From a virus, in the IMG/VR virus record IMGVR_UViG_3300007619_000003, positions 1-53,241 of that record: DNA of 53,241 bases. One strand, 5' to 3'. A program made the translations under genes and the position numbers. The notes under the pieces are model-generated. The model did no database searches, was not told where the DNA came from, and was given only the letters and a program-made list of their open reading frames with translations. Of this stretch, positions 1 through 53,241 are shown one piece after another. Position 1 is the first letter of the stretch; the number at the start of each line of letters is the position of its first letter.

Positions 1-512
1 CGCTCGGTGGCGGCGGCGGGTCGGGGGGCAACCAGCCTTCGCTCTTCGGTGGCGGCGGTGGCGGGAGCGGATCGAAGGGCGGGGACTCCGTCCACGGCGG
101 GAGCGGTGGCGGCAGCGCGATCGCAGACAGCGACGGCGTCGCCGGCGGGGACTCCGTCCATGGAGCGACGGGCGGCGGCGGCGGCGGTGGAACCAACGCG
201 GGCAGGACGACCGCATACTCCGGTGCCGCCGGCGGCGGGCGTCTAAACCCGGACGCGGCAGGAGCGGCGGGCGGAGCTCCGGGAGCGGACGGCGCGACGG
301 CGACGATGACTCAGGGCGGCGGCGGCGGCGGCGGCGGCGACGCTGCGGTGGGTACCGCGCCGGTGACCGCGTCGGACGGCGGGAAGGGCGGACTCGGCGG
401 CGGAGCTGGCGGCGGCGGCGGCTCCGCCGGCTCGACCGACTCCGGCACGAACACGGGCGGAGACGGCGGGATGGGCGGGGACGCCCTTGGCATCATCGAA
501 GCCTACTTGTGA
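1..512 (+). CDS. Gly-rich virion protein, 5' end outside window
   Basis: Open reading frame 3 is open from the left edge to a TGA at 510-512 and has no start in the window. The 169 visible residues are dominated by Gly with Ser, Ala, Asp and Thr, in runs of five to eight Gly, and end in Gly-Ile-Ile-Glu-Ala-Tyr-Leu. Such Gly-rich stretches occur in phage tail-tip and fibre proteins, where they can form polyglycine-II bundles; assigning that role here is inference from composition and from the lysis genes downstream. Joining the window ends would fuse it in frame with the ORF starting at 53103. Confidence 0.6.
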   Translation, partial: LGGGGGSGGNQPSLFGGGGGGSGSKGGDSVHGGSGGGSAIADSDGVAGGDSVHGATGGGGGGGTNAGRTTAYSGAAGGGRLNPDAAGAAGGAPGADGATATMTQGGGGGGGGDAAVGTAPVTASDGGKGGLGGGAGGGGGSAGSTDSGTNTGGDGGMGGDALGIIEAYL

Positions 513-581
513 TAGGCTACCGCCGGGCTCGAGGGGGGCGCGTCTGGCCTTAGGCGCGAACCCCCGAGACCACTATTCCCC

Positions 582-908
582 ATGGCTGACGGCATCTATC
601 CCGGTTGCGTCGACCCGGTCAAAAGCGTTCTGGCGATCACGTCGTCCGACGCCGCGTTCGATCTGTCGAACGTTACGGCAGGGCGCATCGTCGCCGTCTT
701 CGACAACGACGAAGAAGTCAGTTGGGCGGCGACGCTCAGCGACCAGACGTCGACGACGCTCACGCTGACCCGGCTTCACGCCGCGACGGACGTCCCCGAC
801 GGCGTCGAGGGGACCGCGTATCTCCGGGCTTCGCTCGATACTCCGGACAGTGCCGAGCCGCTCGAGACGACATCGCGCCCCGTCCCGGTCCTGAAGTTGG
901 GTAGCTGA
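582..908 (+). CDS. Hypothetical virion-associated protein, 108 aa
   Basis: Family not recognised. The protein is acidic and rich in Thr, Ser, Val and Asp, with alternating hydrophobic residues that suggest a small beta-sheet domain, and has no signal peptide or membrane segment. It starts at an ATG 69 nt after the Gly-rich ORF. Its TGA overlaps the ATG of the next micro-ORF. Its place between a putative tail-tip protein and the lysis genes suggests a minor structural role, which is inference only. Confidence 0.6.
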   Translation: MADGIYPGCVDPVKSVLAITSSDAAFDLSNVTAGRIVAVFDNDEEVSWAATLSDQTSTTLTLTRLHAATDVPDGVEGTAYLRASLDTPDSAEPLETTSRPVPVLKLGS

Positions 909-1003
909 TGTCGGTGACGGTGCGAGTCATCACCGGAGTTCAGGTCTCCGTCAGCGTGATAACGGGCGTCGCGGTAGCCGTCAGCGTGCAGGGAGCTGGA
1001 TAG
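908..1003 (+). CDS. 31-aa peptide with a tandem repeat
   Basis: Short ORF starting in an ATGA overlap with the preceding gene. The peptide is almost wholly Val, Ser, Thr, Gly and Ala, and contains a ten-residue direct repeat: VITGVQVSVS is followed directly by VITGVAVAVS. No charged residue follows Arg6. The overlap-type start favours real translation. It could be a beta-strand or membrane-inserting peptide, but no family is recognised. Confidence 0.4.
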   Translation: MSVTVRVITGVQVSVSVITGVAVAVSVQGAG

Positions 1004-1020
1004 CTGATACGCTTTGGGGC

Positions 1021-1419
1021 GTGATCTACCTCGACGTCTGCCACTACGGGCGTATCAGCGACCGGCGTCTGGACACGGCGCACCCCGACTTGCAGCGGCT
1101 CTTCCGCGAGGTCATCCGCCGCGTGTCGGAGGACCGCGACCTTTCCATCGCCTGCGGCTACCGGGGGGAAGAAGCGCAGATGGAAGCGCTCCAGGACGGC
1201 AAGTCGGACAAGCGCTGGCCGGAGTCCGACCACAACGTCAAGCCGTCGCGGGCGGTCGACGCTTGGCCGTACCCCGTCGCCTGGGACGCCGAGGGAGTCA
1301 AGCGCTTCCACTACCTGCGGGCCGTGGTCGAGCTCGTTGCGCGTGAACTCGGCATCGAGCTGAAGCCCATGATTTCCTGGGACCCGGGTCACTACGCATT
1401 GGCGGAGACGAATCGATGA
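1021..1419 (+). CDS. Endolysin, M15-family peptidase (VanY/L-Ala-D-Glu type)
   Basis: The 132-aa protein matches the phage M15 metallopeptidase fold that cleaves peptide cross-bridges of peptidoglycan at lysis. Visible signature: Ser-Asp-His-Asn (about residues 62-65) followed by Ser-Arg-Ala-Val-Asp-Ala, which supplies the zinc His and Asp, and a C-terminal Asp-Pro-Gly-His (about 121-124) with the last zinc His. No signal peptide is seen, so export needs a holin, and a holin-like gene overlaps it by 4 nt. The start is GTG. A TACGCT hexamer lies 7 nt upstream and no good Shine-Dalgarno is present. Confidence 0.85.
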   Translation: MIYLDVCHYGRISDRRLDTAHPDLQRLFREVIRRVSEDRDLSIACGYRGEEAQMEALQDGKSDKRWPESDHNVKPSRAVDAWPYPVAWDAEGVKRFHYLRAVVELVARELGIELKPMISWDPGHYALAETNR

Positions 1420-1757
1420 GCAATCTGTGGGACGCGGCGGGAGAGCTGCTTCGGAAACACGCGGTCGAGGCGGCGCTGAGCGTCATCGTAGCGGCGGGCG
1501 GAGCCCTCGCGGCTTGGTTCCGCAAGAAGACCCGGGAGTGGAACGCCGTCAAGGAGACCGTCCGCGCGGTCGAGAACGAGTCGACGGAGCCGGGCGGCTG
1601 GGTCCCGGGCCCGGAGCGGCGGAAGCGTGCGCTCTCCCGGCTCCGGACGACCAACCCGGGGATCGGCACCGTCCGGGCGAGCCAGCTCATCGAGCAGGTG
1701 CTTCCCGACGTCCGGGCGGAGTCGGACCGTCCGCCGCCGCTCCCGAAGGACCGGTGA
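1416..1757 (+). CDS. Holin-like membrane protein
   Basis: A 113-aa protein starting in an ATGA overlap with the endolysin. One hydrophobic Ala/Val/Ile/Gly segment lies at about residues 19-35, followed by a strongly charged, Arg/Lys-rich cytoplasmic-type tail ending in a Pro-rich stretch. A single N-terminal membrane span, a basic tail and direct coupling to the endolysin fit small phage holins or lysis regulators. No specific holin family signature was identified. Confidence 0.6.
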   Translation: MSNLWDAAGELLRKHAVEAALSVIVAAGGALAAWFRKKTREWNAVKETVRAVENESTEPGGWVPGPERRKRALSRLRTTNPGIGTVRASQLIEQVLPDVRAESDRPPPLPKDR

Positions 1758-1908
1758 CGCGGAATTGCCGCCGTCGTCGGGCGGGCTCAGGCGGCGACGC
1801 TGCGATCCGGCCCGGTCCGGGCGGTTCGTCGCAGCCGGGGCAAACGGGCTTAGAACGCCGATTTGGCGGTCTGGGCCTCGGCGCCCCGGTCTGGTACGGC
1901 GGGCCGGT

Positions 1909-2913
1909 ATGAGCGCTCTCTTCCCCGGGCTACTCGCCGCGCTACTCGCCCTCGCTGCCCCGCCCGGGCCGGAGGGCCACGCGGAGCGCCGGAACCGGCT
2001 GCGAGACGTCGCCGCCGTCGCGGCGCGGGAAGTCGACCGGGCCGTGATGACGGGCGCTCTCCCCGGCGCGGAGCGCCGGCTCTGGGCTGCCGCGGTCGCC
2101 GCGACGCTCGCGCGGGAGAGCGGGAACGTCTCGCGGGCGGTCCACGCGGGGAGCCGGCTCGGCGACTCAGGGCGGTCAATCTGCCTCATGCAGATCAACC
2201 TGGGCAACCTGGCCGGCTATGCGCCGAGTCCTACGTGGAGAGACGGCCGAGTTCCCCCTTCGTCGCGTCGGCTTCTGTGGAAACGGCTCGCCGGTCTGGA
2301 CGTCGAGTCGACTCGGCTCTGTGTCCGCGGCGGCGTCACCTCGCTCGCGCGGATGCGCCGCTACTGCCGGCGACGGGTCCCGCGCCGGGAGCTACTCGGC
2401 GCGGCGCTCTCCGCGTACATGCACGGGTCTAGCTGCGCGGTGAGCGACGAAGGGCGGAGACGTCTCGCTCTCGCGCGGGCGCTACACCGGCGGTATCTAC
2501 GGCGGGAGCTCGCCGATGAGCGCGACGGCTTCGGCCGGGGTAAGCTCGCCAGCGAGATAGTGGCTAATCGAATTGGCGTCGAGCGTCGAGCCGTCGCTGA
2601 GGTTCCAGACGCCGTCGACGGGCGGCGGCCCGACGACGACCAGGGGCGCGCCGGCTACCGTCTGTACTCCGCCGGCGCCGTCGGGGACCTGCTGCCGCGC
2701 GTTGCCGATGACGGTGCCGATGTTGAGATCAGAGACCGGGCGATAGTCGAGCAGCAGGTCCGGGCCACCCGACTCCAAGTCGCGCACGCGCTTGACCTCT
2801 CGCCCTCCGACCGAGCCCAGATGCTCCGTCGAGTTCTTCACTCCCCGCCCCCTTCCCGTACGCCGCGGCTGCGGCAGTCCGTCGCGTCGTCTCATAACAA
2901 CGGTGCCTTGTAA
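1909..2913 (+). CDS. Lytic-transglycosylase/lysozyme-like protein, C-terminus uncertain
   Basis: Starts at ATG 1909; the frame is open upstream but that part shadows the holin gene. Residues 4-17 form a hydrophobic signal or signal-anchor segment. A lysozyme-like core follows: Ala-Arg-Glu-Ser-Gly with probable catalytic Glu70, then Ile-Cys-Leu-Met-Gln-Ile-Asn (91-97), the usual SLT pattern, and Cys residues that could pair. The domain appears to finish near residue 198 (position 2502). The frame stays open to 2913, antisense to the gene on the other strand, so the last 135 residues are probably not functional. Either the natural stop is lost or the tail is really translated. Confidence 0.65.
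   Translation: MSALFPGLLAALLALAAPPGPEGHAERRNRLRDVAAVAAREVDRAVMTGALPGAERRLWAAAVAATLARESGNVSRAVHAGSRLGDSGRSICLMQINLGNLAGYAPSPTWRDGRVPPSSRRLLWKRLAGLDVESTRLCVRGGVTSLARMRRYCRRRVPRRELLGAALSAYMHGSSCAVSDEGRRRLALARALHRRYLRRELADERDGFGRGKLASEIVANRIGVERRAVAEVPDAVDGRRPDDDQGRAGYRLYSAGAVGDLLPRVADDGADVEIRDRAIVEQQVRATRLQVAHALDLSPSDRAQMLRRVLHSPPPSRTPRLRQSVASSHNNGAL
2497..2895 (-). CDS. Hypothetical appendage protein, 132 aa
   Basis: Last gene of the leftmost minus-strand operon. ATG 2895 overlaps the stop of the LamG-like gene as ATGA. The N-terminus is Arg-rich; the rest is a Val/Asp/Gly/Pro-rich domain ending in Gly-Glu-Leu-Thr-Pro-Ala-Glu-Ala-Val-Ala-Leu-Ile-Gly. No family recognised. It may be a small tail-appendage or chaperone protein by context. 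Its 3' 400 bp lie antisense to the plus-strand lysozyme-like ORF. Confidence 0.65.
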   Translation of the reverse strand: MRRRDGLPQPRRTGRGRGVKNSTEHLGSVGGREVKRVRDLESGGPDLLLDYRPVSDLNIGTVIGNARQQVPDGAGGVQTVAGAPLVVVGPPPVDGVWNLSDGSTLDANSISHYLAGELTPAEAVALIGELPP

Positions 2914-3740
2914 GCGTGCATGCCCGCGAGGTTCGCAGCCCCGAGTTCCGCGAGCGAGCCGGGGAACAGCCACATAACCCCGAGGTCGACGTTGTCTGGC
3001 GTCACGCTCATCATATACTGGTTGGTGTTCGGATCGAAAAGGATGGGGTCAGGCGACGCCGTGAACGTCGCCGCGAGATCTACCTGATCGTAAAAAATGG
3101 ACTGGCGTTCGGTCGCGGTGGGGTTCGACTCGTCAAACTCGGCGATGAGGAAATGCCACAGGCTGTCCGTCATCAAAGTGCTCGCTGGACGGTGCCGCTG
3201 CTGATTCGTTCCGTCATCCGAGACGTAAAAATCGAGCAAGCCAGTGTTAGTCCAAACTAGCCGAGGACCCCGGTCTCCAGCGCCAGCGCTGTGCTGCAGC
3301 ATGATTCCCGTGCCGGTGGGTGCCCCATCGGGGAAGCGCATCCAGCCGCCCATCACGAACGAGCCGGTATTGCCCCACTGCAGCGCAGACGAGCGACAAG
3401 TCCCGCTCGAGTCGAACCGGTACTGCGTGTAGCCGTTGTTGGTGATCTCGGACGGCTGGTTCGCGAGCGTCGTCTCGACCTGATTATACGCCGTGTCGCC
3501 GCTGCCCTCGGGCCAGGTCCAGCCCGCATCGCCGAGGTCGACGCCATCTTCCGGATCCCACCACCGAAGACCCGCCACGGACTCCGGCCCCCAGCTCCCG
3601 CTCGCTCGGATGCCCCGGCGCTTGCGAGCAACGCGCCGGCGGTGCGCGCGTGAGCTCGCTCGCTGTTTCTCCGGCGTCCAGATGCGACCGCTGTCGCCTT
3701 CGAACGGGACCCAGACTTCGCTACTGGGCTGCGCGATCAC
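2892..3740 (-). CDS. LamG/concanavalin-like tail appendage protein
   Basis: A 282-aa protein from a GTG start (GTGA overlap with the gene upstream). Residues 1-60 are basic. From about 110 on, the pattern Ser-Phe-Val-Met-Gly-Gly-Trp-Met, a central Gly-Leu-Leu-Asp-Phe-Tyr-Val-Ser-Asp-Asp-Gly, then Leu-Trp-His-Phe-Leu-Ile-Ala and Tyr-Asp-Gln-Val-Asp matches the LamG-like jelly-roll used by many phages to bind glycans. A role in receptor binding or virion decoration is inferred from that fold and from neighbouring structural-type genes. Codon use matches the rest of the phage. Confidence 0.65.
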   Translation of the reverse strand: MIAQPSSEVWVPFEGDSGRIWTPEKQRASSRAHRRRVARKRRGIRASGSWGPESVAGLRWWDPEDGVDLGDAGWTWPEGSGDTAYNQVETTLANQPSEITNNGYTQYRFDSSGTCRSSALQWGNTGSFVMGGWMRFPDGAPTGTGIMLQHSAGAGDRGPRLVWTNTGLLDFYVSDDGTNQQRHRPASTLMTDSLWHFLIAEFDESNPTATERQSIFYDQVDLAATFTASPDPILFDPNTNQYMMSVTPDNVDLGVMWLFPGSLAELGAANLAGMHAYKAPLL

Positions 3741-4333
3741 CGTTCGAAGCCGTCGACCTCGAACACCAGGCGCCCGGTACCGCCGGCGCCCATCAGGATT
3801 TCGTTGCGCACGAGGATGCCGTCGTCGTCGCCGAGGACGCAGACGACGTGCGGGTCGTCTTCGCCGCCCTTCTGTTCATCGATGAACCCGCGCTGGACGA
3901 TGGCGCTCGCCGCGAGCTCGCTGAAGCTCCCGCGGGCGAGCAGGGCGCCGATGGTCTGCGTGCCTGCCGTCAGCGCACCGGTCGTCCCGATGCGCCCGGA
4001 GAGCCCGGTCGCGTCGAGCCCCGGCGCCCGCGGGACGACGACGCCCGCAGTGCCGCCCGTGTGCGCGGCCGAGTAGGACGAGAGGAGAAACGCCGCGACG
4101 CTCATCTCCTGAGCAACGGTGAAGCCCGCCACCGTCTGCCAGGTGAAGCGAAGCCGCGTCACGTGAAACGACTTGAGCGGCGACGGCGCGACGTAGCGCA
4201 CGGCCGCGAGATGCCCGGCACTAGCGGTCCCCGCCGCGACTGTCGTCAGCAGTCCACTCGCCATGGTGAGCGAGTAGAAGTGAGCGCGCGACAGGCGCGT
4301 CGGGTCCTTGGTGGTATTTGGCCGCGCGGTCAT
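3737..4333 (-). CDS. Structural-type protein, paralogue B of a tandem pair
   Basis: A 198-aa protein that aligns along its whole length with the 210-aa protein encoded just upstream (4340-4972). Shared blocks: Phe-Tyr-Ser-Leu near residue 20, Thr-Ala-Ser-Ala-Gly-His-Leu near 36-42, Ala-His-Thr-Gly-Gly-Thr near 90, Leu-Thr-Ala-Gly-Thr-Gln-Thr near 121, and a C-terminal Val-Arg-Asn-Glu-Ile-Leu-Met with Phe-Glu-Val-Asp-Gly. Its composition is that of a beta-rich virion protein. Family unknown. GTGA overlap leads into the LamG-like gene. Confidence 0.7.
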   Translation of the reverse strand: MTARPNTTKDPTRLSRAHFYSLTMASGLLTTVAAGTASAGHLAAVRYVAPSPLKSFHVTRLRFTWQTVAGFTVAQEMSVAAFLLSSYSAAHTGGTAGVVVPRAPGLDATGLSGRIGTTGALTAGTQTIGALLARGSFSELAASAIVQRGFIDEQKGGEDDPHVVCVLGDDDGILVRNEILMGAGGTGRLVFEVDGFER

Positions 4334-4339
4334 CGGACC

Positions 4340-4972
4340 CTATGCGGTCGGGGTATCGCGGAGCCAGCCGTCGAGCTCGAAGATCAGATGCCCCGCGATC
4401 CCGTTCGCCATCAGGACCGAGTTCCGGACGACCACGCCCTCGTTCGTTCCGAGGATGAAGAGCGGGTGCTTATCCGGGCTCTTCCATTCGTAGCCAAAGC
4501 GAGTGTGCTTGACCGTCGCGGCGTCGGCGAGGGCGAAGTCGTCGATGAAGCCGAGAGCTTCGGCGAACGTCTGGGTGCCCGCGGTCAGGGCGTCGGTCCC
4601 GGCGACGCGCGCCGTGATCGCCGTGATCGCGGGATAGGTCGGGGCACTCGCGCCGGCTTCCGCCCGGCTGACGGGGACCTGGTTCGCCGCTCCGGTACCA
4701 CCGGTGTGTAGCGCTGAGAACGCCGTGACCTTGTGAGCCTGGAAGCCGACGGCCTGCTCCGACGACGGGTCGACCGTCGCGAGGAAGCGCATCGCCATCC
4801 GCATGACGTGAAGCTCGCCCTGGGCGCCGGTATTCCGCATGCCGATGAGATGGCCCGCGGAAGCCGTCGCCGCGGCGACCGCGGTGATGGCGCCGGTCCG
4901 GGCGCGGAGCGAGTAGAACGCCGCTCGCTTGAGCTTGCCGACGTCGTTGAGGCGGGTAAGCGGTAGGACCAT
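4340..4972 (-). CDS. Structural-type protein, paralogue A of a tandem pair
   Basis: First gene of the appendage operon, 210 aa, with a clear leader carrying an AAGGAAG ribosome-binding site and a promoter at 5014-5042. It shares conserved blocks with the next gene (Ala-Phe-Tyr-Ser-Leu, Thr-Ala-Ser-Ala-Gly-His-Leu, Leu-His-Thr-Gly-Gly-Thr, Leu-Thr-Ala-Gly-Thr-Gln-Thr, Val-Arg-Asn-Ser-Val-Leu-Met), so the two arose by duplication. Having its own promoter inside the minus strand suggests separate timing, probably late. No database family is recognised. Confidence 0.7.
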   Translation of the reverse strand: MVLPLTRLNDVGKLKRAAFYSLRARTGAITAVAAATASAGHLIGMRNTGAQGELHVMRMAMRFLATVDPSSEQAVGFQAHKVTAFSALHTGGTGAANQVPVSRAEAGASAPTYPAITAITARVAGTDALTAGTQTFAEALGFIDDFALADAATVKHTRFGYEWKSPDKHPLFILGTNEGVVVRNSVLMANGIAGHLIFELDGWLRDTPTA

Positions 4973-5013
4973 GACCGGGCTTCCTTTCGTTTAGAGTCTC
5001 GGTGGACTCCTGA

Positions 5014-5042
5014 AAGGTACCGGCCACGGCGGTCAGCGTCGA
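5014..5042 (-). promoter_or_regulatory. Promoter of the appendage operon
   Basis: Reading the minus strand: -35 TCGACG, 17-nt spacer, -10 TACCTT, then a leader of about 40 nt with an AAGGAAG Shine-Dalgarno before ATG 4972. The same -35 and spacing precede the portal gene at 34489-34517. The site overlaps the last codons of the upstream gene. Confidence 0.5.
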
Positions 5043-5452
5043 GCAACTCGCCGCTGGCGGTATCCTAGCGGCCTCTGCCTCTGCCGCGTCGGGTCGCAGA
5101 CGCCGGCTTCGGCGTCGAGCGCTTCGCTGTACGCTTCGGCCATCGTCAGCGCCGGGCGGTAACTGTACTGCGCATCGGAGAGAACGGCGGCGGCCGCGAA
5201 CGTGGCGACCGCGTCCTCGAAGCCCGCCCACTCGCCGGCCTGTCCGCGAAGGAAACGCTCCGCCCATCGCTCCGCGACGTCGAGCAGCTCTTCCTCGAGG
5301 TCGGAGACCGGCCGGAGCTCCTCACCCGATACGGGATGCATGTACCCGCGCGGCCCGTCGTCCCAGTCGACGTGCTGAAGGTAGTCACGCCGGAACGTCT
5401 TCGCGTTCGGGCGAATCGTCCCGCGCCGCCCGTCGTGGTGGATGACTCTCAC
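5033..5452 (-). CDS. Hypothetical protein, 139 aa
   Basis: Last gene of the long minus-strand operon that begins near 16952. The sequence has an acidic middle (Leu-Glu-Glu-Glu-Leu-Leu-Asp-Val-Ala-Glu-Arg) predicted to be helical, an Ala-rich helix, and a basic Arg/Gln-rich C-terminus. No known motif or membrane segment was found. Its ATG overlaps the stop of the XRE-like gene as ATGA. Confidence 0.6.
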   Translation of the reverse strand: MRVIHHDGRRGTIRPNAKTFRRDYLQHVDWDDGPRGYMHPVSGEELRPVSDLEEELLDVAERWAERFLRGQAGEWAGFEDAVATFAAAAVLSDAQYSYRPALTMAEAYSEALDAEAGVCDPTRQRQRPLGYRQRRVARR

Positions 5453-5754
5453 GAATCCTCGCCGAGTAGCCGGGCGAGCTTCATCGCGAGCGGACGGCGA
5501 TACGAGAGCGGCGGCGCGTTGTCGCCCCGGCGCCAGCGACGGATGGTCGATGACCCGACGTTGAACAGCGTCGAGAGCCGGCTCGCCGTGAGACCGAGTT
5601 CCCGGCGTGACGCTTCGAATAGCTCACACCAGCGCGCCGGCTCTTCGACGGCGGGCGAGCAGAGCTTCCGGGCGAGCTTCGCCCGCCGCTCCCGGACGTC
5701 GCTCTCGAGCGCTTCGAGCGCGCCCGGGTCTTCCCGGTAGTCACGGAGCGTCAT
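5449..5754 (-). CDS. Helix-turn-helix (XRE-like) DNA-binding protein
   Basis: A 101-aa protein. Residues about 49-80 read as a Cro/CI-type helix-turn-helix: Arg-Arg-Glu-Leu-Gly-Leu-Thr-Ala-Ser-Arg-Leu, a turn, then Val-Gly-Ser-Ser-Thr-Ile-Arg-Arg-Trp, followed by Asn-Ala-Pro-Pro. The N-terminal half is a charged helix. It is likely a small regulator binding phage DNA; the target is unknown. ATGA overlaps join it to both neighbours. Confidence 0.65.
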   Translation of the reverse strand: MTLRDYREDPGALEALESDVRERRAKLARKLCSPAVEEPARWCELFEASRRELGLTASRLSTLFNVGSSTIRRWRRGDNAPPLSYRRPLAMKLARLLGEDS

Positions 5755-6011
5755 CGCGGAAACTTCACGTAGGTGTTGGCCTCGGTCAGTCGCACGAGCT
5801 CGTCCCTGAGCCGGTCCCGGTCGGCGAGTAGCTCGCGGGCGAGACGCTCGAGCATCTGCTCGCGGGTCAGGCCGTTGCGGAGCGCGAGGTTGACGACGCT
5901 ATGGACCGTCGGGTCCCTCACGAACTCCCGCTCGAAGCCGCCGACTAAGCTCCGCTCGCTATCCTCGCGGGCGACCTGCGTCGCCGTCTTGCCTTCGCCG
6001 GTCACGGTCAT
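5751..6011 (-). CDS. Hypothetical helical protein, 86 aa
   Basis: Start chosen at ATG 6011, which overlaps the stop of the upstream zinc protein as ATGA; the frame is open further upstream but only as a shadow. The protein is highly charged, with a C-terminal helix (Glu-Arg-Leu-Ala-Arg-Glu-Leu-Leu-Ala-Asp-Arg-Asp-Arg-Leu) likely to form a coiled coil. No function can be assigned. Confidence 0.6.
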   Translation of the reverse strand: MTVTGEGKTATQVAREDSERSLVGGFEREFVRDPTVHSVVNLALRNGLTREQMLERLARELLADRDRLRDELVRLTEANTYVKFPR

Positions 6012-6235
6012 TCGCCGGTCCCCCTGTTGGCCGCCGCCCGGAGCCGTGATGCGTTCGCCGCGCTCGTCGCCATCGCTTCTGCCATCACTCGTCGCCCGCC
6101 TTCGATCTTGTCGACGTGCTCGACGACGCGAACGCCGCGGCAGTAGTGCTGAAGCCCGCCGCTGGGCATCGCCGGGCAGGGCGAAGTGTAGGTGCCCCAT
6201 GTCCCGCCGCAGACCGAACAACGCGGACGGCTCAC
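6008..6235 (-). CDS. Small Cys-rich protein, probable zinc ribbon
   Basis: The 75-aa frame starts at GTG 6235, forming GTGA with the stop of the SbcC-like gene. Residues 6-9 are Cys-Ser-Val-Cys, followed by Cys19 and His-Tyr-Cys near residues 29-31, a likely zinc site. The remainder is a basic helix ending in an Ala/Arg-rich tail. It is directly coupled to the recombination ATPase, so it may act with it; that is inference. Confidence 0.6.
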   Translation of the reverse strand: MSRPRCSVCGGTWGTYTSPCPAMPSGGLQHYCRGVRVVEHVDKIEGGRRVMAEAMATSAANASRLRAAANRGTGE

Positions 6236-8568
6236 AGGTCCACCCGCGAGTCCGCGAGCTCGGCGAGCTCTGCCGAGTGCGAGACGAAGAGAAGCTTGTC
6301 GGCGCCCATCATCGAGCAAGCCTGGCGGAGCATCGCGATCCAAGCCTGGCCGTTCTCCGGGTCGAGCGCGGCGCCGGCTTCGTCGCGGATGAGCGTCGGG
6401 CGGACGACGCCGAGCTCCCGGGACGCGAGCGTGGTCAGCGCGAGCGAAACGCCCTCGGCGATGATGGCCCGCTCGCCGCCGGAGAACGTCTCCGCCTTCG
6501 ACTCGCGGCCGGACTCGGAGTCGATGACGATGACGTCGAGCGTCTCGAGCGTCTTCTTACCGCGGGAGTCGAGCGACTGGCTCCGGACGTCGACCGTGAA
6601 CCGTGGACCGAAGCTCGAGTGCAGGAGCGAGTTCGTCATTGCGACGAGCTCGGGGAGCGCGGCGTCGATGACCGTGGCCTGCAGGCCGTCCTTGCCGAGA
6701 TCCGCGGCGAGCTTCTTCCAGTCCGCGAGTTCCACGCCGGCGACGGCCGCCTCCCGCTCGAGCTCGGCGAGCTTCTCCGCGCTCTTCTTCGCAGCTTCGA
6801 GTTCGCCCTGGGCGGCGCCGAGTTCCAGCGTCGCCGTCTCGTCCGCCTTCTCCGCGGCGCGGAGAGCCTCGTCGCTGGGGTCGATGCCGGTCACGGGCTC
6901 CGGGATGACGACGGCTCCGGCCGCGCGCTCGAGATCGTCGCGCGTCTCGGTCGCCGCTTCGAGCTGGGGGCCGAGTTCTTCGAGGCGGGCTTCCGCCGCG
7001 GCGAGCGGCTTCGCCAGGCGAGCGGTCTTCTCGAGCTTCGGGAGCCCGGCCTGTAGAGATGTCCGCTCGGCCGTCATCTCAGCGACGCGGTCGTCGAGCT
7101 CTTTCCGCTCCGCCGCGAGCCGGGTCTCCTCGGCGACGAGCTCGGCGAGCCGCGCTTCGCTCTTCCGCTTGTCCTCGGCGTAGCCGGCGAGAGCGTCGGC
7201 GCCGGCGGCGAATCGCTCCGTCTTCCGGAGCTCGTCCTCGAGCGCGCAGCGCTTCCGGTCGACGGCGTTCCGGTCCGCTTCGAGCCGAGCGACTTCATCC
7301 GGGGCGGCGACGGCTTCGTCGTCGCGGGAGAGCGTTGAGCCCGCGGTCTCCCGGGCGGCTTCGATCGACGAGTGCGAGTCCCGGATGGCGGCGAGCCCTT
7401 GCCGGAGCCCGGCGATCCGATCGCCGCTCGAGCGTTCCCGGGCCGCGTTGACTTCCTTCGTCAGCGTCCGGAAGTTGTCGGTCTCCGCGAGCACTCGCTC
7501 CTGGAGCCCGGGGAGTTCGTCGACGGCGGCGCGAACGGCGGCCTCGTTCGAGAGCGCCGCGTCGCAGCGCTGGACGCGGTCCTCGAGCTCCGCCCGTTGA
7601 CGTTCGACGTCGGCTCGTCTCGCGGAGATCCCCCGGAACTGCTGGAGAAGCCCGGTGGTCGAGAGTTCCGCGATGCGCGCGCTCGTCCTCTCGAGCTCGG
7701 TCTCCGCCGCCCGGATCTCGTCGGCCCGCCCGAGTATCGCCCGGTTGTTCGCGACCCGTTGGTCGAGCGCGGTGACGGCTTCGGTCGCCTTCCGTATTTG
7801 CTCCTGCAGCTCGTCGCGGCGCTGAAGCGCGGCGGTTCGCTCGGCGGCGAGCTTGTCCGCCTGGGCGGCGAGCGCCACCATCTGCGCGTGCTTCGCCCGC
7901 TCGTCCGCTACCCGCTCCGCCGCGACGTCCGCCGCCGCCATCTTCAGCTCGACCCGGGTCTCCGCGTCCGCGACGCTGACCGCCCGGTCGCGCTCGCTCT
8001 TGACCCGGTCCGCCGCGACGGTGAAGTCCCCGCTCGCGGAGCTCGCCCGCTTCCGCGCCTCGGCGGCGAGCGCCTCGAGCCGCTCGACGCCGAGCATTCG
8101 GAGCAGGAGCGTCTTCCGGTCCGCCGGGTCCGCGTCGATGAAGCCCTCGCTCTGCTGAGCCGCGATGGTCGTCACGAGCAGAACGTCGAACGGGGGGAAG
8201 TGCTCGGCGACGTACCGGTCGACCGCGGACCGCTTCGTCGACTCGACGAGCGGGCTCCCGTCGCCGTTGGTCAGGAGGGCGTCACCCTTCCGCCCGACGG
8301 AGTCGACGAGCTGCTTGATCCGGTAGCGCTGCCCGTCGTGTTCGAACGTCAACTCGACGAACGCGTCCCGCGCCGTCGCGAGATCGACGAGCGTCCCGCG
8401 GGTCGGCGTCGTCCGGAAGATCGCTCCGGGCATGGTCTCGAGCAGCGTCGACTTCCCGGAGCCGTTCGCCCCGCAGACGGCGACGAGCGGGCCGTGGAGT
8501 TCTTCGAGGTCAACGGCGAAGTCTTCGAACGGGCCGAGTCGATGGATGTGGTGCTTCAGATATCTCAT
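6232..8568 (-). CDS. SbcC/Rad50-like ATPase (T4 gp46 type)
   Basis: A 778-aa SMC-type ATPase, the partner of the Mre11-like nuclease encoded upstream; the pair resects DNA ends for recombination-dependent replication. Walker A Gly-Ala-Asn-Gly-Ser-Gly-Lys-Ser-Thr lies at 33-41. The ABC signature Phe-Ser-Gly-Gly-Glu is at 695-699, Walker B Asp-Glu at 729-730 with the D-loop Ala-Leu-Asp, and the switch Val-Ser-His-Ser near 763. Long heptad-rich coiled coils fill 180-620. I see no CxxC zinc hook at the apex, and the protein is shorter than E. coli SbcC (1048 aa). Start ATG 8568 has an AGAGG site upstream. Confidence 0.9.
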   Translation of the reverse strand: MRYLKHHIHRLGPFEDFAVDLEELHGPLVAVCGANGSGKSTLLETMPGAIFRTTPTRGTLVDLATARDAFVELTFEHDGQRYRIKQLVDSVGRKGDALLTNGDGSPLVESTKRSAVDRYVAEHFPPFDVLLVTTIAAQQSEGFIDADPADRKTLLLRMLGVERLEALAAEARKRASSASGDFTVAADRVKSERDRAVSVADAETRVELKMAAADVAAERVADERAKHAQMVALAAQADKLAAERTAALQRRDELQEQIRKATEAVTALDQRVANNRAILGRADEIRAAETELERTSARIAELSTTGLLQQFRGISARRADVERQRAELEDRVQRCDAALSNEAAVRAAVDELPGLQERVLAETDNFRTLTKEVNAARERSSGDRIAGLRQGLAAIRDSHSSIEAARETAGSTLSRDDEAVAAPDEVARLEADRNAVDRKRCALEDELRKTERFAAGADALAGYAEDKRKSEARLAELVAEETRLAAERKELDDRVAEMTAERTSLQAGLPKLEKTARLAKPLAAAEARLEELGPQLEAATETRDDLERAAGAVVIPEPVTGIDPSDEALRAAEKADETATLELGAAQGELEAAKKSAEKLAELEREAAVAGVELADWKKLAADLGKDGLQATVIDAALPELVAMTNSLLHSSFGPRFTVDVRSQSLDSRGKKTLETLDVIVIDSESGRESKAETFSGGERAIIAEGVSLALTTLASRELGVVRPTLIRDEAGAALDPENGQAWIAMLRQACSMMGADKLLFVSHSAELAELADSRVDL

Positions 8569-8645
8569 GAGGGGACCTTCCTCTTCTGGGGGGAGGGGGC
8601 GAGGGGGGCCGACGGTAGAGTGGCGACGGCGACGGGTCCAGTCAC
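8565..8645 (-). CDS. 26-aa micro-ORF linking two genes
   Basis: GTG 8645 overlaps the stop of the 19-aa micro-ORF (GTGA), and its TGA overlaps the ATG of the SbcC-like gene (ATGA). The product is Pro/Ala-rich with a Lys-Arg-Lys near the end. The most likely role is to keep ribosomes moving by termination-reinitiation from the nuclease gene to the ATPase gene, although the ribosome-binding site of the ATPase gene also lies within it. A stable product is not implied. Confidence 0.35.
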   Translation of the reverse strand: MTGPVAVATLPSAPLAPSPQKRKVPS

Positions 8646-8701
8646 CGGCGGCGGACCGTGATGACGCGTAGCGCGCCCGCGATCTTCTCGGCGTCGCTCA
8701 C
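8642..8701 (-). CDS. 19-aa micro-ORF after the Mre11-like gene
   Basis: Starts at GTG 8701 in a GTGA overlap with the stop of the SbcD-like gene and ends in a GTGA overlap with the next micro-ORF. It encodes a peptide ending in Val-Arg-Arg-Arg. Together with the 26-aa ORF it bridges the 130-nt gap between nuclease and ATPase genes with no untranslated base. Confidence 0.35.
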   Translation of the reverse strand: MSDAEKIAGALRVITVRRR

Positions 8702-9852
8702 GACGCCTCCAGGTCGTGGAGCTTCGCGAGAAGCGGGTCGCGTCGGCCAACGCAGTCGTCGTTCGTCGAGTCCCAGTAGGCGACCAGCTTGTCGGCCACG
8801 GACAGAGCCCGTGCGACTTCCGGAGCCCGCGCCCGGGTCTCGATGCGGAGACGGTCCTCGACCTTCACCGTAGCGCCCGCGCCCCGGAGCTGCTCGGCTC
8901 GAGCTTCCGCCGCCGCCCTCGCCGGCTCCCGCTCGCTCGCCGCGACGTCGTACCGGAGCCGGACCTCGGCGCCAGCTCCGATTTGCGCGAGCTGCTCGGC
9001 CGTCAGATCCGTCACGAGCTCGCCGTCCTTCCACTCGCCCGAGACGTGGAGCATGGGCGGCGCCGGCGTCGGAATGCGATCCCACTCGACGCAGTGATTC
9101 CCGTCGAACGTAGCGACCACGTACCCCTTGTCCTCCGTCTCACCGAAGTTGCACCGGCGGGGCGAGCCCGGATAGACGACGGGGACGCGCCAGTTGCCGG
9201 CGTCGATCGCCCACTCCTGGCCGAGGTGGATGTGGCCGAGCGCCACGAAGTCCGCTTCCGCGCAGGCCAGGTCGTCGAGCGAGAGTTCGAGTTCCTGGCC
9301 GACGAGAGGCGGCTGGCTCGTACTCGTTCTACTCCCCCGGACCATCGCGTGAGAGAGAAGAATCCGCGGCTCCTCGTCCCGGGCCATCCCGCCCCAGCCG
9401 GTCAGGATGGCGCGCAGAGCGGTCTTCGCGTCGTCTTCTCCATTCCCCGCGTGTCCGGGCGGGAGCGACGCGAGTAGGTGCGCCGTCCGCGGCCAGGGCA
9501 GGAGGCAGAAGCGGAACCCGCCGAGTCGGATGGTCGCCGGCGACGAAGCCGCCCAGATGTCGTGGCCCCCAGCGAGCCGGTTCAGGAGGTCGATGTCGCG
9601 CGGGTCGTCGTGGTTGCCGGCGACGACGGCCAGCGGCATCTCGTCCGTGACGGCGGTCATCCACTCGGCGACCGCGATGCGTTCCTCCGATGTGCTCCGC
9701 CGTTCGAACACGTCGCCGGCGTGAGCCATCGCGTCGCAGCCCCGGGCCGCCGCGTCGGCGGCGATCCAGAGCATGATCCGCTTGTAGTCCTCGAAGCGGC
9801 TCCGCCCGTCAGCATGGGTATCGGCCACGAGCGCTAGTTTTCGGATGGTCAC
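8698..9852 (-). CDS. SbcD/Mre11-like nuclease (T4 gp47 type)
   Basis: A 384-aa calcineurin-fold phosphoesterase, the catalytic half of the SbcCD/Mre11-Rad50 complex. Metal-binding motifs are visible in order: Asp11-Thr-His13, Gly-Asp-Val-Phe (46-49), Gly-Asn-His-Asp (79-82), Leu-Leu-Ser-His, and Gly-His-Ile-His. The C-terminal part is the capping/ATPase-binding region. The start is at ATG 9852, overlapping the upstream stop. It sits in one operon with the ATPase and a possible annealing protein, consistent with end resection followed by strand annealing during phage replication. Confidence 0.9.
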   Translation of the reverse strand: MTIRKLALVADTHADGRSRFEDYKRIMLWIAADAAARGCDAMAHAGDVFERRSTSEERIAVAEWMTAVTDEMPLAVVAGNHDDPRDIDLLNRLAGGHDIWAASSPATIRLGGFRFCLLPWPRTAHLLASLPPGHAGNGEDDAKTALRAILTGWGGMARDEEPRILLSHAMVRGSRTSTSQPPLVGQELELSLDDLACAEADFVALGHIHLGQEWAIDAGNWRVPVVYPGSPRRCNFGETEDKGYVVATFDGNHCVEWDRIPTPAPPMLHVSGEWKDGELVTDLTAEQLAQIGAGAEVRLRYDVAASEREPARAAAEARAEQLRGAGATVKVEDRLRIETRARAPEVARALSVADKLVAYWDSTNDDCVGRRDPLLAKLHDLEAS

Positions 9853-10961
9853 GTCGGCATCTCCTCTTCGTCGGTACCCGGCTCCGGGTCGCCGAAGTCC
9901 GGAATGTCGTCTCCCTCGACGTCGATGGCTTCTCCGACGGGCGGCGGCGCGTGTCCAGCGTCCGACGGGGCGGCGGGTAGCGCCGCCGGCGCGGCAGCTC
10001 CCGAGCCGTACAGCGTCTGAGCGCCTCCGAGCGCCGCCTGAGCGGTCATCCGCGCGAACTCCCGGCGGAGCTCCGGGTCCTCCGTCTGGCCGGTGAAAGT
10101 GAGGCGGGCGACCGCGAACGGCTTCTCGAGCTCGTTCGGGTAGTAACTCCGCTTGACCCCGAGCGACGCGATGGCGCGGTTCTTTGCCTTGCTCTCCGCG
10201 TGGCGCAGCAGGAACTTCCGGAGCTCGAGGAGCTGACCGGCGCCGTCGTCCCGTCGCCCCTTGAAGTTGGGGTCGGCCTGGCGCTCCTTCGCTTTCTCGA
10301 CGATCTCGTTGTACTGGTCGCTGCCGTCGCGGAGATCCATCTCGACCTCACCGCTGACCTGGCGCGGCGTCCCGTCGTAATTGCGCGCGGTCCCTACGGC
10401 GCGGAAGTGGATGTATCGGGGATCGCTCGCGTCGTCGAGCCGGCCCGTCGCGACCATGTCCCAGGTCCCGCCGGCGGCCGCCCAGATCTGTTCGAGCGGT
10501 CGTTTACTCAGCCCGACCTTCCCGCCACCGACTTCATACACGTCGCCCGGTCCGCGCTTGTTGACGTTCAGCCATTTGCCATTCCTGGAAAAGTTGTCCT
10601 GGCTGATGTGGACCATCGAGACGCTGACGCCGAAGCCCGCCGGGACGTGCTCGATTTCGGTCGCCGGCGCGACGAGGTGGAACTGTTCGCTGAGCTCCCC
10701 GAGACGGCGACTGATCTCGTTCGGCTCCGAGATGCGGATGAGCGCGGCGGTCTCCTGCTCTACCCTCGCGAGAGCGGAGCCGGGCTTTCGTCTCCGGGTC
10801 TCGAGCTCCGCCTCTGCGGCCTGAGCAACGTCGGCCCAGCGTTGCCGGGTCGCTTCCTTCTGTTGGGGGAGCCAGGTCACGAAGTCCTCGAGGAGCTGGT
10901 CCTCGGCTTCGCTGACGGGTACGGCGGACGCGTTACGCCGTGGGATGGCGGGTTCGGGCAT
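9849..10961 (-). CDS. Possible recombination/annealing protein, 370 aa
   Basis: Not firmly recognised. The core carries the block Arg-His-Ala-Glu-Ser-Lys-Ala-Lys-Asn-Arg-Ala-Ile followed by Leu-Gly-Val-Lys and Glu-Leu-Glu-Lys-Pro-Phe-Ala-Val-Ala-Arg-Leu, a pattern I associate with phage proteins next to recombination genes and loosely with Rad52-fold annealing proteins. The last 40 residues are Pro-rich and then strongly acidic (Asp-Glu-Glu-Glu), like the tip of a single-strand-binding protein. It lies immediately upstream of the nuclease/ATPase pair. It has an AAGGAGA ribosome-binding site. An alternative is a generic ssDNA-binding protein. Confidence 0.45.
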   Translation of the reverse strand: MPEPAIPRRNASAVPVSEAEDQLLEDFVTWLPQQKEATRQRWADVAQAAEAELETRRRKPGSALARVEQETAALIRISEPNEISRRLGELSEQFHLVAPATEIEHVPAGFGVSVSMVHISQDNFSRNGKWLNVNKRGPGDVYEVGGGKVGLSKRPLEQIWAAAGGTWDMVATGRLDDASDPRYIHFRAVGTARNYDGTPRQVSGEVEMDLRDGSDQYNEIVEKAKERQADPNFKGRRDDGAGQLLELRKFLLRHAESKAKNRAIASLGVKRSYYPNELEKPFAVARLTFTGQTEDPELRREFARMTAQAALGGAQTLYGSGAAAPAALPAAPSDAGHAPPPVGEAIDVEGDDIPDFGDPEPGTDEEEMPT

Positions 10962-11008
10962 TTCGGTTCTCCTTGGTTTACTGGTCCCGGGCGCGAAGGC
11001 GCTCGAGC

Positions 11009-11317
11009 TTACTTTCGCTCGCGGCTCGCGACGTCGCAGCGGATGGCGGTCAGAGCGTCGCGGGCGAGCTGCGCCGCCATCTTCCCCGAGAGCGCCGACC
11101 GGCTCAGGGCGCCGGAGGCGAGTAGGACGAGCGCGTGCGTCTCCTCGTCGGCGAGCTCCGCCGCCTTCTCGTCCCAGCGCTGAAGCGCCGCTTGCTGCTT
11201 GGCGTACCCGGCGACGAGCTTCTCGAGGTACGGGCGTTCGATCTCTTTGCCGTCCGTCAGGACGCTCCGGATGTGGGCGAGCGCTTCGTCGGCGGTCGGT
11301 CGTTTCGGCTTTGTCAT
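11009..11317 (-). CDS. Hypothetical protein, first gene of recombination operon
   Basis: A 102-aa, helical, charged protein with no known motif. ATG 11317 is not preceded by a Shine-Dalgarno; instead a perfect dyad (11321-11348) and a TAGAAT hexamer end 8 nt before the start, so the mRNA may be leaderless and the gene operator-controlled. Being the first cistron behind this element, it may be an autoregulator or accessory factor of the annealing/resection genes downstream. Confidence 0.6.
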   Translation of the reverse strand: MTKPKRPTADEALAHIRSVLTDGKEIERPYLEKLVAGYAKQQAALQRWDEKAAELADEETHALVLLASGALSRSALSGKMAAQLARDALTAIRCDVASRERK

Positions 11318-11320
11318 GGT

Positions 11321-11348
11321 CCGGGATTCTACGCCCGTAGAATCCCGG
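11321..11348 (-). promoter_or_regulatory. Perfect 28-bp dyad over -10 and start region
   Basis: CCGGGATTCTACG at 11321-11333 is the exact reverse complement of 11336-11348, with a 2-nt centre. On the minus strand the downstream arm supplies TAGAAT, a near-consensus -10, 8 nt before ATG 11317. No T-run follows, so it is not a standard terminator. It fits an operator bound by a dimeric repressor, or a hairpin that hides the start codon. Confidence 0.6.
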
Positions 11349-11359
11349 GATACCAGTGG

Positions 11360-11719
11360 CTAGTCGTCCTCGCGCGGCGGCAACAGAAGATAGTCGCGGT
11401 CTTTCAGGCAGAGATTCAGGTCGAGGGCGACCTGGACCGCCTTCTCCCGGGCGGCTCCGGTCTCGCCTTTCTCGACGAGCCGGGCGACCTCCCAGGCGCG
11501 GCCGGCGAGCTCGCGAGCGAGACAGTCGACGCGGCGGCTCTCGTTGTCACGGAGGGGCTTCGCAGCGGCCGGGCTCCCCGGCGGCGGGAGCTTCCCGCCC
11601 TTGTGGCAGGCGAAGCAGCGGGCGCCCCGCCGTCCCTTCTTCCAGTCGACCTTGTCGCCGGCGGCGTACGGCTCGCGGCAGACGTTGCAGTTCCCCGGAT
11701 ACTTGCTCTCGATGATCAA
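11360..11719 (-). CDS. Zinc-finger-like protein, 119 aa
   Basis: A TTG start at 11719 gives a protein whose first third holds Cys-Asn-Val-Cys (residues 11-14) and Cys-Phe-Ala-Cys-His (about 35-39), with a Trp-Lys-Lys-Gly-Arg-Arg-Gly loop between, a probable zinc ribbon. The second half is a charged helix ending in acidic residues. Such ribbons in phages bind nucleic acid or act as adaptors. The 99-nt gap upstream holds the palindrome CCGCCCCGGGGCGG but no gene. Confidence 0.55.
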   Translation of the reverse strand: MIIESKYPGNCNVCREPYAAGDKVDWKKGRRGARCFACHKGGKLPPPGSPAAAKPLRDNESRRVDCLARELAGRAWEVARLVEKGETGAAREKAVQVALDLNLCLKDRDYLLLPPREDD

Positions 11720-11818
11720 CGGTCGATGCTCGTAATAGTGCTGGCGACGGCCCGGACTCCACTCCGGACCGCCGCCCCGGGGCGGGAGCGGGGAGATACG
11801 ACCCGACCCGCCCGGTGC

Positions 11819-12931
11819 TCAGGTCAGCTTACCCGCTACGGCCTGGAGATCCAGCCGCCGCTCTTCGCTGACGTCCTCGCGGTTCGCAACCCAGCTCAGC
11901 GCGTTGACGAACCGCCACATCGTCTTTCCCGCTGGGACGTTCAGCTCGTCGTTCGAGGTGAACGCCGCCTCGACGAGCCCGCGCTCCGTCTTCGAGAGCT
12001 GCTTGCCGACCTTCGCCCAGGCGGTTTTGAAGTCCGTCTCCGTCTCGTGCATAGCGCGAATCGCCGAGCAGCGCTCTTCGATGAAGTCGTCCCCGAGCAC
12101 GGCCTTGACGACGTCCGTCGTCTGCGACGCGAGCGCCTGCTCGCTCAGCTGGTAGGTCCGGTTGCTGTACTGGATCCCCTCCTGGAGCTGCGCGCCAACG
12201 TGAGTCTTCTTGAGCTCCTTCTCGCCGACCATCCCGTTCAAACACCAGAGCCGGAGACAGAACGCGGTAACGTGATAGGTCCCGTTTCCGAAGTCGGAGT
12301 TTCCCCAGTGCAGGCCGAAGGCGAGCGCCTCGCCGGGTACCGGTTCGTAGATCTTCGGGATGACGACGCGGACCGCATGACGCGTCTCCGTCGCGTGCCC
12401 GCTGATGGGCTGCGCGCCGACGTTCTTGCACGCGCCGATGAACGCGTCGAGCATCGGGCGGGAGTCCATCCGCTTAAAGCGGTCGGACAAGACGCCGCGG
12501 ACCTGCTCGTCGACGCGGCGGACGAGGACCTGCCCCGGCTGGTTGGCGAGATGCTGCGCGAGCGAATGCTCGAGAAGCGAGCCCTTCCAGCTCGCTTCCG
12601 GATCGCCGTCGAGTAGCGAGCGCCCATAGGCGACGGGCATTCCGGCGCGCTGCATCACCTGGCCGAAGGCGTAGCTCGAGACGTCGAACGTCTCGTCACG
12701 CAGCGCGTAGCGGACGCGGGACGGAACGCGGCGGCTCGGTCCCTCCCGCTCGGCGTCGACGAGCTCGACCGCCGGGTAGCCATGCTCGACGCGGACGCCC
12801 GTCCGCTTCGCGGGGAGGACCTCGTCGACGGGACGGGTCGAGAGAATCGACTCGATGACGGGTCCGGCGGAGCGGAGTCCGTCGCGGAGGGTAGTCTCGA
12901 GGCGGGTACGGGCGAAGGTCATGTCGGTCAC
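11819..12931 (-). CDS. DUF932-like protein
   Basis: A 370-aa protein resembling the DUF932 phage/plasmid family of unknown function: Arg-Gly-Val-Leu-Ser-Asp-Arg-Phe-Lys-Arg-Met-Asp near residue 165, then Gly-Leu-His-Trp-Gly-Asn-Ser and Leu-Arg-Leu-Trp-Cys-Leu-Asn-Gly-Met near 225-255. No signal or membrane segment. GTG 12931 overlaps the upstream stop and has an AAGGAGA site 7 nt before it, the best Shine-Dalgarno in this operon, so high expression is likely. Role is unknown; relatives sit in early regions of phages and on plasmids. Confidence 0.7.
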   Translation of the reverse strand: MTDMTFARTRLETTLRDGLRSAGPVIESILSTRPVDEVLPAKRTGVRVEHGYPAVELVDAEREGPSRRVPSRVRYALRDETFDVSSYAFGQVMQRAGMPVAYGRSLLDGDPEASWKGSLLEHSLAQHLANQPGQVLVRRVDEQVRGVLSDRFKRMDSRPMLDAFIGACKNVGAQPISGHATETRHAVRVVIPKIYEPVPGEALAFGLHWGNSDFGNGTYHVTAFCLRLWCLNGMVGEKELKKTHVGAQLQEGIQYSNRTYQLSEQALASQTTDVVKAVLGDDFIEERCSAIRAMHETETDFKTAWAKVGKQLSKTERGLVEAAFTSNDELNVPAGKTMWRFVNALSWVANREDVSEERRLDLQAVAGKLT

Positions 12932-13197
12932 TTAGTATCTCCTTGGGGTGTAGGGTCGTCCGCGCGCCAGCATGGCGGGCAGAGAAAAACTGCGACGTAG
13001 AGTCCGCGGATTCTGAGCCCGAACGCGTCGCGCCCGCCGACGTCCATCGTCGACTTCGCGCCGCAGTCCGCGCAGGTGACGACCTCCTCGACGCTCTCGC
13101 GGCGGCGGGTCGCCGTCGCTTCCGCCGCGCCCGAGAGCGAGCGCGGACGGTCTTCGACGATGCTCGTCTCGAGCATCCAGGCGGGGCGGCGGGTCAC
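12928..13197 (-). CDS. Small zinc-ribbon protein
   Basis: The 89-aa frame starts at GTG 13197 in a GTGA overlap. Two CxxC pairs are present: Cys-Ala-Asp-Cys (about 42-45) and Cys-Pro-Pro-Cys-Trp (about 73-77), separated by a hydrophobic strand, the layout of a zinc ribbon. It could bind nucleic acid or host polymerase. No family assigned. Confidence 0.6.
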   Translation of the reverse strand: MTRRPAWMLETSIVEDRPRSLSGAAEATATRRRESVEEVVTCADCGAKSTMDVGGRDAFGLRIRGLYVAVFLCPPCWRADDPTPQGDTK

Positions 13198-13436
13198 TCC
13201 GATCCGTCGAGCGTACAGGAGCACACGGGCTCGTTGTCGTCGGAGACGTCGCTCCAGTCGGCGAGCGTTACGCGCGCCCGGAGCCAGTTACCCGCGCCCG
13301 GCGAGCGACCCGTCTGGACCCGATCGGTCAGCTCCACGACCTGGTACACCTCGCCATCGTCTCCCGAGACGTACTCGCCGACGTCCGGGAATCCGTTGCC
13401 GCGCTCGTAAATCACCGCCTCGTGGGTCTCGCTCAC
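13194..13436 (-). CDS. Hypothetical acidic protein, 80 aa
   Basis: Start placed at GTG 13436, overlapping the previous stop. The protein is acidic with a beta-rich pattern (Asp-Gly-Glu-Val-Tyr-Gln-Val-Val-Glu-Leu-Thr-Asp) and ends in Cys-Ser-Cys-Thr. No motif recognised. Confidence 0.55.
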   Translation of the reverse strand: MSETHEAVIYERGNGFPDVGEYVSGDDGEVYQVVELTDRVQTGRSPGAGNWLRARVTLADWSDVSDDNEPVCSCTLDGSE

Positions 13437-13699
13437 GAGAGATCCTCCGCGGTCAGCGCGTACGACGCGACGTCCGCCGTGCCGTCGGGCTTCGCGATCT
13501 GCGCGTAGATCGACTGACCTACGGAATACCCGTCGGCCTCGCTGAGACCGGCGGCTGCGACTTCCAGCGCGTCGACGACGGCGTCGCGCGCTTCGCTGTC
13601 GTCGTCGGCCTCGATCGCTACGTCGACGTGGCTCGGCCACTCGCAGGGCCCGGACCTCGCCGGGTCAGCATCGTAGATCGTGTAGGTGTAGTTGCTCAT
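13433..13699 (-). CDS. Hypothetical acidic protein, 88 aa
   Basis: ATG 13699 is preceded by GAGGAG with a 9-nt gap, a strong ribosome-binding site located over the end of the previous gene. The product is very acidic (many Asp and Glu, few Lys or Arg), a composition seen in DNA-mimic and early phage proteins; I have no further evidence for that role. Confidence 0.6.
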   Translation of the reverse strand: MSNYTYTIYDADPARSGPCEWPSHVDVAIEADDDSEARDAVVDALEVAAAGLSEADGYSVGQSIYAQIAKPDGTADVASYALTAEDLS

Positions 13700-13703
13700 G
13701 TCT

Positions 13704-13985
13704 TCACTCCTCGTTTCGGGGCCAGCGGGTCCGGTCAGTCCCTGGTCGCGTAGCTCCACGTGGCGATCGCTGCCACCACGGGTAATCGCCGGCGAGCTCG
13801 ATGACGCGATCGCCACCGGGCTCGTCCACCGTCTCGCGGCGCAAGGGTCGCCGAGGGGCGCAGGTTTGGCGACGAACCTCCCGTGCGGCCGTCACGGTCT
13901 CGACTTCCATCCATTCGTTGTCAGGGATTACGACGTCGACGTCCGGCCCTTCGAGCAGCATCCGGGCGAGTTCGTGGGCCTTCAC
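13704..13985 (-). CDS. Hypothetical protein, 93 aa
   Basis: GTG 13985 overlaps the upstream stop. The N-terminal half (His-Glu-Leu-Ala-Arg-Met-Leu-Leu, then Asp-Val-Asp-Val-Val-Ile-Pro-Asp) resembles a short domain common in phage early proteins; the C-terminal half is Arg/Pro-rich. Function unknown. Confidence 0.55.
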   Translation of the reverse strand: MKAHELARMLLEGPDVDVVIPDNEWMEVETVTAAREVRRQTCAPRRPLRRETVDEPGGDRVIELAGDYPWWQRSPRGATRPGTDRTRWPRNEE

Positions 13986-14182
13986 TTCACGCTCCCGCGT
14001 GAAGCTCGGAGCGCGCGCTCGAAACAGGCGAACGCTTCGACGCACGTCGCGTTCTGCGTCGGCCGCGCATGCCTCGCGCGCTTTCGCCCGGCGAGCACAG
14101 TCTCGACTTCTCGGACGGCGACGATGCGGCGCCCGCCGTACACTCGGTACGCTGGCGGCAGTTGGGCTTCTCTCTTCGTCAT
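13982..14182 (-). CDS. Small basic protein, 66 aa
   Basis: ATG 14182 overlaps the previous stop as ATGA. The protein is basic (Gly-Gly-Arg-Arg-Ile-Val-Ala-Val-Arg-Glu-Val, later Gly-Arg-Lys-Arg-Ala-Arg) with two Cys residues. It may bind nucleic acid; no family recognised. Confidence 0.5.
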   Translation of the reverse strand: MTKREAQLPPAYRVYGGRRIVAVREVETVLAGRKRARHARPTQNATCVEAFACFERALRASRGSVK

Positions 14183-14439
14183 GTGACCCTCTCGGTGGTG
14201 AAGCGCTCCCCCTCGGCGAACGCGAAGACGAGCGGCTCCGCTCGGCGGGCATCCCGGGGGGCAACCCGGACGACCCAGCGGAGCGCGTCGAGCTTCGTCG
14301 CTTCGGCGGGGACGCCCCGCTCGTACAGGACGGCGGCGAGCCAGCGGGCTCGGTCGCCGAGCATCGTCCCGCCCAGCTGAACGACTTCATCGTTCGGAGC
14401 CGCGGACGGAAGCGTATCGGAGCCGGCGCGGCGGCTCAC
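14179..14439 (-). CDS. Hypothetical protein, 86 aa
   Basis: Starts at GTG 14439 in a GTGA overlap. A helical Leu/Ala/Arg stretch (Arg-Trp-Leu-Ala-Ala-Val-Leu-Tyr-Glu-Arg-Gly) precedes a short beta segment. No motif recognised. Part of an unbroken chain of overlapping small early genes. Confidence 0.5.
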   Translation of the reverse strand: MSRRAGSDTLPSAAPNDEVVQLGGTMLGDRARWLAAVLYERGVPAEATKLDALRWVVRVAPRDARRAEPLVFAFAEGERFTTERVT

Positions 14440-14633
14440 GATGCCTCCTCGGGATCTTCCGTGATGACGACCTCCTCGGGCCACTCGGTGGGGGCCGTGG
14501 CCGGCGAGACGGCGCCCCGCCGGGCGCGGAGCTCGTCGCCGTAGCCGACGTAGAAGCACTGCGAGTAGCGCCCCGCCGCCCGCTCGACGCGGACCGGGGG
14601 GGGCGTCGCGACGCGGACGTCCCAGGCGCTCAC
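14436..14633 (-). CDS. Hypothetical protein, 65 aa
   Basis: GTG 14633 overlaps the previous stop. The product has an aromatic central strand (Gln-Cys-Phe-Tyr-Val-Gly-Tyr-Gly-Asp-Glu) and an acidic tail (Glu-Asp-Pro-Glu-Glu-Ala). Function unknown. Confidence 0.5.
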   Translation of the reverse strand: MSAWDVRVATPPPVRVERAAGRYSQCFYVGYGDELRARRGAVSPATAPTEWPEEVVITEDPEEAS

Positions 14634-15094
14634 GAGCGGACTCCCGCGTTGTAGGCGGCGGCGGCGGCGAATGCGGCGTCGGCTTTCGCGAAGCTCGCCA
14701 TCTCGCAGGCGGGCTCCTCGTCGACGTAGCAGTCGACGGCGAACTCCCCGGTCGCGGCGTTCCAGCGCGTCTGCGCCGTCCCGTGTCCGCGCCGGAGCGC
14801 CGTCTCGAAGAAGCGACGGTCGAACCGGACGTGGTACCACCCGCCGCCGGCGGCGGCGACGTACAGCCAGCCGGGCCCGGACGTCTGGCGGCCGAAGCGG
14901 GTGCCACCGGGCGGCGGCTCGCGGCGGACGGCGACCCAGACGGGCTCCTGTCCGCGCCACTTCCCGAGTACGAGCGAGTAGCCCTCCGGCGCGAAGCCGG
15001 GGCGCTCGCGGCGGACCCAGGGATGCAGCCATTGCCAGGACCCGGCGAAGACGACGACACCGTCCTTCCGGACGCGGGCGCTCGGCGCGCTCAT
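14630..15094 (-). CDS. Hypothetical protein, 154 aa
   Basis: ATG 15094 lies in an ATGA overlap. Trp/Tyr-rich beta-type domain (Gln-Trp-Leu-His-Pro-Trp-Val-Arg-Arg-Glu, Gly-Trp-Leu-Tyr-Val-Ala) followed by an acidic, Ala-rich helical C-terminus. No catalytic motif seen. Confidence 0.55.
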   Translation of the reverse strand: MSAPSARVRKDGVVVFAGSWQWLHPWVRRERPGFAPEGYSLVLGKWRGQEPVWVAVRREPPPGGTRFGRQTSGPGWLYVAAAGGGWYHVRFDRRFFETALRRGHGTAQTRWNAATGEFAVDCYVDEEPACEMASFAKADAAFAAAAAYNAGVRS

Positions 15095-15438
15095 CGGAAC
15101 GCCCTCACGATCGCGCGGAGCTCGTCGAGCATCCGTCGGTACTCGCGACCCTCTTCGGTCGCGAGCCAGGCTTCCCGCTTCCCGTCCGCCCGGAGCTGCT
15201 CCGCCCGGAGAATCGGAGCGAGCGTCGCCCGGGTCCGCGGAGCGCTCCGCAACGCCGGGCTCTCGAGACGCACGCGCTCGGCGCCGAGCCGGACGTGGAA
15301 CGCCCGCCCCGTCTTCTCGTTGTACCGGTAGCCGACGAGCGGGCGGGCGAAGACGACGGTCGAGCCGTCATCGGAGAACGAGACCGACGAGACGATCAGG
15401 ATCCGTCCGTCGAGCTCGACGGTTCGGACGGGCTTCAT
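15091..15438 (-). CDS. Hypothetical protein, 115 aa
   Basis: ATG 15438 in ATGA overlap. The first half has beta strands (Arg-Ile-Leu-Ile-Val-Ser-Ser-Val-Ser-Phe), the second half is an Arg/Glu-rich helix. No recognised family or motif. Confidence 0.55.
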   Translation of the reverse strand: MKPVRTVELDGRILIVSSVSFSDDGSTVVFARPLVGYRYNEKTGRAFHVRLGAERVRLESPALRSAPRTRATLAPILRAEQLRADGKREAWLATEEGREYRRMLDELRAIVRAFR

Positions 15439-15854
15439 CCGACCTCCCGATCTTCGACGCGGGAGAGGGTCAGGCCGAAGCCGGCGAAGTTCCGCTCGAC
15501 GGCGTCGAGAAGACCGCGCGGGACGTCGAGCCAGGCGGAGCGATATCCGCGATCGTTCGGGACTTTCTCGCCCGTCAGCGCGTCGAAGACGGTCGGGAGC
15601 CAGCCGTCGTGAAGGTACTCCGCCGCCCGGGCGAGCTCCGCGAGCGTCGCGTCCGCGGAGAGCGCGGCGGCGAGAGCTTCTTCAACCTCCGGCTCGTCTT
15701 CGCGGACGGCCTGGCGGCGCGCCGTCTCGAGCTCGGCGCGGGTTACCACGCCGAGCCCGATGACCCACTGATGCCCGAACTTCCCGAGCGTCAGGACTTC
15801 GAACCGGCGGTCGCCGTCGACGCCCCGGCGGACCCACTCGAACAGGCCGCTCAT
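15435..15854 (-). CDS. Hypothetical protein, 139 aa
   Basis: ATG 15854 in ATGA overlap. Mixed alpha/beta; the N-terminus (Phe-Glu-Trp-Val-Arg-Arg-Gly-Val-Asp-Gly-Asp-Arg-Arg) is followed by an acidic helical middle and a Trp-containing C-terminus. No function can be assigned. Confidence 0.55.
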   Translation of the reverse strand: MSGLFEWVRRGVDGDRRFEVLTLGKFGHQWVIGLGVVTRAELETARRQAVREDEPEVEEALAAALSADATLAELARAAEYLHDGWLPTVFDALTGEKVPNDRGYRSAWLDVPRGLLDAVERNFAGFGLTLSRVEDREVG

Positions 15855-16081
15855 CGCGCCCTCGAAACGTTCAGGTGGAAGACGACGTCCCCGACCCGGA
15901 GCGACAGCCCCGAGTCCTGGCAGCCCCGACGCCCTTCGAGGCGCTCCGCGTCGACGCGGGAGTCGCTCTCGTGGAGCTCGACGACGAGTTCCTCCAGGTC
16001 GGCGAAGTCCGCGCGGTCGAGCGCGGAGACGAGCGCGTCGGTCAGGCGAGCCCGTACGCGGGCGAGTTCTCTCTTTTCCAT
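15851..16081 (-). CDS. Hypothetical protein, 76 aa
   Basis: ATG 16081 has a GGAAAGAGAT ribosome-binding site, which fits a fresh entry point after the 137-nt gap upstream. The protein is a charged helix (Asp-Leu-Glu-Glu-Leu-Val-Val-Glu-Leu-His-Glu) with a short beta C-terminus. The gap (16082-16218) contains an A6 run and a CCGT...ACGG imperfect hairpin that may be a weak terminator for the lipoprotein gene. Confidence 0.55.
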   Translation of the reverse strand: MEKRELARVRARLTDALVSALDRADFADLEELVVELHESDSRVDAERLEGRRGCQDSGLSLRVGDVVFHLNVSRAR

Positions 16082-16218
16082 CGGTATCTCTTTCCGGCGG
16101 CCGCCCCGGGTGGAGTCGGGCGGGCGCCTCGTTGGTTTCTACTAAGGGGAACGGCGCACGAGGGCCAGACCGTAGGAAAACCCACGGCGGCCGCTCCGCT
16201 TTTTTCGCCGTCCCGGCT

Positions 16219-16731
16219 CTACACGCAGGGGCCGGAGACGGTCCGGCAGCAGGCTTTCCCGCCGGGGAGACCGGCGCCCGGGGACCGGCAGACGCCGGCG
16301 CCGCAGTCGGACTGTTCGTCGCACCAGTCGCCGACGTCGCCGCCCTGGCACACCCCGGCGGCGCAGTAGAACGCGCGATCGCAATCCCGGTCCTCCTGGC
16401 ACGCGTCCTGGTAACCGCCGGTTCCCCACGGCTCCTCGACGGGCTCTTCCGGCTCGTCGGGAGCCGCTCCCGCGTCCGCCGCGGGCGGCTCGACGGGTTC
16501 GTCCGGCTCGTCGAGAACGGGCTCCGCGCCTGCGTCCGGGGCGGGCGCCGGCTCGTCGGGCTCGTCGGGCTCGTCGGGCTCGTCGAGCTCGGCGAGCTCG
16601 GCGGCGGGGCGCTCGGCGGAGAGCCCCACGAGATCCGCGACGGGCGCGGCGGGCGCCGGCTCGGGGACTTCGCCGGGCGGGGCGCCGCAGGCGAGTAGCA
16701 CGAAGGCCACGACCAGGGAAAGGCGGGTCAC
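16219..16731 (-). CDS. Cys-rich lipoprotein of Myxococcota type
   Basis: A 170-aa protein from GTG 16731. The N-terminus Leu-Val-Val-Ala-Phe-Val-Leu-Leu-Ala-Cys is a lipoprotein signal with Cys15 as the lipid site. An Asp-Glu-Pro repeat linker (about 50-100) follows. The C-terminal domain has about ten Cys in the spacing Cys-x4-Asp-Cys, Cys-Ala-Ala-Gly-Val-Cys, Asp-Trp-Cys-Asp-Glu-Gln-Ser-Asp-Cys, Gly-Val-Cys, typical of secreted proteins of Myxococcota. Expressed early, it could sit in the host envelope and block superinfection or adsorption; this role is inference. The gene was probably acquired from the host. Confidence 0.75.
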   Translation of the reverse strand: MTRLSLVVAFVLLACGAPPGEVPEPAPAAPVADLVGLSAERPAAELAELDEPDEPDEPDEPAPAPDAGAEPVLDEPDEPVEPPAADAGAAPDEPEEPVEEPWGTGGYQDACQEDRDCDRAFYCAAGVCQGGDVGDWCDEQSDCGAGVCRSPGAGLPGGKACCRTVSGPCV

Positions 16732-16952
16732 TTCTGACCCCGGGCGCGCAGGGCGGCGAGCTTCGCGCGGGAGCGAGCGAACGCCTGGCGCGCTTCGATG
16801 AGGTTTTCGGCGGCGGCGGAGCCCGTCGTGATCGCGACGACGCGGTTCCGCGACGCGTAGCGGGCGAGCCGCGGGAAGCGGGCGGCGAGTAGCTCGAGCG
16901 TCGCTGCGACGTTCGCGCGTCCGTCCGGGCGGCGGTTGCTGGAGTGGTTCAT
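16728..16952 (-). CDS. Hypothetical basic protein, first gene of the minus operon
   Basis: A 74-aa Arg/Ala-rich helical protein; ATG 16952 has a GGAG site. No motif recognised. As the promoter-proximal gene of the roughly 12-kb early operon it should be among the first phage products. Its stop overlaps the GTG of the lipoprotein gene. Confidence 0.55.
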   Translation of the reverse strand: MNHSSNRRPDGRANVAATLELLAARFPRLARYASRNRVVAITTGSAAAENLIEARQAFARSRAKLAALRARGQK

Positions 16953-17163
16953 GCTACTCCGATCGGCGCCCCGCCGAGAAGCTGAAGCTTCTTCCTGCGC
17001 GCTGGTCGTCGGGCCCCATCGCCCTCCGTCCCCAGGTTACCTACAGGGTGGGGAAAAACAAATCGCTAGCCCGATTCAGTACGCTCGGCGATCGTGTCAG
17101 CCTCGAAGTGGGTTTCCCCGAGAGAGCGTCGCGCGCCATCTCGGGGAGAGGAGGTAGCGTTCC
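16953..17163. promoter_or_regulatory. Divergent early control region
   Basis: This 211-bp gap separates the leftward early operon from the rightward replication genes. It holds an A-rich patch (GGGGAAAAACAAATCG, about 17052-17067). A possible leftward promoter is TTGTTT, 16-nt spacer, TAACCT, and a rightward TACGCT hexamer lies near 17082. A dyad AGAAGCT-GA-AGCTTCT occupies 16977-16992, and a second inverted repeat lies at 17115-17147. The arrangement resembles an early switch with operator sites for both directions. Confidence 0.5.
17115..17147 (+). promoter_or_regulatory. Inverted repeat upstream of rightward genes
   Basis: TCCCCGAGA (17115-17123) is repeated in inverse at 17139-17147 with a 15-nt loop. 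It ends just before the GAGGAGGT ribosome-binding site of GTG 17164. It could be an operator or an RNA hairpin affecting translation of the replication genes. Confidence 0.5.
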
Positions 17164-17496
17164 GTGAGAGAGAGTAGACCGACCGTCGAACCGCCGTCAA
17201 TTCTGCGCCGCCCGCCGGCGAGCGTCGCCGCAAGTTTCGCGCCCGATGCGACGCCCCGGGAGAGACGGCTCATCATCGGCGGCGAAGCGGTCCTCGGGCG
17301 CCCGCTCGCCTTCTACGCCTGGCGGCGGGACTCTATCCGCGCCGTCGCGCTCGTGCAGCTGGCGTACGAGGCGAACGACCCGTACCTCCTCGACCGCCCC
17401 GGACGCGTCACCGTCGAGTCCGTCATCGCCGAGCTCCGAGAAGCGAAGGACAGCATCGAGATCTTCGAGACGGTAATCGATGAGCTCCGCCGATGA
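17164..17496 (+). CDS. Hypothetical protein upstream of helicase
   Basis: A 110-aa protein from GTG 17164 with a strong GAGGAGGT site 8 nt upstream. Residues 35-60 are hydrophobic/aromatic (Arg-Pro-Leu-Ala-Phe-Tyr-Ala-Trp-Arg-Arg), then two helices with Asp/Glu and Arg. The last 17 nt overlap the helicase gene, so both are probably made together. Possible helicase loader or initiator partner by position; no motif supports this directly. Confidence 0.55.
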   Translation: MRESRPTVEPPSILRRPPASVAASFAPDATPRERRLIIGGEAVLGRPLAFYAWRRDSIRAVALVQLAYEANDPYLLDRPGRVTVESVIAELREAKDSIEIFETVIDELRR

Positions 17497-19024
17497 GCTC
17501 GTCCTCGCCCAGTCGCGCATAGCGGCCGAGCTGCTCGGCGACTGGTACATCCGCCCGAAGACCCGCGAGGAGTGGGAGGAACTCCCGCTCGACCTCTTCC
17601 CCGACGTCAAGCTCAGGGCGATTGCCAAGCTCGCGAACGAACGGATCGACCCCGAGCGGCTCGAGACGGCGCTTGCGCGGAACGGCGGGCGGGAGAGCTG
17701 GCCCTTCCCCGGCGACGCGGTCGACTTCCTGCTCAGCATGCCGACGCGGGCGAAGTCGTTCGCGGCGCTCGCCCACGAGCTGCGCGACGTCCACGGGCGG
17801 CGCGCGCTCCGGGACCAGCTCGGGGAGCTGCGCGACAGTACGGGCAAGCAGTCGACGGCCGAGCTGCTCGAAGCGCTCGAGAAGACCCGCTCTTCCCTCA
17901 GCGCCGGCGTCAGCGACCGCTTCGAAGTCATGAGCGAACGCGTGCTCCTGACGCCGCCCGGACCCACTACCTGGATCTGCAAAGGGCTCTCGCTCGCGGA
18001 AGAGGAGCAGCCCGTCGTCATATTCGCCCGCGCCGGCGAAGGCAAGAGCTGGGTCGCCTTCGAGCTCGCCGTCGCCGTCGCGAGCGGCTCTCAGTTCTGC
18101 GGCGTCCTTCCCGTCAAGCGCGGCAAGGTGCTGTACCTCGATTACGAGGTTGGCGAGAAGTCGACCCGGCGGCGCGTCCAGACGCTCGCGAAGGGACGGC
18201 AGCGCGGCCCGTTCGAGGGGCGGCTCCGCCCGGTCATCTCGCCGCGCTTCCGGCTCGACGATCCGAAAGCCGAAGACATCCTGGCCCGCGAGACGGACGG
18301 CCATCTCCTCTGCGCCATCGACTCGTTCGCCGCCGCGTACGGCGGCGTGGACGAGAATACGCCGCAGGTCGGGCAGCTTCTCGGGATGATGTACCGCGTC
18401 ACGCGCCGGACCGGCTGCCAGTTCCTGCTCGTCCATCACTCGCGGAAGCGGTCCCGCGATGGCGGCCAGGGCGGCCAGGGCGGGAAGAACGACGAGAGTG
18501 AAGACCTCGAGGCGATGCGCGGGAGCGGCTCGATTCCCGCGCAGTCGTCGGCGGTCTGGGCCCTGAACGGTAAGCTCGCCGAGGGCGCCCGCCTGACCAA
18601 CCCGAAGAACCGCGTCGCGAAGAAGTCCGACGGCTTTACCATCACGCTCTGTCAGGCGGCGGACGACCCGCGCGATCCGGCGATGGGCGCGCTCCGTCTC
18701 GAGTGCCGCCCGCTCGAGACCGAGCCCGACGAAGAGTCCGGGTTGCAGCGTGACCAGTCGCTCGCCAAGGCGTCGGAGCGGGTCCTCGAGTTCGTCCGCC
18801 ACCACCCGATGACGTCGACCCGGCGGCTCGCGGAAGAACTCGGACTCAAGGACCGGGTCATCCGGGTCGCGCTCGAGCGGCTCGTCGAAGACGGCGTCGT
18901 CGAGCGCGGAAACCCGGGGGGGAGACAGGCCGGGCGCGGGAGCGCCTGGGTCGCCGTCGGCGCCGACGGGACGAAGCCGTTCGACCAGGGCGACATGTTC
19001 CCGGAGCCCGACGACGGCCTATAG
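17480..19024 (+). CDS. Replicative helicase, DnaB N-domain plus RepA/RecA-type ATPase
   Basis: A 514-aa protein. Residues 1-125 resemble the DnaB N-terminal helical domain. A RecA-fold ATPase of the RepA/AAA_25 type follows: Walker A around Gly186-Glu-Gly-Lys189-Ser190, a conserved Asp-Tyr-Glu (221-223), Walker B Cys-Ala-Ile-Asp281-Ser, and Leu-Leu-Val-His-His-Ser (316-321). A Gly/Gln-rich loop and a C-terminal winged helix (about 430-480, Arg-Arg-Leu-Ala-Glu-Glu-Leu-Gly-Leu) complete it. It likely forms a hexamer that unwinds DNA at the fork. The iteron-like repeats start directly downstream, consistent with an origin beside its helicase gene. Confidence 0.8.
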   Translation: MSSADELVLAQSRIAAELLGDWYIRPKTREEWEELPLDLFPDVKLRAIAKLANERIDPERLETALARNGGRESWPFPGDAVDFLLSMPTRAKSFAALAHELRDVHGRRALRDQLGELRDSTGKQSTAELLEALEKTRSSLSAGVSDRFEVMSERVLLTPPGPTTWICKGLSLAEEEQPVVIFARAGEGKSWVAFELAVAVASGSQFCGVLPVKRGKVLYLDYEVGEKSTRRRVQTLAKGRQRGPFEGRLRPVISPRFRLDDPKAEDILARETDGHLLCAIDSFAAAYGGVDENTPQVGQLLGMMYRVTRRTGCQFLLVHHSRKRSRDGGQGGQGGKNDESEDLEAMRGSGSIPAQSSAVWALNGKLAEGARLTNPKNRVAKKSDGFTITLCQAADDPRDPAMGALRLECRPLETEPDEESGLQRDQSLAKASERVLEFVRHHPMTSTRRLAEELGLKDRVIRVALERLVEDGVVERGNPGGRQAGRGSAWVAVGADGTKPFDQGDMFPEPDDGL

Positions 19025-19400
19025 CGCGGCGCGTCTAGCTCTGCGTTAACGCGTGTTCCATGAGTTAAACCGGACGTCGCCGAACGCTTACCTAAGAGGC
19101 GCGGTGTCTCAGCGGGTTTCCCGAATAGTCCCGGGGCTCTGGGGTGATAGTTCGACGCTCGCTGGAACACGGCGTCGAACTAATGAGACGCGGAGACGGT
19201 GGGCTTACCGAAGCGACGTTTCGCTCCGGGCTTGTCGCCTTAACGAGGTGTCTCACTAGTTACACAAAAGTTCGACATGCTTGTTTTTGCCTGTCGTTCT
19301 GTTTGGGCCCGGCGTTCAGAATCGCGAATCCAGTATGAATATAGGGCGATTAGTCAGTGTCTCATTAGTTAAACGGGACCTCTTAAAAGTTAGACGAGCG
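19025..19400. other. Candidate replication origin with iteron-like repeats
   Basis: No gene is visible. An 18-bp unit close to GTGTCTCATTAGTTAAAC occurs at 19053-19070, 19248-19265, 19357-19374 and, inverted, at 19174-19191; half copies (GTGTCTCA) lie at 19104-19111. A second motif, AAAAGTT(C/A)GAC, follows two copies (19266-19276, 19385-19395). A perfect inverted repeat of 11 bp lies at 19148-19158 and 19172-19182. Local A/T-rich patches stand out from the GC-rich genome and could be the unwinding element. The helicase gene is adjacent. It could instead be a regulator-binding region. Confidence 0.55.
19053..19374. repeat. Four copies of an 18-bp repeat
   Basis: Copies at 19053-19070, 19174-19191 (inverted), 19248-19265 and 19357-19374; the last two differ by only two bases, and the inverted one matches the last at 15 of 18 positions. 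Spacing is irregular (about 100-120 bp), unlike a tandem repeat and unlike CRISPR. Confidence 0.7.
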
Positions 19401-19428
19401 TCGACAGGAGCGCGTCCGCCGCCGGGGA

Positions 19429-19470
19429 CCCCTCCCCCCCCGTCAGGGGGGGGGGGGAGGGGTTCCTCCC
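19429..19470. other. Long C-tract/G-tract stem with alternative pairing
   Basis: CCCC-T-C8 (19429-19441), a GTCA loop, then G12-A-GGGG (19446-19462), TT, and CCTCCCCC. The G-tract can pair with either flank. It may act as a terminator-like or replication-pausing structure, and its homopolymer length is also a likely sequencing-error site. The rest of the gap to 19604 shows nothing else. Confidence 0.55.
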
Positions 19471-19604
19471 CCGGCGCGGTCCGCCGCTCCACGCGCGGGC
19501 TGGGCACCGTTCGGAGCGTTCGAAGTTTCACCGCGGCGGCGAGTCCCGACCGAGTGACCCGACCGTCGCGCGCGCCGCGAACGGGCAGCCGATCCGATTT
19601 CGAC

Positions 19605-19634
19605 TAGACGGAGCCGCGCCGCGTCGGGTACCCT
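19605..19634 (+). promoter_or_regulatory. Promoter, near-leaderless
   Basis: TAGACG, 18-nt spacer, TACCCT, then 10 nt to ATG 19645. No Shine-Dalgarno is visible, so a transcript beginning almost at the start codon is likely. Confidence 0.45.
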
Positions 19635-19644
19635 CCGGGACTCG

Positions 19645-20028
19645 ATGGCGAAGGACGACTCGGCTCCGAAGACATCCCCGACCGGCGCAGGATCGGGGAA
19701 GCCGTCAGCGGCTGGGTCGGCCACCGCCGCCACCGGAGCGAGCGACGCGGAACCCGCCGAGGACCCGGACGTCGTTCGACGTCGAGCGATCGCTGACGAC
19801 ATCCGGTCCGCCGCTCCCGCGTCGGCCGACCCGAACGAGTGCCTGGCGATCGCGGAGAACGTCGCCGGCGGAGCGTACGAGAGCGGACAGGGCGACCTGG
19901 CGGGAGACCTGGCGGGCGTCGGCTGCCCCGAGGGCGATCGGCGCGCCATCTGTCGCCGCGTCGGAGTCTCGACGGAGCCCGTTCCTCCGCCGCCGCCGGA
20001 TGCTCCCGCTCTCGCCGCCGGCGAATAG
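19645..20028 (+). CDS. Hypothetical protein, 127 aa
   Basis: The N-terminal 45 residues are low-complexity Ala/Ser/Thr/Gly/Pro, followed by a small helical domain with three Cys (Asn-Glu-Cys, Gly-Cys-Pro, Ile-Cys-Arg-Arg) and a Pro-rich tail. No family is recognised. It opens the rightward early gene block and has its own promoter. Confidence 0.5.
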   Translation: MAKDDSAPKTSPTGAGSGKPSAAGSATAATGASDAEPAEDPDVVRRRAIADDIRSAAPASADPNECLAIAENVAGGAYESGQGDLAGDLAGVGCPEGDRRAICRRVGVSTEPVPPPPPDAPALAAGE

Positions 20029-20036
20029 CGTCGCCG

Positions 20037-20065
20037 TAGACACGGGCCGGCCGATCGCGTAGCTT
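20037..20065 (+). promoter_or_regulatory. Promoter with good -35
   Basis: TAGACA, exactly 17 nt, TAGCTT; predicted start near 20072. A short leader follows with CCGGAGAG before ATG 20089. The -35 matches the sigma-70 consensus in five of six positions. Confidence 0.5.
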
Positions 20066-20088
20066 CCGGGCTTTCCCCCGGAGAGACT

Positions 20089-20469
20089 ATGGCGAAGACA
20101 GATCCCGACGTCCCGATGGTCCGGAAGGACCTGACCGATGAGCAGGTCGAGGAGCGGAGCAAGGTGCTCGCGTCGCGCATCGTCGAGCGGATGAAGCTCG
20201 AGGAGAAGAAGCGGGACGCGGACAAGAAGTGGGCGGCTCAGCTGAAGCTGCTCGAAGAGCAAATCGATACCCTGGGACGCGAAGTCCACGAGCGGGCGTC
20301 GATGGTCCCGAGCCAGCTCGAGATGGGGCGCGACCCGGACGAGCCACCGCCGATCCCCGGAGTCGAGGCGTCGTCGTCGGCGCGGAAGAAGCGAGTCCGC
20401 GGGAGCAAGAAGTCGGCGCCGCGAAAGAAGAAAGCGACTCGAGCGAACGGCATCGCCGCTTCGCCGTAG
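20089..20469 (+). CDS. Coiled-coil protein with basic tail
   Basis: A 126-aa protein with a Glu/Lys-rich helix (residues 15-75) likely to form a coiled coil, a Pro-rich linker, and a very basic C-terminus (Lys-Lys-Arg-Val-Arg-Gly-Ser-Lys-Lys, Pro-Arg-Lys-Lys-Lys) suited to nucleic-acid binding. It is made from its own promoter with a GGAGAG site. Possibly a DNA-binding or nucleoid-associated protein; this is inferred from composition. Confidence 0.55.
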   Translation: MAKTDPDVPMVRKDLTDEQVEERSKVLASRIVERMKLEEKKRDADKKWAAQLKLLEEQIDTLGREVHERASMVPSQLEMGRDPDEPPPIPGVEASSSARKKRVRGSKKSAPRKKKATRANGIAASP

Positions 20470-20502
20470 CCCTCTCACCCACCCAAACGAAAGGAACCCC
20501 AA

Positions 20503-20784
20503 GTGACGGAAGGCCCCCGGCACAAGGCGCCCGAGATTGACCCGCTCAGTAGAGCGTGCGTCGGTCTCGGGCTTTTTTCCCGCGAGCGCGCGCTCGAGGA
20601 CGCGGCTCTCGTCGCGGTGACGCTCGCCCAGATGCGGAAGGAGCTCGACGCGGTCATGGCGGAGCGGTCCCGTCTCATCGCCCAGGGCGACTGCGGCATC
20701 CCGGTTACCCAGAGCGAGCTCGACGCGCTCGACGATATCGAGCGACAACTCCGCGCGGCGCTCGCGAGTGCGCCTGGGGCGTAA
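20503..20784 (+). CDS. Hypothetical helical protein, 93 aa
   Basis: Starts at GTG 20503 with an AAAGGAA site. Largely alpha-helical (Leu-Ala-Gln-Met-Arg-Lys-Glu-Leu-Asp-Ala-Val-Met-Ala-Glu-Arg, then Glu-Leu-Asp-Ala-Leu-Asp-Asp-Ile-Glu). No motif recognised. Confidence 0.5.
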   Translation: MTEGPRHKAPEIDPLSRACVGLGLFSRERALEDAALVAVTLAQMRKELDAVMAERSRLIAQGDCGIPVTQSELDALDDIERQLRAALASAPGA

Positions 20785-20787
20785 GCG

Positions 20788-20994
20788 ATGAGCGGGAAGG
20801 ACCCGGGCGAATGCCGTTCCTGCGGCGGTCTCATCTACTGGGTGACGATGGCGAGCGGGAAGCGGATGCCGGTCGACCGGGGCGGTCAGAAGCGGGTCGT
20901 CGACGTCGACGGGACCTGGCGGGTGATGACCGCGTTCCGCTCGCACTTCGAGTCGTGCAAGGACGCCGACCAGCACCGGAGACCGCGGTCGTGA
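20788..20994 (+). CDS. Small zinc-binding protein
   Basis: A 68-aa protein of a type common in phages: Cys-Arg-Ser-Cys-Gly-Gly (9-14), Met-Ala-Ser-Gly-Lys-Arg-Met-Pro-Val-Asp, then Ser-His-Phe-Glu-Ser-Cys and a His further on. The Cys/His set should bind one zinc. Function unknown; relatives sit among early genes. Stop overlaps the next GTG. Confidence 0.6.
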   Translation: MSGKDPGECRSCGGLIYWVTMASGKRMPVDRGGQKRVVDVDGTWRVMTAFRSHFESCKDADQHRRPRS

Positions 20995-21323
20995 GCGGCT
21001 TCAACGACGACCTGTCCCGCGCGATGCGCGAGCTCGAGGCGGAGACGGGCTTGACCGGCCGGGTCGGGGAGACGGTAGAGGTCCGCCCGGCGACGGACGA
21101 CGAGCAGCGCGAAGCGCTCGAGCGGGAGCTCGGCCGCGACGTAACCGTCTGCGCGGAGTGTCTCCGCGCGTCCTGCTGGCACGGCGAGTTCATGTGCGAG
21201 CGGAGCCGGGACGCGAACGTCCGGACGCTGACGGTCCGCCAGCTCCGCTCGCTGAACCTCGAGCACCCGGACAACTACAGCCGGGAGCGGGTCGCCGAAG
21301 TCCACGGGAGCGAGCCGGAGTGA
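20991..21323 (+). CDS. Cys-containing protein, 110 aa
   Basis: GTG 20991 overlaps the previous stop. An acidic first half is followed by Cys-Ala-Glu-Cys, Ser-Cys-Trp-His-Gly-Glu and Met-Cys, a possible zinc site, and a C-terminal helix-rich stretch. No family recognised. Confidence 0.55.
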   Translation: MSGFNDDLSRAMRELEAETGLTGRVGETVEVRPATDDEQREALERELGRDVTVCAECLRASCWHGEFMCERSRDANVRTLTVRQLRSLNLEHPDNYSRERVAEVHGSEPE

Positions 21324-21556
21324 GCAACGTCTACCACGCCGTTGGGCACGACGGCCGAGCTCGCTGCGACCACGGCCTTGAGCTCGAGCTCTCGGCGGGG
21401 CGCACGTCGGGCAGCGTTCCGGCGCCCCAACGCTGTAAGCGCGCGGCTTGCGTCGTTCACTGGTGCGACGTCGACGTCGACCGTAACGGCTGCTCGCTGT
21501 TCGGGAAGGCCGCGCCGGCGAACGCATGCCGTCGAGCTCGACCGAGGGACGTCTGA
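21320..21556 (+). CDS. Cys-rich protein, 78 aa
   Basis: GTG 21320 overlaps the previous stop. The protein has Cys-Asp-His, Arg-Cys-Lys-Arg-Ala-Ala-Cys-Val-Val-His-Trp-Cys and later Cys residues, so a metal site is likely. Ends one base into the next ATG (TGATG). Confidence 0.5.
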   Translation: MSNVYHAVGHDGRARCDHGLELELSAGRTSGSVPAPQRCKRAACVVHWCDVDVDRNGCSLFGKAAPANACRRARPRDV

Positions 21557-22152
21557 TGCCGAAGCGACCCGCCCCGCCGCCGCGTCCGCCGCCGCCCTAC
21601 CGGGCAGGCGACGCCGTCCCGCCGGCGGAGCCGCCGAGCTTCGAGCCGCCGGAGTTCGACCCGGAAGCCGTCGACGCGAAGCGGCGGGTCGAGCTCGCAG
21701 CGGAGATCGGTAAGACGACGTCGGCCGAGCTTCTGGTGATGATGGGCGACGTTCTCTCCCGCTCGGTCTTCCATCCCGGCGGGTTCGGGCTCGCCCCGCT
21801 CGACTCGCAACGTCTCAGCGACCTGGAGTGGATTCGCCGCATCGTCCTCGCCGACGAGAAGAGCCGAAGCCAGAGACGTCGACTCTTCACCGTCGAGAGC
21901 GACGGGACTCCGGAGGGGACGCGGCTTCTCCTCGACGGTGAAGAACTCGAGGCGCCCATCACTCACATCGCCTGGACGATTCCCGGACCGGACGAGCCCG
22001 CGGAGCTCGAACTCCGGATGACCGCTTGTCCGTCGTGGGACCCGACGACGCGAGAGCTGACGCACCCGATCCGCTCGACGCTCGCCGCGCTCCCGTCGAA
22101 CGTGACCGTGGTCGTCGACGACCCGAACCGCCCGGAGCGGGAGACGGAGTGA
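21556..22152 (+). CDS. Hypothetical protein, 198 aa
   Basis: ATG 21556 overlaps the previous stop by one base; an ATG 30 nt earlier is possible. The first 45 residues are Pro-rich (Pro-Pro-Pro-Arg-Pro-Pro-Pro-Pro-Tyr), followed by a helical and then a beta-type domain. No motif recognised. Confidence 0.55.
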   Translation: MPKRPAPPPRPPPPYRAGDAVPPAEPPSFEPPEFDPEAVDAKRRVELAAEIGKTTSAELLVMMGDVLSRSVFHPGGFGLAPLDSQRLSDLEWIRRIVLADEKSRSQRRRLFTVESDGTPEGTRLLLDGEELEAPITHIAWTIPGPDEPAELELRMTACPSWDPTTRELTHPIRSTLAALPSNVTVVVDDPNRPERETE

Positions 22153-22376
22153 TCGGCCAGTTCCACCTCGGCGAGTTCCGGCGGGCCATCTTCGCCCCGC
22201 CGGCATTCGTCGCTGACGTCGACCGTTGGGTCCGGTCCCGGCCCGGGTTCGCGGGCTGGTCCGTCGAGTGCGAGCCGGCGCTCCGTGACGACCAGTGCTT
22301 GGTCTTCGACGCCGCCGGGCGGATGACGTTCGTCCGCGTCGTCCGGTTCCGTCTCGTCCAGGGTGGCAAGTCATGA
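22149..22376 (+). CDS. Hypothetical protein, 75 aa
   Basis: GTG 22149 in a GTGA overlap. Mixed helix and strand with several aromatic residues (Val-Asp-Arg-Trp-Val-Arg-Ser, Gly-Trp-Ser-Val-Glu-Cys). No family recognised. Confidence 0.5.
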   Translation: MIGQFHLGEFRRAIFAPPAFVADVDRWVRSRPGFAGWSVECEPALRDDQCLVFDAAGRMTFVRVVRFRLVQGGKS

Positions 22377-22600
22377 GCGACGTCCTACTGTTCGTCGGCG
22401 CGTTCGCGCTCGGGGCCCTGACCTATCGGAGCTACGTTCAGCGGCAATCGTCAGCGCTTCCGGCCCTAGCGACGGAGCTGGAGCGGTACGCGTCGGCGCG
22501 CGGGAAATCGCGCCCGTGCGAGTTCTGCGGCGAGCGCCGGGGCAATACGCTCGACCGCGGTTGGTATCGTTGCAACGCTTGCGGGGAGCCCTCGCAGTGA
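22373..22600 (+). CDS. Membrane-anchored zinc-ribbon protein
   Basis: A 75-aa protein from ATG 22373 (ATGA overlap). Residues 3-18 form a membrane span (Val-Leu-Leu-Phe-Val-Gly-Ala-Phe-Ala-Leu-Gly-Ala). The C-terminal half has Cys-Glu-Phe-Cys and Cys-Asn-Ala-Cys separated by 17 residues, a clear zinc ribbon. An inner-membrane protein with a cytoplasmic ribbon is expected; partner unknown. Confidence 0.6.
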   Translation: MSDVLLFVGAFALGALTYRSYVQRQSSALPALATELERYASARGKSRPCEFCGERRGNTLDRGWYRCNACGEPSQ

Positions 22601-22749
22601 AGCTGGCGATTGAAGGGCAGTGGCTCGCCCCGAGGCGCTGCCCGAAGTGCCGACGGCTCATGTACGCTCACACTTGCGCGACCGATGACCGCTGCCAGCC
22701 TTGCCGTAACGCCGACCCGGAAGCGCGCCCGGAGCGGGGGCGGTCGTGA
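22597..22749 (+). CDS. Small zinc-ribbon protein, 50 aa
   Basis: GTG 22597 in a GTGA overlap. Cys-Pro-Lys-Cys (15-18), His-Thr-Cys and Cys-Gln-Pro-Cys form a compact zinc site in a basic protein. Its stop overlaps the GTG of the HerA-like ATPase. Confidence 0.55.
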   Translation: MKLAIEGQWLAPRRCPKCRRLMYAHTCATDDRCQPCRNADPEARPERGRS

Positions 22750-24449
22750 AGCTCCGTCTCGCGGACGGGCTCTCGATGGACGCGAGCGAAGCGGCGACGC
22801 AGACGTTCGCGGCGCTCGCGGGGAAGGGCCAGGGCAAGAGCTACCTCGCGGGGAAGTTCGTCGAGCAGCTCGTCGGGGCGAGCTGCCCGACCGTCGTCGT
22901 CGAGCCCGTCGGGAACTGGTGGCCGCTCCGGCTCGGGAAGGACGGCAAGTCGCCGGGGCTCCCGATCGTCGTGATCGGCGGAGAGCACGGAGACGTCCCG
23001 GTCGAGCCGACGCAGGGCGCGGAAGTCGGGCGGTTCCTCGTCGAGACGAACGGCTCGGCCGTGATCGACGTCTCCGGCTTCTCGAAGACGAAGCGGCAGT
23101 CGTTCGTCGCCGACTTCGCCGAAGCGTTCTACATCGCGAGCCGGAAGGCGGCGACGCCCCGGATGCTCGTCCTCGAAGAGGCGCAGGTCTTCGCGCCCCA
23201 GCACGCGGCGCGCGGCCAGGAGCGGATGCTCGGCGCGATGACGGACATCGTCCGGCTCGGTCGCAACCACGGGATCGGGTCGATGCTCGTCAGCCAGCGG
23301 CCGCAGAGCGTCTCGAAAGAAGTCCTGAACATGGTCGAGTGCCTGTTCGTCGGCGGGATGCGCGGCCCGCACGAGCGGAAGGCGATCGCGGGCTGGGTGA
23401 CGGAGCAAGCCGACGGCGAGGGAGAAGTCGCGGCGCAGCTCCGGCGGCTCCCGGAACTCCAGCCCGGGGACTTCTTCTGCTGGTCCCCGTCCTGGCTCTC
23501 CGTCGCGAAGCCGATCCGCGTTCTGCCGAAAGACACCTTCGACGGGACGTCGACGCCGAAGCTCGGCGGCTCACGTGCGCGGGCGCCGAAGCTCGCCCCG
23601 GTCGACGTCAGCGCGCTGACCGCCGCGCTCACCCCGCCCGCGAAGGAGCCGCCGAAGCCGGGGAGCGGGCCGTCGAACCACGCGCATGTCGAGCGGGAAC
23701 TCCGGGGCGAGCTCGCCGAAGCGAAGCGGCGTCTAGCGGCTTCGCTCGCGGAGGGCGCCGAGCTCCGGGAAGGGCTCCGTCAGATACACGCGGCGCTCGA
23801 CCGACTTCTTGCGACGATGGAAAGCACGACGCTCGGGAAGAGTTTCCCGGGCGAGCCTGTGCCGGCGAATGGGCGCGGAGACGCGGAGCAGGGGGGATGG
23901 GCTCCCCGCCCGCCCGCGCTCGCTCTCGCCGCCGGCGACGACGCCGCTACGGTAGGCGGGCGCCCGACGAAGAACGGGGCTAGCGCGTCGGGAGACTACG
24001 CGCTCGCCCTTCTCCGCTCGCTCGTCGCCTACGGGCCGTCGACGCGGCTCCGGCTCTCGCTCGTCTCCGGGAAGAGCCGGACGAGCTCGACGTTCGCCGC
24101 CGCGCTCCGGGAGCTGAAGGCGGTCGGGCTCGTCGAAGAGTCCAGCGGGGAGCTACGCGCAACCGCGGACGGGAAGCAGAGCGCCGGGAAGGTCGCCGTC
24201 CCGAAGGGTTATGAGCTCTTCGACCACTGGTGCGCGCGGCTCGCCGCGTACGACCGCAGGAACTTCCAGGTGCTCGCCGGTCGCGCCCGGGGGTACACTC
24301 GGGCAGAGCTATCGGACATGACCGGCCACTCCCGGACGAGCTCGTCGTTCGCGGCGAGTCTCCGGCGGCTCCGTGGGCTCGGCCTGGTCAGCGAGTCCGG
24401 CGGCGCGTTACGTATCAGCGACCAAGCGAAGGAGACGATGGAGCTATGA
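22746..24449 (+). CDS. HerA/FtsK-type ATPase with duplicated winged helices
   Basis: A 567-aa protein. The N-terminal domain matches HerA/DUF87 DNA-translocating ATPases: Walker A Gly-Lys-Gly-Gln-Gly-Lys-Ser (26-32), Walker B Leu-Val-Leu-Glu-Glu-Ala-Gln (141-147) and Val-Ser-Gln-Arg-Pro-Gln (182-187). A charged Ala/Glu helical linker follows. Two similar winged-helix units are at about 420-480 and 505-565, both with Arg-Thr-Ser-Ser-(Ser/Thr)-Phe-Ala-Ala and a Gly-Leu-Val-(Glu/Ser)-Glu-Ser strand. In archaea HerA works with NurA, Mre11 and Rad50; this phage also encodes Mre11/Rad50 homologues. DNA-end processing or translocation is the likely role. Confidence 0.75.
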   Translation: MKLRLADGLSMDASEAATQTFAALAGKGQGKSYLAGKFVEQLVGASCPTVVVEPVGNWWPLRLGKDGKSPGLPIVVIGGEHGDVPVEPTQGAEVGRFLVETNGSAVIDVSGFSKTKRQSFVADFAEAFYIASRKAATPRMLVLEEAQVFAPQHAARGQERMLGAMTDIVRLGRNHGIGSMLVSQRPQSVSKEVLNMVECLFVGGMRGPHERKAIAGWVTEQADGEGEVAAQLRRLPELQPGDFFCWSPSWLSVAKPIRVLPKDTFDGTSTPKLGGSRARAPKLAPVDVSALTAALTPPAKEPPKPGSGPSNHAHVERELRGELAEAKRRLAASLAEGAELREGLRQIHAALDRLLATMESTTLGKSFPGEPVPANGRGDAEQGGWAPRPPALALAAGDDAATVGGRPTKNGASASGDYALALLRSLVAYGPSTRLRLSLVSGKSRTSSTFAAALRELKAVGLVEESSGELRATADGKQSAGKVAVPKGYELFDHWCARLAAYDRRNFQVLAGRARGYTRAELSDMTGHSRTSSSFAASLRRLRGLGLVSESGGALRISDQAKETMEL

Positions 24450-25075
24450 GCTTATGCGGAGACTTCAACCCGACGATCGGACCCGAAGGGGCGCGGTGCC
24501 AGCGGGACGCGGGTCACGACGGACCGCACGTCTGCGGCAAGCGGCAGTGGCTTCCACGATGCGAGAGCGTCGAGCCGGGGGGGACGTGGAAGTGTACGCT
24601 CGAGAAAGGTCACGCCGGGCTGCATTACAACGGACCGTCGAACCGTAAATGGCTCGGGAACGGTCCGCTCAGCCAGCTGTGGTGCCGCTGGCAGGGCGGC
24701 GTTCTTTACATCGGGCGCGACGACGTCTCGCTCCAGCTGTTCCAGGCGGACCGCCGACACCTCCTCGACCGGCTACTCGAGAGCGGAGCGGGTAATTTGG
24801 AGAAGCCCGTGACCGTCGGCGTGACGCTCGAACAGGTTCCGATGGGTACGATGGTCGCTCAGCGCGAACCCGTCCAGGGGCTCTCCGAGGCAAGGGCGCT
24901 GATTGAGCGGGCGACGGCGCACCTCGCCGAGGGCTCGACGCCGGACAGCTACAACCTGACCGAGCGACTCGCCATCGACTTGAACGAAGCGGCTCTCAAC
25001 GCGCAGCTCGCGCAGGCGGCGCTTCGCGCGAAGACGCGGGTCCTCGAGGACCGGCTCGGGGACGTCGAGGGCTAG
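24446..25075 (+). CDS. Cys/His-repeat protein, 209 aa
   Basis: ATG 24446 in ATGA overlap. The N-terminal 60 residues hold two copies of Cys-x(n)-Cys-x4-Gly-His-x-Gly-x-His (Arg-Asp-Ala-Gly-His-Asp-Gly-Pro-His, Glu-Lys-Gly-His-Ala-Gly-Leu-His), a metal-binding repeat seen in several phage and actinobacterial proteins. The rest is helical. Function unknown. Confidence 0.55.
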   Translation: MSLCGDFNPTIGPEGARCQRDAGHDGPHVCGKRQWLPRCESVEPGGTWKCTLEKGHAGLHYNGPSNRKWLGNGPLSQLWCRWQGGVLYIGRDDVSLQLFQADRRHLLDRLLESGAGNLEKPVTVGVTLEQVPMGTMVAQREPVQGLSEARALIERATAHLAEGSTPDSYNLTERLAIDLNEAALNAQLAQAALRAKTRVLEDRLGDVEG

Positions 25076-25076
25076 C

Positions 25077-25478
25077 GTGGAGCCGCCGACGCCAAGCGTT
25101 ACGGGCGGGGAGACGTGGGCGAGCGTCTTCGGTTACTGCGGGAAGTGCGGTCGTCGGCTTGTCGCGGCCCGGACGGCGGACGGTCCATGGTTCTACGGTT
25201 GCCGCGCCTGCCATCCGAGCGAGCCGACGAGCGAACTCGTCGAGCGAGCGAAGAGCGTCCAGCGCCGGCTCTGGGCGACCATGGAAGCCGAACAGGAGAG
25301 GTGGCTACGCGGCGCCGCGTTCCGCGCCATCGCCCGCGCCTGGTACGTCAACGGCGGTCCCTACTGGCTCCGCCGCCCGCGCCGCTGGGCTCGCGCCTAC
25401 CGCTGGGCGCTCCGCCTACTCGGCGTCGACGTCGCGCTCGCCGTCGCCCTGGCGGTCGCCCGCTGGTGGCTCGGATGA
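25077..25478 (+). CDS. Zinc-ribbon protein with C-terminal membrane span
   Basis: A 133-aa protein from GTG 25077. Cys-Gly-Lys-Cys-Gly (21-25) and Cys-Arg-Ala-Cys-His (42-46) form a ribbon. A basic Arg/Trp-rich helix is followed by a hydrophobic Val/Ala/Leu segment at 116-132. It may tether DNA or protein to the membrane. Together with the protein at 22373 it makes two membrane-linked zinc ribbons in this block. Confidence 0.55.
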   Translation: MEPPTPSVTGGETWASVFGYCGKCGRRLVAARTADGPWFYGCRACHPSEPTSELVERAKSVQRRLWATMEAEQERWLRGAAFRAIARAWYVNGGPYWLRRPRRWARAYRWALRLLGVDVALAVALAVARWWLG

Positions 25479-26275
25479 AGCTCTTCGCCGGGCAGGTGGA
25501 AGTAATCGGCGGCGCCCGTGGGGGCCGGCGCTACCACGTCTCGAGACCCGGCGACCAGCGGCACCCAGCCTGCTCGTGGGATCGGACGCTCACGAACGAA
25601 TGCGAGCCGGCGCAAGTCCCCCTCGTTCTTCGCTGCCAGCGGCCAGGGTGTAAGCAGCTGTGGCCGCCGGAGTCGCCGAGAAGCGACGGGAAGAAGCCGC
25701 CCGAAGCGAAGCCCGCGATCGAAGTTCGCGTCGCGGAGAACCCGGAGCGCTTCGACCCGCAGGCGGGAACGCGCATTCTCGGGATCGACCCGGGCTTCCG
25801 CTTCGTCGGTATCGGGGTCATCGTCATCACGCCGACGGCCGTCCGATGCGTCCACAGCGAGCGGTTCGTCACGAAGCCGAGCGACGGGAAGCCCGGGCGG
25901 CGGCTCGACATGATCGCGGTCCGCATTCACGACGTCATCTCCCGCGAGCTCCCCGACTGCGTCGGCATCGAGAACGTCTCCAACGTCGGGCACGGCAAAG
26001 GGGAGACGAACGCGGCGAGCTCCGAGATGCTCAAAGTCCCGGGCATCGTCCGCGGGCTCGCGGTGGTCTACGGCGGCGTCCCCGTCTTCGACATAGCGAC
26101 GTCAACCGCCCGCGTGGCGACGTTCGGGAAGGGGAACAGCCGCGGCAAGACGAAGAGCGACGTGGTCACGGCGGTCCAGCGCATCTGCGGATTCCGCCGG
26201 AAGCCAAACCAAGAAGTAGCGGAAGCGATCGCGGTAGCCTTCGGCGCGTTCCGCCAGTACCATTCGATGCGATGA
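25475..26275 (+). CDS. RuvC-like Holliday junction resolvase
   Basis: A 266-aa protein from ATG 25475 (ATGA overlap). An N-terminal region of about 100 residues contains four Cys (possible zinc site), then a RuvC/RNase H fold: Ile-Leu-Gly-Ile-Asp-Pro-Gly (catalytic Asp about 107), Val-Gly-Ile-Glu-Asn-Val (second acidic residue) and Asn-Gln-Glu-Val-Ala-Glu-Ala-Ile-Ala, where two Glu replace the usual Asp pair. It probably resolves branched DNA before packaging. The order resection, annealing, HerA, resolvase gives a nearly complete recombination set. Confidence 0.8.
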   Translation: MKLFAGQVEVIGGARGGRRYHVSRPGDQRHPACSWDRTLTNECEPAQVPLVLRCQRPGCKQLWPPESPRSDGKKPPEAKPAIEVRVAENPERFDPQAGTRILGIDPGFRFVGIGVIVITPTAVRCVHSERFVTKPSDGKPGRRLDMIAVRIHDVISRELPDCVGIENVSNVGHGKGETNAASSEMLKVPGIVRGLAVVYGGVPVFDIATSTARVATFGKGNSRGKTKSDVVTAVQRICGFRRKPNQEVAEAIAVAFGAFRQYHSMR

Positions 26276-26535
26276 GCGACGCCGACGACACCAGGCGGGA
26301 GTGGCACGAGGAACTGTCCCTGGCCGCTCTCGGTCGCTATCACCCGAGCATCGCGGAAGTTCTCCGCTGGTTCCGGTACGACCATCTGCCGCCGGGGCTC
26401 CAGCAGGTCTCGCGAGACTTTGCCGGCCTCGCCGTCCTGACGGCTTCGCGCTCTCAGAACGCGGAGACGACGGTCGCCCTCCGGAAGCTTCTCGAGTCGA
26501 AGGACGCCGCGGTCAGGGCGTCGGTCCCGGAATGA
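26272..26535 (+). CDS. Candidate Acb2/Tad1-type hairpin protein (anti-CBASS)
   Basis: An 87-aa all-helical protein, ATG in ATGA overlap. Key pattern: His-Pro-Ser-Ile, Trp-Phe-Arg-Tyr-Asp-His-Leu-Pro, Leu-Gln-Gln-Val-Ser, Leu-Ala, then Glu-Thr-Thr-Val-Ala-Leu-Arg-Lys-Leu-Leu-Glu-Ser-Lys-Asp-Ala-Ala-Val-Arg-Ala. The order aromatic-x-Tyr near a Pro, a helix, a loop and a second helix with Ala-Leu-x-Lys-Leu resembles the Acb2/Tad1 hairpin, whose oligomers sequester cyclic nucleotides of CBASS or Thoeris. Small proteins of this pattern are common in phages. Assignment is by motif memory only. Confidence 0.45.
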   Translation: MSDADDTRREWHEELSLAALGRYHPSIAEVLRWFRYDHLPPGLQQVSRDFAGLAVLTASRSQNAETTVALRKLLESKDAAVRASVPE

Positions 26536-26744
26536 TCGCGGCGAGCCCGAAGCCACCCGGGGACGACCCGGATCTCCCGGCGCGGGTCACGCGTATCCGG
26601 ACGACGGACGGGGGCACGGCGATAGAGCCGCTCGCCGCCATCCCGGGGCAGCCCCGGACGGAGACGATAGCCGAACCCCCGGGGAACCGGCGGCAGCGGA
26701 GAGCGGCTGAGAGCAGGGCGCGGAAGCGCTCCCGCGGGCGCTGA
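26532..26744 (+). CDS. Basic hypothetical protein, 70 aa
   Basis: ATG 26532 in ATGA overlap. Pro-rich first half and a very basic end (Arg-Arg-Gln-Arg-Arg, Arg-Lys-Arg-Ser-Arg-Gly-Arg). May bind nucleic acid. No family recognised. Confidence 0.5.
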   Translation: MIAASPKPPGDDPDLPARVTRIRTTDGGTAIEPLAAIPGQPRTETIAEPPGNRRQRRAAESRARKRSRGR

Positions 26745-26755
26745 GTCGGGACGAC

Positions 26756-26784
26756 TTGCCGGCCGAGCCGGCCGGGTGTACGCT
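26756..26784 (+). promoter_or_regulatory. Promoter for the regulator/modification operon
   Basis: TTGCCG, 17 nt, TACGCT, then 10 nt to ATG 26795, with no Shine-Dalgarno. It would drive the XRE, ParB, methyltransferase and CmoA-like genes. Confidence 0.45.
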
Positions 26785-26794
26785 CGTGGAATCA

Positions 26795-27112
26795 ATGCCG
26801 GGCGAGCCAGCAGGCGGGAGAACGCGGTCGGCGGAGGACGTCGAGGCCGACCGAGCGGAGCAGGCGGAGCTCGCCGCGCTCTGCGGCCAGCGTCTGAAGG
26901 CGGCCCGGAAGCACCGCGGTTGGACGCAGTACGACCTCGCGGAGAAGAGCGGCATCTTTCAGGGCCACATCTCCCACTTCGAGTGCGGCATCCGCGTCCC
27001 GCTCGTTCGGAACTTATTAAAGCTCGCCGATGCGCTGGGCCGCTCGACGGACTTTCTTCTCGGTCGCACGACCATCGAGCTCCCCGACCCACCGGCGAAG
27101 AAGTCGACCTGA
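26795..27112 (+). CDS. XRE-family transcription regulator
   Basis: A 105-aa protein; ATG 26795 chosen because the predicted transcript begins there (a GTG 9 nt earlier and TTG 26756 are alternatives). The helix-turn-helix at about 28-85 is clear: Gln-Arg-Leu-Lys-Ala-Ala-Arg-Lys, Trp-Thr-Gln-Tyr-Asp-Leu-Ala-Glu-Lys-Ser-Gly, Ile-Ser-His-Phe-Glu-Cys-Gly, Leu-Leu-Lys-Leu-Ala-Asp-Ala-Leu, Asp-Phe-Leu-Leu-Gly. It heads the modification operon and could time its expression. Its TGA overlaps the next ATG. Confidence 0.8.
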   Translation: MPGEPAGGRTRSAEDVEADRAEQAELAALCGQRLKAARKHRGWTQYDLAEKSGIFQGHISHFECGIRVPLVRNLLKLADALGRSTDFLLGRTTIELPDPPAKKST

Positions 27113-27759
27113 TGGCAGCGAAGAAGAAGCGCGCGGCAAAGAAGACCCGGGCCCGGCCGCAGGCCAAGGTGACGGGGAAGGTCGTCATGGCCCGGCTCGA
27201 CCGCGTCCGCCCGAACGACTGGAACCCGAACCGGATGACCGAGTTCCAGATGGAGTCGACCCGCGAGGGTATGCGGACCGGCGGCTGGCTCGCCGCGTAC
27301 GCGCTCCTGGTCTGGGGGAAGGACGAGAAGGGGAAGCGCCGCGACGTCATCATCGACGGCGAGCATCGCTGGCGGATCGCGAACGAGCTCGCGATGCCCG
27401 AAGGGCCGATGGTCTTTCTCGACGGGCTGACCGAGAGAGAAGCGAAGAAGCTGACCATCGCGCTCGACAACAAGCGGGGCGACTTCGACCGCGTCGCGCT
27501 CCGGGACCTGATCGGCGACATCGGCGTCGTCGACGGTCTCGGCTTCGAGCTCGGCTTCGACGAGGCGAGCTTCACGGCCCTGATGGACCCGGGGAACCCG
27601 CTCCCCCCGGGCGACTTCTCGTCCGTCGACATCAACGCGAAGACCACTTACTGCTGCCCGAAGTGCGGCTATGAGTGGAACGGCGCCCCTGCGGCGAAGA
27701 CCGCGAAGAAGACCGCGAAGAAGAAGACGAGCAGGCGAGCGGCATCGGCGGGAGCGTGA
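27112..27759 (+). CDS. ParB-domain protein with zinc ribbon
   Basis: A 215-aa protein (TGATG start overlap). Basic Lys-rich N-terminus (1-20), then a ParB/sulfiredoxin-type domain: Asp-Arg-Val-Arg-Pro-Asn-Asp-Trp-Asn-Pro-Asn (30-40), Ile-Ile-Asp-Gly-Glu-His-Arg (80-86) and Thr-Ile-Ala-Leu-Asp-Asn (115-120). A short Cys-Cys-Pro-Lys-Cys motif (181-185) and a second Lys-rich tail follow. In phages such domains are often next to DNA methyltransferases and may bind nucleotide, cut or recognise DNA. Its stop overlaps the methyltransferase GTG, so the two are co-translated. Confidence 0.75.
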   Translation: MAAKKKRAAKKTRARPQAKVTGKVVMARLDRVRPNDWNPNRMTEFQMESTREGMRTGGWLAAYALLVWGKDEKGKRRDVIIDGEHRWRIANELAMPEGPMVFLDGLTEREAKKLTIALDNKRGDFDRVALRDLIGDIGVVDGLGFELGFDEASFTALMDPGNPLPPGDFSSVDINAKTTYCCPKCGYEWNGAPAAKTAKKTAKKKTSRRAASAGA

Positions 27760-28892
27760 AGCCGCCGTTCCGGCTCCCGTCGATGGCCGAAGTCGCGGCG
27801 GCGCGCGGTACCGCCGGGCTGACCGTCGCCTCGACGTTCGCCGGCTGCGGCGGCTCCTGTCTCGGCTTCGAGATGGCCGGCTTCCGAACGGTCTGGGCGA
27901 ACGAGTTCGTCCCCGCGGCGCGCGAAGTCTACGCGGCGAACCACCCGGGCGTTCCGCTCGATGACCGCGACATCCGGAAGGTCCAGCCCGCCGACGTCCT
28001 GGGCGCCGTCGGGCTCGAGCGCGGCGAGCTCGACGTCCTGAACGGCTCCCCGCCCTGCGCGTCGTTCTCCATGAGCGGAAAGCGAGACGCCCACTGGGGG
28101 GAGGTCAAGAAGTATTCGGATAGGAAGCAGCGGACCGACGACCTGTTTTTCGAGTTCGTCCGTCTGCTCGACGGAATCCAGCCCCGGGCGTTCGTCGCGG
28201 AGAACGTAGCGGCGATCACGCAGGGGGTGGCGGTCGGATACTTCAAGGAGATCGTCCGCGCGCTCGAGGGCGCCGGCTACCGCGTCGCCTGCCGGATACT
28301 CGACGCTCAGTGGCTTGGGGTTCCTCAGACCCGGCGGCGAGCGATCATCCTCGGCGTCCGAAAGGATCTCGACCGAGAGCCCGACTTCCCGAAGCCACTC
28401 GGCTATCGGTACTCACTCCGCGACGTTCTCCCCGACCTGAAGCGCCGCGCCGCGATGGTCGGTCCCGGGCTCGTCCGCGACGGCTCCATCGTCGGGACGG
28501 CCATCGAGAAAGAGTGGCGGAAGCTTACCCCGTACCGGGGTAAGCTCCGAGAGTGGGCGCGGCTCCACCCGGGGCAGAAGTCGAGCAAGTACCTGAACCT
28601 GATCCGCGCGAGCCCGGACGAGCCCTCGCCGTGCATCACCGCCGCCGGCGGCGGGCGGGGCGTCGCGTCGGTCACGCACCCGTACGAGCCGCGGAAGTTT
28701 TCGATCGACGAGCTCCGCCGGGTCTGCGGCTTCCCCGCCGATTTCGTTCTGACGGGTACGTATCAGCAGCAGTGGGAGCGACTCGGCCGCGCAGTCCCGC
28801 CGCCGATGATGCGCGCCGTCGCGGCCGCGCTCCGGGACGGGCTCTTCACCGAGCTCGACCGGACGCGGCGGAAGTTCCGGGAGGCGAGCTGA
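27756..28892 (+). CDS. C5 cytosine DNA methyltransferase, motif X Asn replaced by Arg
   Basis: A 378-aa Dcm-type enzyme from GTG 27756. All catalytic motifs are intact: I Phe-Ala-Gly-Cys-Gly-Gly (28-33), IV Gly-Ser-Pro-Pro-Cys (catalytic Cys101), VI Glu-Asn-Val (149-151), VIII Gln-Thr-Arg-Arg-Arg (191-195), target-recognition region about 240-310. Motif X, normally Gly-Asn-(Ala/Ser)-Val-Pro-Pro, reads Leu-Gly-Arg345-Ala-Val-Pro-Pro. In engineered M.MpeI, Lys or Arg at the motif X Asn permits use of carboxy-SAM. With a CmoA-like gene overlapping by one base, I infer that this enzyme transfers a carboxymethyl group to cytosine C5. Ordinary methylation is the alternative. Confidence 0.9.
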   Translation: MKPPFRLPSMAEVAAARGTAGLTVASTFAGCGGSCLGFEMAGFRTVWANEFVPAAREVYAANHPGVPLDDRDIRKVQPADVLGAVGLERGELDVLNGSPPCASFSMSGKRDAHWGEVKKYSDRKQRTDDLFFEFVRLLDGIQPRAFVAENVAAITQGVAVGYFKEIVRALEGAGYRVACRILDAQWLGVPQTRRRAIILGVRKDLDREPDFPKPLGYRYSLRDVLPDLKRRAAMVGPGLVRDGSIVGTAIEKEWRKLTPYRGKLREWARLHPGQKSSKYLNLIRASPDEPSPCITAAGGGRGVASVTHPYEPRKFSIDELRRVCGFPADFVLTGTYQQQWERLGRAVPPPMMRAVAAALRDGLFTELDRTRRKFREAS

Positions 28893-29596
28893 TGGCCGAC
28901 GAGAGTTCGATCGGGCATCTGCCCGACGGGAAGTGGGAGTTCGACATGAGCGTGACCCGGGTCTTCGACGACATGATCGCGCGGAGCATTCCGCAGTACG
29001 ACGCGCTTCGCGGTCTCGTCGCTTCGCTCGCCCGGCGCTTCGGCGCCGATGGCGGGACCGTCCTCGACCTCGGATGCTCGACGGGCCTCTCCATCGAAGC
29101 GCTCGCCGGGAAGGCTCGCCGCGTCGTCGGCGTCGAGATCAGCGAGTCGATGCTCGACGTCGTCCGCACGAAGTTCGTCAGCTACGGGAACGTGGAGATC
29201 GAAGCGCTCGACCTCCGCCACGACTTCCCGGAGATCGATGGCGTCGACGTCGCGCTCGCCGTCTTCACGCTACAGTTCGTCCCGGTCGAGTACCGCGCCG
29301 GGGTCGTCCGCCGGGTCTTCGACTCGCTGGCTCCCGGCGGGGCGTTCATCGTCGCGGAGAAAGTCCTCGGCGAAACGGCGACGACGCAGGCGGCGTTTGT
29401 CGACGTCTATCACGCGTTCAAGGAAGAGCAGGGCTACAGCCGGGAAGAAGTCGACCGGAAGGCGCTCTCGCTCGAAGGACGACTCGTCTCCCTGACCCCG
29501 GCCGGCAACGAGGGTCTACTCCGCGCCGCTGGCTTCTACCGCGCCGAGTGCTTCTGGCGCTGGGCGAACTTCACGGCCTGGCTGGCCATCAAGTAG
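28892..29596 (+). CDS. CmoA-like enzyme, predicted carboxy-SAM synthase
   Basis: A 234-aa class I SAM-fold protein matching CmoA along its length: Phe-Asp-Asp-Met-Ile-Ala-Arg-Ser-Ile-Pro (25-34), motif I Val-Leu-Asp-Leu-Gly-Cys-Ser-Thr-Gly (57-65), Phe-Thr-Leu-Gln-Phe-Val-Pro (125-131), Leu-Ala-Pro-Gly-Gly, Ala-Glu-Lys (155-157), His-Ala-Phe-Lys-Glu-Glu-Gln-Gly-Tyr-Ser (174-183), and an Ala-Gly-Phe/Asn-Phe end. CmoA converts SAM and prephenate into carboxy-SAM. The residue aligned with E. coli Arg199 is Ala191, with Arg189 and Arg197 nearby, so substrate binding may differ. TGATG overlap couples it to the methyltransferase. Confidence 0.8.
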   Translation: MADESSIGHLPDGKWEFDMSVTRVFDDMIARSIPQYDALRGLVASLARRFGADGGTVLDLGCSTGLSIEALAGKARRVVGVEISESMLDVVRTKFVSYGNVEIEALDLRHDFPEIDGVDVALAVFTLQFVPVEYRAGVVRRVFDSLAPGGAFIVAEKVLGETATTQAAFVDVYHAFKEEQGYSREEVDRKALSLEGRLVSLTPAGNEGLLRAAGFYRAECFWRWANFTAWLAIK

Positions 29597-29601
29597 GCGC
29601 C

Positions 29602-30201
29602 GTGGCGGGTCGACCGAAGCGGCGCTCGAAGAAGAAGCTCGAGGAGTCTGCGCGCGAGAAGCGGGCGCGGGAGACGCTCCAGGCGGAGCGGCTCGAGCAG
29701 GAGCAGATGATCCTGACGACGATGAGCCAGGGGCGCTGGGTCCCGGGGGTTACGCCCCTCCAGCTAGCGAAGCAGTGGGGCGTGACGCAGAACGTCGTCG
29801 TTCAGCTCTCGCGGAAAGCGAGCGCGACGCTCCGGTCGCTCTCGAAGATGACGCCCGAGTTCCGGGAAGAAGTCCTCGCCGAGTGTCTCCAGACCTTCCG
29901 GACGATCCGGGCGTTCGCCCTCTCGAAGGCCTCGGTCCCCGACGAGCGGAACCCGGCGCCGCTACTCGACGTCGCCCTGCGGGCCACGCGCGCCCTCGGG
30001 CAGTACACTGGGGTGGAGCCCGATGGCCGACGCGACGACGACGACAAGACGCACGACCCGTTCAGCGGCTGGAGCCGGCAAGAAATCGAAGACTACGTCT
30101 CGGGCCGGAAAGCCCGACGCGCGCTCCCGGAAGGCGTCGGCGAGTTCGAAACGATCGGCGAAGAAGTCGACGACGAGAGCGGCGAAGCCGCCGTCCACTG
30201 A
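29602..30201 (+). CDS. Terminase small subunit (probable)
   Basis: A 199-aa protein from GTG 29602. It has a basic N-terminus, then a helix-turn-helix (about 52-75: Leu-Gln-Leu-Ala-Lys-Gln-Trp-Gly-Val-Thr-Gln-Asn-Val-Val-Val-Gln-Leu) and a helical oligomerisation region ending in an acidic tail. It is followed at once by the large terminase, so it should bind the packaging site. The last 179 nt also encode the N-terminus of the large subunit in another frame. Confidence 0.7.
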   Translation: MAGRPKRRSKKKLEESAREKRARETLQAERLEQEQMILTTMSQGRWVPGVTPLQLAKQWGVTQNVVVQLSRKASATLRSLSKMTPEFREEVLAECLQTFRTIRAFALSKASVPDERNPAPLLDVALRATRALGQYTGVEPDGRRDDDDKTHDPFSGWSRQEIEDYVSGRKARRALPEGVGEFETIGEEVDDESGEAAVH

Positions 30202-31714
30202 CCTCCGGAGCCTGAGCGACGACGAGCTCCGGACGCGCGCGCTCGCGCGCCGGCGGCTCGACGAGATGGACGCCGAGTTCGATCTCCGGACGTTCATGAG
30301 CCTGTACTCCCCACGGCTCGGGGACCCGTACCATCTCGCCGAGCTCTGCGAAGCGCTCGACGAGTCGATGAAGCGCCCGGTCATCATCCTCGCGGAAGCG
30401 CCGCCCCGTCACTGGAAGACGGTGACGATTCTCCACCACATCGCGCGACGGCTGAAGTACCGCCCGACCGAGCAAAACGCGTACGGGACTTACTCCGGCG
30501 GGCTCGCGTTCCGGAAGTCCCGGCTCTGCCGCGAGTACGCGGGACGCGCCGGCGTCTTCGCTCGACCGGCGGAGCTCCACCTCGGCCCGGGCGAGAAGGC
30601 GAAGGACCCGGCGGCGACGGTCAGCTTCTGGCAGACGCCGCAGGGCGGCGGGCTCGTCGCCGGCGGCCGCCACGGCGCGTTCGTCGGCGAGGGCTTCGGG
30701 TTCATCTACATCGACGACCCGTTCAAAGACCGGCCGGAAGCGGAGTCGGAGAAGATTCAGGACGCGGTTTACGAGGGGATGTTCCAGGGGACGATGTTCA
30801 CCCGTCTCGAGCCGGGCGGTTCGATCTGCATCTCCCACCAGGCGTGGAACGACCGCGACCTGAACGCCCGGCTCCGCGAGTGGGCGGTCGAAGAAGGGCT
30901 CGGCGCCGAGGTCATCGACATCCGACTGCCCGCCGTCTCTCGCGCGACGTACGACCGGCGCGGGCGCCTGACCGGCGGCGTCCCGCTCCACCCGGGGCGC
31001 TACAACATCCGCGCGCTCCGGCGGATCCAGCAGGCGATCAGCGACTACAACTTCGAGAGCCAGTACCAGCAGAAGCGGGTCCCGCGCGGTAAGCGGATCT
31101 TCGTCGAGCCGCAGATGTACGACGAGCCGAACTTCGACGGCGCGATCGTCCTCGTCTCCTGCGACCCGGGCATCGTCAAAGACAAGAAGAAGGACCCGAG
31201 CGGGTTCGTCGTTACGTCGGGCTATCTCGACCGCGGCGGCTCGGTCTGCATGGACGTCCTGTTCGCCGAGGAGCGCCATGAGGAGATCCCCGAGACGGTC
31301 GACGCGCTCGAAGAACTCCACGAGGACTTCTTCCACTCGCCGATCCTGCTCGAGGAAGTCTCGGCGTTCAAAGCGGTCAGCCAGATCGCGCGACGGCTCG
31401 ACCAGGAGCGGACGAAGCGGGGCGAGCAGCCCGCGAACCTTCCCATCGAGAGCTGGCTCCCGGAGGGTTCGAAGTTCGTCCGCGCGCTCCCCTGCGCCGG
31501 CGGCGTCCGCTTCGGTCGCGTCCGGGTCCCGAAGACCGGCTTTTGGGTCCCGGCTTTCCGGAAGCAGATGCGGCGGTTTACCGGCCGAGAGGGCGGAAAG
31601 GACAACATGATCGACGCCCTGACCCAGGCGTACGACTGGTACGACAAGAATCTCGCGAGCGCCGGGCTCCGCTCCCGGACCGGCGGAGAGCGGGAGATGG
31701 CCTCAGGATTCTGA
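30023..31714 (+). CDS. Terminase large subunit
   Basis: Packaging ATPase-nuclease, 563 aa from ATG 30023, which has a GGTGGAG site; ATG 30266 downstream of the small-subunit stop is an alternative. The Walker A loop reads Ala-Pro-Pro-Arg-His-Trp131-Lys-Thr, with Trp where Gly is usual. Walker B is Phe-Ile-Tyr-Ile-Asp-Asp-Pro-Phe (about 227-234). The RNase H-like nuclease has Ser-Cys-Asp-Pro-Gly, Leu-Leu-Glu-Glu-Val and Asp-Asn-Met-Ile-Asp-Ala-Leu. The first 60 residues are Ser/Thr/Lys/Arg-rich and may be non-functional if the later start is used. Confidence 0.9.
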   Translation: MADATTTTRRTTRSAAGAGKKSKTTSRAGKPDARSRKASASSKRSAKKSTTRAAKPPSTDLRSLSDDELRTRALARRRLDEMDAEFDLRTFMSLYSPRLGDPYHLAELCEALDESMKRPVIILAEAPPRHWKTVTILHHIARRLKYRPTEQNAYGTYSGGLAFRKSRLCREYAGRAGVFARPAELHLGPGEKAKDPAATVSFWQTPQGGGLVAGGRHGAFVGEGFGFIYIDDPFKDRPEAESEKIQDAVYEGMFQGTMFTRLEPGGSICISHQAWNDRDLNARLREWAVEEGLGAEVIDIRLPAVSRATYDRRGRLTGGVPLHPGRYNIRALRRIQQAISDYNFESQYQQKRVPRGKRIFVEPQMYDEPNFDGAIVLVSCDPGIVKDKKKDPSGFVVTSGYLDRGGSVCMDVLFAEERHEEIPETVDALEELHEDFFHSPILLEEVSAFKAVSQIARRLDQERTKRGEQPANLPIESWLPEGSKFVRALPCAGGVRFGRVRVPKTGFWVPAFRKQMRRFTGREGGKDNMIDALTQAYDWYDKNLASAGLRSRTGGEREMASGF

Positions 31715-31720
31715 CCCGCG

Positions 31721-31749
31721 TGGACGCAGCCGGGGCGCGCCGGTATTAT
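31721..31749 (+). promoter_or_regulatory. Promoter after terminase
   Basis: TGGACG, 17 nt, TATTAT (five of six with the -10 consensus). The leader of about 35 nt carries GGAAGG before ATG 31792. Confidence 0.5.
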
Positions 31750-31791
31750 TCCGCCCGCGGTATTCCCCGCCCCTCACCGGAAGGCCCCCCG

Positions 31792-32073
31792 ATGACTGAC
31801 CTCAACCTGCCCCGCTGGAACGGCTTCCGCCATACCCACGACGTTTTCTATCGGGGCAACCCGTTCCCCGTGATGGCTCGCGTAATCGAAGGCGCGGTCT
31901 TCTTCTATCGCGCGGACGGTCTCGTCGAGTGGGTGAGGCCCCCCGGTCGAGTCGGCTGGCTCTATCGCGGGCGGGAGGTCAGCGACGTCGGCTGCCGCGA
32001 GATCGAACCGAACGTCGGGAGCGAGCTGCGCGCACTGATGGCCAATTCGCTCCGGGCGACGGGGGACTCGTGA
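31792..32073 (+). CDS. Hypothetical protein, 93 aa
   Basis: ATG 31792 with GGAAGG 8 nt upstream and its own promoter. Aromatic beta-rich protein (Asp-Val-Phe-Tyr-Arg-Gly-Asn-Pro-Phe-Pro-Val-Met). No family recognised. First of six small genes between terminase and portal. Confidence 0.6.
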   Translation: MTDLNLPRWNGFRHTHDVFYRGNPFPVMARVIEGAVFFYRADGLVEWVRPPGRVGWLYRGREVSDVGCREIEPNVGSELRALMANSLRATGDS

Positions 32074-32435
32074 CGACCGAGCTCGGTGGGAAGATCGCGA
32101 GCGCCGCCTACTGCCACGGCTTCCAGGCGGGTATCGGGTGGCTGCTCGACCGCTCCCGCGCCGTCGACGATTCGGACAAGACGCTCTGGCTCTTCCTCGC
32201 CCGGAGGTCGATGGGCGACGCTGCCGGGTGGGGAGCGGCGTTCGCGCTCAAGCAATGGCGAGAGCAGCGGGAGGCGATGGAGGCGACCGCGCGGGCGGAA
32301 GCGAGCAAGCACGCGGTGGGCGCCGGCGAGCTCCCGAAGCTTCTCGAGCGCGCGGCGCAACCCGGTTCGGAGCTCGCGCGGCGCATCATCCGTACGGTCA
32401 AGGCGGCGCGCGCCGCGTGGGGGGCGTCGTCGTGA
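32070..32435 (+). CDS. Hypothetical helical protein, 121 aa
   Basis: GTG 32070 in GTGA overlap. Ala/Arg-rich helices with a small hydrophobic face (Gly-Phe-Gln-Ala-Gly-Ile-Gly-Trp-Leu-Leu, Leu-Trp-Leu-Phe-Leu-Ala). No signal or known motif. Confidence 0.55.
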   Translation: MTTELGGKIASAAYCHGFQAGIGWLLDRSRAVDDSDKTLWLFLARRSMGDAAGWGAAFALKQWREQREAMEATARAEASKHAVGAGELPKLLERAAQPGSELARRIIRTVKAARAAWGASS

Positions 32436-32746
32436 AGGCGCGCGTCCGTCACTTGACCCTGACGAACCTCGGGCTCGCTCAGGTCCCGGCGCGACCGGGC
32501 GGCGCACTCCGAACAGTGCAGATGAATGACCACTATGCTATCGAGGTTTCCCTCGACTGCGACGCCGACTTCGCCGAAGCGTTCTACGCCTGGCTGGACG
32601 AGCGCGAGGTCATCGACGCGCCGTCGCCGGGCTCGAGCCCGTTCGCGCCGGGCGTCGAGAAGCTCGGCTGCGAGCACGACTGGTATCAGTATCCGCCGGG
32701 CCATCCCTTCATCGAAAGGTGCCGGAAGTGCGGGGCGAGTCGATGA
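32432..32746 (+). CDS. Hypothetical protein with C-terminal Cys motif
   Basis: GTG 32432 in GTGA overlap; 104 aa. The centre is acidic and aromatic (Asp-Ala-Asp-Phe-Ala-Glu-Ala-Phe-Tyr-Ala-Trp-Leu). The end has Gly-Cys-Glu-His-Asp-Trp and Cys-Arg-Lys-Cys-Gly, a likely zinc site. Function unknown. Confidence 0.55.
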   Translation: MKARVRHLTLTNLGLAQVPARPGGALRTVQMNDHYAIEVSLDCDADFAEAFYAWLDEREVIDAPSPGSSPFAPGVEKLGCEHDWYQYPPGHPFIERCRKCGASR

Positions 32747-32970
32747 GCCGTAACCTACTCGCGCCCGGCGACGTCGTTCGGAGCGTCCGCGGGGACTGGA
32801 CGCACGAGATACTTTTCACCATCAAGCGGGTCGAGTCGTGGGGCGTCAGGGCGGAGCGGAGCCTCGAGCGACCCGTCGGCGGCGCCTCGACCCGGACGCT
32901 GACCGTCGAACTCCGCTGGGGCTCGTTCGTCCCGCACGCCCCGGACCCGGATAAGGGCGGGCTCTCGTGA
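32743..32970 (+). CDS. Hypothetical protein, 75 aa
   Basis: ATG 32743 in ATGA overlap. Beta-rich small domain (Gly-Asp-Val-Val-Arg-Ser-Val-Arg-Gly-Asp-Trp). No motif recognised. Confidence 0.55.
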   Translation: MSRNLLAPGDVVRSVRGDWTHEILFTIKRVESWGVRAERSLERPVGGASTRTLTVELRWGSFVPHAPDPDKGGLS

Positions 32971-33506
32971 CCGACGCGCGCCGCCGTCTGCTAGCGCTCC
33001 TGCTTCACCGGGCGGGCGAGCTTCAGCTACTCAGGGACCCGGTCGCCCGCGCCGCGATCGGGCGGACCGGTCCCCGGATGCGCTGCGGCGCTCCCGGCTA
33101 CCCCGACCTGGTCTGCATCGGCTGGCCCGGGCATCAGCTCCCGCACTTCGCCCCGGGCGGCTGGACGTGGTTCGACCCGGACTCGTCTCAGCGCGAGAAG
33201 CCGAACGCGGCGGCGCTCCCGCACTGGGAAGCCGTTCTCCCGCCCGCGGTCGGTACCGATGGCTGGGCGCGCCCCTGGTGCTACCGGTGCAACAAGCCGG
33301 TCGCCGACGTCAAGCGGGTCCCGCTCCGCGACGGGCGGACGGCGATCACGGTTCTCTGCCACGGGCAGTGGCAGGCGGTCGTCGCGACGCGCGAGCAGGT
33401 CGGTCGCATCCAGGAGTGGAAGACGGCGTTCGGGCCCGGTCAGCCCGGGCTGCTTCAGCTCTCCGACGCGACGGCGACGAAGCGCCCGGAGCTCCCCGGT
33501 GGCTGA
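32967..33506 (+). CDS. Hypothetical Cys-containing protein, 179 aa
   Basis: GTG 32967 in GTGA overlap. The first half has Met-Arg-Cys-Gly and Gly-Trp-Pro-Gly-His-Gln-Leu-Pro-His; the middle has Trp-Cys-Tyr-Arg-Cys-Asn-Lys and Val-Leu-Cys-His. These look like scattered metal-binding or structural Cys/His. Function unknown. Confidence 0.55.
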   Translation: MTDARRRLLALLLHRAGELQLLRDPVARAAIGRTGPRMRCGAPGYPDLVCIGWPGHQLPHFAPGGWTWFDPDSSQREKPNAAALPHWEAVLPPAVGTDGWARPWCYRCNKPVADVKRVPLRDGRTAITVLCHGQWQAVVATREQVGRIQEWKTAFGPGQPGLLQLSDATATKRPELPGG

Positions 33507-33759
33507 AGAGCGCCCACGTATTCCGCCGGCGCTGACGGACCTCCGGGAAGCACTAGAGGTGGTCGGTGGAACGCCGGTCCCGTTCACCGATCATGACGAC
33601 GCGGTCGAAACGATAGCGACAGCGAGTCGGCTCTTCGAGGCGCTCGACTCGATTCCGACATGGAGGCTACTTGCGATGAAGCGTGGAGAGATCGACGTCA
33701 GCGAGGAGTGGCGTCCGATCGTCGAAGCCGAGCTCGAACGGCGCGGAGCCTTCGGATGA
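33499..33759 (+). CDS. Hypothetical protein, 86 aa
   Basis: GTG 33499 overlaps the previous gene by 8 nt. Helical with an acidic C-terminus (Val-Glu-Ala-Glu-Leu-Glu-Arg-Arg). No motif recognised. Confidence 0.5.
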   Translation: MAEERPRIPPALTDLREALEVVGGTPVPFTDHDDAVETIATASRLFEALDSIPTWRLLAMKRGEIDVSEEWRPIVEAELERRGAFG

Positions 33760-34409
33760 GCCGCGTCTGGACGCGCGACGACTTCCCGCCATCGCGCGTC
33801 CCGCGTCGTCGCTTCAGCGGACGCCCGCCGAACCGGTCGTGGCCGGAACTCATCGAGCTGTGGAAGACCGAAGCCGCCGAAGCGAAGAAGCTCCGCGGCT
33901 TCGACGCGGACGTCCGCCTGAAGCTGCTCGATGCCGGCATGCGCGCATGGATGGAGCGCGCTCACCAGAAGTGGCTCGAGCAGGGCGGCGGCGGGCTCGC
34001 GACGGTCGAGCAGGCGCGCGAGATCGTCGCCGCTGGCTACCCGCTTCACCCGCTCAGTCGTCCGGAGGTCGTGGCTTCCGCCGGGGCATCACTTGCGTCG
34101 CCCGCGAATCCCAGTCCGGGAGATGCTCCGTCTCGAGCTCGTCATCGGACCAGTCGCAGAGCGGCGGCGGACGGATCGTCGACTCTAGCGTCGCCTGCTG
34201 CTCCGGCGGACCATCGCGGAGAACGTCCCGGAGAGCTTCCCGGACCCGGGACTCAGACGTCTCTACTTCTGCCCGCTCGCGCTTCCGCCGCTTCTGGATC
34301 TGAATCCGCCGGAGCCGGGCGCGGTAAGCCTTCCGCAGGTCGGCGAAAGCCATCCTCCCCTGTTCGCGCGCGCGCCAAAGCTTCGCCCCGAACGCGATCG
34401 CGACGATGA
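33756..34409 (+). CDS. Hypothetical protein, C-terminus uncertain
   Basis: ATG 33756 in ATGA overlap. Residues 1-110 look like real protein (Trp-Pro-Glu-Leu-Ile-Glu-Leu-Trp-Lys-Thr-Glu, then a helical Arg/Lys/Glu stretch). From about 34054 the frame is antisense to the membrane-protein gene on the other strand and becomes Ser/Pro/Arg-rich low-complexity, so the last 110 residues are probably not functional. No stop occurs earlier. Confidence 0.45.
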   Translation: MSRVWTRDDFPPSRVPRRRFSGRPPNRSWPELIELWKTEAAEAKKLRGFDADVRLKLLDAGMRAWMERAHQKWLEQGGGGLATVEQAREIVAAGYPLHPLSRPEVVASAGASLASPANPSPGDAPSRARHRTSRRAAADGSSTLASPAAPADHRGERPGELPGPGTQTSLLLPARASAASGSESAGAGRGKPSAGRRKPSSPVRARAKASPRTRSRR

Positions 34410-34470
34410 GGGCGACCACCAGGGCGAGGTAGAGCACCCCGGCGAGGACGTGGACGGCGACCGCGGACAT
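34054..34470 (-). CDS. Membrane-anchored coiled-coil protein, 138 aa
   Basis: The only minus-strand gene in the right 36 kb. ATG 34470 gives an N-terminal membrane span at 5-26 (Val-Leu-Ala-Gly-Val-Leu-Tyr-Leu-Ala-Leu-Val-Val-Ala), then a basic helix (Lys-Ala-Tyr-Arg-Ala-Arg-Leu-Arg-Arg-Ile-Gln), an acidic region and a basic end. The layout (N-terminal anchor, long charged helix) is like inner-membrane spanin subunits or phage membrane morons; neither is proven. It is transcribed divergently from the portal gene. Confidence 0.65.
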   Translation of the reverse strand: MSAVAVHVLAGVLYLALVVALIVAIAFGAKLWRAREQGRMAFADLRKAYRARLRRIQIQKRRKRERAEVETSESRVREALRDVLRDGPPEQQATLESTIRPPPLCDWSDDELETEHLPDWDSRATQVMPRRKPRPPDD

Positions 34471-34488
34471 CCCCGATCTTAGCATTCG

Positions 34489-34517
34489 TCGACGGTATCG
34501 GCCGGACGGTGTAACTT
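34489..34517 (+). promoter_or_regulatory. Promoter of the head-gene block
   Basis: TCGACG, 17 nt, TAACTT, then 7 nt to GTG 34525; no Shine-Dalgarno is needed if the mRNA is leaderless. Same -35 as the appendage promoter at 5014-5042. Confidence 0.5.
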
Positions 34518-34524
34518 GTGAGCC

Positions 34525-37500
34525 GTGGCGAAGCGGCGAAGACGACGCAAGCGGTATAACGACGGCCAGCAGCTGAGGGGCGTCGAGGCGGTGCAGCCGG
34601 CGCACGGCATTCTCAGGGGCCGCTACTTCCCGAACGTCCCGCGGGAAGAGGCGTACCGCCCGCACTTCGGCCGGTCGCTCACTCTCCAGACGATCGACGC
34701 GGCCATCCGGTCGCTCGAGGTGGGACTGATGCGCCGGTTCACCGACATCGCGACGGAGTCGCTACGGCTCGACCTCCACGCGTCGGCTCTTTGGCAGAAA
34801 CGTCTCAACCGGCTCGGCGCGCTCGACTGGCGCGTGAAGCCGGCGAGCGGCGATGGGGTCGAAAAGCAGCGGGCAGAGGACTACGCAGGCTTTGTGCGCC
34901 AACAGCTCGAGCAGATGCCGAGCTTCCGTCAGGTGTTACTCGACGCCAACCAGGCGACGTTTCACGGGCGCTCCGCCGGCGAGCTCGAGTGGGAGCTCGT
35001 CCGATCCCGCTGGCGCGTCTGCGACGTCCACTGGATTCACGCACGACGTCTCTCGTTCGGGCCGAACCGCGACCTGCGCATTATCGACCTCAACCGCGAG
35101 GTCGCCGACTTTCGGGACGAGGGCTTCGCCCTCGAGACGATCCCGTACAAGTTCCTACCGTACAAGCCGCGCATCTTCGGCGAGTACCCCGAGCGCGAAG
35201 GGCTCGCTCTCCGCTCGACGTTCTGGTCGTTCTTCGGTCGGGTCATGGAGCGGGAGCGGCTCCATCTCATCGAGATCTTCGGCAAGCCCTGGCGCGTCGG
35301 GATCGTCAAGGACTCGGCGAAGAACGGCACGACCATCAACCAGGACCAGATCGACGACGCGTTCGATTCGCTCAACCGACTCGGGGGACACTCTACCGCC
35401 GTCCTGCCCCTCGACATGGATCTGCTGATCGCTCAGCCGCAGCGGGGCGCGGGAGAGATTCACGAGCAGGCGATCGACCATGTCGAGAAAGCTCAGTCGA
35501 AGCTCTTCCTCGGCGGTACCGCGACGACGGACGCCGTCTCGACCGGACTCGGATCGACCATCGGGGACGCGCACACGAACGAAGAAGATCTCATCATCGC
35601 GAGCGACGCCTGGCGGCTCTCCGAGGTCATCGAGCGGTTCCTGACGGACGCGATCATCGTCGTCAACTTCGGCCCGGAAGCTATCACTCACGCTCCCGAG
35701 TTCGAGGTCGTTACCGAGCCGCCACTCGACCGCGCCGCGGAAGCCGAGCTGATCGACAAGACGCTCTCGGTCGGAGTGGATATCGCGCTTTCCGAAGCGC
35801 GCGAGCGGCTCGGCGTACGCGAGATCGACCCGGACGAGCCGTATCTCCGGAAGGCACCGCGCAACCTGAATGGCCAGGTCCCCGCCTACCTACCCCAAGC
35901 CGAGGTGATCTACCCAAGCGGGCTCCCGGACGCCGGTAGGATCCGAGACGTCCCGGAAGTCCCGGGCGCGTTCCCGATCGGCGAGCGCCCGCTCCCGCCT
36001 GAAGACCCGCTCGCTAGCGGCTTCGGCGATGGCCCCCCCCGGCTACCCCCGGCGCCGGACAACCCGGCCCTACCACCCGTCGGAGAGACGGTAACCGCCA
36101 GCGAGGACGAGCTCGGCGACGCGGACATCGAAGCGCTCGCCGCGCAGATGACGGAGCACCGCGTTCAGAAGTGCGCTCACGGCCACAAGAACCGCTGCTG
36201 GAAGTGCGGCGTCGAGCGGGTCCGCGGTCTCGAGCTCGACGACGACGGGACGCCGCTGACCGACGCCGACGGCGAGCACGTCTGGCAGGTAGCCTGGCGA
36301 CCTATCAAGAAAGTGGCGAGCGCGCGCCGACTCGCGTCGACCGCGCCCGGCTCCGATGGAGGGCTACACGCGCACCGGCTCGACCGGGCGGAAGAGAGTA
36401 CGGCTCTCGACGGGCCGCACGCGCACGCGTACCGGCTCCCCGGGGGGCAGGTCGTTTACACGGAGATCGGCGGAGCGCATGAACATGAGATCGACCGGCA
36501 CGGCGACTTCGTCTGGGGCGGCCGGCACGCCCACTGGCTGACGCTCCCGAGCGGGGACCGGCTCCGGACGGAAGTCGACGGGGACCACTCCCACGACCTC
36601 CTGGTCGACGAGACCGCCCCTGGTGGCATGCACTGCCATGCGCTCGTTCTCCCCGACGGCGCGACGGTCGAGAGTCTACGCGTCCGGGATGCGGTCGACG
36701 ATGGACTCGGGCTCCGGGCGACGGCGACGGCGGTCGAGCGCTACGGCGGGACGGTCTGTCTCGCGGAGCAGCCCTCGACCGTCTTCGGCTCCCCTGATGA
36801 CCTGATGAAGCGCGGCGTCCCGGACGTCGCGAAGGCGATGGGCTCGTTCGCGGCGCGCATCGCGAACGCCGTCGACGGGAAGAAGACGCCCCGGGCGATC
36901 CGTTCGGCGCTCGCCGGTATCCGGAACCCGGAGCGGGGCGCGGTCCGCGAAGCGCTCCGCCGCGAGCTTCTAACCGGGCTGATGCTCGGCGCGCTCGACT
37001 CCGCGTTCGAGGGGGACGAAGAAGTCGAGATCGAAGTCGAGACGTTTAGCGCGCTTCAGGCGGAGGTCCGGCGGCTCCTGACGTCGCGGAAGCTACTCGT
37101 CGATACCGATCCGAAGTTCGTCGAGCACCCGATGGCGGAGGCGATTCGCGTCTTCGAGAGCCGCGAGGTCGTCACGCCGGAGGTCTTTCGGGAGCTGAAC
37201 TCCGTCGCTCGCCAGCGGGCGTTTACCATCGCCGGTCTCGCCGACGAAGAGCTGCTCGCCACCGCCCGGGCGGAGCTGAGCCGCCGTATCAAGGAGGGCG
37301 CTGACCTCGCGAACTTCCGGGATTTCGTCGCGGAGCGGCTCGAGGGCGCGGGCTGGACGCCGACGAACGCGTCGCACGTCGAGACGATCTTCCGGAACAA
37401 CGTCCAGGCAGCCTACTCGGGCGGGCGGTGGCGTCAGATGAGCCAGCCCGACGTCGCCGACGCGCGCCCGTACCTCCAGGTGCTCACGCCCAACGACGGC

Positions 37501-37728
37501 CCGCCCCGCCAGCGCCCGAACCATCAGGCGACTCACGGGAAGATCTTCCGCGTCGATGACCCCGCTTTTCCCGCCGCTCTCCCGCCCTGGGACCACAACT
37601 GTCGGTGCCGTATCCGCTCGCTTTCGAAGCGACAACTCGCAGGGCGACGAGCGACGAACGGGTCGTGGCTCTCGTCTCAGGGGCTACCCGCTCCGGGCTT
37701 CGGAGGGGGCGCGGCGGGCTTCGCTTGA
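34525..37728 (+). CDS. Portal (Mu gp29-like) fused to F-like head morphogenesis protein, with His-rich insert
   Basis: A 1067-aa fusion. Residues 1-460 match the DUF935/Mu gp29 portal family (Ile-Phe-Gly-Lys-Pro-Trp-Arg-Val-Gly, Lys-Leu-Phe-Leu-Gly-Gly). Residues about 460-760 form a Pro-rich linker, a Cys-His motif (Cys-Ala-His-Gly-His, Cys-Trp-Lys-Cys-Gly, about 550) and at about 613-710 five His-x-His units (His-Ala-His, His-Ala-His, His-Glu-His, His-Ser-His, His-Cys-His) spaced some 20 residues apart. Residues 770-1060 match Mu gpF/SPP1 gp7, ending in Pro-Pro-Trp-Asp-His-Asn-Cys-Arg-Cys. In Mu these are two genes. Confidence 0.85.
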   Translation: MAKRRRRRKRYNDGQQLRGVEAVQPAHGILRGRYFPNVPREEAYRPHFGRSLTLQTIDAAIRSLEVGLMRRFTDIATESLRLDLHASALWQKRLNRLGALDWRVKPASGDGVEKQRAEDYAGFVRQQLEQMPSFRQVLLDANQATFHGRSAGELEWELVRSRWRVCDVHWIHARRLSFGPNRDLRIIDLNREVADFRDEGFALETIPYKFLPYKPRIFGEYPEREGLALRSTFWSFFGRVMERERLHLIEIFGKPWRVGIVKDSAKNGTTINQDQIDDAFDSLNRLGGHSTAVLPLDMDLLIAQPQRGAGEIHEQAIDHVEKAQSKLFLGGTATTDAVSTGLGSTIGDAHTNEEDLIIASDAWRLSEVIERFLTDAIIVVNFGPEAITHAPEFEVVTEPPLDRAAEAELIDKTLSVGVDIALSEARERLGVREIDPDEPYLRKAPRNLNGQVPAYLPQAEVIYPSGLPDAGRIRDVPEVPGAFPIGERPLPPEDPLASGFGDGPPRLPPAPDNPALPPVGETVTASEDELGDADIEALAAQMTEHRVQKCAHGHKNRCWKCGVERVRGLELDDDGTPLTDADGEHVWQVAWRPIKKVASARRLASTAPGSDGGLHAHRLDRAEESTALDGPHAHAYRLPGGQVVYTEIGGAHEHEIDRHGDFVWGGRHAHWLTLPSGDRLRTEVDGDHSHDLLVDETAPGGMHCHALVLPDGATVESLRVRDAVDDGLGLRATATAVERYGGTVCLAEQPSTVFGSPDDLMKRGVPDVAKAMGSFAARIANAVDGKKTPRAIRSALAGIRNPERGAVREALRRELLTGLMLGALDSAFEGDEEVEIEVETFSALQAEVRRLLTSRKLLVDTDPKFVEHPMAEAIRVFESREVVTPEVFRELNSVARQRAFTIAGLADEELLATARAELSRRIKEGADLANFRDFVAERLEGAGWTPTNASHVETIFRNNVQAAYSGGRWRQMSQPDVADARPYLQVLTPNDGPPRQRPNHQATHGKIFRVDDPAFPAALPPWDHNCRCRIRSLSKRQLAGRRATNGSWLSSQGLPAPGFGGGAAGFA

Positions 37729-37779
37729 GTCTACGGCGCCGGCGAGTTCGTTGAGCGGAACGCTTCCGGGCGTTACCCT
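37727..37779 (+). promoter_or_regulatory. Late promoter with extended upstream element
   Basis: TTGAGC (37751-37756), 17 nt, TACCCT (37774-37779), 8 nt to ATG 37788. The 24 bases upstream of the -35 (from GAGTCTACGGC at 37727) recur at 44421 with two differences over the 29-nt shared block. Confidence 0.6.
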
Positions 37780-37787
37780 TGACGAAG

Positions 37788-39281
37788 ATGCGGCGCGCGC
37801 TCGACCAGAGTAGCTACTTCCCGAGGCTCTTCTCCGAGCCCTGTCGGTTCGTCGAGGACGACGGCTCGACCGGCGGCGCGACGCCGCAGATGAAGTGGAT
37901 CCAGGTCGCCCGCGAGGGGCGATACGACGGGCACTGGCAGGGCTCGTTCGACCTGACCCGCGAAGTCTTCGCGAGCTTCGTCAAGAATCTCCACGCTCAT
38001 CCGCAGTTCCGACTCGGCGACGTCGAGGTCGACGGCAAGACGATCCGCGCCGGGTCGAGCCCGACGATCCCGTTCGATTACGAGCACTCGAGCGAGATGA
38101 ACGCGACCGAGGGTTCGATCCCCCAGAGCGGCGCTCCCGCTCCCGCCTGGGTGTACGACGTCCAGATGCGCGACGGTCCCGCCGGCGCCGAGCTCTGGGC
38201 GCTCGCGTGGCTCGGCGATCAGATTCGCCGACAGATCAGCGCACGCGAGTACCGGCAGACCTCGATCGCTTTCGATATGGAGAGCGTCGACTTCAAGTCG
38301 GGGGAGCCCGCGGGACCAGCGCTCACATCCATCGCGTTTACGAACCACCCCTTCCTCCGCCACCTGGAGAGCTACGCCGCGGCGAACCGCAACGGTAGCG
38401 AGCCGGGGCGCGGTATGTCAGAGCAACGGGCGTCGGAGACGTTCGACGACCCACACCCACGGAGAACCGCCATGACCGTTACCGCCAACGACGACAAGAA
38501 GAGCCAGGAGCAGTTCCGGACGAACCTCTGCGCGAAGCTCGGCATCCGCCGGCTCGCCGACGACGACGCGATCGAAGAGGCGGCGGGAGAAGCCGCCGGC
38601 GGGCAGGGCGACCTCGACAAGGTTCTCAAGGCTCTCGGCGTCGACGACACCGGCGCGGCGATGGAGGTCATCCCGAAGCTCCGCGACGGGCTCGCCCGAC
38701 TCCAAGCCGCCGAAGCGGAGCTCCAGGAGATGCTCGGCGCGACGTCCGCTCAGGACGAGATGATGAGCGCAGCCGACATCGGCGCCGCCCTGAAGGCCCT
38801 GAAGAAAGAGGGCGACAAGGCCCTCGAGAAGGCCCTGAGCGCCTTCCGCTCCCAGTGTCTGCGCGACGCGGAAGCCGCCGCGACAAAGACGTTCAAGCTA
38901 ACGGCGGGCAACGAGAAGGCCGACCGGCTTCCGTACAAGAAACTTATGGAAGCGCGCGCCGAGGGCCGGAAGGCGTTCCTGCAGGAGTACGGGCTCCGTG
39001 AGGACGTCGACACGACCCACCTGACGCGCACCTACGCGGCGAGCTCCGGCGGCCAGCAACACCGCCCGCCGGCTCTCGACGTCCGCGACGACGCGACAAG
39101 CGGGAGCGGCGACGGCGACCGTCAGACCGTTCACCTGTCGTCGCTGACCGGCGACAACCCGACGGACAAGATCGTCAAGTATCTCCGGGCGAAAGACCCG
39201 GAGTTCAAGAAGCTCTCCCACCGGGAGCAGATTCGGCGCGCCGTCGAGTTCATGCAGAAGAACGAGGTCATCGCCGCGTAG
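37788..39281 (+). CDS. Capsid maturation protease with scaffold (Mu gpI-like)
   Basis: A 497-aa protein; ATG 37788 chosen because the predicted transcript starts there. Residues 1-215 resemble the phage I-like prohead protease (Pro-Phe-Asp-Tyr-Glu-His with probable catalytic His near residue 100, Arg-Gln-Thr-Ser-Ile-Ala-Phe-Asp, Ser-Ile-Ala-Phe-Thr-Asn-His-Pro-Phe). Residues 230-497 are Glu/Lys/Ala-rich helical scaffold. A second ribosome-binding site lies inside the gene (see 38472). It cleaves scaffold and itself during head maturation. Confidence 0.8.
   Translation: MRRALDQSSYFPRLFSEPCRFVEDDGSTGGATPQMKWIQVAREGRYDGHWQGSFDLTREVFASFVKNLHAHPQFRLGDVEVDGKTIRAGSSPTIPFDYEHSSEMNATEGSIPQSGAPAPAWVYDVQMRDGPAGAELWALAWLGDQIRRQISAREYRQTSIAFDMESVDFKSGEPAGPALTSIAFTNHPFLRHLESYAAANRNGSEPGRGMSEQRASETFDDPHPRRTAMTVTANDDKKSQEQFRTNLCAKLGIRRLADDDAIEEAAGEAAGGQGDLDKVLKALGVDDTGAAMEVIPKLRDGLARLQAAEAELQEMLGATSAQDEMMSAADIGAALKALKKEGDKALEKALSAFRSQCLRDAEAAATKTFKLTAGNEKADRLPYKKLMEARAEGRKAFLQEYGLREDVDTTHLTRTYAASSGGQQHRPPALDVRDDATSGSGDGDRQTVHLSSLTGDNPTDKIVKYLRAKDPEFKKLSHREQIRRAVEFMQKNEVIAA
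38472..39281 (+). CDS. Nested scaffold protein from internal start (Mu gpZ-like)
   Basis: In-frame ATG at codon 229 of the protease gene, preceded by CGGAGAA at a 6-nt distance. Translation from here gives a 269-aa protein consisting only of the helical scaffold part. Mu uses the same design (gene Z inside I), so separate scaffold production is likely. Another ATG at 38415 is a weaker option. Confidence 0.6.
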   Translation: MTVTANDDKKSQEQFRTNLCAKLGIRRLADDDAIEEAAGEAAGGQGDLDKVLKALGVDDTGAAMEVIPKLRDGLARLQAAEAELQEMLGATSAQDEMMSAADIGAALKALKKEGDKALEKALSAFRSQCLRDAEAAATKTFKLTAGNEKADRLPYKKLMEARAEGRKAFLQEYGLREDVDTTHLTRTYAASSGGQQHRPPALDVRDDATSGSGDGDRQTVHLSSLTGDNPTDKIVKYLRAKDPEFKKLSHREQIRRAVEFMQKNEVIAA

Positions 39282-39332
39282 CGGAACCGCGAGCTCCGAA
39301 GCGCGCGAATCTCTCGAAGGAAGGAAGAATCC

Positions 39333-39734
39333 ATGCCAGCTCTCACCCGACAGGTCCCCGACGGCGCCATCGCCCCGGGCTTCAACGACGAGGTGTCGAC
39401 CGCGATCGCGGCCAAGCGACTCGTCATTCACGATGCGGCGGCTGGCCAGGACGGCGTGGCCGTCGCGACGACCACGTCGGCCCCGTTCGTCGGCGTGACG
39501 ATGGCAGCGATCGCAGCGGGGACACGGGGCGACGTTCAAGTCCGCGGTGAGGCGATTCTCACCGCGGGCTCCGGCGGCGTCACCATCGGGGCGAAAGTCA
39601 CTGGGGCCGCCGCGGGCAAGGGGATCATCACGACGACCAACAACCATCACGTCGCGGGCGAAGCTCTGACCGCTGCCGCCGAGGACGAGGAATTCATCAT
39701 CCGCCTGACCCCGGGCGCTCAGCACGGCGCGTAA
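39333..39734 (+). CDS. Head decoration protein (DUF2190-like)
   Basis: A 133-aa Ala/Gly/Thr/Val-rich beta protein with an AAGGAAGGAAG ribosome-binding site. The pattern Val-Gly-Val-Thr, Gly-Asp-Val-Gln-Val-Arg-Gly-Glu-Ala and Gly-Ala-Lys-Val-Thr fits the small DUF2190/decoration proteins found between protease and major capsid genes. It should stabilise the capsid surface as a trimer. Strong translation signals fit a high-copy virion protein. Confidence 0.7.
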   Translation: MPALTRQVPDGAIAPGFNDEVSTAIAAKRLVIHDAAAGQDGVAVATTTSAPFVGVTMAAIAAGTRGDVQVRGEAILTAGSGGVTIGAKVTGAAAGKGIITTTNNHHVAGEALTAAAEDEEFIIRLTPGAQHGA

Positions 39735-39790
39735 GCGTCTCACCCATTCGAGCCCTCTCGGTCCCTACCCACATCCAAGGAAAACCCGCC

Positions 39791-40840
39791 ATGTATCTGA
39801 CGGCCCAACTCATCGAAGATTCGCCTGCGGGCAAGGCGGGTCAGCGCGTCCAGTTCGCTCTCAACCCGAGCGACGTCCACATCGCCCACGAGATCGACAC
39901 CTTTCTCGCGGGCTTCTCGCCGCAGGGGTATCGGGCCGACGAAGCCTGCCCAGTGACGCTCGTCGACAAGGAGACGGACCGCTTCCGAACCTTCGGATCA
40001 AACAACGTTTTCCAGCAGGTCGAGGTCCGGACGTCGCGACAGGCGTCCATCCGTGAAGTCGACATCGAGACGAGCACCAGCCTGTACCTGGTCGAAGAGC
40101 GAGCGCTCGGGGCGTTCGTTCCGCGAGTCACGCAGGATCAGGCGACGTTCGACGTCAAGATGGGTCACTCGACCCGGATTCTCGAGGCGCTCGGTCTCGA
40201 CCGCGAGATCCGGATCTTCGGTACCGGCGGGCTCTACACGACGACCGCCAACTGGAACGCGAACAACGTCGTGGCTCTGACGGGCGGCGGCGCCCAGTGG
40301 GACGACCCAGAGAACGCGGACCCGATTCTCGACATTCAGGAGCGGATCGAAGCGTCGGCCCAGCCCATCACGGGCACCTACCTGAACCCGATGGTGGCGC
40401 ACCGCTTCCTCGCGGCTGACCGCGTTCGCTCGCACATGCGCCAGATGCTCGGCGACAACGCTCCGAACGCAGACGTCATCGGCGCGTCAGGCGTCCAGAG
40501 CGCCGTCGACTTTGTGATCCCCGGGCTTCCGCCCTTTCACGTCGTCGCGGGCAAGGTACTGAACGAAACGACCGGCGCTCTCGACTACATCCTGGGCGAC
40601 TCCGTCATCGGCGTCTCGTTCCCGACGAACGGGCAGCCCACGGACGGGAAGAGCACCATGACCGCGATCACTTTCCGGGAGCGCGGCCTCTCTGGGAACG
40701 GCTTCACTACCCGGGAGTTTGAGGTCAATTCGCGCGGCCTTCAGGGGGGGACGATGATGGTGTCCGGCCACGCCGAGGACGAGCAGATGATCGCGAATAA
40801 TTGCGGCTTTCTGCTCAACGACGTACTGCTCGACGCCTAG
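39791..40840 (+). CDS. Major capsid protein
   Basis: A 349-aa HK97-fold-type coat protein by position and composition, directly after the decoration gene, with an AAGGAAAA site. Visible features: an N-terminal arm (1-60), an acidic-basic mixed P-domain region, Thr-Gly-Thr-Tyr-Leu-Asn-Pro-Met-Val-Ala and a C-terminal beta region (Val-Ser-Phe-Pro-Thr-Asn-Gly). It will be the most abundant virion protein. No Cys-based cross-link site is apparent. Confidence 0.8.
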   Translation: MYLTAQLIEDSPAGKAGQRVQFALNPSDVHIAHEIDTFLAGFSPQGYRADEACPVTLVDKETDRFRTFGSNNVFQQVEVRTSRQASIREVDIETSTSLYLVEERALGAFVPRVTQDQATFDVKMGHSTRILEALGLDREIRIFGTGGLYTTTANWNANNVVALTGGGAQWDDPENADPILDIQERIEASAQPITGTYLNPMVAHRFLAADRVRSHMRQMLGDNAPNADVIGASGVQSAVDFVIPGLPPFHVVAGKVLNETTGALDYILGDSVIGVSFPTNGQPTDGKSTMTAITFRERGLSGNGFTTREFEVNSRGLQGGTMMVSGHAEDEQMIANNCGFLLNDVLLDA

Positions 40841-40924
40841 CGCTTCTCCTGCGAGAAGGACCCGGACGCGGCCGCCTCTCTCCTGGGGCTGGTCGCGTCC
40901 GCCTTTTCCAGCTACCCTCACCGC

Positions 40925-41608
40925 ATGGCGAGAGCGGCGAAGCGAGCGAGCGGGAAGAGCGGCGGCGGGAAAAGCGGCGGCGCGAAGAGCGGCGGCGCGA
41001 AGGGCGCCCGCGTCTCCGCGAAGGAGATGGCGGCGCGGGCCGCGCTCGAGAATACCGGCGGCGAAGACCCGAACGAGATCGCGAGAGTCGAGGCCGCTCT
41101 GACGGCGCCGCTACCTGAGCCGGAGGAGCTCCCCATCGACGAGGAGAACGCGGTCCTCGTGGGTCCCACCGAAGTCGACGTCGCGGCTCCCCCCGATATC
41201 CCGGACGCACCCGAAGCGAGCTCGCTCCCGCCGCCGCCGCCCGTCGCTCCCGCGCCGCCCGTCCTTCGTCATCAGCTATCGGTAGTCTATCGTCCGGACG
41301 CGAAGCGCCACATGTCGAAGATGGGTCTGGTCAGCACCCAGAACTGGATCGGTCGCTGCAAGGGGCACCGGGTCTCGGTTCGGTACGGGGCGCCGCTCTC
41401 GACCATCCCGCACTGCGTCCGGGAGATGCTCGCGGACGCGGGCATCCGCTTCGGCTATGCGCCTCCCCCCCCCGGCCAGGGCGCGGAGACGGTTCGCGAA
41501 CCGCCGCGAGCTCGCCGCGCGGATCGGAACCCCGACAAGGGCGGGGACAAGCAGCGCCCGTTCCGCTCCGTGCGCGGTCTTCAGTCGGCGCTCCGGTCGC
41601 GACCCTGA
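40925..41608 (+). CDS. Hypothetical virion protein, Lys/Gly N-terminus and Pro linker
   Basis: A 227-aa protein; TACCCT lies 6 nt before ATG 40925. Residues 1-30 are Lys/Gly/Ser repeats (Lys-Ser-Gly-Gly-Ala, three times), then an acidic region, a Pro-rich linker near 110, and a folded domain at 120-190 with Lys-Arg-His-Met-Ser-Lys-Met-Gly. Lies between capsid and head-completion genes. No family recognised. Confidence 0.55.
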   Translation: MARAAKRASGKSGGGKSGGAKSGGAKGARVSAKEMAARAALENTGGEDPNEIARVEAALTAPLPEPEELPIDEENAVLVGPTEVDVAAPPDIPDAPEASSLPPPPPVAPAPPVLRHQLSVVYRPDAKRHMSKMGLVSTQNWIGRCKGHRVSVRYGAPLSTIPHCVREMLADAGIRFGYAPPPPGQGAETVREPPRARRADRNPDKGGDKQRPFRSVRGLQSALRSRP

Positions 41609-41612
41609 CGCC

Positions 41613-41960
41613 ATGCGCCGCCGCGTCCACGTCCTCTGCGCCCTGAACGTGGCGCTCGCGATCGTCGCCTGCGGCGCAGCGGTCCCGGAGTCAGTGACGG
41701 CGAAGACCGCCCTGCGCGCCGTCGACGATAGCGTCGAGTTCGCGTGCCGCGGGCTCGCCCAGCAGCTCGCGAAGAAGGGCGGAGCGGAAGCCGACAAGGT
41801 CATCGCCGCGACCTGCGCCGTCGAGGGCTTCACCCGGTCGCTCCGGGAGATGCTACTGAGCCAACAGATCGAGGCGGCGAAGGCGGCGGGCGTCGCCGTC
41901 CCTGACATCAACAGCGGAGCGCTCGAAGACGACGCCGGCGTCGCGCTGCCAGCGGAGTAG
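41613..41960 (+). CDS. Lipoprotein, 115 aa
   Basis: The N-terminus Leu-Asn-Val-Ala-Leu-Ala-Ile-Val-Ala-Cys20 is a lipoprotein signal. The mature part has two further Cys and a helical Ala/Lys/Glu region. Sitting among head-completion genes, it is unlikely to be structural; it may be an outer-membrane lysis or exclusion protein. A 41-aa membrane protein follows two genes later. Confidence 0.6.
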   Translation: MRRRVHVLCALNVALAIVACGAAVPESVTAKTALRAVDDSVEFACRGLAQQLAKKGGAEADKVIAATCAVEGFTRSLREMLLSQQIEAAKAAGVAVPDINSGALEDDAGVALPAE

Positions 41961-41964
41961 GCCC

Positions 41965-42462
41965 GTGGCACTGTTCACTACTCGACAAGAGCTCGAAGAC
42001 AAGATGGGCGCGCAGCGCGTCCTCGACTTGTTCGACGACGACCGGGACGGGACTCTCGGCCAGGGCGACCTGGCGCGCCTCGAGGAGACGATCTCGGAAG
42101 CTGAAGATACGACGACCGGGATACTCATTCACAAGGGGTGGGAGCAGAGCGAGTTGAAGGGTCTAGCGCGCGACCGATCGCTCCGGCGGGCGACCACTCA
42201 GATCGTCATGCAGCTCGCCGGCGAGCGTCGCCCGGAGTTCAACGACGCAGAGGGGCGGTCGCTGTACGACTTCCAGGGAGAGCGCGGACGCAAGACGCTC
42301 AAGGAGTTCGCAAAGGGCGTGCAGCGCTCCCGCCTCGAAGCCGTCCATGGGAAGAACGACTCGCTCCGCGGACGCGTCAGCCAGTCGACGCCGGTCTCGA
42401 TGTTCGGGCGGGACCCGAGCGATACGGAAGAAAGCTACGCGGGACGCGACGGCGGGTTCTGA
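41965..42462 (+). CDS. Head-tail connector (DUF1320/Mu gp36-like) with EF-hand-like loop
   Basis: A 165-aa protein from GTG 41965. The N-terminal part has the DUF1320 pattern (Glu-Leu-Glu-Asp-Lys-Met-Gly, later Ala-Glu-Asp-Thr-Thr-Thr-Gly) and position of Mu gp36. The loop Asp-Asp-Asp-Arg-Asp-Gly-Thr-Leu-Gly-Gln-Gly-Asp at about 24-35 resembles a calcium-binding EF-hand loop. C-terminus is basic and disordered. It should join the neck to the portal. Confidence 0.65.
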   Translation: MALFTTRQELEDKMGAQRVLDLFDDDRDGTLGQGDLARLEETISEAEDTTTGILIHKGWEQSELKGLARDRSLRRATTQIVMQLAGERRPEFNDAEGRSLYDFQGERGRKTLKEFAKGVQRSRLEAVHGKNDSLRGRVSQSTPVSMFGRDPSDTEESYAGRDGGF

Positions 42463-42588
42463 ATGCCGACCGGCAAGCAGCTCAGCGTCGCGGGGATCGC
42501 GTGCGCGGTCGTCGGTGGCGGCATCGGCATCGGTCTTTGGGAACTCTTAGGCTGGCTCGCCTCTCACGTCTCGGTAGGGTGGCAGTAA
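42463..42588 (+). CDS. 41-aa single-span membrane protein
   Basis: Begins directly after the TGA of the gp36-like gene (ATG 42463, stop TAA 42586-42588). About 22 hydrophobic residues (Val-Ala-Gly-Ile-Ala-Cys-Ala-Val-Val-Gly-Gly-Gly-Ile-Gly-Ile-Gly-Leu) make up most of the protein. A holin, spanin or other lysis-related peptide is possible given the nearby lipoprotein; no family is recognised. Confidence 0.5.
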   Translation: MPTGKQLSVAGIACAVVGGGIGIGLWELLGWLASHVSVGWQ

Positions 42589-42612
42589 ACCGGAAAACCA
42601 GGAGAGAGATTA

Positions 42613-42792
42613 ATGCCTGAGACGAAGACTTACGTGGGAGCGAAAATCATCCGAGCGTACCGGGAGCCGAAGGACGGTCGCGAGGGTTACCACGTCATCT
42701 ATCCCGACGGTTACGAGTCGTGGTCTCCGAAGGAGACGTTCGAGGCCGCCTACCGCGAAGTGACGCCGGCCGAAGCCCAGCTCGTTCCATGA
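42613..42792 (+). CDS. Small phage protein, 59 aa
   Basis: ATG 42613 has a strong AGGAGAGAG site. Aromatic and charged (Gly-Tyr-His-Val-Ile-Tyr-Pro-Asp-Gly-Tyr-Glu-Ser-Trp-Ser-Pro-Lys), a pattern common in small phage proteins of unknown role. Overlaps the next gene as ATGA. Confidence 0.6.
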   Translation: MPETKTYVGAKIIRAYREPKDGREGYHVIYPDGYESWSPKETFEAAYREVTPAEAQLVP

Positions 42793-42989
42793 CCTCGCGC
42801 CGCGTCACCGGCGCCCGCGAAGCGTCGAGCGCGGCAGCGGAACTCCGCCGGCGAGCTCGCGACAAGTGGGCGATGGCCGAGCGGACGCGGGACCCACGGG
42901 CGCAGGCGCAGCTTCGGCGCGAAGCCGACGCGCTCGAGACGAGCGCCCGGGCCCTGGAGTCTTCGCCACCCTCTCGCTACCTCCTGTGA
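42789..42989 (+). CDS. Basic helical protein, 66 aa
   Basis: ATG 42789 in ATGA overlap. Ala/Arg-rich helix throughout (Glu-Leu-Arg-Arg-Arg-Ala-Arg-Asp-Lys-Trp-Ala-Met-Ala-Glu-Arg). No motif recognised. Confidence 0.5.
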   Translation: MTSRRVTGAREASSAAAELRRRARDKWAMAERTRDPRAQAQLRREADALETSARALESSPPSRYLL

Positions 42990-42992
42990 GCG

Positions 42993-43418
42993 ATGGCGGA
43001 GACGGTCGAGATCGACTTTTCGGCGATGATGGGCGCCGTCCAGGGGCTCTCTCGCCAGCTCTCGGACGCCCACCGGACGCTACCCGTCATCGCCGAAGCG
43101 CTCGTCTCGAGCGTCCAGGACGTGTTCGAGCACGAGGGGCAAGTGGGGGGGAAGCCGCGCTGGAAAGAACTCAAGCGGAAGCGAAAGCGGAACCGCGGCG
43201 GCGGTCAGAAGATTCTTCAGGACACGGGCATTCTCGCCGGATCTATCGCGCCGGCGAGCTCTGACCGCTGGGTCGCCGCCTACACCGGAGTAGCGTACGC
43301 GAAGTATCACGTCTCCAAAGAGCGCCGGAAGGTCATCCCGCTCCGCGACTTCTTCGACATCGACCGCGCCGAGTTCTATGCTGAGGCAGCCGACTTTCTC
43401 CTGAGCAAGTTCCGCTAG
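42993..43418 (+). CDS. Virion morphogenesis protein (Mu gpG-like)
   Basis: A 141-aa protein matching the phage virion morphogenesis family: Ile-Ala-Glu-Ala-Leu-Val, Lys-Pro-Arg-Trp-Lys-Glu-Leu, a basic Lys-Arg-Lys-Arg stretch, Ile-Leu-Gln-Asp-Thr-Gly-Ile-Leu-Ala-Gly-Ser-Ile, and Tyr-Ala-Lys-Tyr-His. It works at tail completion or head-tail joining. Its stop overlaps the next GTG (TAGTG). Confidence 0.8.
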   Translation: MAETVEIDFSAMMGAVQGLSRQLSDAHRTLPVIAEALVSSVQDVFEHEGQVGGKPRWKELKRKRKRNRGGGQKILQDTGILAGSIAPASSDRWVAAYTGVAYAKYHVSKERRKVIPLRDFFDIDRAEFYAEAADFLLSKFR

Positions 43419-44422
43419 TGACCGAGCCCATCGACTTCGACACCATCGGCCAACTCGGCCGGGCGCTGTTCGCCCAGCTCGCGCCGATGAGCGGCTCGCG
43501 CGCGACGGGTACCGCGACCCTGACGAACGAGACGGGCTCCGACGTCGACGTCCCCGCCGGGACCTATCTCCGCCCCAACGTAGGCGGGGAGGCGCGGGAG
43601 CACCGCCTCTACAAGGTGGCGCCGAACCCGGCGACGATCTCGTCCGGAACCATCGCGAGCGGTCAGTGGTGCGGCGGCGAGTGGACAATCCCTGCGAGCG
43701 GGAGCGGGAGCGTGAGCGTCCAGAGCAACGTGGGCGGCGCTCATCAGAACCTGCCGGCGGGCTCCAGCTTTCGCTTCCTCCGCCCCGTCACGGGCATCGC
43801 GGCCGCGGCGACGCTCGACGCCGCGATCACGAACGGTACGAACTCGAGCATCCTCGTCGGTCCGGCTCTCCTGACGCGCTTCGTCTTCTGGGAGCAGTTG
43901 ACGGCGGGGCAGTCGGCGTCGGAGTTCTTCCGCGCCGGCGCCGGCTCGTTCCCCGCCCTGCTCCTGGTCTGGACGCAGAGCCAGACGCTGCAGGGTCGAA
44001 CGAGCGGAGGCAAGCAGGGCTCGACGCGGCTCGCTCGGGGCGACCGGGCGTTCCGGGAGTCGTTTACCGCGTACATCGGGACCGGGCTCGTCGGCTCCGC
44101 CGAGCAGCGGCGGGAGCAGGGGCTCGTCGCTATGCAGACCGCGACTCGGCTACTCACGGACCGGCAGAACAACCGGGACATGGAACCGCTCTCGACGATG
44201 GGGGCAGGCGTGGAGATCACGAACCGTTCGCTGGCGGTCGCAGGGCAGTCGCACTTCATCTACTCGTTCGAGTTCGAGCTGAATACCGTTCTATCGAAGC
44301 TCGAGGAGCGGACGTTCGGCGACTGGGACGTCAACGCGATCCAGGCGAAGCTCCCCGCCGGCGAAGCGCCGGAGCCGACGACGCCGCTGACCATCGTCGA
44401 CGTCGCAGACGACATGTCCTGA
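43418..44422 (+). CDS. Tail/neck structural protein, 334 aa
   Basis: From GTG 43418. Residues 25-125 are Thr/Gly/Val-rich with Val-Pro-Ala-Gly-Thr and Leu-Pro-Ala-Gly-Ser-Ser, like the N-terminal domain of baseplate J proteins. The rest has Trp-Glu-Gln-Leu-Thr-Ala-Gly and a C-terminal mixed domain. Position between gpG-like and sheath genes suggests a tail-completion or terminator role rather than baseplate. Family not certain. Confidence 0.55.
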   Translation: MTEPIDFDTIGQLGRALFAQLAPMSGSRATGTATLTNETGSDVDVPAGTYLRPNVGGEAREHRLYKVAPNPATISSGTIASGQWCGGEWTIPASGSGSVSVQSNVGGAHQNLPAGSSFRFLRPVTGIAAAATLDAAITNGTNSSILVGPALLTRFVFWEQLTAGQSASEFFRAGAGSFPALLLVWTQSQTLQGRTSGGKQGSTRLARGDRAFRESFTAYIGTGLVGSAEQRREQGLVAMQTATRLLTDRQNNRDMEPLSTMGAGVEITNRSLAVAGQSHFIYSFEFELNTVLSKLEERTFGDWDVNAIQAKLPAGEAPEPTTPLTIVDVADDMS

Positions 44423-44473
44423 GTCTACGGCTCCGGCGAGTTCCTTGAGGGGGGCAGGCGCGTGGCGTACCCT
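44421..44473 (+). promoter_or_regulatory. Late promoter with extended upstream element, copy 2
   Basis: TTGAGG (44445-44450), 17 nt, TACCCT (44468-44473), 8 nt to ATG 44482. The block from GAGTCTACGGC (44421) to the -35 matches the 37727 promoter at 27 of 29 positions, while the spacers differ, so the upstream block is selected for. Confidence 0.6.
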
Positions 44474-44481
44474 TGTGGTCG

Positions 44482-44868
44482 ATGGCTACCGCGCCCGCGC
44501 CCAAGTTCGCCCTCTTCGTCTCCTCCGTCGCGGGGAAGCTCGTCAGGCGGTACGGAACGGCGGTTCACATCGGCGCCCGGGCGGAAGTGCTCAACCCGCA
44601 AGAAGAGGACCCGTCTCGCCACCGGTACAAGTACCGCTACCAGACGAGCGACATCGTCGCGATCCCCGAAGCGGAGTTCGCCCGCTATCGGAGGGAGTAC
44701 ACCCGCGCGCTCTCCGACGGCTCGCTGAGAAAGCGGAGCGCCCAGGAGTGGCAGGCGCAGATCGACGAGGCGACGAGAGCCTCCGAAGAGGCCGCCAAGA
44801 GCAAGGCCGAGAAGAAGAAGAAGACCGAGGCCGAGTCTCAGAAGGCCGCCGGAGGTAGGACCAAATGA
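44482..44868 (+). CDS. Hypothetical protein before the sheath, 128 aa
   Basis: ATG 44482 is 8 nt from the -10. A beta-type first half (Lys-Phe-Ala-Leu-Phe-Val-Ser-Ser-Val, Val-His-Ile-Gly-Ala) and an Ala/Lys/Glu coiled-coil tail. Overlaps the sheath ATG by 4 nt. By place it matches the small Mu gene before gpL; role unknown. Confidence 0.55.
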   Translation: MATAPAPKFALFVSSVAGKLVRRYGTAVHIGARAEVLNPQEEDPSRHRYKYRYQTSDIVAIPEAEFARYRREYTRALSDGSLRKRSAQEWQAQIDEATRASEEAAKSKAEKKKKTEAESQKAAGGRTK

Positions 44869-46376
44869 CCATCGCGAAAGCCGTCGCCTCGAGCGTCAAG
44901 ACACCCGGGCTCTACCAGACCGTCAACCTACTCGGCGGCGCGTCGAACCCGGGGCTCAGCTCGCTCCGCGTTCTCATCATCAGCCCGCCGAATACCAGCG
45001 GCGGAGACATCACCCCGAACACGGAGGTCCGCGAGGTCTTCGGCCCGGACGATGTCGCGACGGCTCTCGGCTCCGGGAACCCGGGTCATCTCGCGTCGAA
45101 GCGGCTCTTCGGTCACCACGGCATCGCGAGCTGCGACGTCATCGCTCCGGCGGAGAGCGCCGGCGCGGCCGCGACGGAGACCCAGACGTTCAGCGGGACG
45201 GCGACGGAGAACTCGACGCTCCGCTTCCGCATCCATGGACGAACCGCCGACGTCTCATGGCTGTCGGGTGAGGCTTCGACCGCGTTCGTCGCGCGAGCGG
45301 TCCCCATCATCAACGCCCTCGGTGCGGACCTCTTCCCTACCGCGGCGGCAAATATCTCCGACATCGACTATACCGCGAAGTCGAAGGGCCCCTGGGGGAA
45401 CGACGTCCGGATCAACGTCTCCGTCATCGAGGGCGGCGGCGGCATCACCATCTCCGCGAACCCGGCGACACTCGGGACCGGGACGACAGAGCCGAGCATC
45501 GCGACGGCCCTGACGAACATCGACACCCGGGAGTACGGCCTGATCGTTCTCTGCATCTCCAACGCGGACGCGACGGACGCGTCGAGCTCGTCGAATGGGG
45601 AGCTCCTCCGGGACCACATTCAGGGGCTGAATACCGGGAACGCGGCGAAGCTGCAGTTCGGGATCGTCGGCCACACGGGAGTGATCGCGGACGTCAAGGC
45701 CGGGGCGGCAGACCGGAACGCGGCCGAGATGGAGTACGTGTACGGTCAGACGTTCGAAGACTTGCCCTGCGAGCTCGCCGGCGCGGAAGCGGGAGACACC
45801 CTCCGGTTCGTCTCGCTCCGCGCGAACTACAACCGGATCGGGAACAAGCTCGACCTCTACGGCCCGGCCGACGTCGCGGTATCGAAGCCGACGGACGCGG
45901 AGGTCGAGGATCTGCTGCAGAGCGGCGTGACCCCGCTCAACTTCGAGCTGGGAACGAATGAGATCTTTCTCGTCCGCCCGATCACGACGCACTCGCTGAA
46001 CGGGGCCAATCCCGACTTCCGCGCTCTCGACGTCAGCGACATCCACGGCATCTATGCGGTCGCCCGCGATCTCCGGACGGCGACGCCCATCGAGTTCGCG
46101 AACGCGAGTATCAGTGAAGACCTCCCGCCGAATGCGGACCCGCTCCCCCCGGGTGTCGTCGAGCTCAAGGACGTTCGCGCGTTCGTCTTGTCGCGTATCG
46201 GCTTCTGGATCAAGCAGGGCGTCGTCAACCGGGCCGCGTTCCAGGCGGCGGTCGACGCGGGCGACTTCACCTTCGAGCTCGACGCGAGCGACCCGACGCA
46301 GGTGAACAACATCCTCCCGCTGAGTATCGTCAAGCCGCTCGCGAAGATCGGGAACGTCATCCAGAAGGTCGCCTGA
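44865..46376 (+). CDS. Contractile tail sheath protein (Mu gpL-like)
   Basis: A 503-aa sheath protein, which defines the phage as a myovirus. Typical features: N-terminal Thr-Pro-Gly-Leu-Tyr near 13, a central Lys-Gly-Pro-Trp-Gly-Asn-Asp-Val-Arg-Ile (core domain), Ile-Phe-Leu-Val-Arg-Pro-Ile-Thr-Thr-His, and a C-terminal Asp-Val-Arg-Ala-Phe-Val-Leu-Ser-Arg domain that meshes between subunits. ATGA overlap with the gene upstream. The tube gene follows after 24 nt. Confidence 0.85.
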   Translation: MTIAKAVASSVKTPGLYQTVNLLGGASNPGLSSLRVLIISPPNTSGGDITPNTEVREVFGPDDVATALGSGNPGHLASKRLFGHHGIASCDVIAPAESAGAAATETQTFSGTATENSTLRFRIHGRTADVSWLSGEASTAFVARAVPIINALGADLFPTAAANISDIDYTAKSKGPWGNDVRINVSVIEGGGGITISANPATLGTGTTEPSIATALTNIDTREYGLIVLCISNADATDASSSSNGELLRDHIQGLNTGNAAKLQFGIVGHTGVIADVKAGAADRNAAEMEYVYGQTFEDLPCELAGAEAGDTLRFVSLRANYNRIGNKLDLYGPADVAVSKPTDAEVEDLLQSGVTPLNFELGTNEIFLVRPITTHSLNGANPDFRALDVSDIHGIYAVARDLRTATPIEFANASISEDLPPNADPLPPGVVELKDVRAFVLSRIGFWIKQGVVNRAAFQAAVDAGDFTFELDASDPTQVNNILPLSIVKPLAKIGNVIQKVA

Positions 46377-46400
46377 CGCGCGGCGCGAGGGAAGTAGACC

Positions 46401-46781
46401 ATGGCCACAGGCGAGCAAAAAAAATACCCGCAGTCCTTCATCGCGCAGGGACCCGGGGACTTCATCTCGGTTCAGAACTGGAACTCGACGACGACGAACA
46501 ACGCCAAACAGGTCCACACGCTTCGCGAGAAGGGCTCCGGCTACACGCTCGGGACCCAGGAGTCGACCACGAACTTCGACTGCGTCCTCTCCGAAGACGG
46601 GCCGGAGCGCAACTTCTGGCGGCAGTGCATCGAAGGTGAGCCCATTCAGCTGCGCCACAAGATCCCCGGTGGGGACGTCCACACCTACAACGGCGTCTAT
46701 CAGACGATCGCGACGGACGGTCCCCTCGACGACGCGACGAAGGTCAGCGTCACGTTCATCGGCCACCAGGAGAAGCCGTAG
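46401..46781 (+). CDS. Tail tube protein (Mu gpM-like)
   Basis: A 126-aa protein with a GAGGGAAG site. Small, beta-rich, with Gly-Glu-Pro-Ile-Gln-Leu-Arg-His-Lys and Val-Ser-Val-Thr-Phe-Ile-Gly at the end; size and place after the sheath fit gpM-type tube monomers stacked in hexamers. Followed by the only clear terminator in the window. Confidence 0.75.
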   Translation: MATGEQKKYPQSFIAQGPGDFISVQNWNSTTTNNAKQVHTLREKGSGYTLGTQESTTNFDCVLSEDGPERNFWRQCIEGEPIQLRHKIPGGDVHTYNGVYQTIATDGPLDDATKVSVTFIGHQEKP

Positions 46782-46853
46782 GCTTTTCCAGCGGCGGTCA
46801 AGCTGACCCAAAAAAACAGCGGGGGAGCGGGCGTCGGGGCAAGGCCCGGCGCA

Positions 46854-46892
46854 GACGGGGCGCCTTCCGGCCGGAGGCGCCCCGTCGCTTTT
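46854..46892 (+). terminator. Intrinsic terminator after tail tube
   Basis: A perfect 12-bp stem: GACGGGGCGCCT (46854-46865) and its complement at 46875-46886, 9-nt loop, followed by GCTTTT. It would end sheath/tube transcripts and uncouple these abundant proteins from tail assembly genes. Confidence 0.8.
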
Positions 46893-46914
46893 CCGCCCGC
46901 GTCGACCGCTCGGC

Positions 46915-46997
46915 TTGACGTCCAGAGTCTACGCGCGCAAGATTATCGGAGGTAGCCCGTAGCGCCACCGAGTCCCCCCCCTCACGACCTACGGGCT
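46915..46997 (+). promoter_or_regulatory. Promoter and structured leader of tail assembly genes
   Basis: TTGACG (46915-46920) with a -10 around CAAGATTAT (46938-46946). The leader then holds an inverted repeat, AGCCCGTAG (46954-46962) and its complement (46989-46997), shortly before a CCTTTTC and ATG 47015. A GAGTCTACG also appears here, inside the spacer. Confidence 0.45.
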
Positions 46998-47014
46998 GCC
47001 GCCTTTTCTTCCCG

Positions 47015-47701
47015 ATGGCCGACGACGAGATCCTGAGTCTACCGCTCCCCGACTTCGCGAAGCTCGGCGTGGTCGAGTCGAACGATCAGCTCTATCTCCC
47101 CGTAGAGGTCCGCCGCCGGACGAAGACCGGCGGGGTCGAGGCGGATGAAGTTCTTCTCTGTGAGCCGACGAACCGCCAGCGCTTCCAGGCGCGGGTCGAC
47201 GCGAGAGCCTACTGCAAGGCGCGGCAGCTCGACGCCGACCTGGACAAGGACCACTTCGAAAACATCGAGAACGTCGCGCTCCTGACGTACGCACTCCGGG
47301 ACAAGAAGACCCAGGGTCAGCTCGAACCGAACGTAGACTCGCTACTCGACCGCTACCACGACTCGACCCTGGCCGAACTCTGGGGAAAGCTCAACAAGTG
47401 GTGCGAGATGCTCGACCCCAGATTCGGCGAGCTCTCAAAAGAACGACTCTGGCAGGTGATCGAAGGGATGGCGCGCGGCAACCTACTCCCTTTAGTCGGT
47501 ATGCCCACCTACGCGCAGAGCACCTGTTTTTCACTTATGGCCGTGGAAGCCTGCAGCTCCCCGAACGCGCCCTCTTGGATCACCTCGTCAGGGACATCCA
47601 GTGCGGAGCCGTCGACCGAGAGTTCCTCGAGCGAGTCTTCGGCTCCGGCTTCTTCGACTAGTTCGTCCAAGGCGTCGAAGCGCCGGAGAAAGAAGGCTTA
47701 G
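47015..47701 (+). CDS. Tail assembly chaperone, zero-frame product
   Basis: A 228-aa zero-frame product located between tube and tape-measure genes, the usual slot of G/GT or Mu gp41/gp42 chaperones. Residues 1-165 are acidic and helical. After about 47520 the zero frame becomes Ser-rich and loses the high GC third position, while the -1 frame gains it, which marks a frame change. Ribosomes that do not slip would make the Ser-rich, Lys/Arg-ended tail. Confidence 0.7.
   Translation: MADDEILSLPLPDFAKLGVVESNDQLYLPVEVRRRTKTGGVEADEVLLCEPTNRQRFQARVDARAYCKARQLDADLDKDHFENIENVALLTYALRDKKTQGQLEPNVDSLLDRYHDSTLAELWGKLNKWCEMLDPRFGELSKERLWQVIEGMARGNLLPLVGMPTYAQSTCFSLMAVEACSSPNAPSWITSSGTSSAEPSTESSSSESSAPASSTSSSKASKRRRKKA
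47530..47661 (+). CDS. Tail assembly chaperone, -1 frame extension
   Basis: Continuation in the -1 frame after a slip at the T5 run 47527-47531 (zero-frame codons TTT TCA). It adds 43 residues (Phe-Thr-Tyr-Gly-Arg-Gly-Ser-Leu-Gln-Leu-Pro, Leu-Leu-Asp-His-Leu-Val) and stops at TAG 47659-47661, giving about 215 aa. GC-rich third positions show that this frame is selected. A sequencing indel is the alternative. Confidence 0.65.
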   Translation, partial: FTYGRGSLQLPERALLDHLVRDIQCGAVDREFLERVFGSGFFD

Positions 47702-47926
47702 GTGGGTTTCCGGGAAGCGTTCGCGGACGGCCACCCCGGCTTCATCGACATGAAGGGGAAGCGCTGCGGCGTCGTCGTCGTCGTCGGGCGGGTAGAGAAC
47801 AACGGCGCCGGGACGGCTCGGTGGAAGTGTCGCTGCGACTGCGGCGCGGTCTTCGTCAAGACGGGGATCTCGCTCCGGGCGAAGCCGCCGAAGTCGTGCA
47901 AGTCGCATCGAGAGCGCCGGAGCTGA
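47702..47926 (+). CDS. Small Cys protein, 74 aa
   Basis: GTG 47702 immediately follows the chaperone stop. A beta-rich domain with Lys-Cys-Arg-Cys-Asp-Cys-Gly near residues 43-49 and Ser-Cys-Lys at the end, a pattern seen in many small phage proteins (Trp-x-Cys-x-Cys-x-Cys-Gly). Unknown role. Confidence 0.6.
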   Translation: MGFREAFADGHPGFIDMKGKRCGVVVVVGRVENNGAGTARWKCRCDCGAVFVKTGISLRAKPPKSCKSHRERRS

Positions 47927-48165
47927 TGCCCGTCGACGAGCGCTGGGCGTTCCCGCCCGCCCACTGCCCGAGCTGTACGCCCCAGGGAAGGAAGCTGCGC
48001 TTCCCCGCGTCCCCTGGTCAAGTCCGGCCCGAAGCGGGTGCCCGGGCCGTGATACTTTCCGGCATCGTCCCGCGTCTCCGAACGATTCTCATCGCCTTCG
48101 CGATCGCGCTGGCCGCCGGTCTGGGAACCGCCTGGCTGGTCTTCTGGTACCTGGTCGAGCGGTAG
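47926..48165 (+). CDS. Small protein with C-terminal membrane span
   Basis: ATG 47926 overlaps the previous stop by one base; 79 aa. Cys-Pro-Ser-Cys near residue 14, then a membrane segment (Ile-Leu-Ile-Ala-Phe-Ala-Ile-Ala-Leu-Ala-Ala-Gly) close to the C-terminus. Function unknown. Confidence 0.5.
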   Translation: MPVDERWAFPPAHCPSCTPQGRKLRFPASPGQVRPEAGARAVILSGIVPRLRTILIAFAIALAAGLGTAWLVFWYLVER

Positions 48166-48192
48166 CCGGGGCCCCGTGATACCCTCGGGGTC

Positions 48193-50247
48193 ATGCCAGC
48201 CGGTGAGGGCGAAGCCGCCGTCAAAGTCTCTCTCGACTCCGCCGAGTTCCTCGGGGAGCTCCGGAGGATGGCGACCGAGCTGAAGAAGGCCGGGGACGAG
48301 GGGAAGAAGAACTTCAAGGGGATCGGCGCCGGGGTCGACGCCGCGAAGGGGAAGATGCGCGAGATGGCCGGGACGGCGAAGACCGCCCTGAAGGCCGTCA
48401 TCTCGCTCGGCGGCGCGTTCTCGTTCGCTCAGGGGATCCGGGGAGCGACCGATCTCGACGCCCGGATGCGGGCGCTGGCCTTCCGCATCGAGGTCGCGAC
48501 GAAGAAGGGTCAGGACCACCGGGAGCTTCAGACCGAGCTCGAACGCGCGGCGGCGTCGACGTCCCGGACGACCGAGGAGATGGCGGGCGCGTTCGACGAG
48601 GTCTTCAGCGCGACCGGCAACCTACAGTTCAGCCGCCAGGTTCTCGGCGCGATCGGCGATACGGCGACCGCGACGAGCGAGAGCGTGCTCGACGTCGCGA
48701 CGGCGGCGCAGGTGATGCAGCGGAAGTTCGGCGTCTCCGCCGTCGAGATACGCGGCGCGCTCGCGTCGATCTTCGAAGGCGCAAAGCCTGGCGGGCCGAA
48801 GTTCACCGCGCTCGTCAACGTCATCGACACGCTCGGTGCGGCGGCGGTCCAGGCAGGGCTGAAGGGGAAGAAGGCGATGGACTTCATCATCGGCGCCGTT
48901 CAGGTGACCGACGAAAAGTTCGGCTCGCTCGGCCAGCAGGTGACCGGTATTCAGAACCTGCTGCTCAATCTGCAGCAGTCGAACCGACTGAAAGCGATCG
49001 CGAAGGAACTCGCCATCCCGGCGGACCAGCTGCTGAACGAGGGCGACTTCCTCGGCGTCATGCGGAAGATTCTGAGCAAGGGGCAAAAGGGACTCGACGA
49101 GCTGCGCGCGAAGTTCGTCGGACCGGAGGAGCAGAAGGCGCTCAAGATCCTGTTCACCCAGCCGTTCGAGGAAGCTCTCGAGCGCGCGAAGGCGAGCGGC
49201 CTCAAGGGCCGAGACGCCATCGACCAGGCGCTCGGGGTTCTCGACTCACGCATCGGGGAGTTCGGCAAGTCGACCCTGACAGCGGCGGACATCCAGAAGC
49301 GGGCGGCGGCGGAGGCGGAGCAGCCGCAGGCGCAGATGCGCAAAGCGCTCGAGACGCTCTCGAAGTCGTTTACTCAGCCGGAGATCATTCAGGGCGTCAA
49401 CGATCTCGCGAAGATGCTCCCCGGAGTAGCGAAGGCGCTCGGGTCGTTTCTCTCGTTCGCGGCGAAGCACCCCATCCTTGCCGGCGCTCTCGGCGTCGGG
49501 GGTAACGTCGGCCAGGCGTTCCTTCAGGGCTTCGTCCGGGAGGCGGTCGCGAAGGGCGTCGCACAGAAGGTCATGATGGGCCACGCGAAGGGCGGGATCG
49601 ATGCGGCCAAGAAGATCCTGACCGCCCACGTTACCGGCGGCTCGAGACTCAAGGGCGCACTGATCGGCGGCGGTGTACTCGCGGCGGCCGCCATCGCGGC
49701 GGCGTACGCGAAGGAAGCGATCGACGAAGCCGCCAACGAGGACGCGTCGGCGACGGGCGGGCTCTCCATCGCCCGCGCGAAGGCCGCGTCCCGGACGGGC
49801 TCTATCGAGGAGCAGGAGAAGCAAGCGCGTCTCCTAGAGGCCGCCATCAACCGGGCGAAGGCGAGCGAGAGTTCGACCATCACGAGACTCGGCAAGGGCG
49901 CGGCGGACCTCTTCGGCGGCGAGGGCGACTATGGGTTCGACCAGACGGCGGACGAGATCGCCCGGGCTGAGCGCGACCTCCGCGAGAAGCGGGCCTTCAT
50001 CGAGCAGCAGAAGAACCCGACGGTTGCCGCGGCCGCTCCCGCGGCGCCCGCCGCGGCGCCGGCGACGGTCGCTCTCGACAACATGGCCTCGCGGCTCATC
50101 GCAACAGCTACGGCCGACGCGATGGGGGCTCGTGTTCTCAACGTCCGACTCGTCAACTCCCCGGGCGGGATCGGGGCGTCCGCGCGGAGCGTTGGCGGTC
50201 GCGGCCCGCTGCGGGTTCCGGAGCCGGCGCAGGGCGGAGGTATCTGA
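48193..50247 (+). CDS. Tail tape measure protein
   Basis: A 684-aa Ala/Lys/Gly-rich, helical protein with several hydrophobic segments (about 420-450 and 480-510, e.g. Gly-Gly-Val-Leu-Ala-Ala-Ala-Ala-Ile-Ala), typical of tape measures that set tail length. By the usual scale of about 1.5 angstrom per residue, the tail would be near 100 nm. TACCCT lies 7 nt before ATG 48193. The end overlaps the next ATG by one base. Confidence 0.85.
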   Translation: MPAGEGEAAVKVSLDSAEFLGELRRMATELKKAGDEGKKNFKGIGAGVDAAKGKMREMAGTAKTALKAVISLGGAFSFAQGIRGATDLDARMRALAFRIEVATKKGQDHRELQTELERAAASTSRTTEEMAGAFDEVFSATGNLQFSRQVLGAIGDTATATSESVLDVATAAQVMQRKFGVSAVEIRGALASIFEGAKPGGPKFTALVNVIDTLGAAAVQAGLKGKKAMDFIIGAVQVTDEKFGSLGQQVTGIQNLLLNLQQSNRLKAIAKELAIPADQLLNEGDFLGVMRKILSKGQKGLDELRAKFVGPEEQKALKILFTQPFEEALERAKASGLKGRDAIDQALGVLDSRIGEFGKSTLTAADIQKRAAAEAEQPQAQMRKALETLSKSFTQPEIIQGVNDLAKMLPGVAKALGSFLSFAAKHPILAGALGVGGNVGQAFLQGFVREAVAKGVAQKVMMGHAKGGIDAAKKILTAHVTGGSRLKGALIGGGVLAAAAIAAAYAKEAIDEAANEDASATGGLSIARAKAASRTGSIEEQEKQARLLEAAINRAKASESSTITRLGKGAADLFGGEGDYGFDQTADEIARAERDLREKRAFIEQQKNPTVAAAAPAAPAAAPATVALDNMASRLIATATADAMGARVLNVRLVNSPGGIGASARSVGGRGPLRVPEPAQGGGI

Positions 50248-51209
50248 TGGCTCAAGCTCGCTCGTCTCAATCACAGTACGCCGTCGGTAGCTGGCAGGTC
50301 GGCGACGGCCAGAAGATCTTCTTCCCCGTCCTCTCGGTCTCCGACCAGATCGGCAATCGGCTCGTCGAGCACGAGCGGCCGAACCGCGCCGGCGCAAAGA
50401 TTCAGAGCACGGGCTCGAAGGCTCGGCGTTGGTCGCTCAGCTGCATCTTCAGTACGCAGATGACGGAGCCCGGAGCCGATAACGATCGTCCGCTCTTCCC
50501 CGACGTCTATCGACTCCTGCAGCGCTCGTTCGACGAACAGGAGACCGGGAATCTGGTCGTCCCGGGGCTTGGTCTCATCCGCGCCCGGGCGGAGACGATG
50601 AACGGGACGGAGACGTTCGACGAGATCGACACCGTCCGCCCGGAGCTCGTCTTCGTCCAGGACAACGAGGACTCGCTCGACCGCTCACTCATCCGCCCGC
50701 CGACGGCCCGGGCAACGACGCGGCGCCAGGCGGAGCAGACGGTCTTCACGGCTCAGGCGGTAGGCGGCCACGATACGGACCTCGACGGGCTCGTCGAGCT
50801 CGCGGCGAACCTAGAGGGTGCGCTTCAGGAGCCGGGGCGCTCCATCAACAAGGTTCAGACGCAGGTCCGGCGGAACCGGCGAGCCATCCAGAGGATCCAG
50901 AGGGCGGGGACGCAGGTCGGGCGGGACGTCTCCGGACCGTTCTCCGACCCGCGCGGAAGCGCGGCGGAGCGCCAGCTCGTCATTCTCCGCGACCGCCAGG
51001 CGGCGGCGGCGAGCGAGCGGAGCCGGTCCCTGCCTCGGACGATTCCGATCACGGTCGACGTTCCTCAGACGACCATCTTCGACATCGCGGCTCGCTACCG
51101 TCAGGCGGCGGACGTCCTGCTAGACTTGAACGACGCGGGGATCGCGGACCCGTTTTTCTTGCGGCGCGGGGACGTGGTCCTCGTGTACCTGACCGACCCT
51201 CAGGCATGA
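50247..51209 (+). CDS. Tail/DNA circulation protein (Mu gpN-like)
   Basis: A 320-aa protein after the tape measure. The first half is beta-rich (Trp-Gln-Val-Gly-Asp-Gly-Gln-Lys-Ile-Phe-Phe), the middle a charged helix, and the end (Thr-Thr-Ile-Phe-Asp-Ile-Ala-Ala-Arg-Tyr, Leu-Leu-Asp-Leu-Asn, Arg-Gly-Asp-Val-Val-Leu-Val-Tyr) a LysM-like domain. Position and layout fit gpN, which links the tail tube to the hub. Stop overlaps the next ATG. Confidence 0.7.
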   Translation: MAQARSSQSQYAVGSWQVGDGQKIFFPVLSVSDQIGNRLVEHERPNRAGAKIQSTGSKARRWSLSCIFSTQMTEPGADNDRPLFPDVYRLLQRSFDEQETGNLVVPGLGLIRARAETMNGTETFDEIDTVRPELVFVQDNEDSLDRSLIRPPTARATTRRQAEQTVFTAQAVGGHDTDLDGLVELAANLEGALQEPGRSINKVQTQVRRNRRAIQRIQRAGTQVGRDVSGPFSDPRGSAAERQLVILRDRQAAAASERSRSLPRTIPITVDVPQTTIFDIAARYRQAADVLLDLNDAGIADPFFLRRGDVVLVYLTDPQA

Positions 51210-52342
51210 CCGACACCGTCACCCTCGAAGCGAACGGCGTCGGCGGGCCGAGCTTCGTCACCTTCGCCGTCGAGGGCTTCACCAGCGTCAGCATCCGCAA
51301 CTCCATCGTCGAGCCCGCAGAGGTCTCGGTCGAGCTCGGCGATGATACGGGCTGGGACCGTCTCTCCTCCCTGACCGGGCTCGGCTCGGAGTACCAGGTG
51401 TACGTCAACGACCGACCGAGGATGCGCGGCCGCGTCGAGGCCGTCGACTCCCCTACCGACGCCGGGAAGGGAACCGTCCAGCGCCTGGTCGTTCGAACGA
51501 AGCTCTCCGACGCGATCTATTCGAGCGCGCCGGCGGGCATCCGGATGCGAGACATCACCATCAAGGACTTCATCCTTTCCTGCTACGCGTCCGTGGGCCT
51601 GACCGAGACGGACTTCGACTTCCGCGGCGACGTCTCCCGCGACCTGATGACGGGGCGCGGGTCCCGCGGTCAGCGCCCGCCGATCGCCATCGAGCGCATC
51701 AAGACCGACCAGGCGAAGGTACAGCCGAACGAGACCATCTTCGTCGCCGTCGATCGGCATCTCCGGCGCCACGGCTTCCTACACTTTGACGGCGCTGACG
51801 GCCGGATCGTCGTCGCCGCTCCGGATGACCAGCAAGACCCGCTCTACTTCTTCCGGGCGTACAAGGAGCGTCAGCTCGCTCAGGTCAACAACGTGGTCTC
51901 CGTCCAGCGCGGACTCGACGTCAGCGGGTCGCCTACCCACCTCGGCGTCTTCGGCAAGAGCTGGAAGGCGGACTTCACGAAGGCGAAGATCGGGAGCGTC
52001 CTATTCAACCCCGACCTGATCGCCGCCGGATTCAACCGTCGTATCGTCATCATCGACGAGGGGCTCCGGTCGCGAGCGTTCGCCGAGCGCCGAGCCAGTC
52101 GCGAGTTCGCCGCGCGCAACAGAGGGCTCGAGCGGCTGACCATCGTCTCCGACGGGCTATCGTATCGCGAGGGCGGCGACGTCATCCCGTTCGCGCCGGA
52201 TACCGTCGCCGACGTGCTGGTCAGCGAGATGGGAGGAGCGCTCGGCGCCTACTTCGTGGAGAGCGTTCAGATGGATCGGAGCGCGTCCGGCGGCGACCTG
52301 ACGACGCTGGTCATGGTTCGGCAGGGAGTCTGGGAACTGTGA
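51206..52342 (+). CDS. Baseplate hub protein (Mu gpP/gp44-like)
   Basis: A 378-aa protein with the gpP/gpD-type pattern: an N-terminal Glu-Gly-Phe-Thr-Ser-Val-Ser-Ile-Arg barrel, Gly-Arg-Val-Glu-Ala-Val-Asp, and Asp-Arg-His-Leu-Arg-Arg-His-Gly-Phe-Leu-His, ending in a C-terminal barrel. It should form the trimeric hub holding the spike encoded next (GTGA overlap). Confidence 0.8.
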   Translation: MTDTVTLEANGVGGPSFVTFAVEGFTSVSIRNSIVEPAEVSVELGDDTGWDRLSSLTGLGSEYQVYVNDRPRMRGRVEAVDSPTDAGKGTVQRLVVRTKLSDAIYSSAPAGIRMRDITIKDFILSCYASVGLTETDFDFRGDVSRDLMTGRGSRGQRPPIAIERIKTDQAKVQPNETIFVAVDRHLRRHGFLHFDGADGRIVVAAPDDQQDPLYFFRAYKERQLAQVNNVVSVQRGLDVSGSPTHLGVFGKSWKADFTKAKIGSVLFNPDLIAAGFNRRIVIIDEGLRSRAFAERRASREFAARNRGLERLTIVSDGLSYREGGDVIPFAPDTVADVLVSEMGGALGAYFVESVQMDRSASGGDLTTLVMVRQGVWEL

Positions 52343-53106
52343 GCTTCGTCGACCAGGTCATCGAGTTCGCGAAGGTGCTCGGCTCCGCCATCGGCGGGAC
52401 GAACGCGGGCGTCACGTACAACCTGACCGGCATCGGCGACTTCCTGGAGGACGTCGCCGGGAACGTGATCGGCGACGACGCGAGCGACGAAGCGGGAGAG
52501 CATGCGGACGAGCAGCCCGCCTACCAGTCGCTGGGCGTCGTCGCGCGGCCGCTCCCGCCGGAAGGGCAGTTTCACGCGGAGAGCATGGCGGCGCGGACGA
52601 GCGACGGAATGGAGCCCTTCGCCTACCGGGACCTGCGCATCAACCGCGCCCTGAACCCGACGGGCGCCAGCTCCGCCCCAAAGGAGGGGCAGCTGTTCTT
52701 CGCCGGCTACGCCGGCGCGTTCCTGAGCCACGAGCTCGCGGCGGCGGACAGCGGCGACAAGAAGCCGAACGTCACGACGCTGTACGTCCCGTACTCGTTC
52801 TCTGGCGACGTCCCGGGGAAGGCGCACGCGGTCGTCATCGACCCGACCATCGGGATCCAGATCGTCAACGGGGAGGGCGCGTTCCTGACGTTGTCGAACG
52901 ACGTCGGGAACGGGGAGCCTGGCATCTCCTGGGGAATGGGGACGACGACCTTCGGTCGGATCAGCGAGAGCGAGACGCTTATCCACTCGCCGAAGATTTA
53001 TCTCAAGGGCAACGTCTATTTGGGGGCGAGCGCGGAGACCGGCGTCCCGCTTCTCCCCGGGCCATCCTCACCGCCGGGTCCGAGCGTGTACATCTCCCCG
53101 TTATGA
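52339..53106 (+). CDS. Baseplate spike/assembly protein (Mu gp45-like)
   Basis: A 255-aa protein from GTG 52339. N-terminal helix, then an oligonucleotide-binding-type beta region (Arg-Pro-Leu-Pro-Pro-Glu-Gly, Gln-Leu-Phe-Phe-Ala-Gly-Tyr) and a Gly/Thr/Leu-rich C-terminal beta-helix (Leu-Lys-Gly-Asn-Val-Tyr-Leu-Gly), the plan of gp45/gpV spikes. Ends with a Pro-rich segment. ATGA overlap with the next gene. Confidence 0.75.
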   Translation: MSFVDQVIEFAKVLGSAIGGTNAGVTYNLTGIGDFLEDVAGNVIGDDASDEAGEHADEQPAYQSLGVVARPLPPEGQFHAESMAARTSDGMEPFAYRDLRINRALNPTGASSAPKEGQLFFAGYAGAFLSHELAAADSGDKKPNVTTLYVPYSFSGDVPGKAHAVVIDPTIGIQIVNGEGAFLTLSNDVGNGEPGISWGMGTTTFGRISESETLIHSPKIYLKGNVYLGASAETGVPLLPGPSSPPGPSVYISPL

Positions 53107-53241
53107 CCGCCTGCGCGTTCCCGTCGGTCCCGAGCTTCGGGCTATCAGTCCCGACGCCGGTCGTCCCCGCGGTCCCGGGGCTGCCGGGGATCACCCTCTC
53201 CGGCGCGCTCGCGGCGCTCCCTGGGGTCCCGTCGGTCCCGA
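53103..53241 (+). CDS. Pro/Val-rich protein, 3' end outside window
   Basis: ATG 53103 overlaps the spike stop (ATGA). Forty-six residues are visible, with repeated Pro-(Ser/Ala/Gly)-Val-Pro and Val-Pro-Gly-Leu-Pro-Gly units and Cys4. Small Pro-rich proteins often follow gp45-type genes. Its frame continues exactly into the Gly-rich ORF at the left edge if the ends are joined, giving a 216-aa product. Confidence 0.55.
   Translation, partial: MTACAFPSVPSFGLSVPTPVVPAVPGLPGITLSGALAALPGVPSVP

Follow-up and report, generated by a model that had tools for sequence, protein, structure and literature searches.

A predicted CmoA–CmoX cassette for cytosine carboxymethylation in the operon of a tailed phage

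Natural 5-carboxymethylcytosine (5cxmC) was described in December 2025 by Yang et al., who reported CmoA, CmoX, the two-step pathway and a structure, and who collected 5,615 candidate CmoX sequences, partly from IMG/VR (PMC12783734). In Synechococcus phage S-B43, SpCmoX is a proven DNA cytosine C5-carboxymethyltransferase on the evidence of LC-MS, phage DNA analysis and a crystal structure with bound carboxy-SAM (PDB 8YF3). In the same phage, CmoY caps the carboxymethyl group with glycine, and the glycyl form is the only one present in the phage DNA (PMC12783734). A carboxymethyltransferase has also been engineered: in the CG-specific M.MpeI N374K, a basic residue in place of the motif X Asn permits the use of carboxy-SAM (cited in PMC12783734). 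The system analysed here is thus not new in kind. A sequence-only reading of this DNA, which knew of no described natural enzyme of this sort, has been wrong on that point since December 2025, and its view of tRNA cmo5U as the only known use of carboxy-SAM is outdated, natural-product biosynthesis being cited as well (PMC12783734). The base 5cxmC was until recently described as unnatural, and the present locus would be an independent, divergent natural example. From its sequence and by analogy with S-B43, the locus is very probably a CmoA–CmoX DNA-modification cassette making 5cxmC in a tailed phage with a tail sheath.

Genomic setting and operon structure

The window, that is the whole stretch of DNA analysed, corresponds to a linear IMG/VR virus record of 53,241 bases with 69% G+C, a fragment whose right end is cut. 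Its recognisable tailed-phage genes encode the large terminase, portal, Mu-like protease, major head protein, tail sheath, tape measure and baseplate hub. A phage-wide nucleotide comparison gave no match to the window, matches of its large terminase reach only 29%, and a genome scan yielded five distant MAG loci from mixed phyla. The modification operon and the terminase genes that follow it are arranged as listed below.

26795..27112, + strand: HTH (Cro/cI-type) regulator, first gene of the operon (Pfam HTH_3, E=9.5e-14)
27112..27759, + strand: ParB-like (ParBc/PF02195-type) protein, 215 aa (phrog_620, E=2.4e-15; phrog_723, 2.1e-13)
27756..28892, + strand: CmoX homologue, predicted DNA cytosine C5-carboxymethyltransferase, 378 aa (8yf3 first by sequence and fold)
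28892..29596, + strand: phage-type CmoA homologue, predicted carboxy-SAM synthase, 234 aa (CmoA structures first by sequence and fold)
29602..30201, + strand: putative small terminase subunit, placed by its position between CmoA and the large terminase
30266..31714 (start unsure, possibly 30023), + strand: large terminase subunit (phrog_38, E=3.9e-44)

The sequence-only reading had described a complete C5-methyltransferase (MTase) gene joined to a CmoA-like gene by a TGATG overlap in a four-gene operon, and the coordinates and junctions bear this out to the base. The HTH gene overlaps the ParB-like gene by one base (TGATG), and the latter overlaps the MTase gene by four bases (GTGA). The MTase gene runs from a GTG start at 27756 to a TGA stop ending at 28892; this start is preferred over an upstream in-frame GTG at 27675 because of the conserved N-terminal 'KPPYRVPSM' block of the family. 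The CmoA-like gene begins with ATG at 28892, sharing one base with the MTase gene (TGATG), and its TAG stop ends at 29596. The putative small terminase gene, supported by a coding model, begins 5 bp further on, and its product (29602..30201) has no Pfam or PHROG match. The ParB-like assignment is PHROG-based, the Pfam ParB_N match (E=0.07) failing the cut-off. A ParB-like gene adjoins CmoX in most relatives, and the ParBc association of CmoX was already reported (PMC12783734); it is a typical partner in CmoX cassettes.

Several other genes of the window are of separate interest. A 1045-aa protein (34591-37728, +) appears to be a one-frame fusion of portal (phrog_113) and minor head protein (phrog_220), and a phage-encoded SbcC-like/SbcD-like pair (phrog_77, phrog_100) lies at 6232-9852 (-). 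Upstream of the modification operon are a P-loop ATPase and a RuvC-like resolvase (22746-24449 and 25475-26275, +). The ATPase has a terminase-like PHROG match and is possibly HerA/VirB4-like; a separate large terminase is encoded downstream.

The methyltransferase and its CmoA-like partner

The MTase matches Pfam DNA_methylase with E=1.5e-54. Among all PDB entries, its best sequence match is 8yf3 (E=2.5e-63), followed by DNMT1 (3e-25), and the fold search with its AlphaFold model (pLDDT 82) is also led by 8yf3 (E=2e-31). In ordinary C5-MTases, motif X reads GN(A/S)V. The window protein carries Arg345 in place of this Asn, within ...QQWERLGR345AVPPPMM..., so that the motif X change noticed in the sequence-only reading is real. 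Arg345 is invariant in two alignments of relatives and aligns on Arg350 of SpCmoX, which replaces Asn304 of HhaI, touches the carboxymethyl group and serves Yang et al. as the diagnostic residue (PMC12783734). The other carboxy-SAM contacts of SpCmoX (Phe25, Glu47, Phe48 and Asp69) and its nucleophile Cys98 (PMC12783734) correspond to Phe28, Glu50, Phe51, Asp72 and Cys101 of the window protein (hand-counted numbering), all invariant in the two alignments. Cys101 sits in an SPPC motif, as expected of a CmoX. By its sequence and modelled fold, the MTase is a CmoX, with a predicted activity as DNA cytosine C5-carboxymethyltransferase.

The CmoA-like protein has its top PDB sequence matches in the CmoA structures 1im8 (E=1.4e-29), 4gek (1.3e-27) and 4iwn. 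CmoA structures likewise top the fold search with its AlphaFold model (pLDDT 92.7), ahead of all other methyltransferases. In addition, it matches the PHROG 'tRNA methyltransferase' family phrog_4752 (E=8.4e-64). Against NCBIfam TIGR00740 it scores 151.3 bits, under the equivalog cut-off of 193.3, a cut-off that does not define phage CmoA, since the proven-active SpCmoA scores lower still (115.6). The window protein retains the cofactor and active-site residues Tyr39, Asp62, Ser66 and Glu164, together with the invariant Lys165, Lys185 and Lys198. It also carries Arg223 (Gln231 in E. coli), which is near-constant in phage CmoAs of its type. Sequence and model together predict a carboxy-SAM synthase of phage type.

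One residue calls for caution about the activity of this enzyme, though it is not a defining one for phage CmoA. Arg199 of E. coli CmoA binds the carboxylate of the carboxymethyl group through a salt bridge (PMC3663124), and the window protein has Ala191 at this position. Arg199 is absent from 14 of 42 phage CmoAs of the window type, among them SpCmoA, which has Glu there and outpaces the E. coli enzyme tenfold in the assay of Yang et al. (PMC12783734). The missing Arg199 and the sub-cut-off score exclude no function, because the active SpCmoA fails on both counts. The Ala191 substitution nonetheless admits a reading in which CmoX carboxymethylates DNA while the window CmoA is inactive and host CmoA provides the carboxy-SAM; E. 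coli CmoA alone does feed SpCmoX in vivo (PMC12783734). We regard this as improbable, given the highly active SpCmoA among the phage enzymes lacking Arg199 and the seven retained residues named above. Arg223 might, speculatively, anchor the carboxylate in Arg199's stead. Viewed across 135 loci, two types of phage CmoA can be told apart: one in which Arg199 is usual (28/42), and one, mostly with a shorter C-terminus, in which Glu199 is almost fixed (89/93). Both types travel with Arg-type CmoX.

Pairing of the motif X residue with cmoA among relatives

The comparison covers 295 loci. Most were gathered via the MTase alone, a choice that avoids enriching for cmoA; L002, L003 and L009 were retrieved with CmoA instead. 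The motif X residue was taken from the profile-alignment column, six loci being unreadable, and a cmoA homologue was counted within 8 kb. Arg occupies motif X in 194 loci, and 186 of these have a cmoA homologue; in the remaining eight, CmoX always lies about 1.3 kb or less from the end of the available DNA. The search for phages with CmoA beside a C5-MTase, suggested in the sequence-only reading, is thus strongly positive. The two genes, wherever they occur together, share one strand in every case and stand a median of 29 bp apart. Within the same 8 kb, cmoA was found in none of the 29 loci with Asn at motif X and in none of the 65 loci of a more distant class with Met (GMSVPP). Fisher's test of Arg against Asn gives 2e-29, a value that overstates the evidence because of the relatedness of the loci. 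Parsimony on trees places four to five changes between Arg and Asn, two to three of them on well-supported branches. The presence of cmoA shifts along with the residue in nearly all independent pairs and runs counter to it in none, the pairs being too few for a significance test. Taken together, the comparison gives strong support to the coupling of MTase and CmoA proposed in the sequence-only reading.

The Asn-type close relatives of CmoX without cmoA (among L051, L053, L054, L067, L069, L074, L075, L083 and L154-L193) are natural controls for the evolution of cofactor choice. The pairing of motif X Arg with cmoA suggests a one-residue rule that would sort phage C5-MTases into methyl- and carboxymethyltransferases. 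The Met class comprises 65 viral loci (among L224-L291; for example, L246 and L251), most of which adjoin a ParB-like gene and many of which lie near a terminase.

This pattern bears on two simpler readings of the locus. The first is an ordinary 5mC methyltransferase that happens to adjoin an unrelated SAM-dependent methyltransferase. Both proteins belong to large superfamilies and carry the generic annotations 'DNA methyltransferase' and 'tRNA methyltransferase'; however, the MTase has Arg345 instead of Asn, its closest Asn relatives have no cmoA in any of the 29 loci, and CmoA structures outrank all other methyltransferases for the partner by sequence and fold. We therefore consider this reading very improbable. 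The second assigns the window protein the classical role of CmoA (PMC3663124), raising host tRNA cmo5U through the host CmoB, with the adjacency to the MTase being incidental. The contig has no CmoB (PF08003), as the sequence-only reading had stated, and no tRNA genes, which makes the tRNA pathway an unlikely purpose. Moreover, cmoA accompanies the Arg-type MTase at close to 190 loci, and the chance that its adjacency is incidental appears close to negligible. DNA carboxymethylation by a CmoA–CmoX pair remains the preferred reading.

Proposed pathway, end product and comparison with known systems

In the proposed pathway, CmoA would convert SAM and host prephenate to carboxy-SAM. CmoX would flip out the target cytosine, and Cys101 would attack C6; transfer of the carboxymethyl group to C5, followed by beta-elimination, would give 5cxmC. 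Arg345 of motif X would grip the donor carboxylate and thereby select carboxy-SAM over SAM. Use of carboxy-SAM to the exclusion of SAM, with GC as target, is the activity expected of a CmoX. The use of CmoA-made carboxy-SAM by a C5-MTase on cytosine, as proposed in the sequence-only reading, is supported: this chemistry is established for the nearest characterised homologues, SpCmoA and SpCmoX (PMC12783734), and by analogy would extend to the window proteins, which keep the diagnostic Arg and the contacts.

No match to an Asn-synthase-type ligase (PF00733, the CmoY type) was found in the 53-kb contig, whereas all 14 control genomes were positive, and Pfam scans of 20 further window genes revealed no ligase. 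Bare 5cxmC is therefore the predicted and most likely end product. This prediction rests on the absence of a ligase. The base would shield phage DNA from restriction, in line with the reported block of HhaI by 5cxmC (PMC12783734). Such a compact ligase-free cassette would be a simple two-enzyme source of carboxylate-bearing DNA.

In a different outcome, 5cxmC is only an intermediate that an unseen or unrecognised ligase, or a host enzyme, turns into an amide, as CmoY does in S-B43, where the DNA carries the glycyl form only (PMC12783734). Of the 67 Arg-type loci flanked by over 3 kb on each side, 37, about half, have a CmoY-like gene near CmoX and 30 lack one, as counted with a five-seed profile that may miss divergent ligases; the contig is also cut at its right end. 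Against this stand the silence of PF00733 over the contig and the lack of a ligase in the close-synteny relatives L003 and Moraxella phage Mcat8 (L007). Moreover, a second MTase and a UDG-like ORF are the only recurring candidates for a replacement hypermodification gene in the cassettes. We judge the capped product to be rather unlikely here and retain bare 5cxmC as the preferred product. Capping is a modular add-on, since the ligase is gained or lost about 32 times on the first tree. Four loci have the ORF resembling uracil-DNA glycosylase (about 156 aa, judged by eye) within the CmoA–CmoX cassette (for example, L143:7516-7974).

A wider proposal joins these points, and we hold it tentatively, with slightly less than even confidence. 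Uncapped 5cxmC would be the final DNA base in this phage lineage, whose CmoA would hold the carboxylate without Arg199, perhaps via Arg223. The ParB–MTase–terminase slot would act as a switchboard, in which a motif X Asn/Arg change together with cmoA loss or gain would have swapped methylation and carboxymethylation, in either direction and more than once.

Compared with known systems, the window MTase shares the fold and the catalytic motifs IV, VI and VIII with C5 methyltransferases of the HhaI/HaeIII type, but has Arg345 in place of the motif X Asn304. A basic residue at this Asn is also the feature of the engineered M.MpeI N374K, whereas the window CmoX occurs in nature and has a CmoA of its own as partner. 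With the E. coli CmoA/CmoB tRNA cmo5U pathway, the locus has in common the CmoA fold and most cofactor residues; it differs in having neither CmoB nor Arg199 and in its DNA-modification context. The S-B43 CmoA–CmoX–CmoY system (PDB 8YF3; L005) likewise combines a CmoX containing SPPC and the motif X Arg with a CmoA in the same operon. Relative to S-B43, the window lacks CmoY, its operon is headed by HTH and ParB-like genes and followed by terminase, its CmoX and CmoA are about 39% and 30% identical, and position 199 of CmoA is Ala rather than Glu. Mcat8 and the viral contig L003 share the window's order of ParB-like gene, CmoX, CmoA, small terminase and large terminase, without a ligase. Their CmoX proteins are 43% (Mcat8) and 57% (L003) identical to that of the window, the host lineage differs, and the Mcat8 CmoA is of a shorter, diverged type. 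To the described systems, our analysis adds the near-exact pairing of motif X Arg with cmoA, set against Asn-type controls, a contig with no ligase and a CmoA in which Arg199 is missing.

Follow-up and report, generated by a model that had tools for sequence, protein, structure and literature searches.

We analyzed a 53,241-base virus record from IMG/VR (referred to here as the window), with genes for a terminase, a Mu-type portal, a tail sheath, and a tape measure. A ParB-fold gene, a DNA cytosine C5-methyltransferase gene of predicted CmoX type, and a predicted carboxy-SAM synthase gene (CmoA) follow one another in the window (Table 1), and by way of context, the terminase large subunit gene indicates that the module lies in a tailed-phage packaging region. 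Elsewhere in the window, the first half of a 1067-aa frame (positions 34525-37728) matched a Mu-type portal protein, and a region near its end matched a Mu F-type head protein; judging from these matches, the frame is a natural portal-head morphogenesis fusion. On the minus strand, adjacent genes for an AAA/SMC-type ATPase and a calcineurin-like phosphoesterase (positions 6232-9828) resembled the SbcC/SbcD (gp46/gp47) nuclease pair.

Table 1. Positions of the features discussed in the text and the evidence for each
Feature	Positions	Strand	Evidence
ParB-fold protein, 215 aa, with C-terminal CPKCGYEW two-cysteine knuckle	27112..27759	+	PHROG ParB-like matches, AlphaFold model, gene order
CmoX-type DNA cytosine C5-carboxymethyltransferase (predicted), 378 aa from GTG 27756	27756..28892	+	PF00145, 8YF3 sequence and fold match, alignments
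Cys101 codon, catalytic nucleophile in SPPC (SpCmoX Cys98, M.HhaI Cys81)	28056..28058	+	Alignment, invariant
Glu149 codon, motif VI ENV	28200..28202	+	Alignment, invariant
Motif X, Leu-Gly-Arg-Ala-Val-Pro-Pro	28782..28802	+	Sequence, alignments, residue/CmoA co-occurrence
Phage-type CmoA, predicted carboxy-SAM synthase, 234 aa	28892..29596	+	1IM8, 4GEK, PHROG 4752, conserved ligand residues
Terminase large subunit	30023..31714	+	phrog_38 (E 3.9e-44)

The methyltransferase matched PF00145 (C-5 cytosine methylase; 185.7 bits). Translation from its GTG start, which overlaps the upstream ParB stop codon, yields an N-terminus (KPPFRLPSMAEV) that agrees with the family consensus. Motif X is encoded by CTC GGC CGC GCA GTC CCG CCG, and its CGC codon (positions 28788-28790) specifies Arg345 when counted from this start; with the alternative longer in-frame start (GTG 27675), the same Arg would be residue 372. 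An earlier reading made from the letters alone (the sequence-only reading) had claimed that Arg replaces the usual Asn of motif X while the other catalytic motifs are intact, and it had proposed a structure-based alignment as a check. The codon agrees with this claim, and in a five-way alignment Arg345 shared its column with M.HhaI Asn304 and SpCmoX Arg350 (SpCmoX being the CmoX of Synechococcus phage S-B43); the window protein has no rival Asn for that position. Cys101 (SPPC), Glu149 (ENV), and Gln191-Thr-Arg-Arg-Arg were likewise present and conserved in the alignments, as claimed. Arg was invariant at the motif X position in 36 diverse relatives.

The enzyme of S-B43 was reported in December 2025 to carboxymethylate C5 of cytosine in DNA with carboxy-SAM as the donor (PMC12783734). 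Wild-type SpCmoX accepts carboxy-SAM only and rejects SAM; Arg350, in place of the usual Asn, contacts the carboxymethyl group and holds its carboxylate, and further carboxy-SAM contacts are made by Phe25, Glu47, Phe48, and Asp69 (PMC12783734). The structure of SpCmoX with carboxy-SAM (8YF3) was both the best PDB match of the window methyltransferase by sequence (E 5.2e-63; next match, 2.5e-25) and the best fold match of its AlphaFold2 model (pLDDT 90.1, built from 36 sequences; Z 39.3 and rmsd 2.2 A over 315 residues; next match, Z 32.3). In alignments, SpCmoX Phe25, Glu47, Phe48, Asp69, and Cys98 corresponded to F28, E50, F51, D72, and C101, all of which are present in the window protein, and Arg345 corresponded to the carboxy-SAM-binding Arg350; since the list of fold matches gives no residue-level alignment, this equivalence rests on the sequence alignments.

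The sequence-only reading had connected the Arg to carboxy-SAM use, and the closeness of SpCmoX in sequence and fold, together with the contact made by Arg350, supports that connection. The idea was, however, already in print (PMC12783734), and the window protein is a further member of the CmoX family. In M.MpeI N374K, replacing the motif X Asn by a basic residue likewise leads to carboxy-SAM use (cited in PMC12783734), but that enzyme is a laboratory mutant with a CG target, whereas the change in the window is natural. The R345N swap proposed in the same reading may give a complicated result, because the R350N change left SpCmoX unable to use either cofactor, SAM or carboxy-SAM (PMC12783734).

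The ATG of the CmoA gene shares one base (28892) with the stop of the CmoX gene. Its product matched 1IM8 (E 1.4e-29 over residues 13-234), E. coli CmoA (4GEK; E 1.3e-27), and the profile PHROG 4752, and it belongs to the same family as E. coli CmoA and H. influenzae YecO (4GEK and 1IM8), with equivalents of the ligand residues Tyr39, Asp62, Gly64, Ser66, Phe137, Glu164, and Lys198 (E. coli CmoA numbering) retained. Lys198 was invariant in approximately 188 aligned relatives. E. coli CmoA differs in having Arg199, which forms a salt bridge with the carboxylate (PMC3663124); at this position the alignment places Ala in the window CmoA and Glu in SpCmoA, and the aligned relatives (approximately 188) included 119 with Glu, 47 with Arg, and 10 with Ala. 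Most phage CmoAs have Glu or Ala in place of this Arg, which is treated in the literature as a mark of carboxy-SAM enzymes. SpCmoA has been reported to be approximately 10 times faster than E. coli CmoA (PMC12783734). Because SpCmoA is highly active with Glu, phage CmoAs do not require Arg199, and we rejected the possibility that loss of Arg199 disqualifies the window CmoA as a carboxy-SAM synthase.

Relatives of the methyltransferase were taken from viral contigs and genome contigs, and the stretches around the CmoX loci were searched by profile HMM for CmoA, CmoY, and ParB; for CmoA, a single-sequence search of the viral contigs had given only two loci. The motif X column of 214 distinct viral relatives contained Arg (160), Asn (31), or Met (23). 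Within the fetched stretches of these 214 sequences, the HMM detected CmoA at 154 of the 160 Arg-type loci and at none of the 31 Asn-type or 23 Met-type loci. When only flank-complete loci were considered (i.e., at least 1.5 kb before and at least 2.5 kb after the methyltransferase), genome contigs included, CmoA lay nearby at 94 of 95 Arg-type loci and at 0 of 22 Asn-type, 0 of 13 Met-type, and 0 of 25 distant Asn-type loci. None of these counts consists of independent draws, because the sequences are kin to one another and the search patterns were partly derived from CmoX itself. The check that the sequence-only reading had suggested, namely, whether Arg goes with CmoA neighbors across genomes, thus gave a strongly positive answer.

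A search of whole contigs gave no credible CmoA match in six Asn-type and four Met-type contigs; an 18.9-bit match to the CmoA model in one Asn-type contig was weak and was judged to be a generic SAM-enzyme match. The eight Arg-type loci lacking CmoA were considered as evidence against the link, and none was firm. Six end within approximately 1.3 kb of CmoX, one (L071) is a 15-kb fragment with CmoX close to its end, and the sole flank-complete exception (L105) has a CmoA on another part of the contig (E 5e-64). Because the Arg/Asn/Met column tracks CmoA almost perfectly in the relatives, Arg345 is neither chance nor sequencing noise.

An IQ-TREE phylogeny of 79 relatives, calculated with the motif X column masked, required seven changes of the residue and seven of CmoA. 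Three independent pairs that differ in the residue lie on well-supported (starred) branches, and there are seven when all branches are counted; CmoA changed in step with the residue in all three supported pairs, which are too few for significance in a sign test. A FastTree phylogeny of 133 rows gave a similar picture. Because Asn-type groups are nested among Arg-type groups, the cofactor seems to have switched repeatedly, in a direction not readable from the tree. The Met-type enzymes formed one separate, fully supported clade. The members of this sister clade (L126, L136, L138, L156, and L235-L257; e.g., L244:5977-7029) carry Cys-Gly-Met-Ser-Val-Pro-Pro and often have ParB genes on both sides but never CmoA.

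The ParB-fold protein upstream of CmoX had no Pfam match. The best folds for its AlphaFold model were ParB/Noc N-domains (Z of approximately 14 over approximately 95 residues), and C182 and C185 were invariant in 31 homologues. For a set of 5,615 CmoX sequences, 1,660 ParB-domain neighbors have been reported, with no function given (PMC12783734). In our sample, in which relatives of the window are overrepresented, ParB stood beside nearly all Arg-, Asn-, and Met-type enzymes, from which we infer that this constant upstream partner is tied to the methyltransferase clade rather than to carboxy-SAM chemistry.

The window and S-B43 share a C5-methyltransferase fold with an SPPC nucleophile, Arg for the motif X Asn, the carboxy-SAM contacts, and a phage CmoA in the same gene group. 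They differ in sequence (approximately 41% identity over the aligned region) and in gene order: S-B43, in which the SpCmoX target is GC, has CmoA-CmoY-CmoX and no ParB in the stretch searched, whereas the window has ParB directly upstream and no CmoY. Among phage records, the closest protein was that of gene 123 of Streptomyces phage TurkishDelight (50% identity), which has a ParB-CmoX-CmoA module and Arg in motif X but differs from the window in that a CmoY of glutamine-amidotransferase type separates CmoX from CmoA. Moraxella phage Mcat8 (AKI27362.1; 44% identity) has ParB-CmoX-CmoA with no ligase gene between, as in the window, although its motif reads Gly-Arg-Met-Val and its genes are annotated as hypothetical proteins.

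Relatives were also found in bacterial genomes. Nonomuraea and Streptomyces chromosomes (L263, L264, L265, L266, and L287) contained ParB-CmoX-CmoY-CmoA modules; an integrase lies near L263, with no phage structural genes among the neighbors tested, and these actinobacterial modules may sit on integrative elements. Verrucomicrobia metagenome-assembled genomes (L267-L284) contained several ParB-CmoX-CmoA copies each, and L294 and L296 were broken. Because the copy examined (L268) adjoins phage polymerase and terminase genes, each of these genomes likely contains several related prophages. In Erwinia phage records (e.g., H46; MZ443774, 32939-34951), the CmoX-like match was in two pieces within approximately 2 kb of one annotated protein, and PHROG 116 (779 aa) matched the window CmoX only from position 197; taken together, these matches suggest ParB-CmoX fusions or insertions in jumbo phages.

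The phage almost certainly carries a CmoX/CmoA pair, and we consider it very probable that the pair forms a pathway yielding 5-carboxymethylcytosine, with Arg345 as the cofactor selector. On the basis of gene anatomy, homology, fold, conserved residues, and co-occurrence, the chemistry demonstrated for SpCmoX and SpCmoA would extend to the window pair, whose target site and role we infer. CmoA would convert host SAM and prephenate to carboxy-SAM. CmoX would flip out the target cytosine, Cys101 would attack C6, and the carboxymethyl group of carboxy-SAM would be moved to C5 in the phage DNA, after which Cys101 would be eliminated. Arg345, standing where ordinary C5-methyltransferases have Asn, would select the cofactor through its hold on the carboxylate. 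The mark would most likely protect the phage DNA from host restriction, because HhaI is blocked by the mark of the S-B43 enzyme (PMC12783734).

The fate of the carboxymethyl group divides the remaining readings. In S-B43, SpCmoA synthesizes the cofactor, SpCmoY can ligate the product to glycine, and the final base is a glycine amide (PMC12783734). In the window, there was no CmoY HMM match, nor was there an Asn-synthase match (PF00733) anywhere in the 53-kb record, which is linear and may be incomplete. The commonest gene order in our tally was the ligase-less ParB-CmoX-CmoA of the window (86 loci), followed by ParB-CmoY-CmoX-CmoA (34 loci) and ParB-CmoX-CmoY-CmoA (25 loci); at 70 of 154 distinct Arg-type loci with CmoA (approximately 45%), a CmoY-type gene was present no more than 6 kb away, in many cases between ParB and CmoA. 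No shared substitute enzyme was found in the ligase-less loci, where the recurrent neighbors were terminases, portals, nucleases, and structural/packaging families. Without a CmoY-type ligase, the carboxymethyl group may be left free or be acted on by some unrecognized enzyme, and free 5-carboxymethylcytosine is a reasonable candidate end product in these loci because they share no other enzyme nearby. A wider reading, which we put forward tentatively as something short of probable, joins three elements: the free, negatively charged base as the finished mark of ligase-less phages; the ParB-fold protein with its CPKCGYEW knuckle as a dedicated helper of the clade, whatever the cofactor; and repeated switching between SAM and carboxy-SAM by one residue, with gain or loss of CmoA.

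Alternatively, the first step could be the same and an amine could then be attached by an unrecognized or missing ligase in the way that SpCmoY attaches glycine, making the final base an amide. The glycine amide of S-B43, the frequency of CmoY-type genes near Arg-type loci, and the chance that the record is a fragment all speak for ligation; the lack of PF00733 and CmoY matches and of any other enzyme family common to the ligase-less loci speaks against it, and we regard an amide as a serious possibility that falls below an even chance.

A different alternative is an enzyme using both cofactors, which would leave a mixture of 5-methylcytosine and 5-carboxymethylcytosine set by the cellular ratio of SAM to carboxy-SAM. 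SAM is generally abundant in cells and carboxy-SAM must be made, and the window sequence is only moderately close to SpCmoX. Wild-type SpCmoX, however, took carboxy-SAM only (PMC12783734), and its cofactor-contact residues are all conserved in the window protein, which makes mixed use improbable. Least credible, to the point that we give it hardly any weight, is an ordinary SAM-dependent C5-methyltransferase with a neutral Arg and a CmoA serving tRNA modification only: the fold and catalytic motifs are indeed common to all C5-methyltransferases and bacterial CmoA is a tRNA-pathway enzyme, but Arg tracks CmoA locus by locus and is invariant in the diverse relatives, close Asn-type relatives lack CmoA over whole contigs, SAM is rejected by SpCmoX, which carries the same Arg (PMC12783734), and the CmoA gene directly overlaps that of the methyltransferase.

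Returning to the CmoA-CmoX pathway, what is new beyond the published system (PMC12783734) is the locus-by-locus coupling of residue and CmoA, with close Asn-type and Met-type relatives as controls; the repeated, matched switching of the two and the Met-type sister clade; the independence of the ParB partner from the cofactor; the loss of Arg199 in most phage CmoAs; and the occurrence in verrucomicrobial prophages and actinobacterial chromosomes. The CmoX system is thereby placed in further uncultivated phages, Verrucomicrobia prophages, and actinobacterial chromosomes. The matched switches (i.e., Arg with CmoA versus Asn without CmoA) offer natural pairs for studying cofactor change in methyltransferases, and the sequences by themselves confirm that one motif X residue can serve as a readable cofactor code, with Arg for carboxy-SAM and Asn for SAM.
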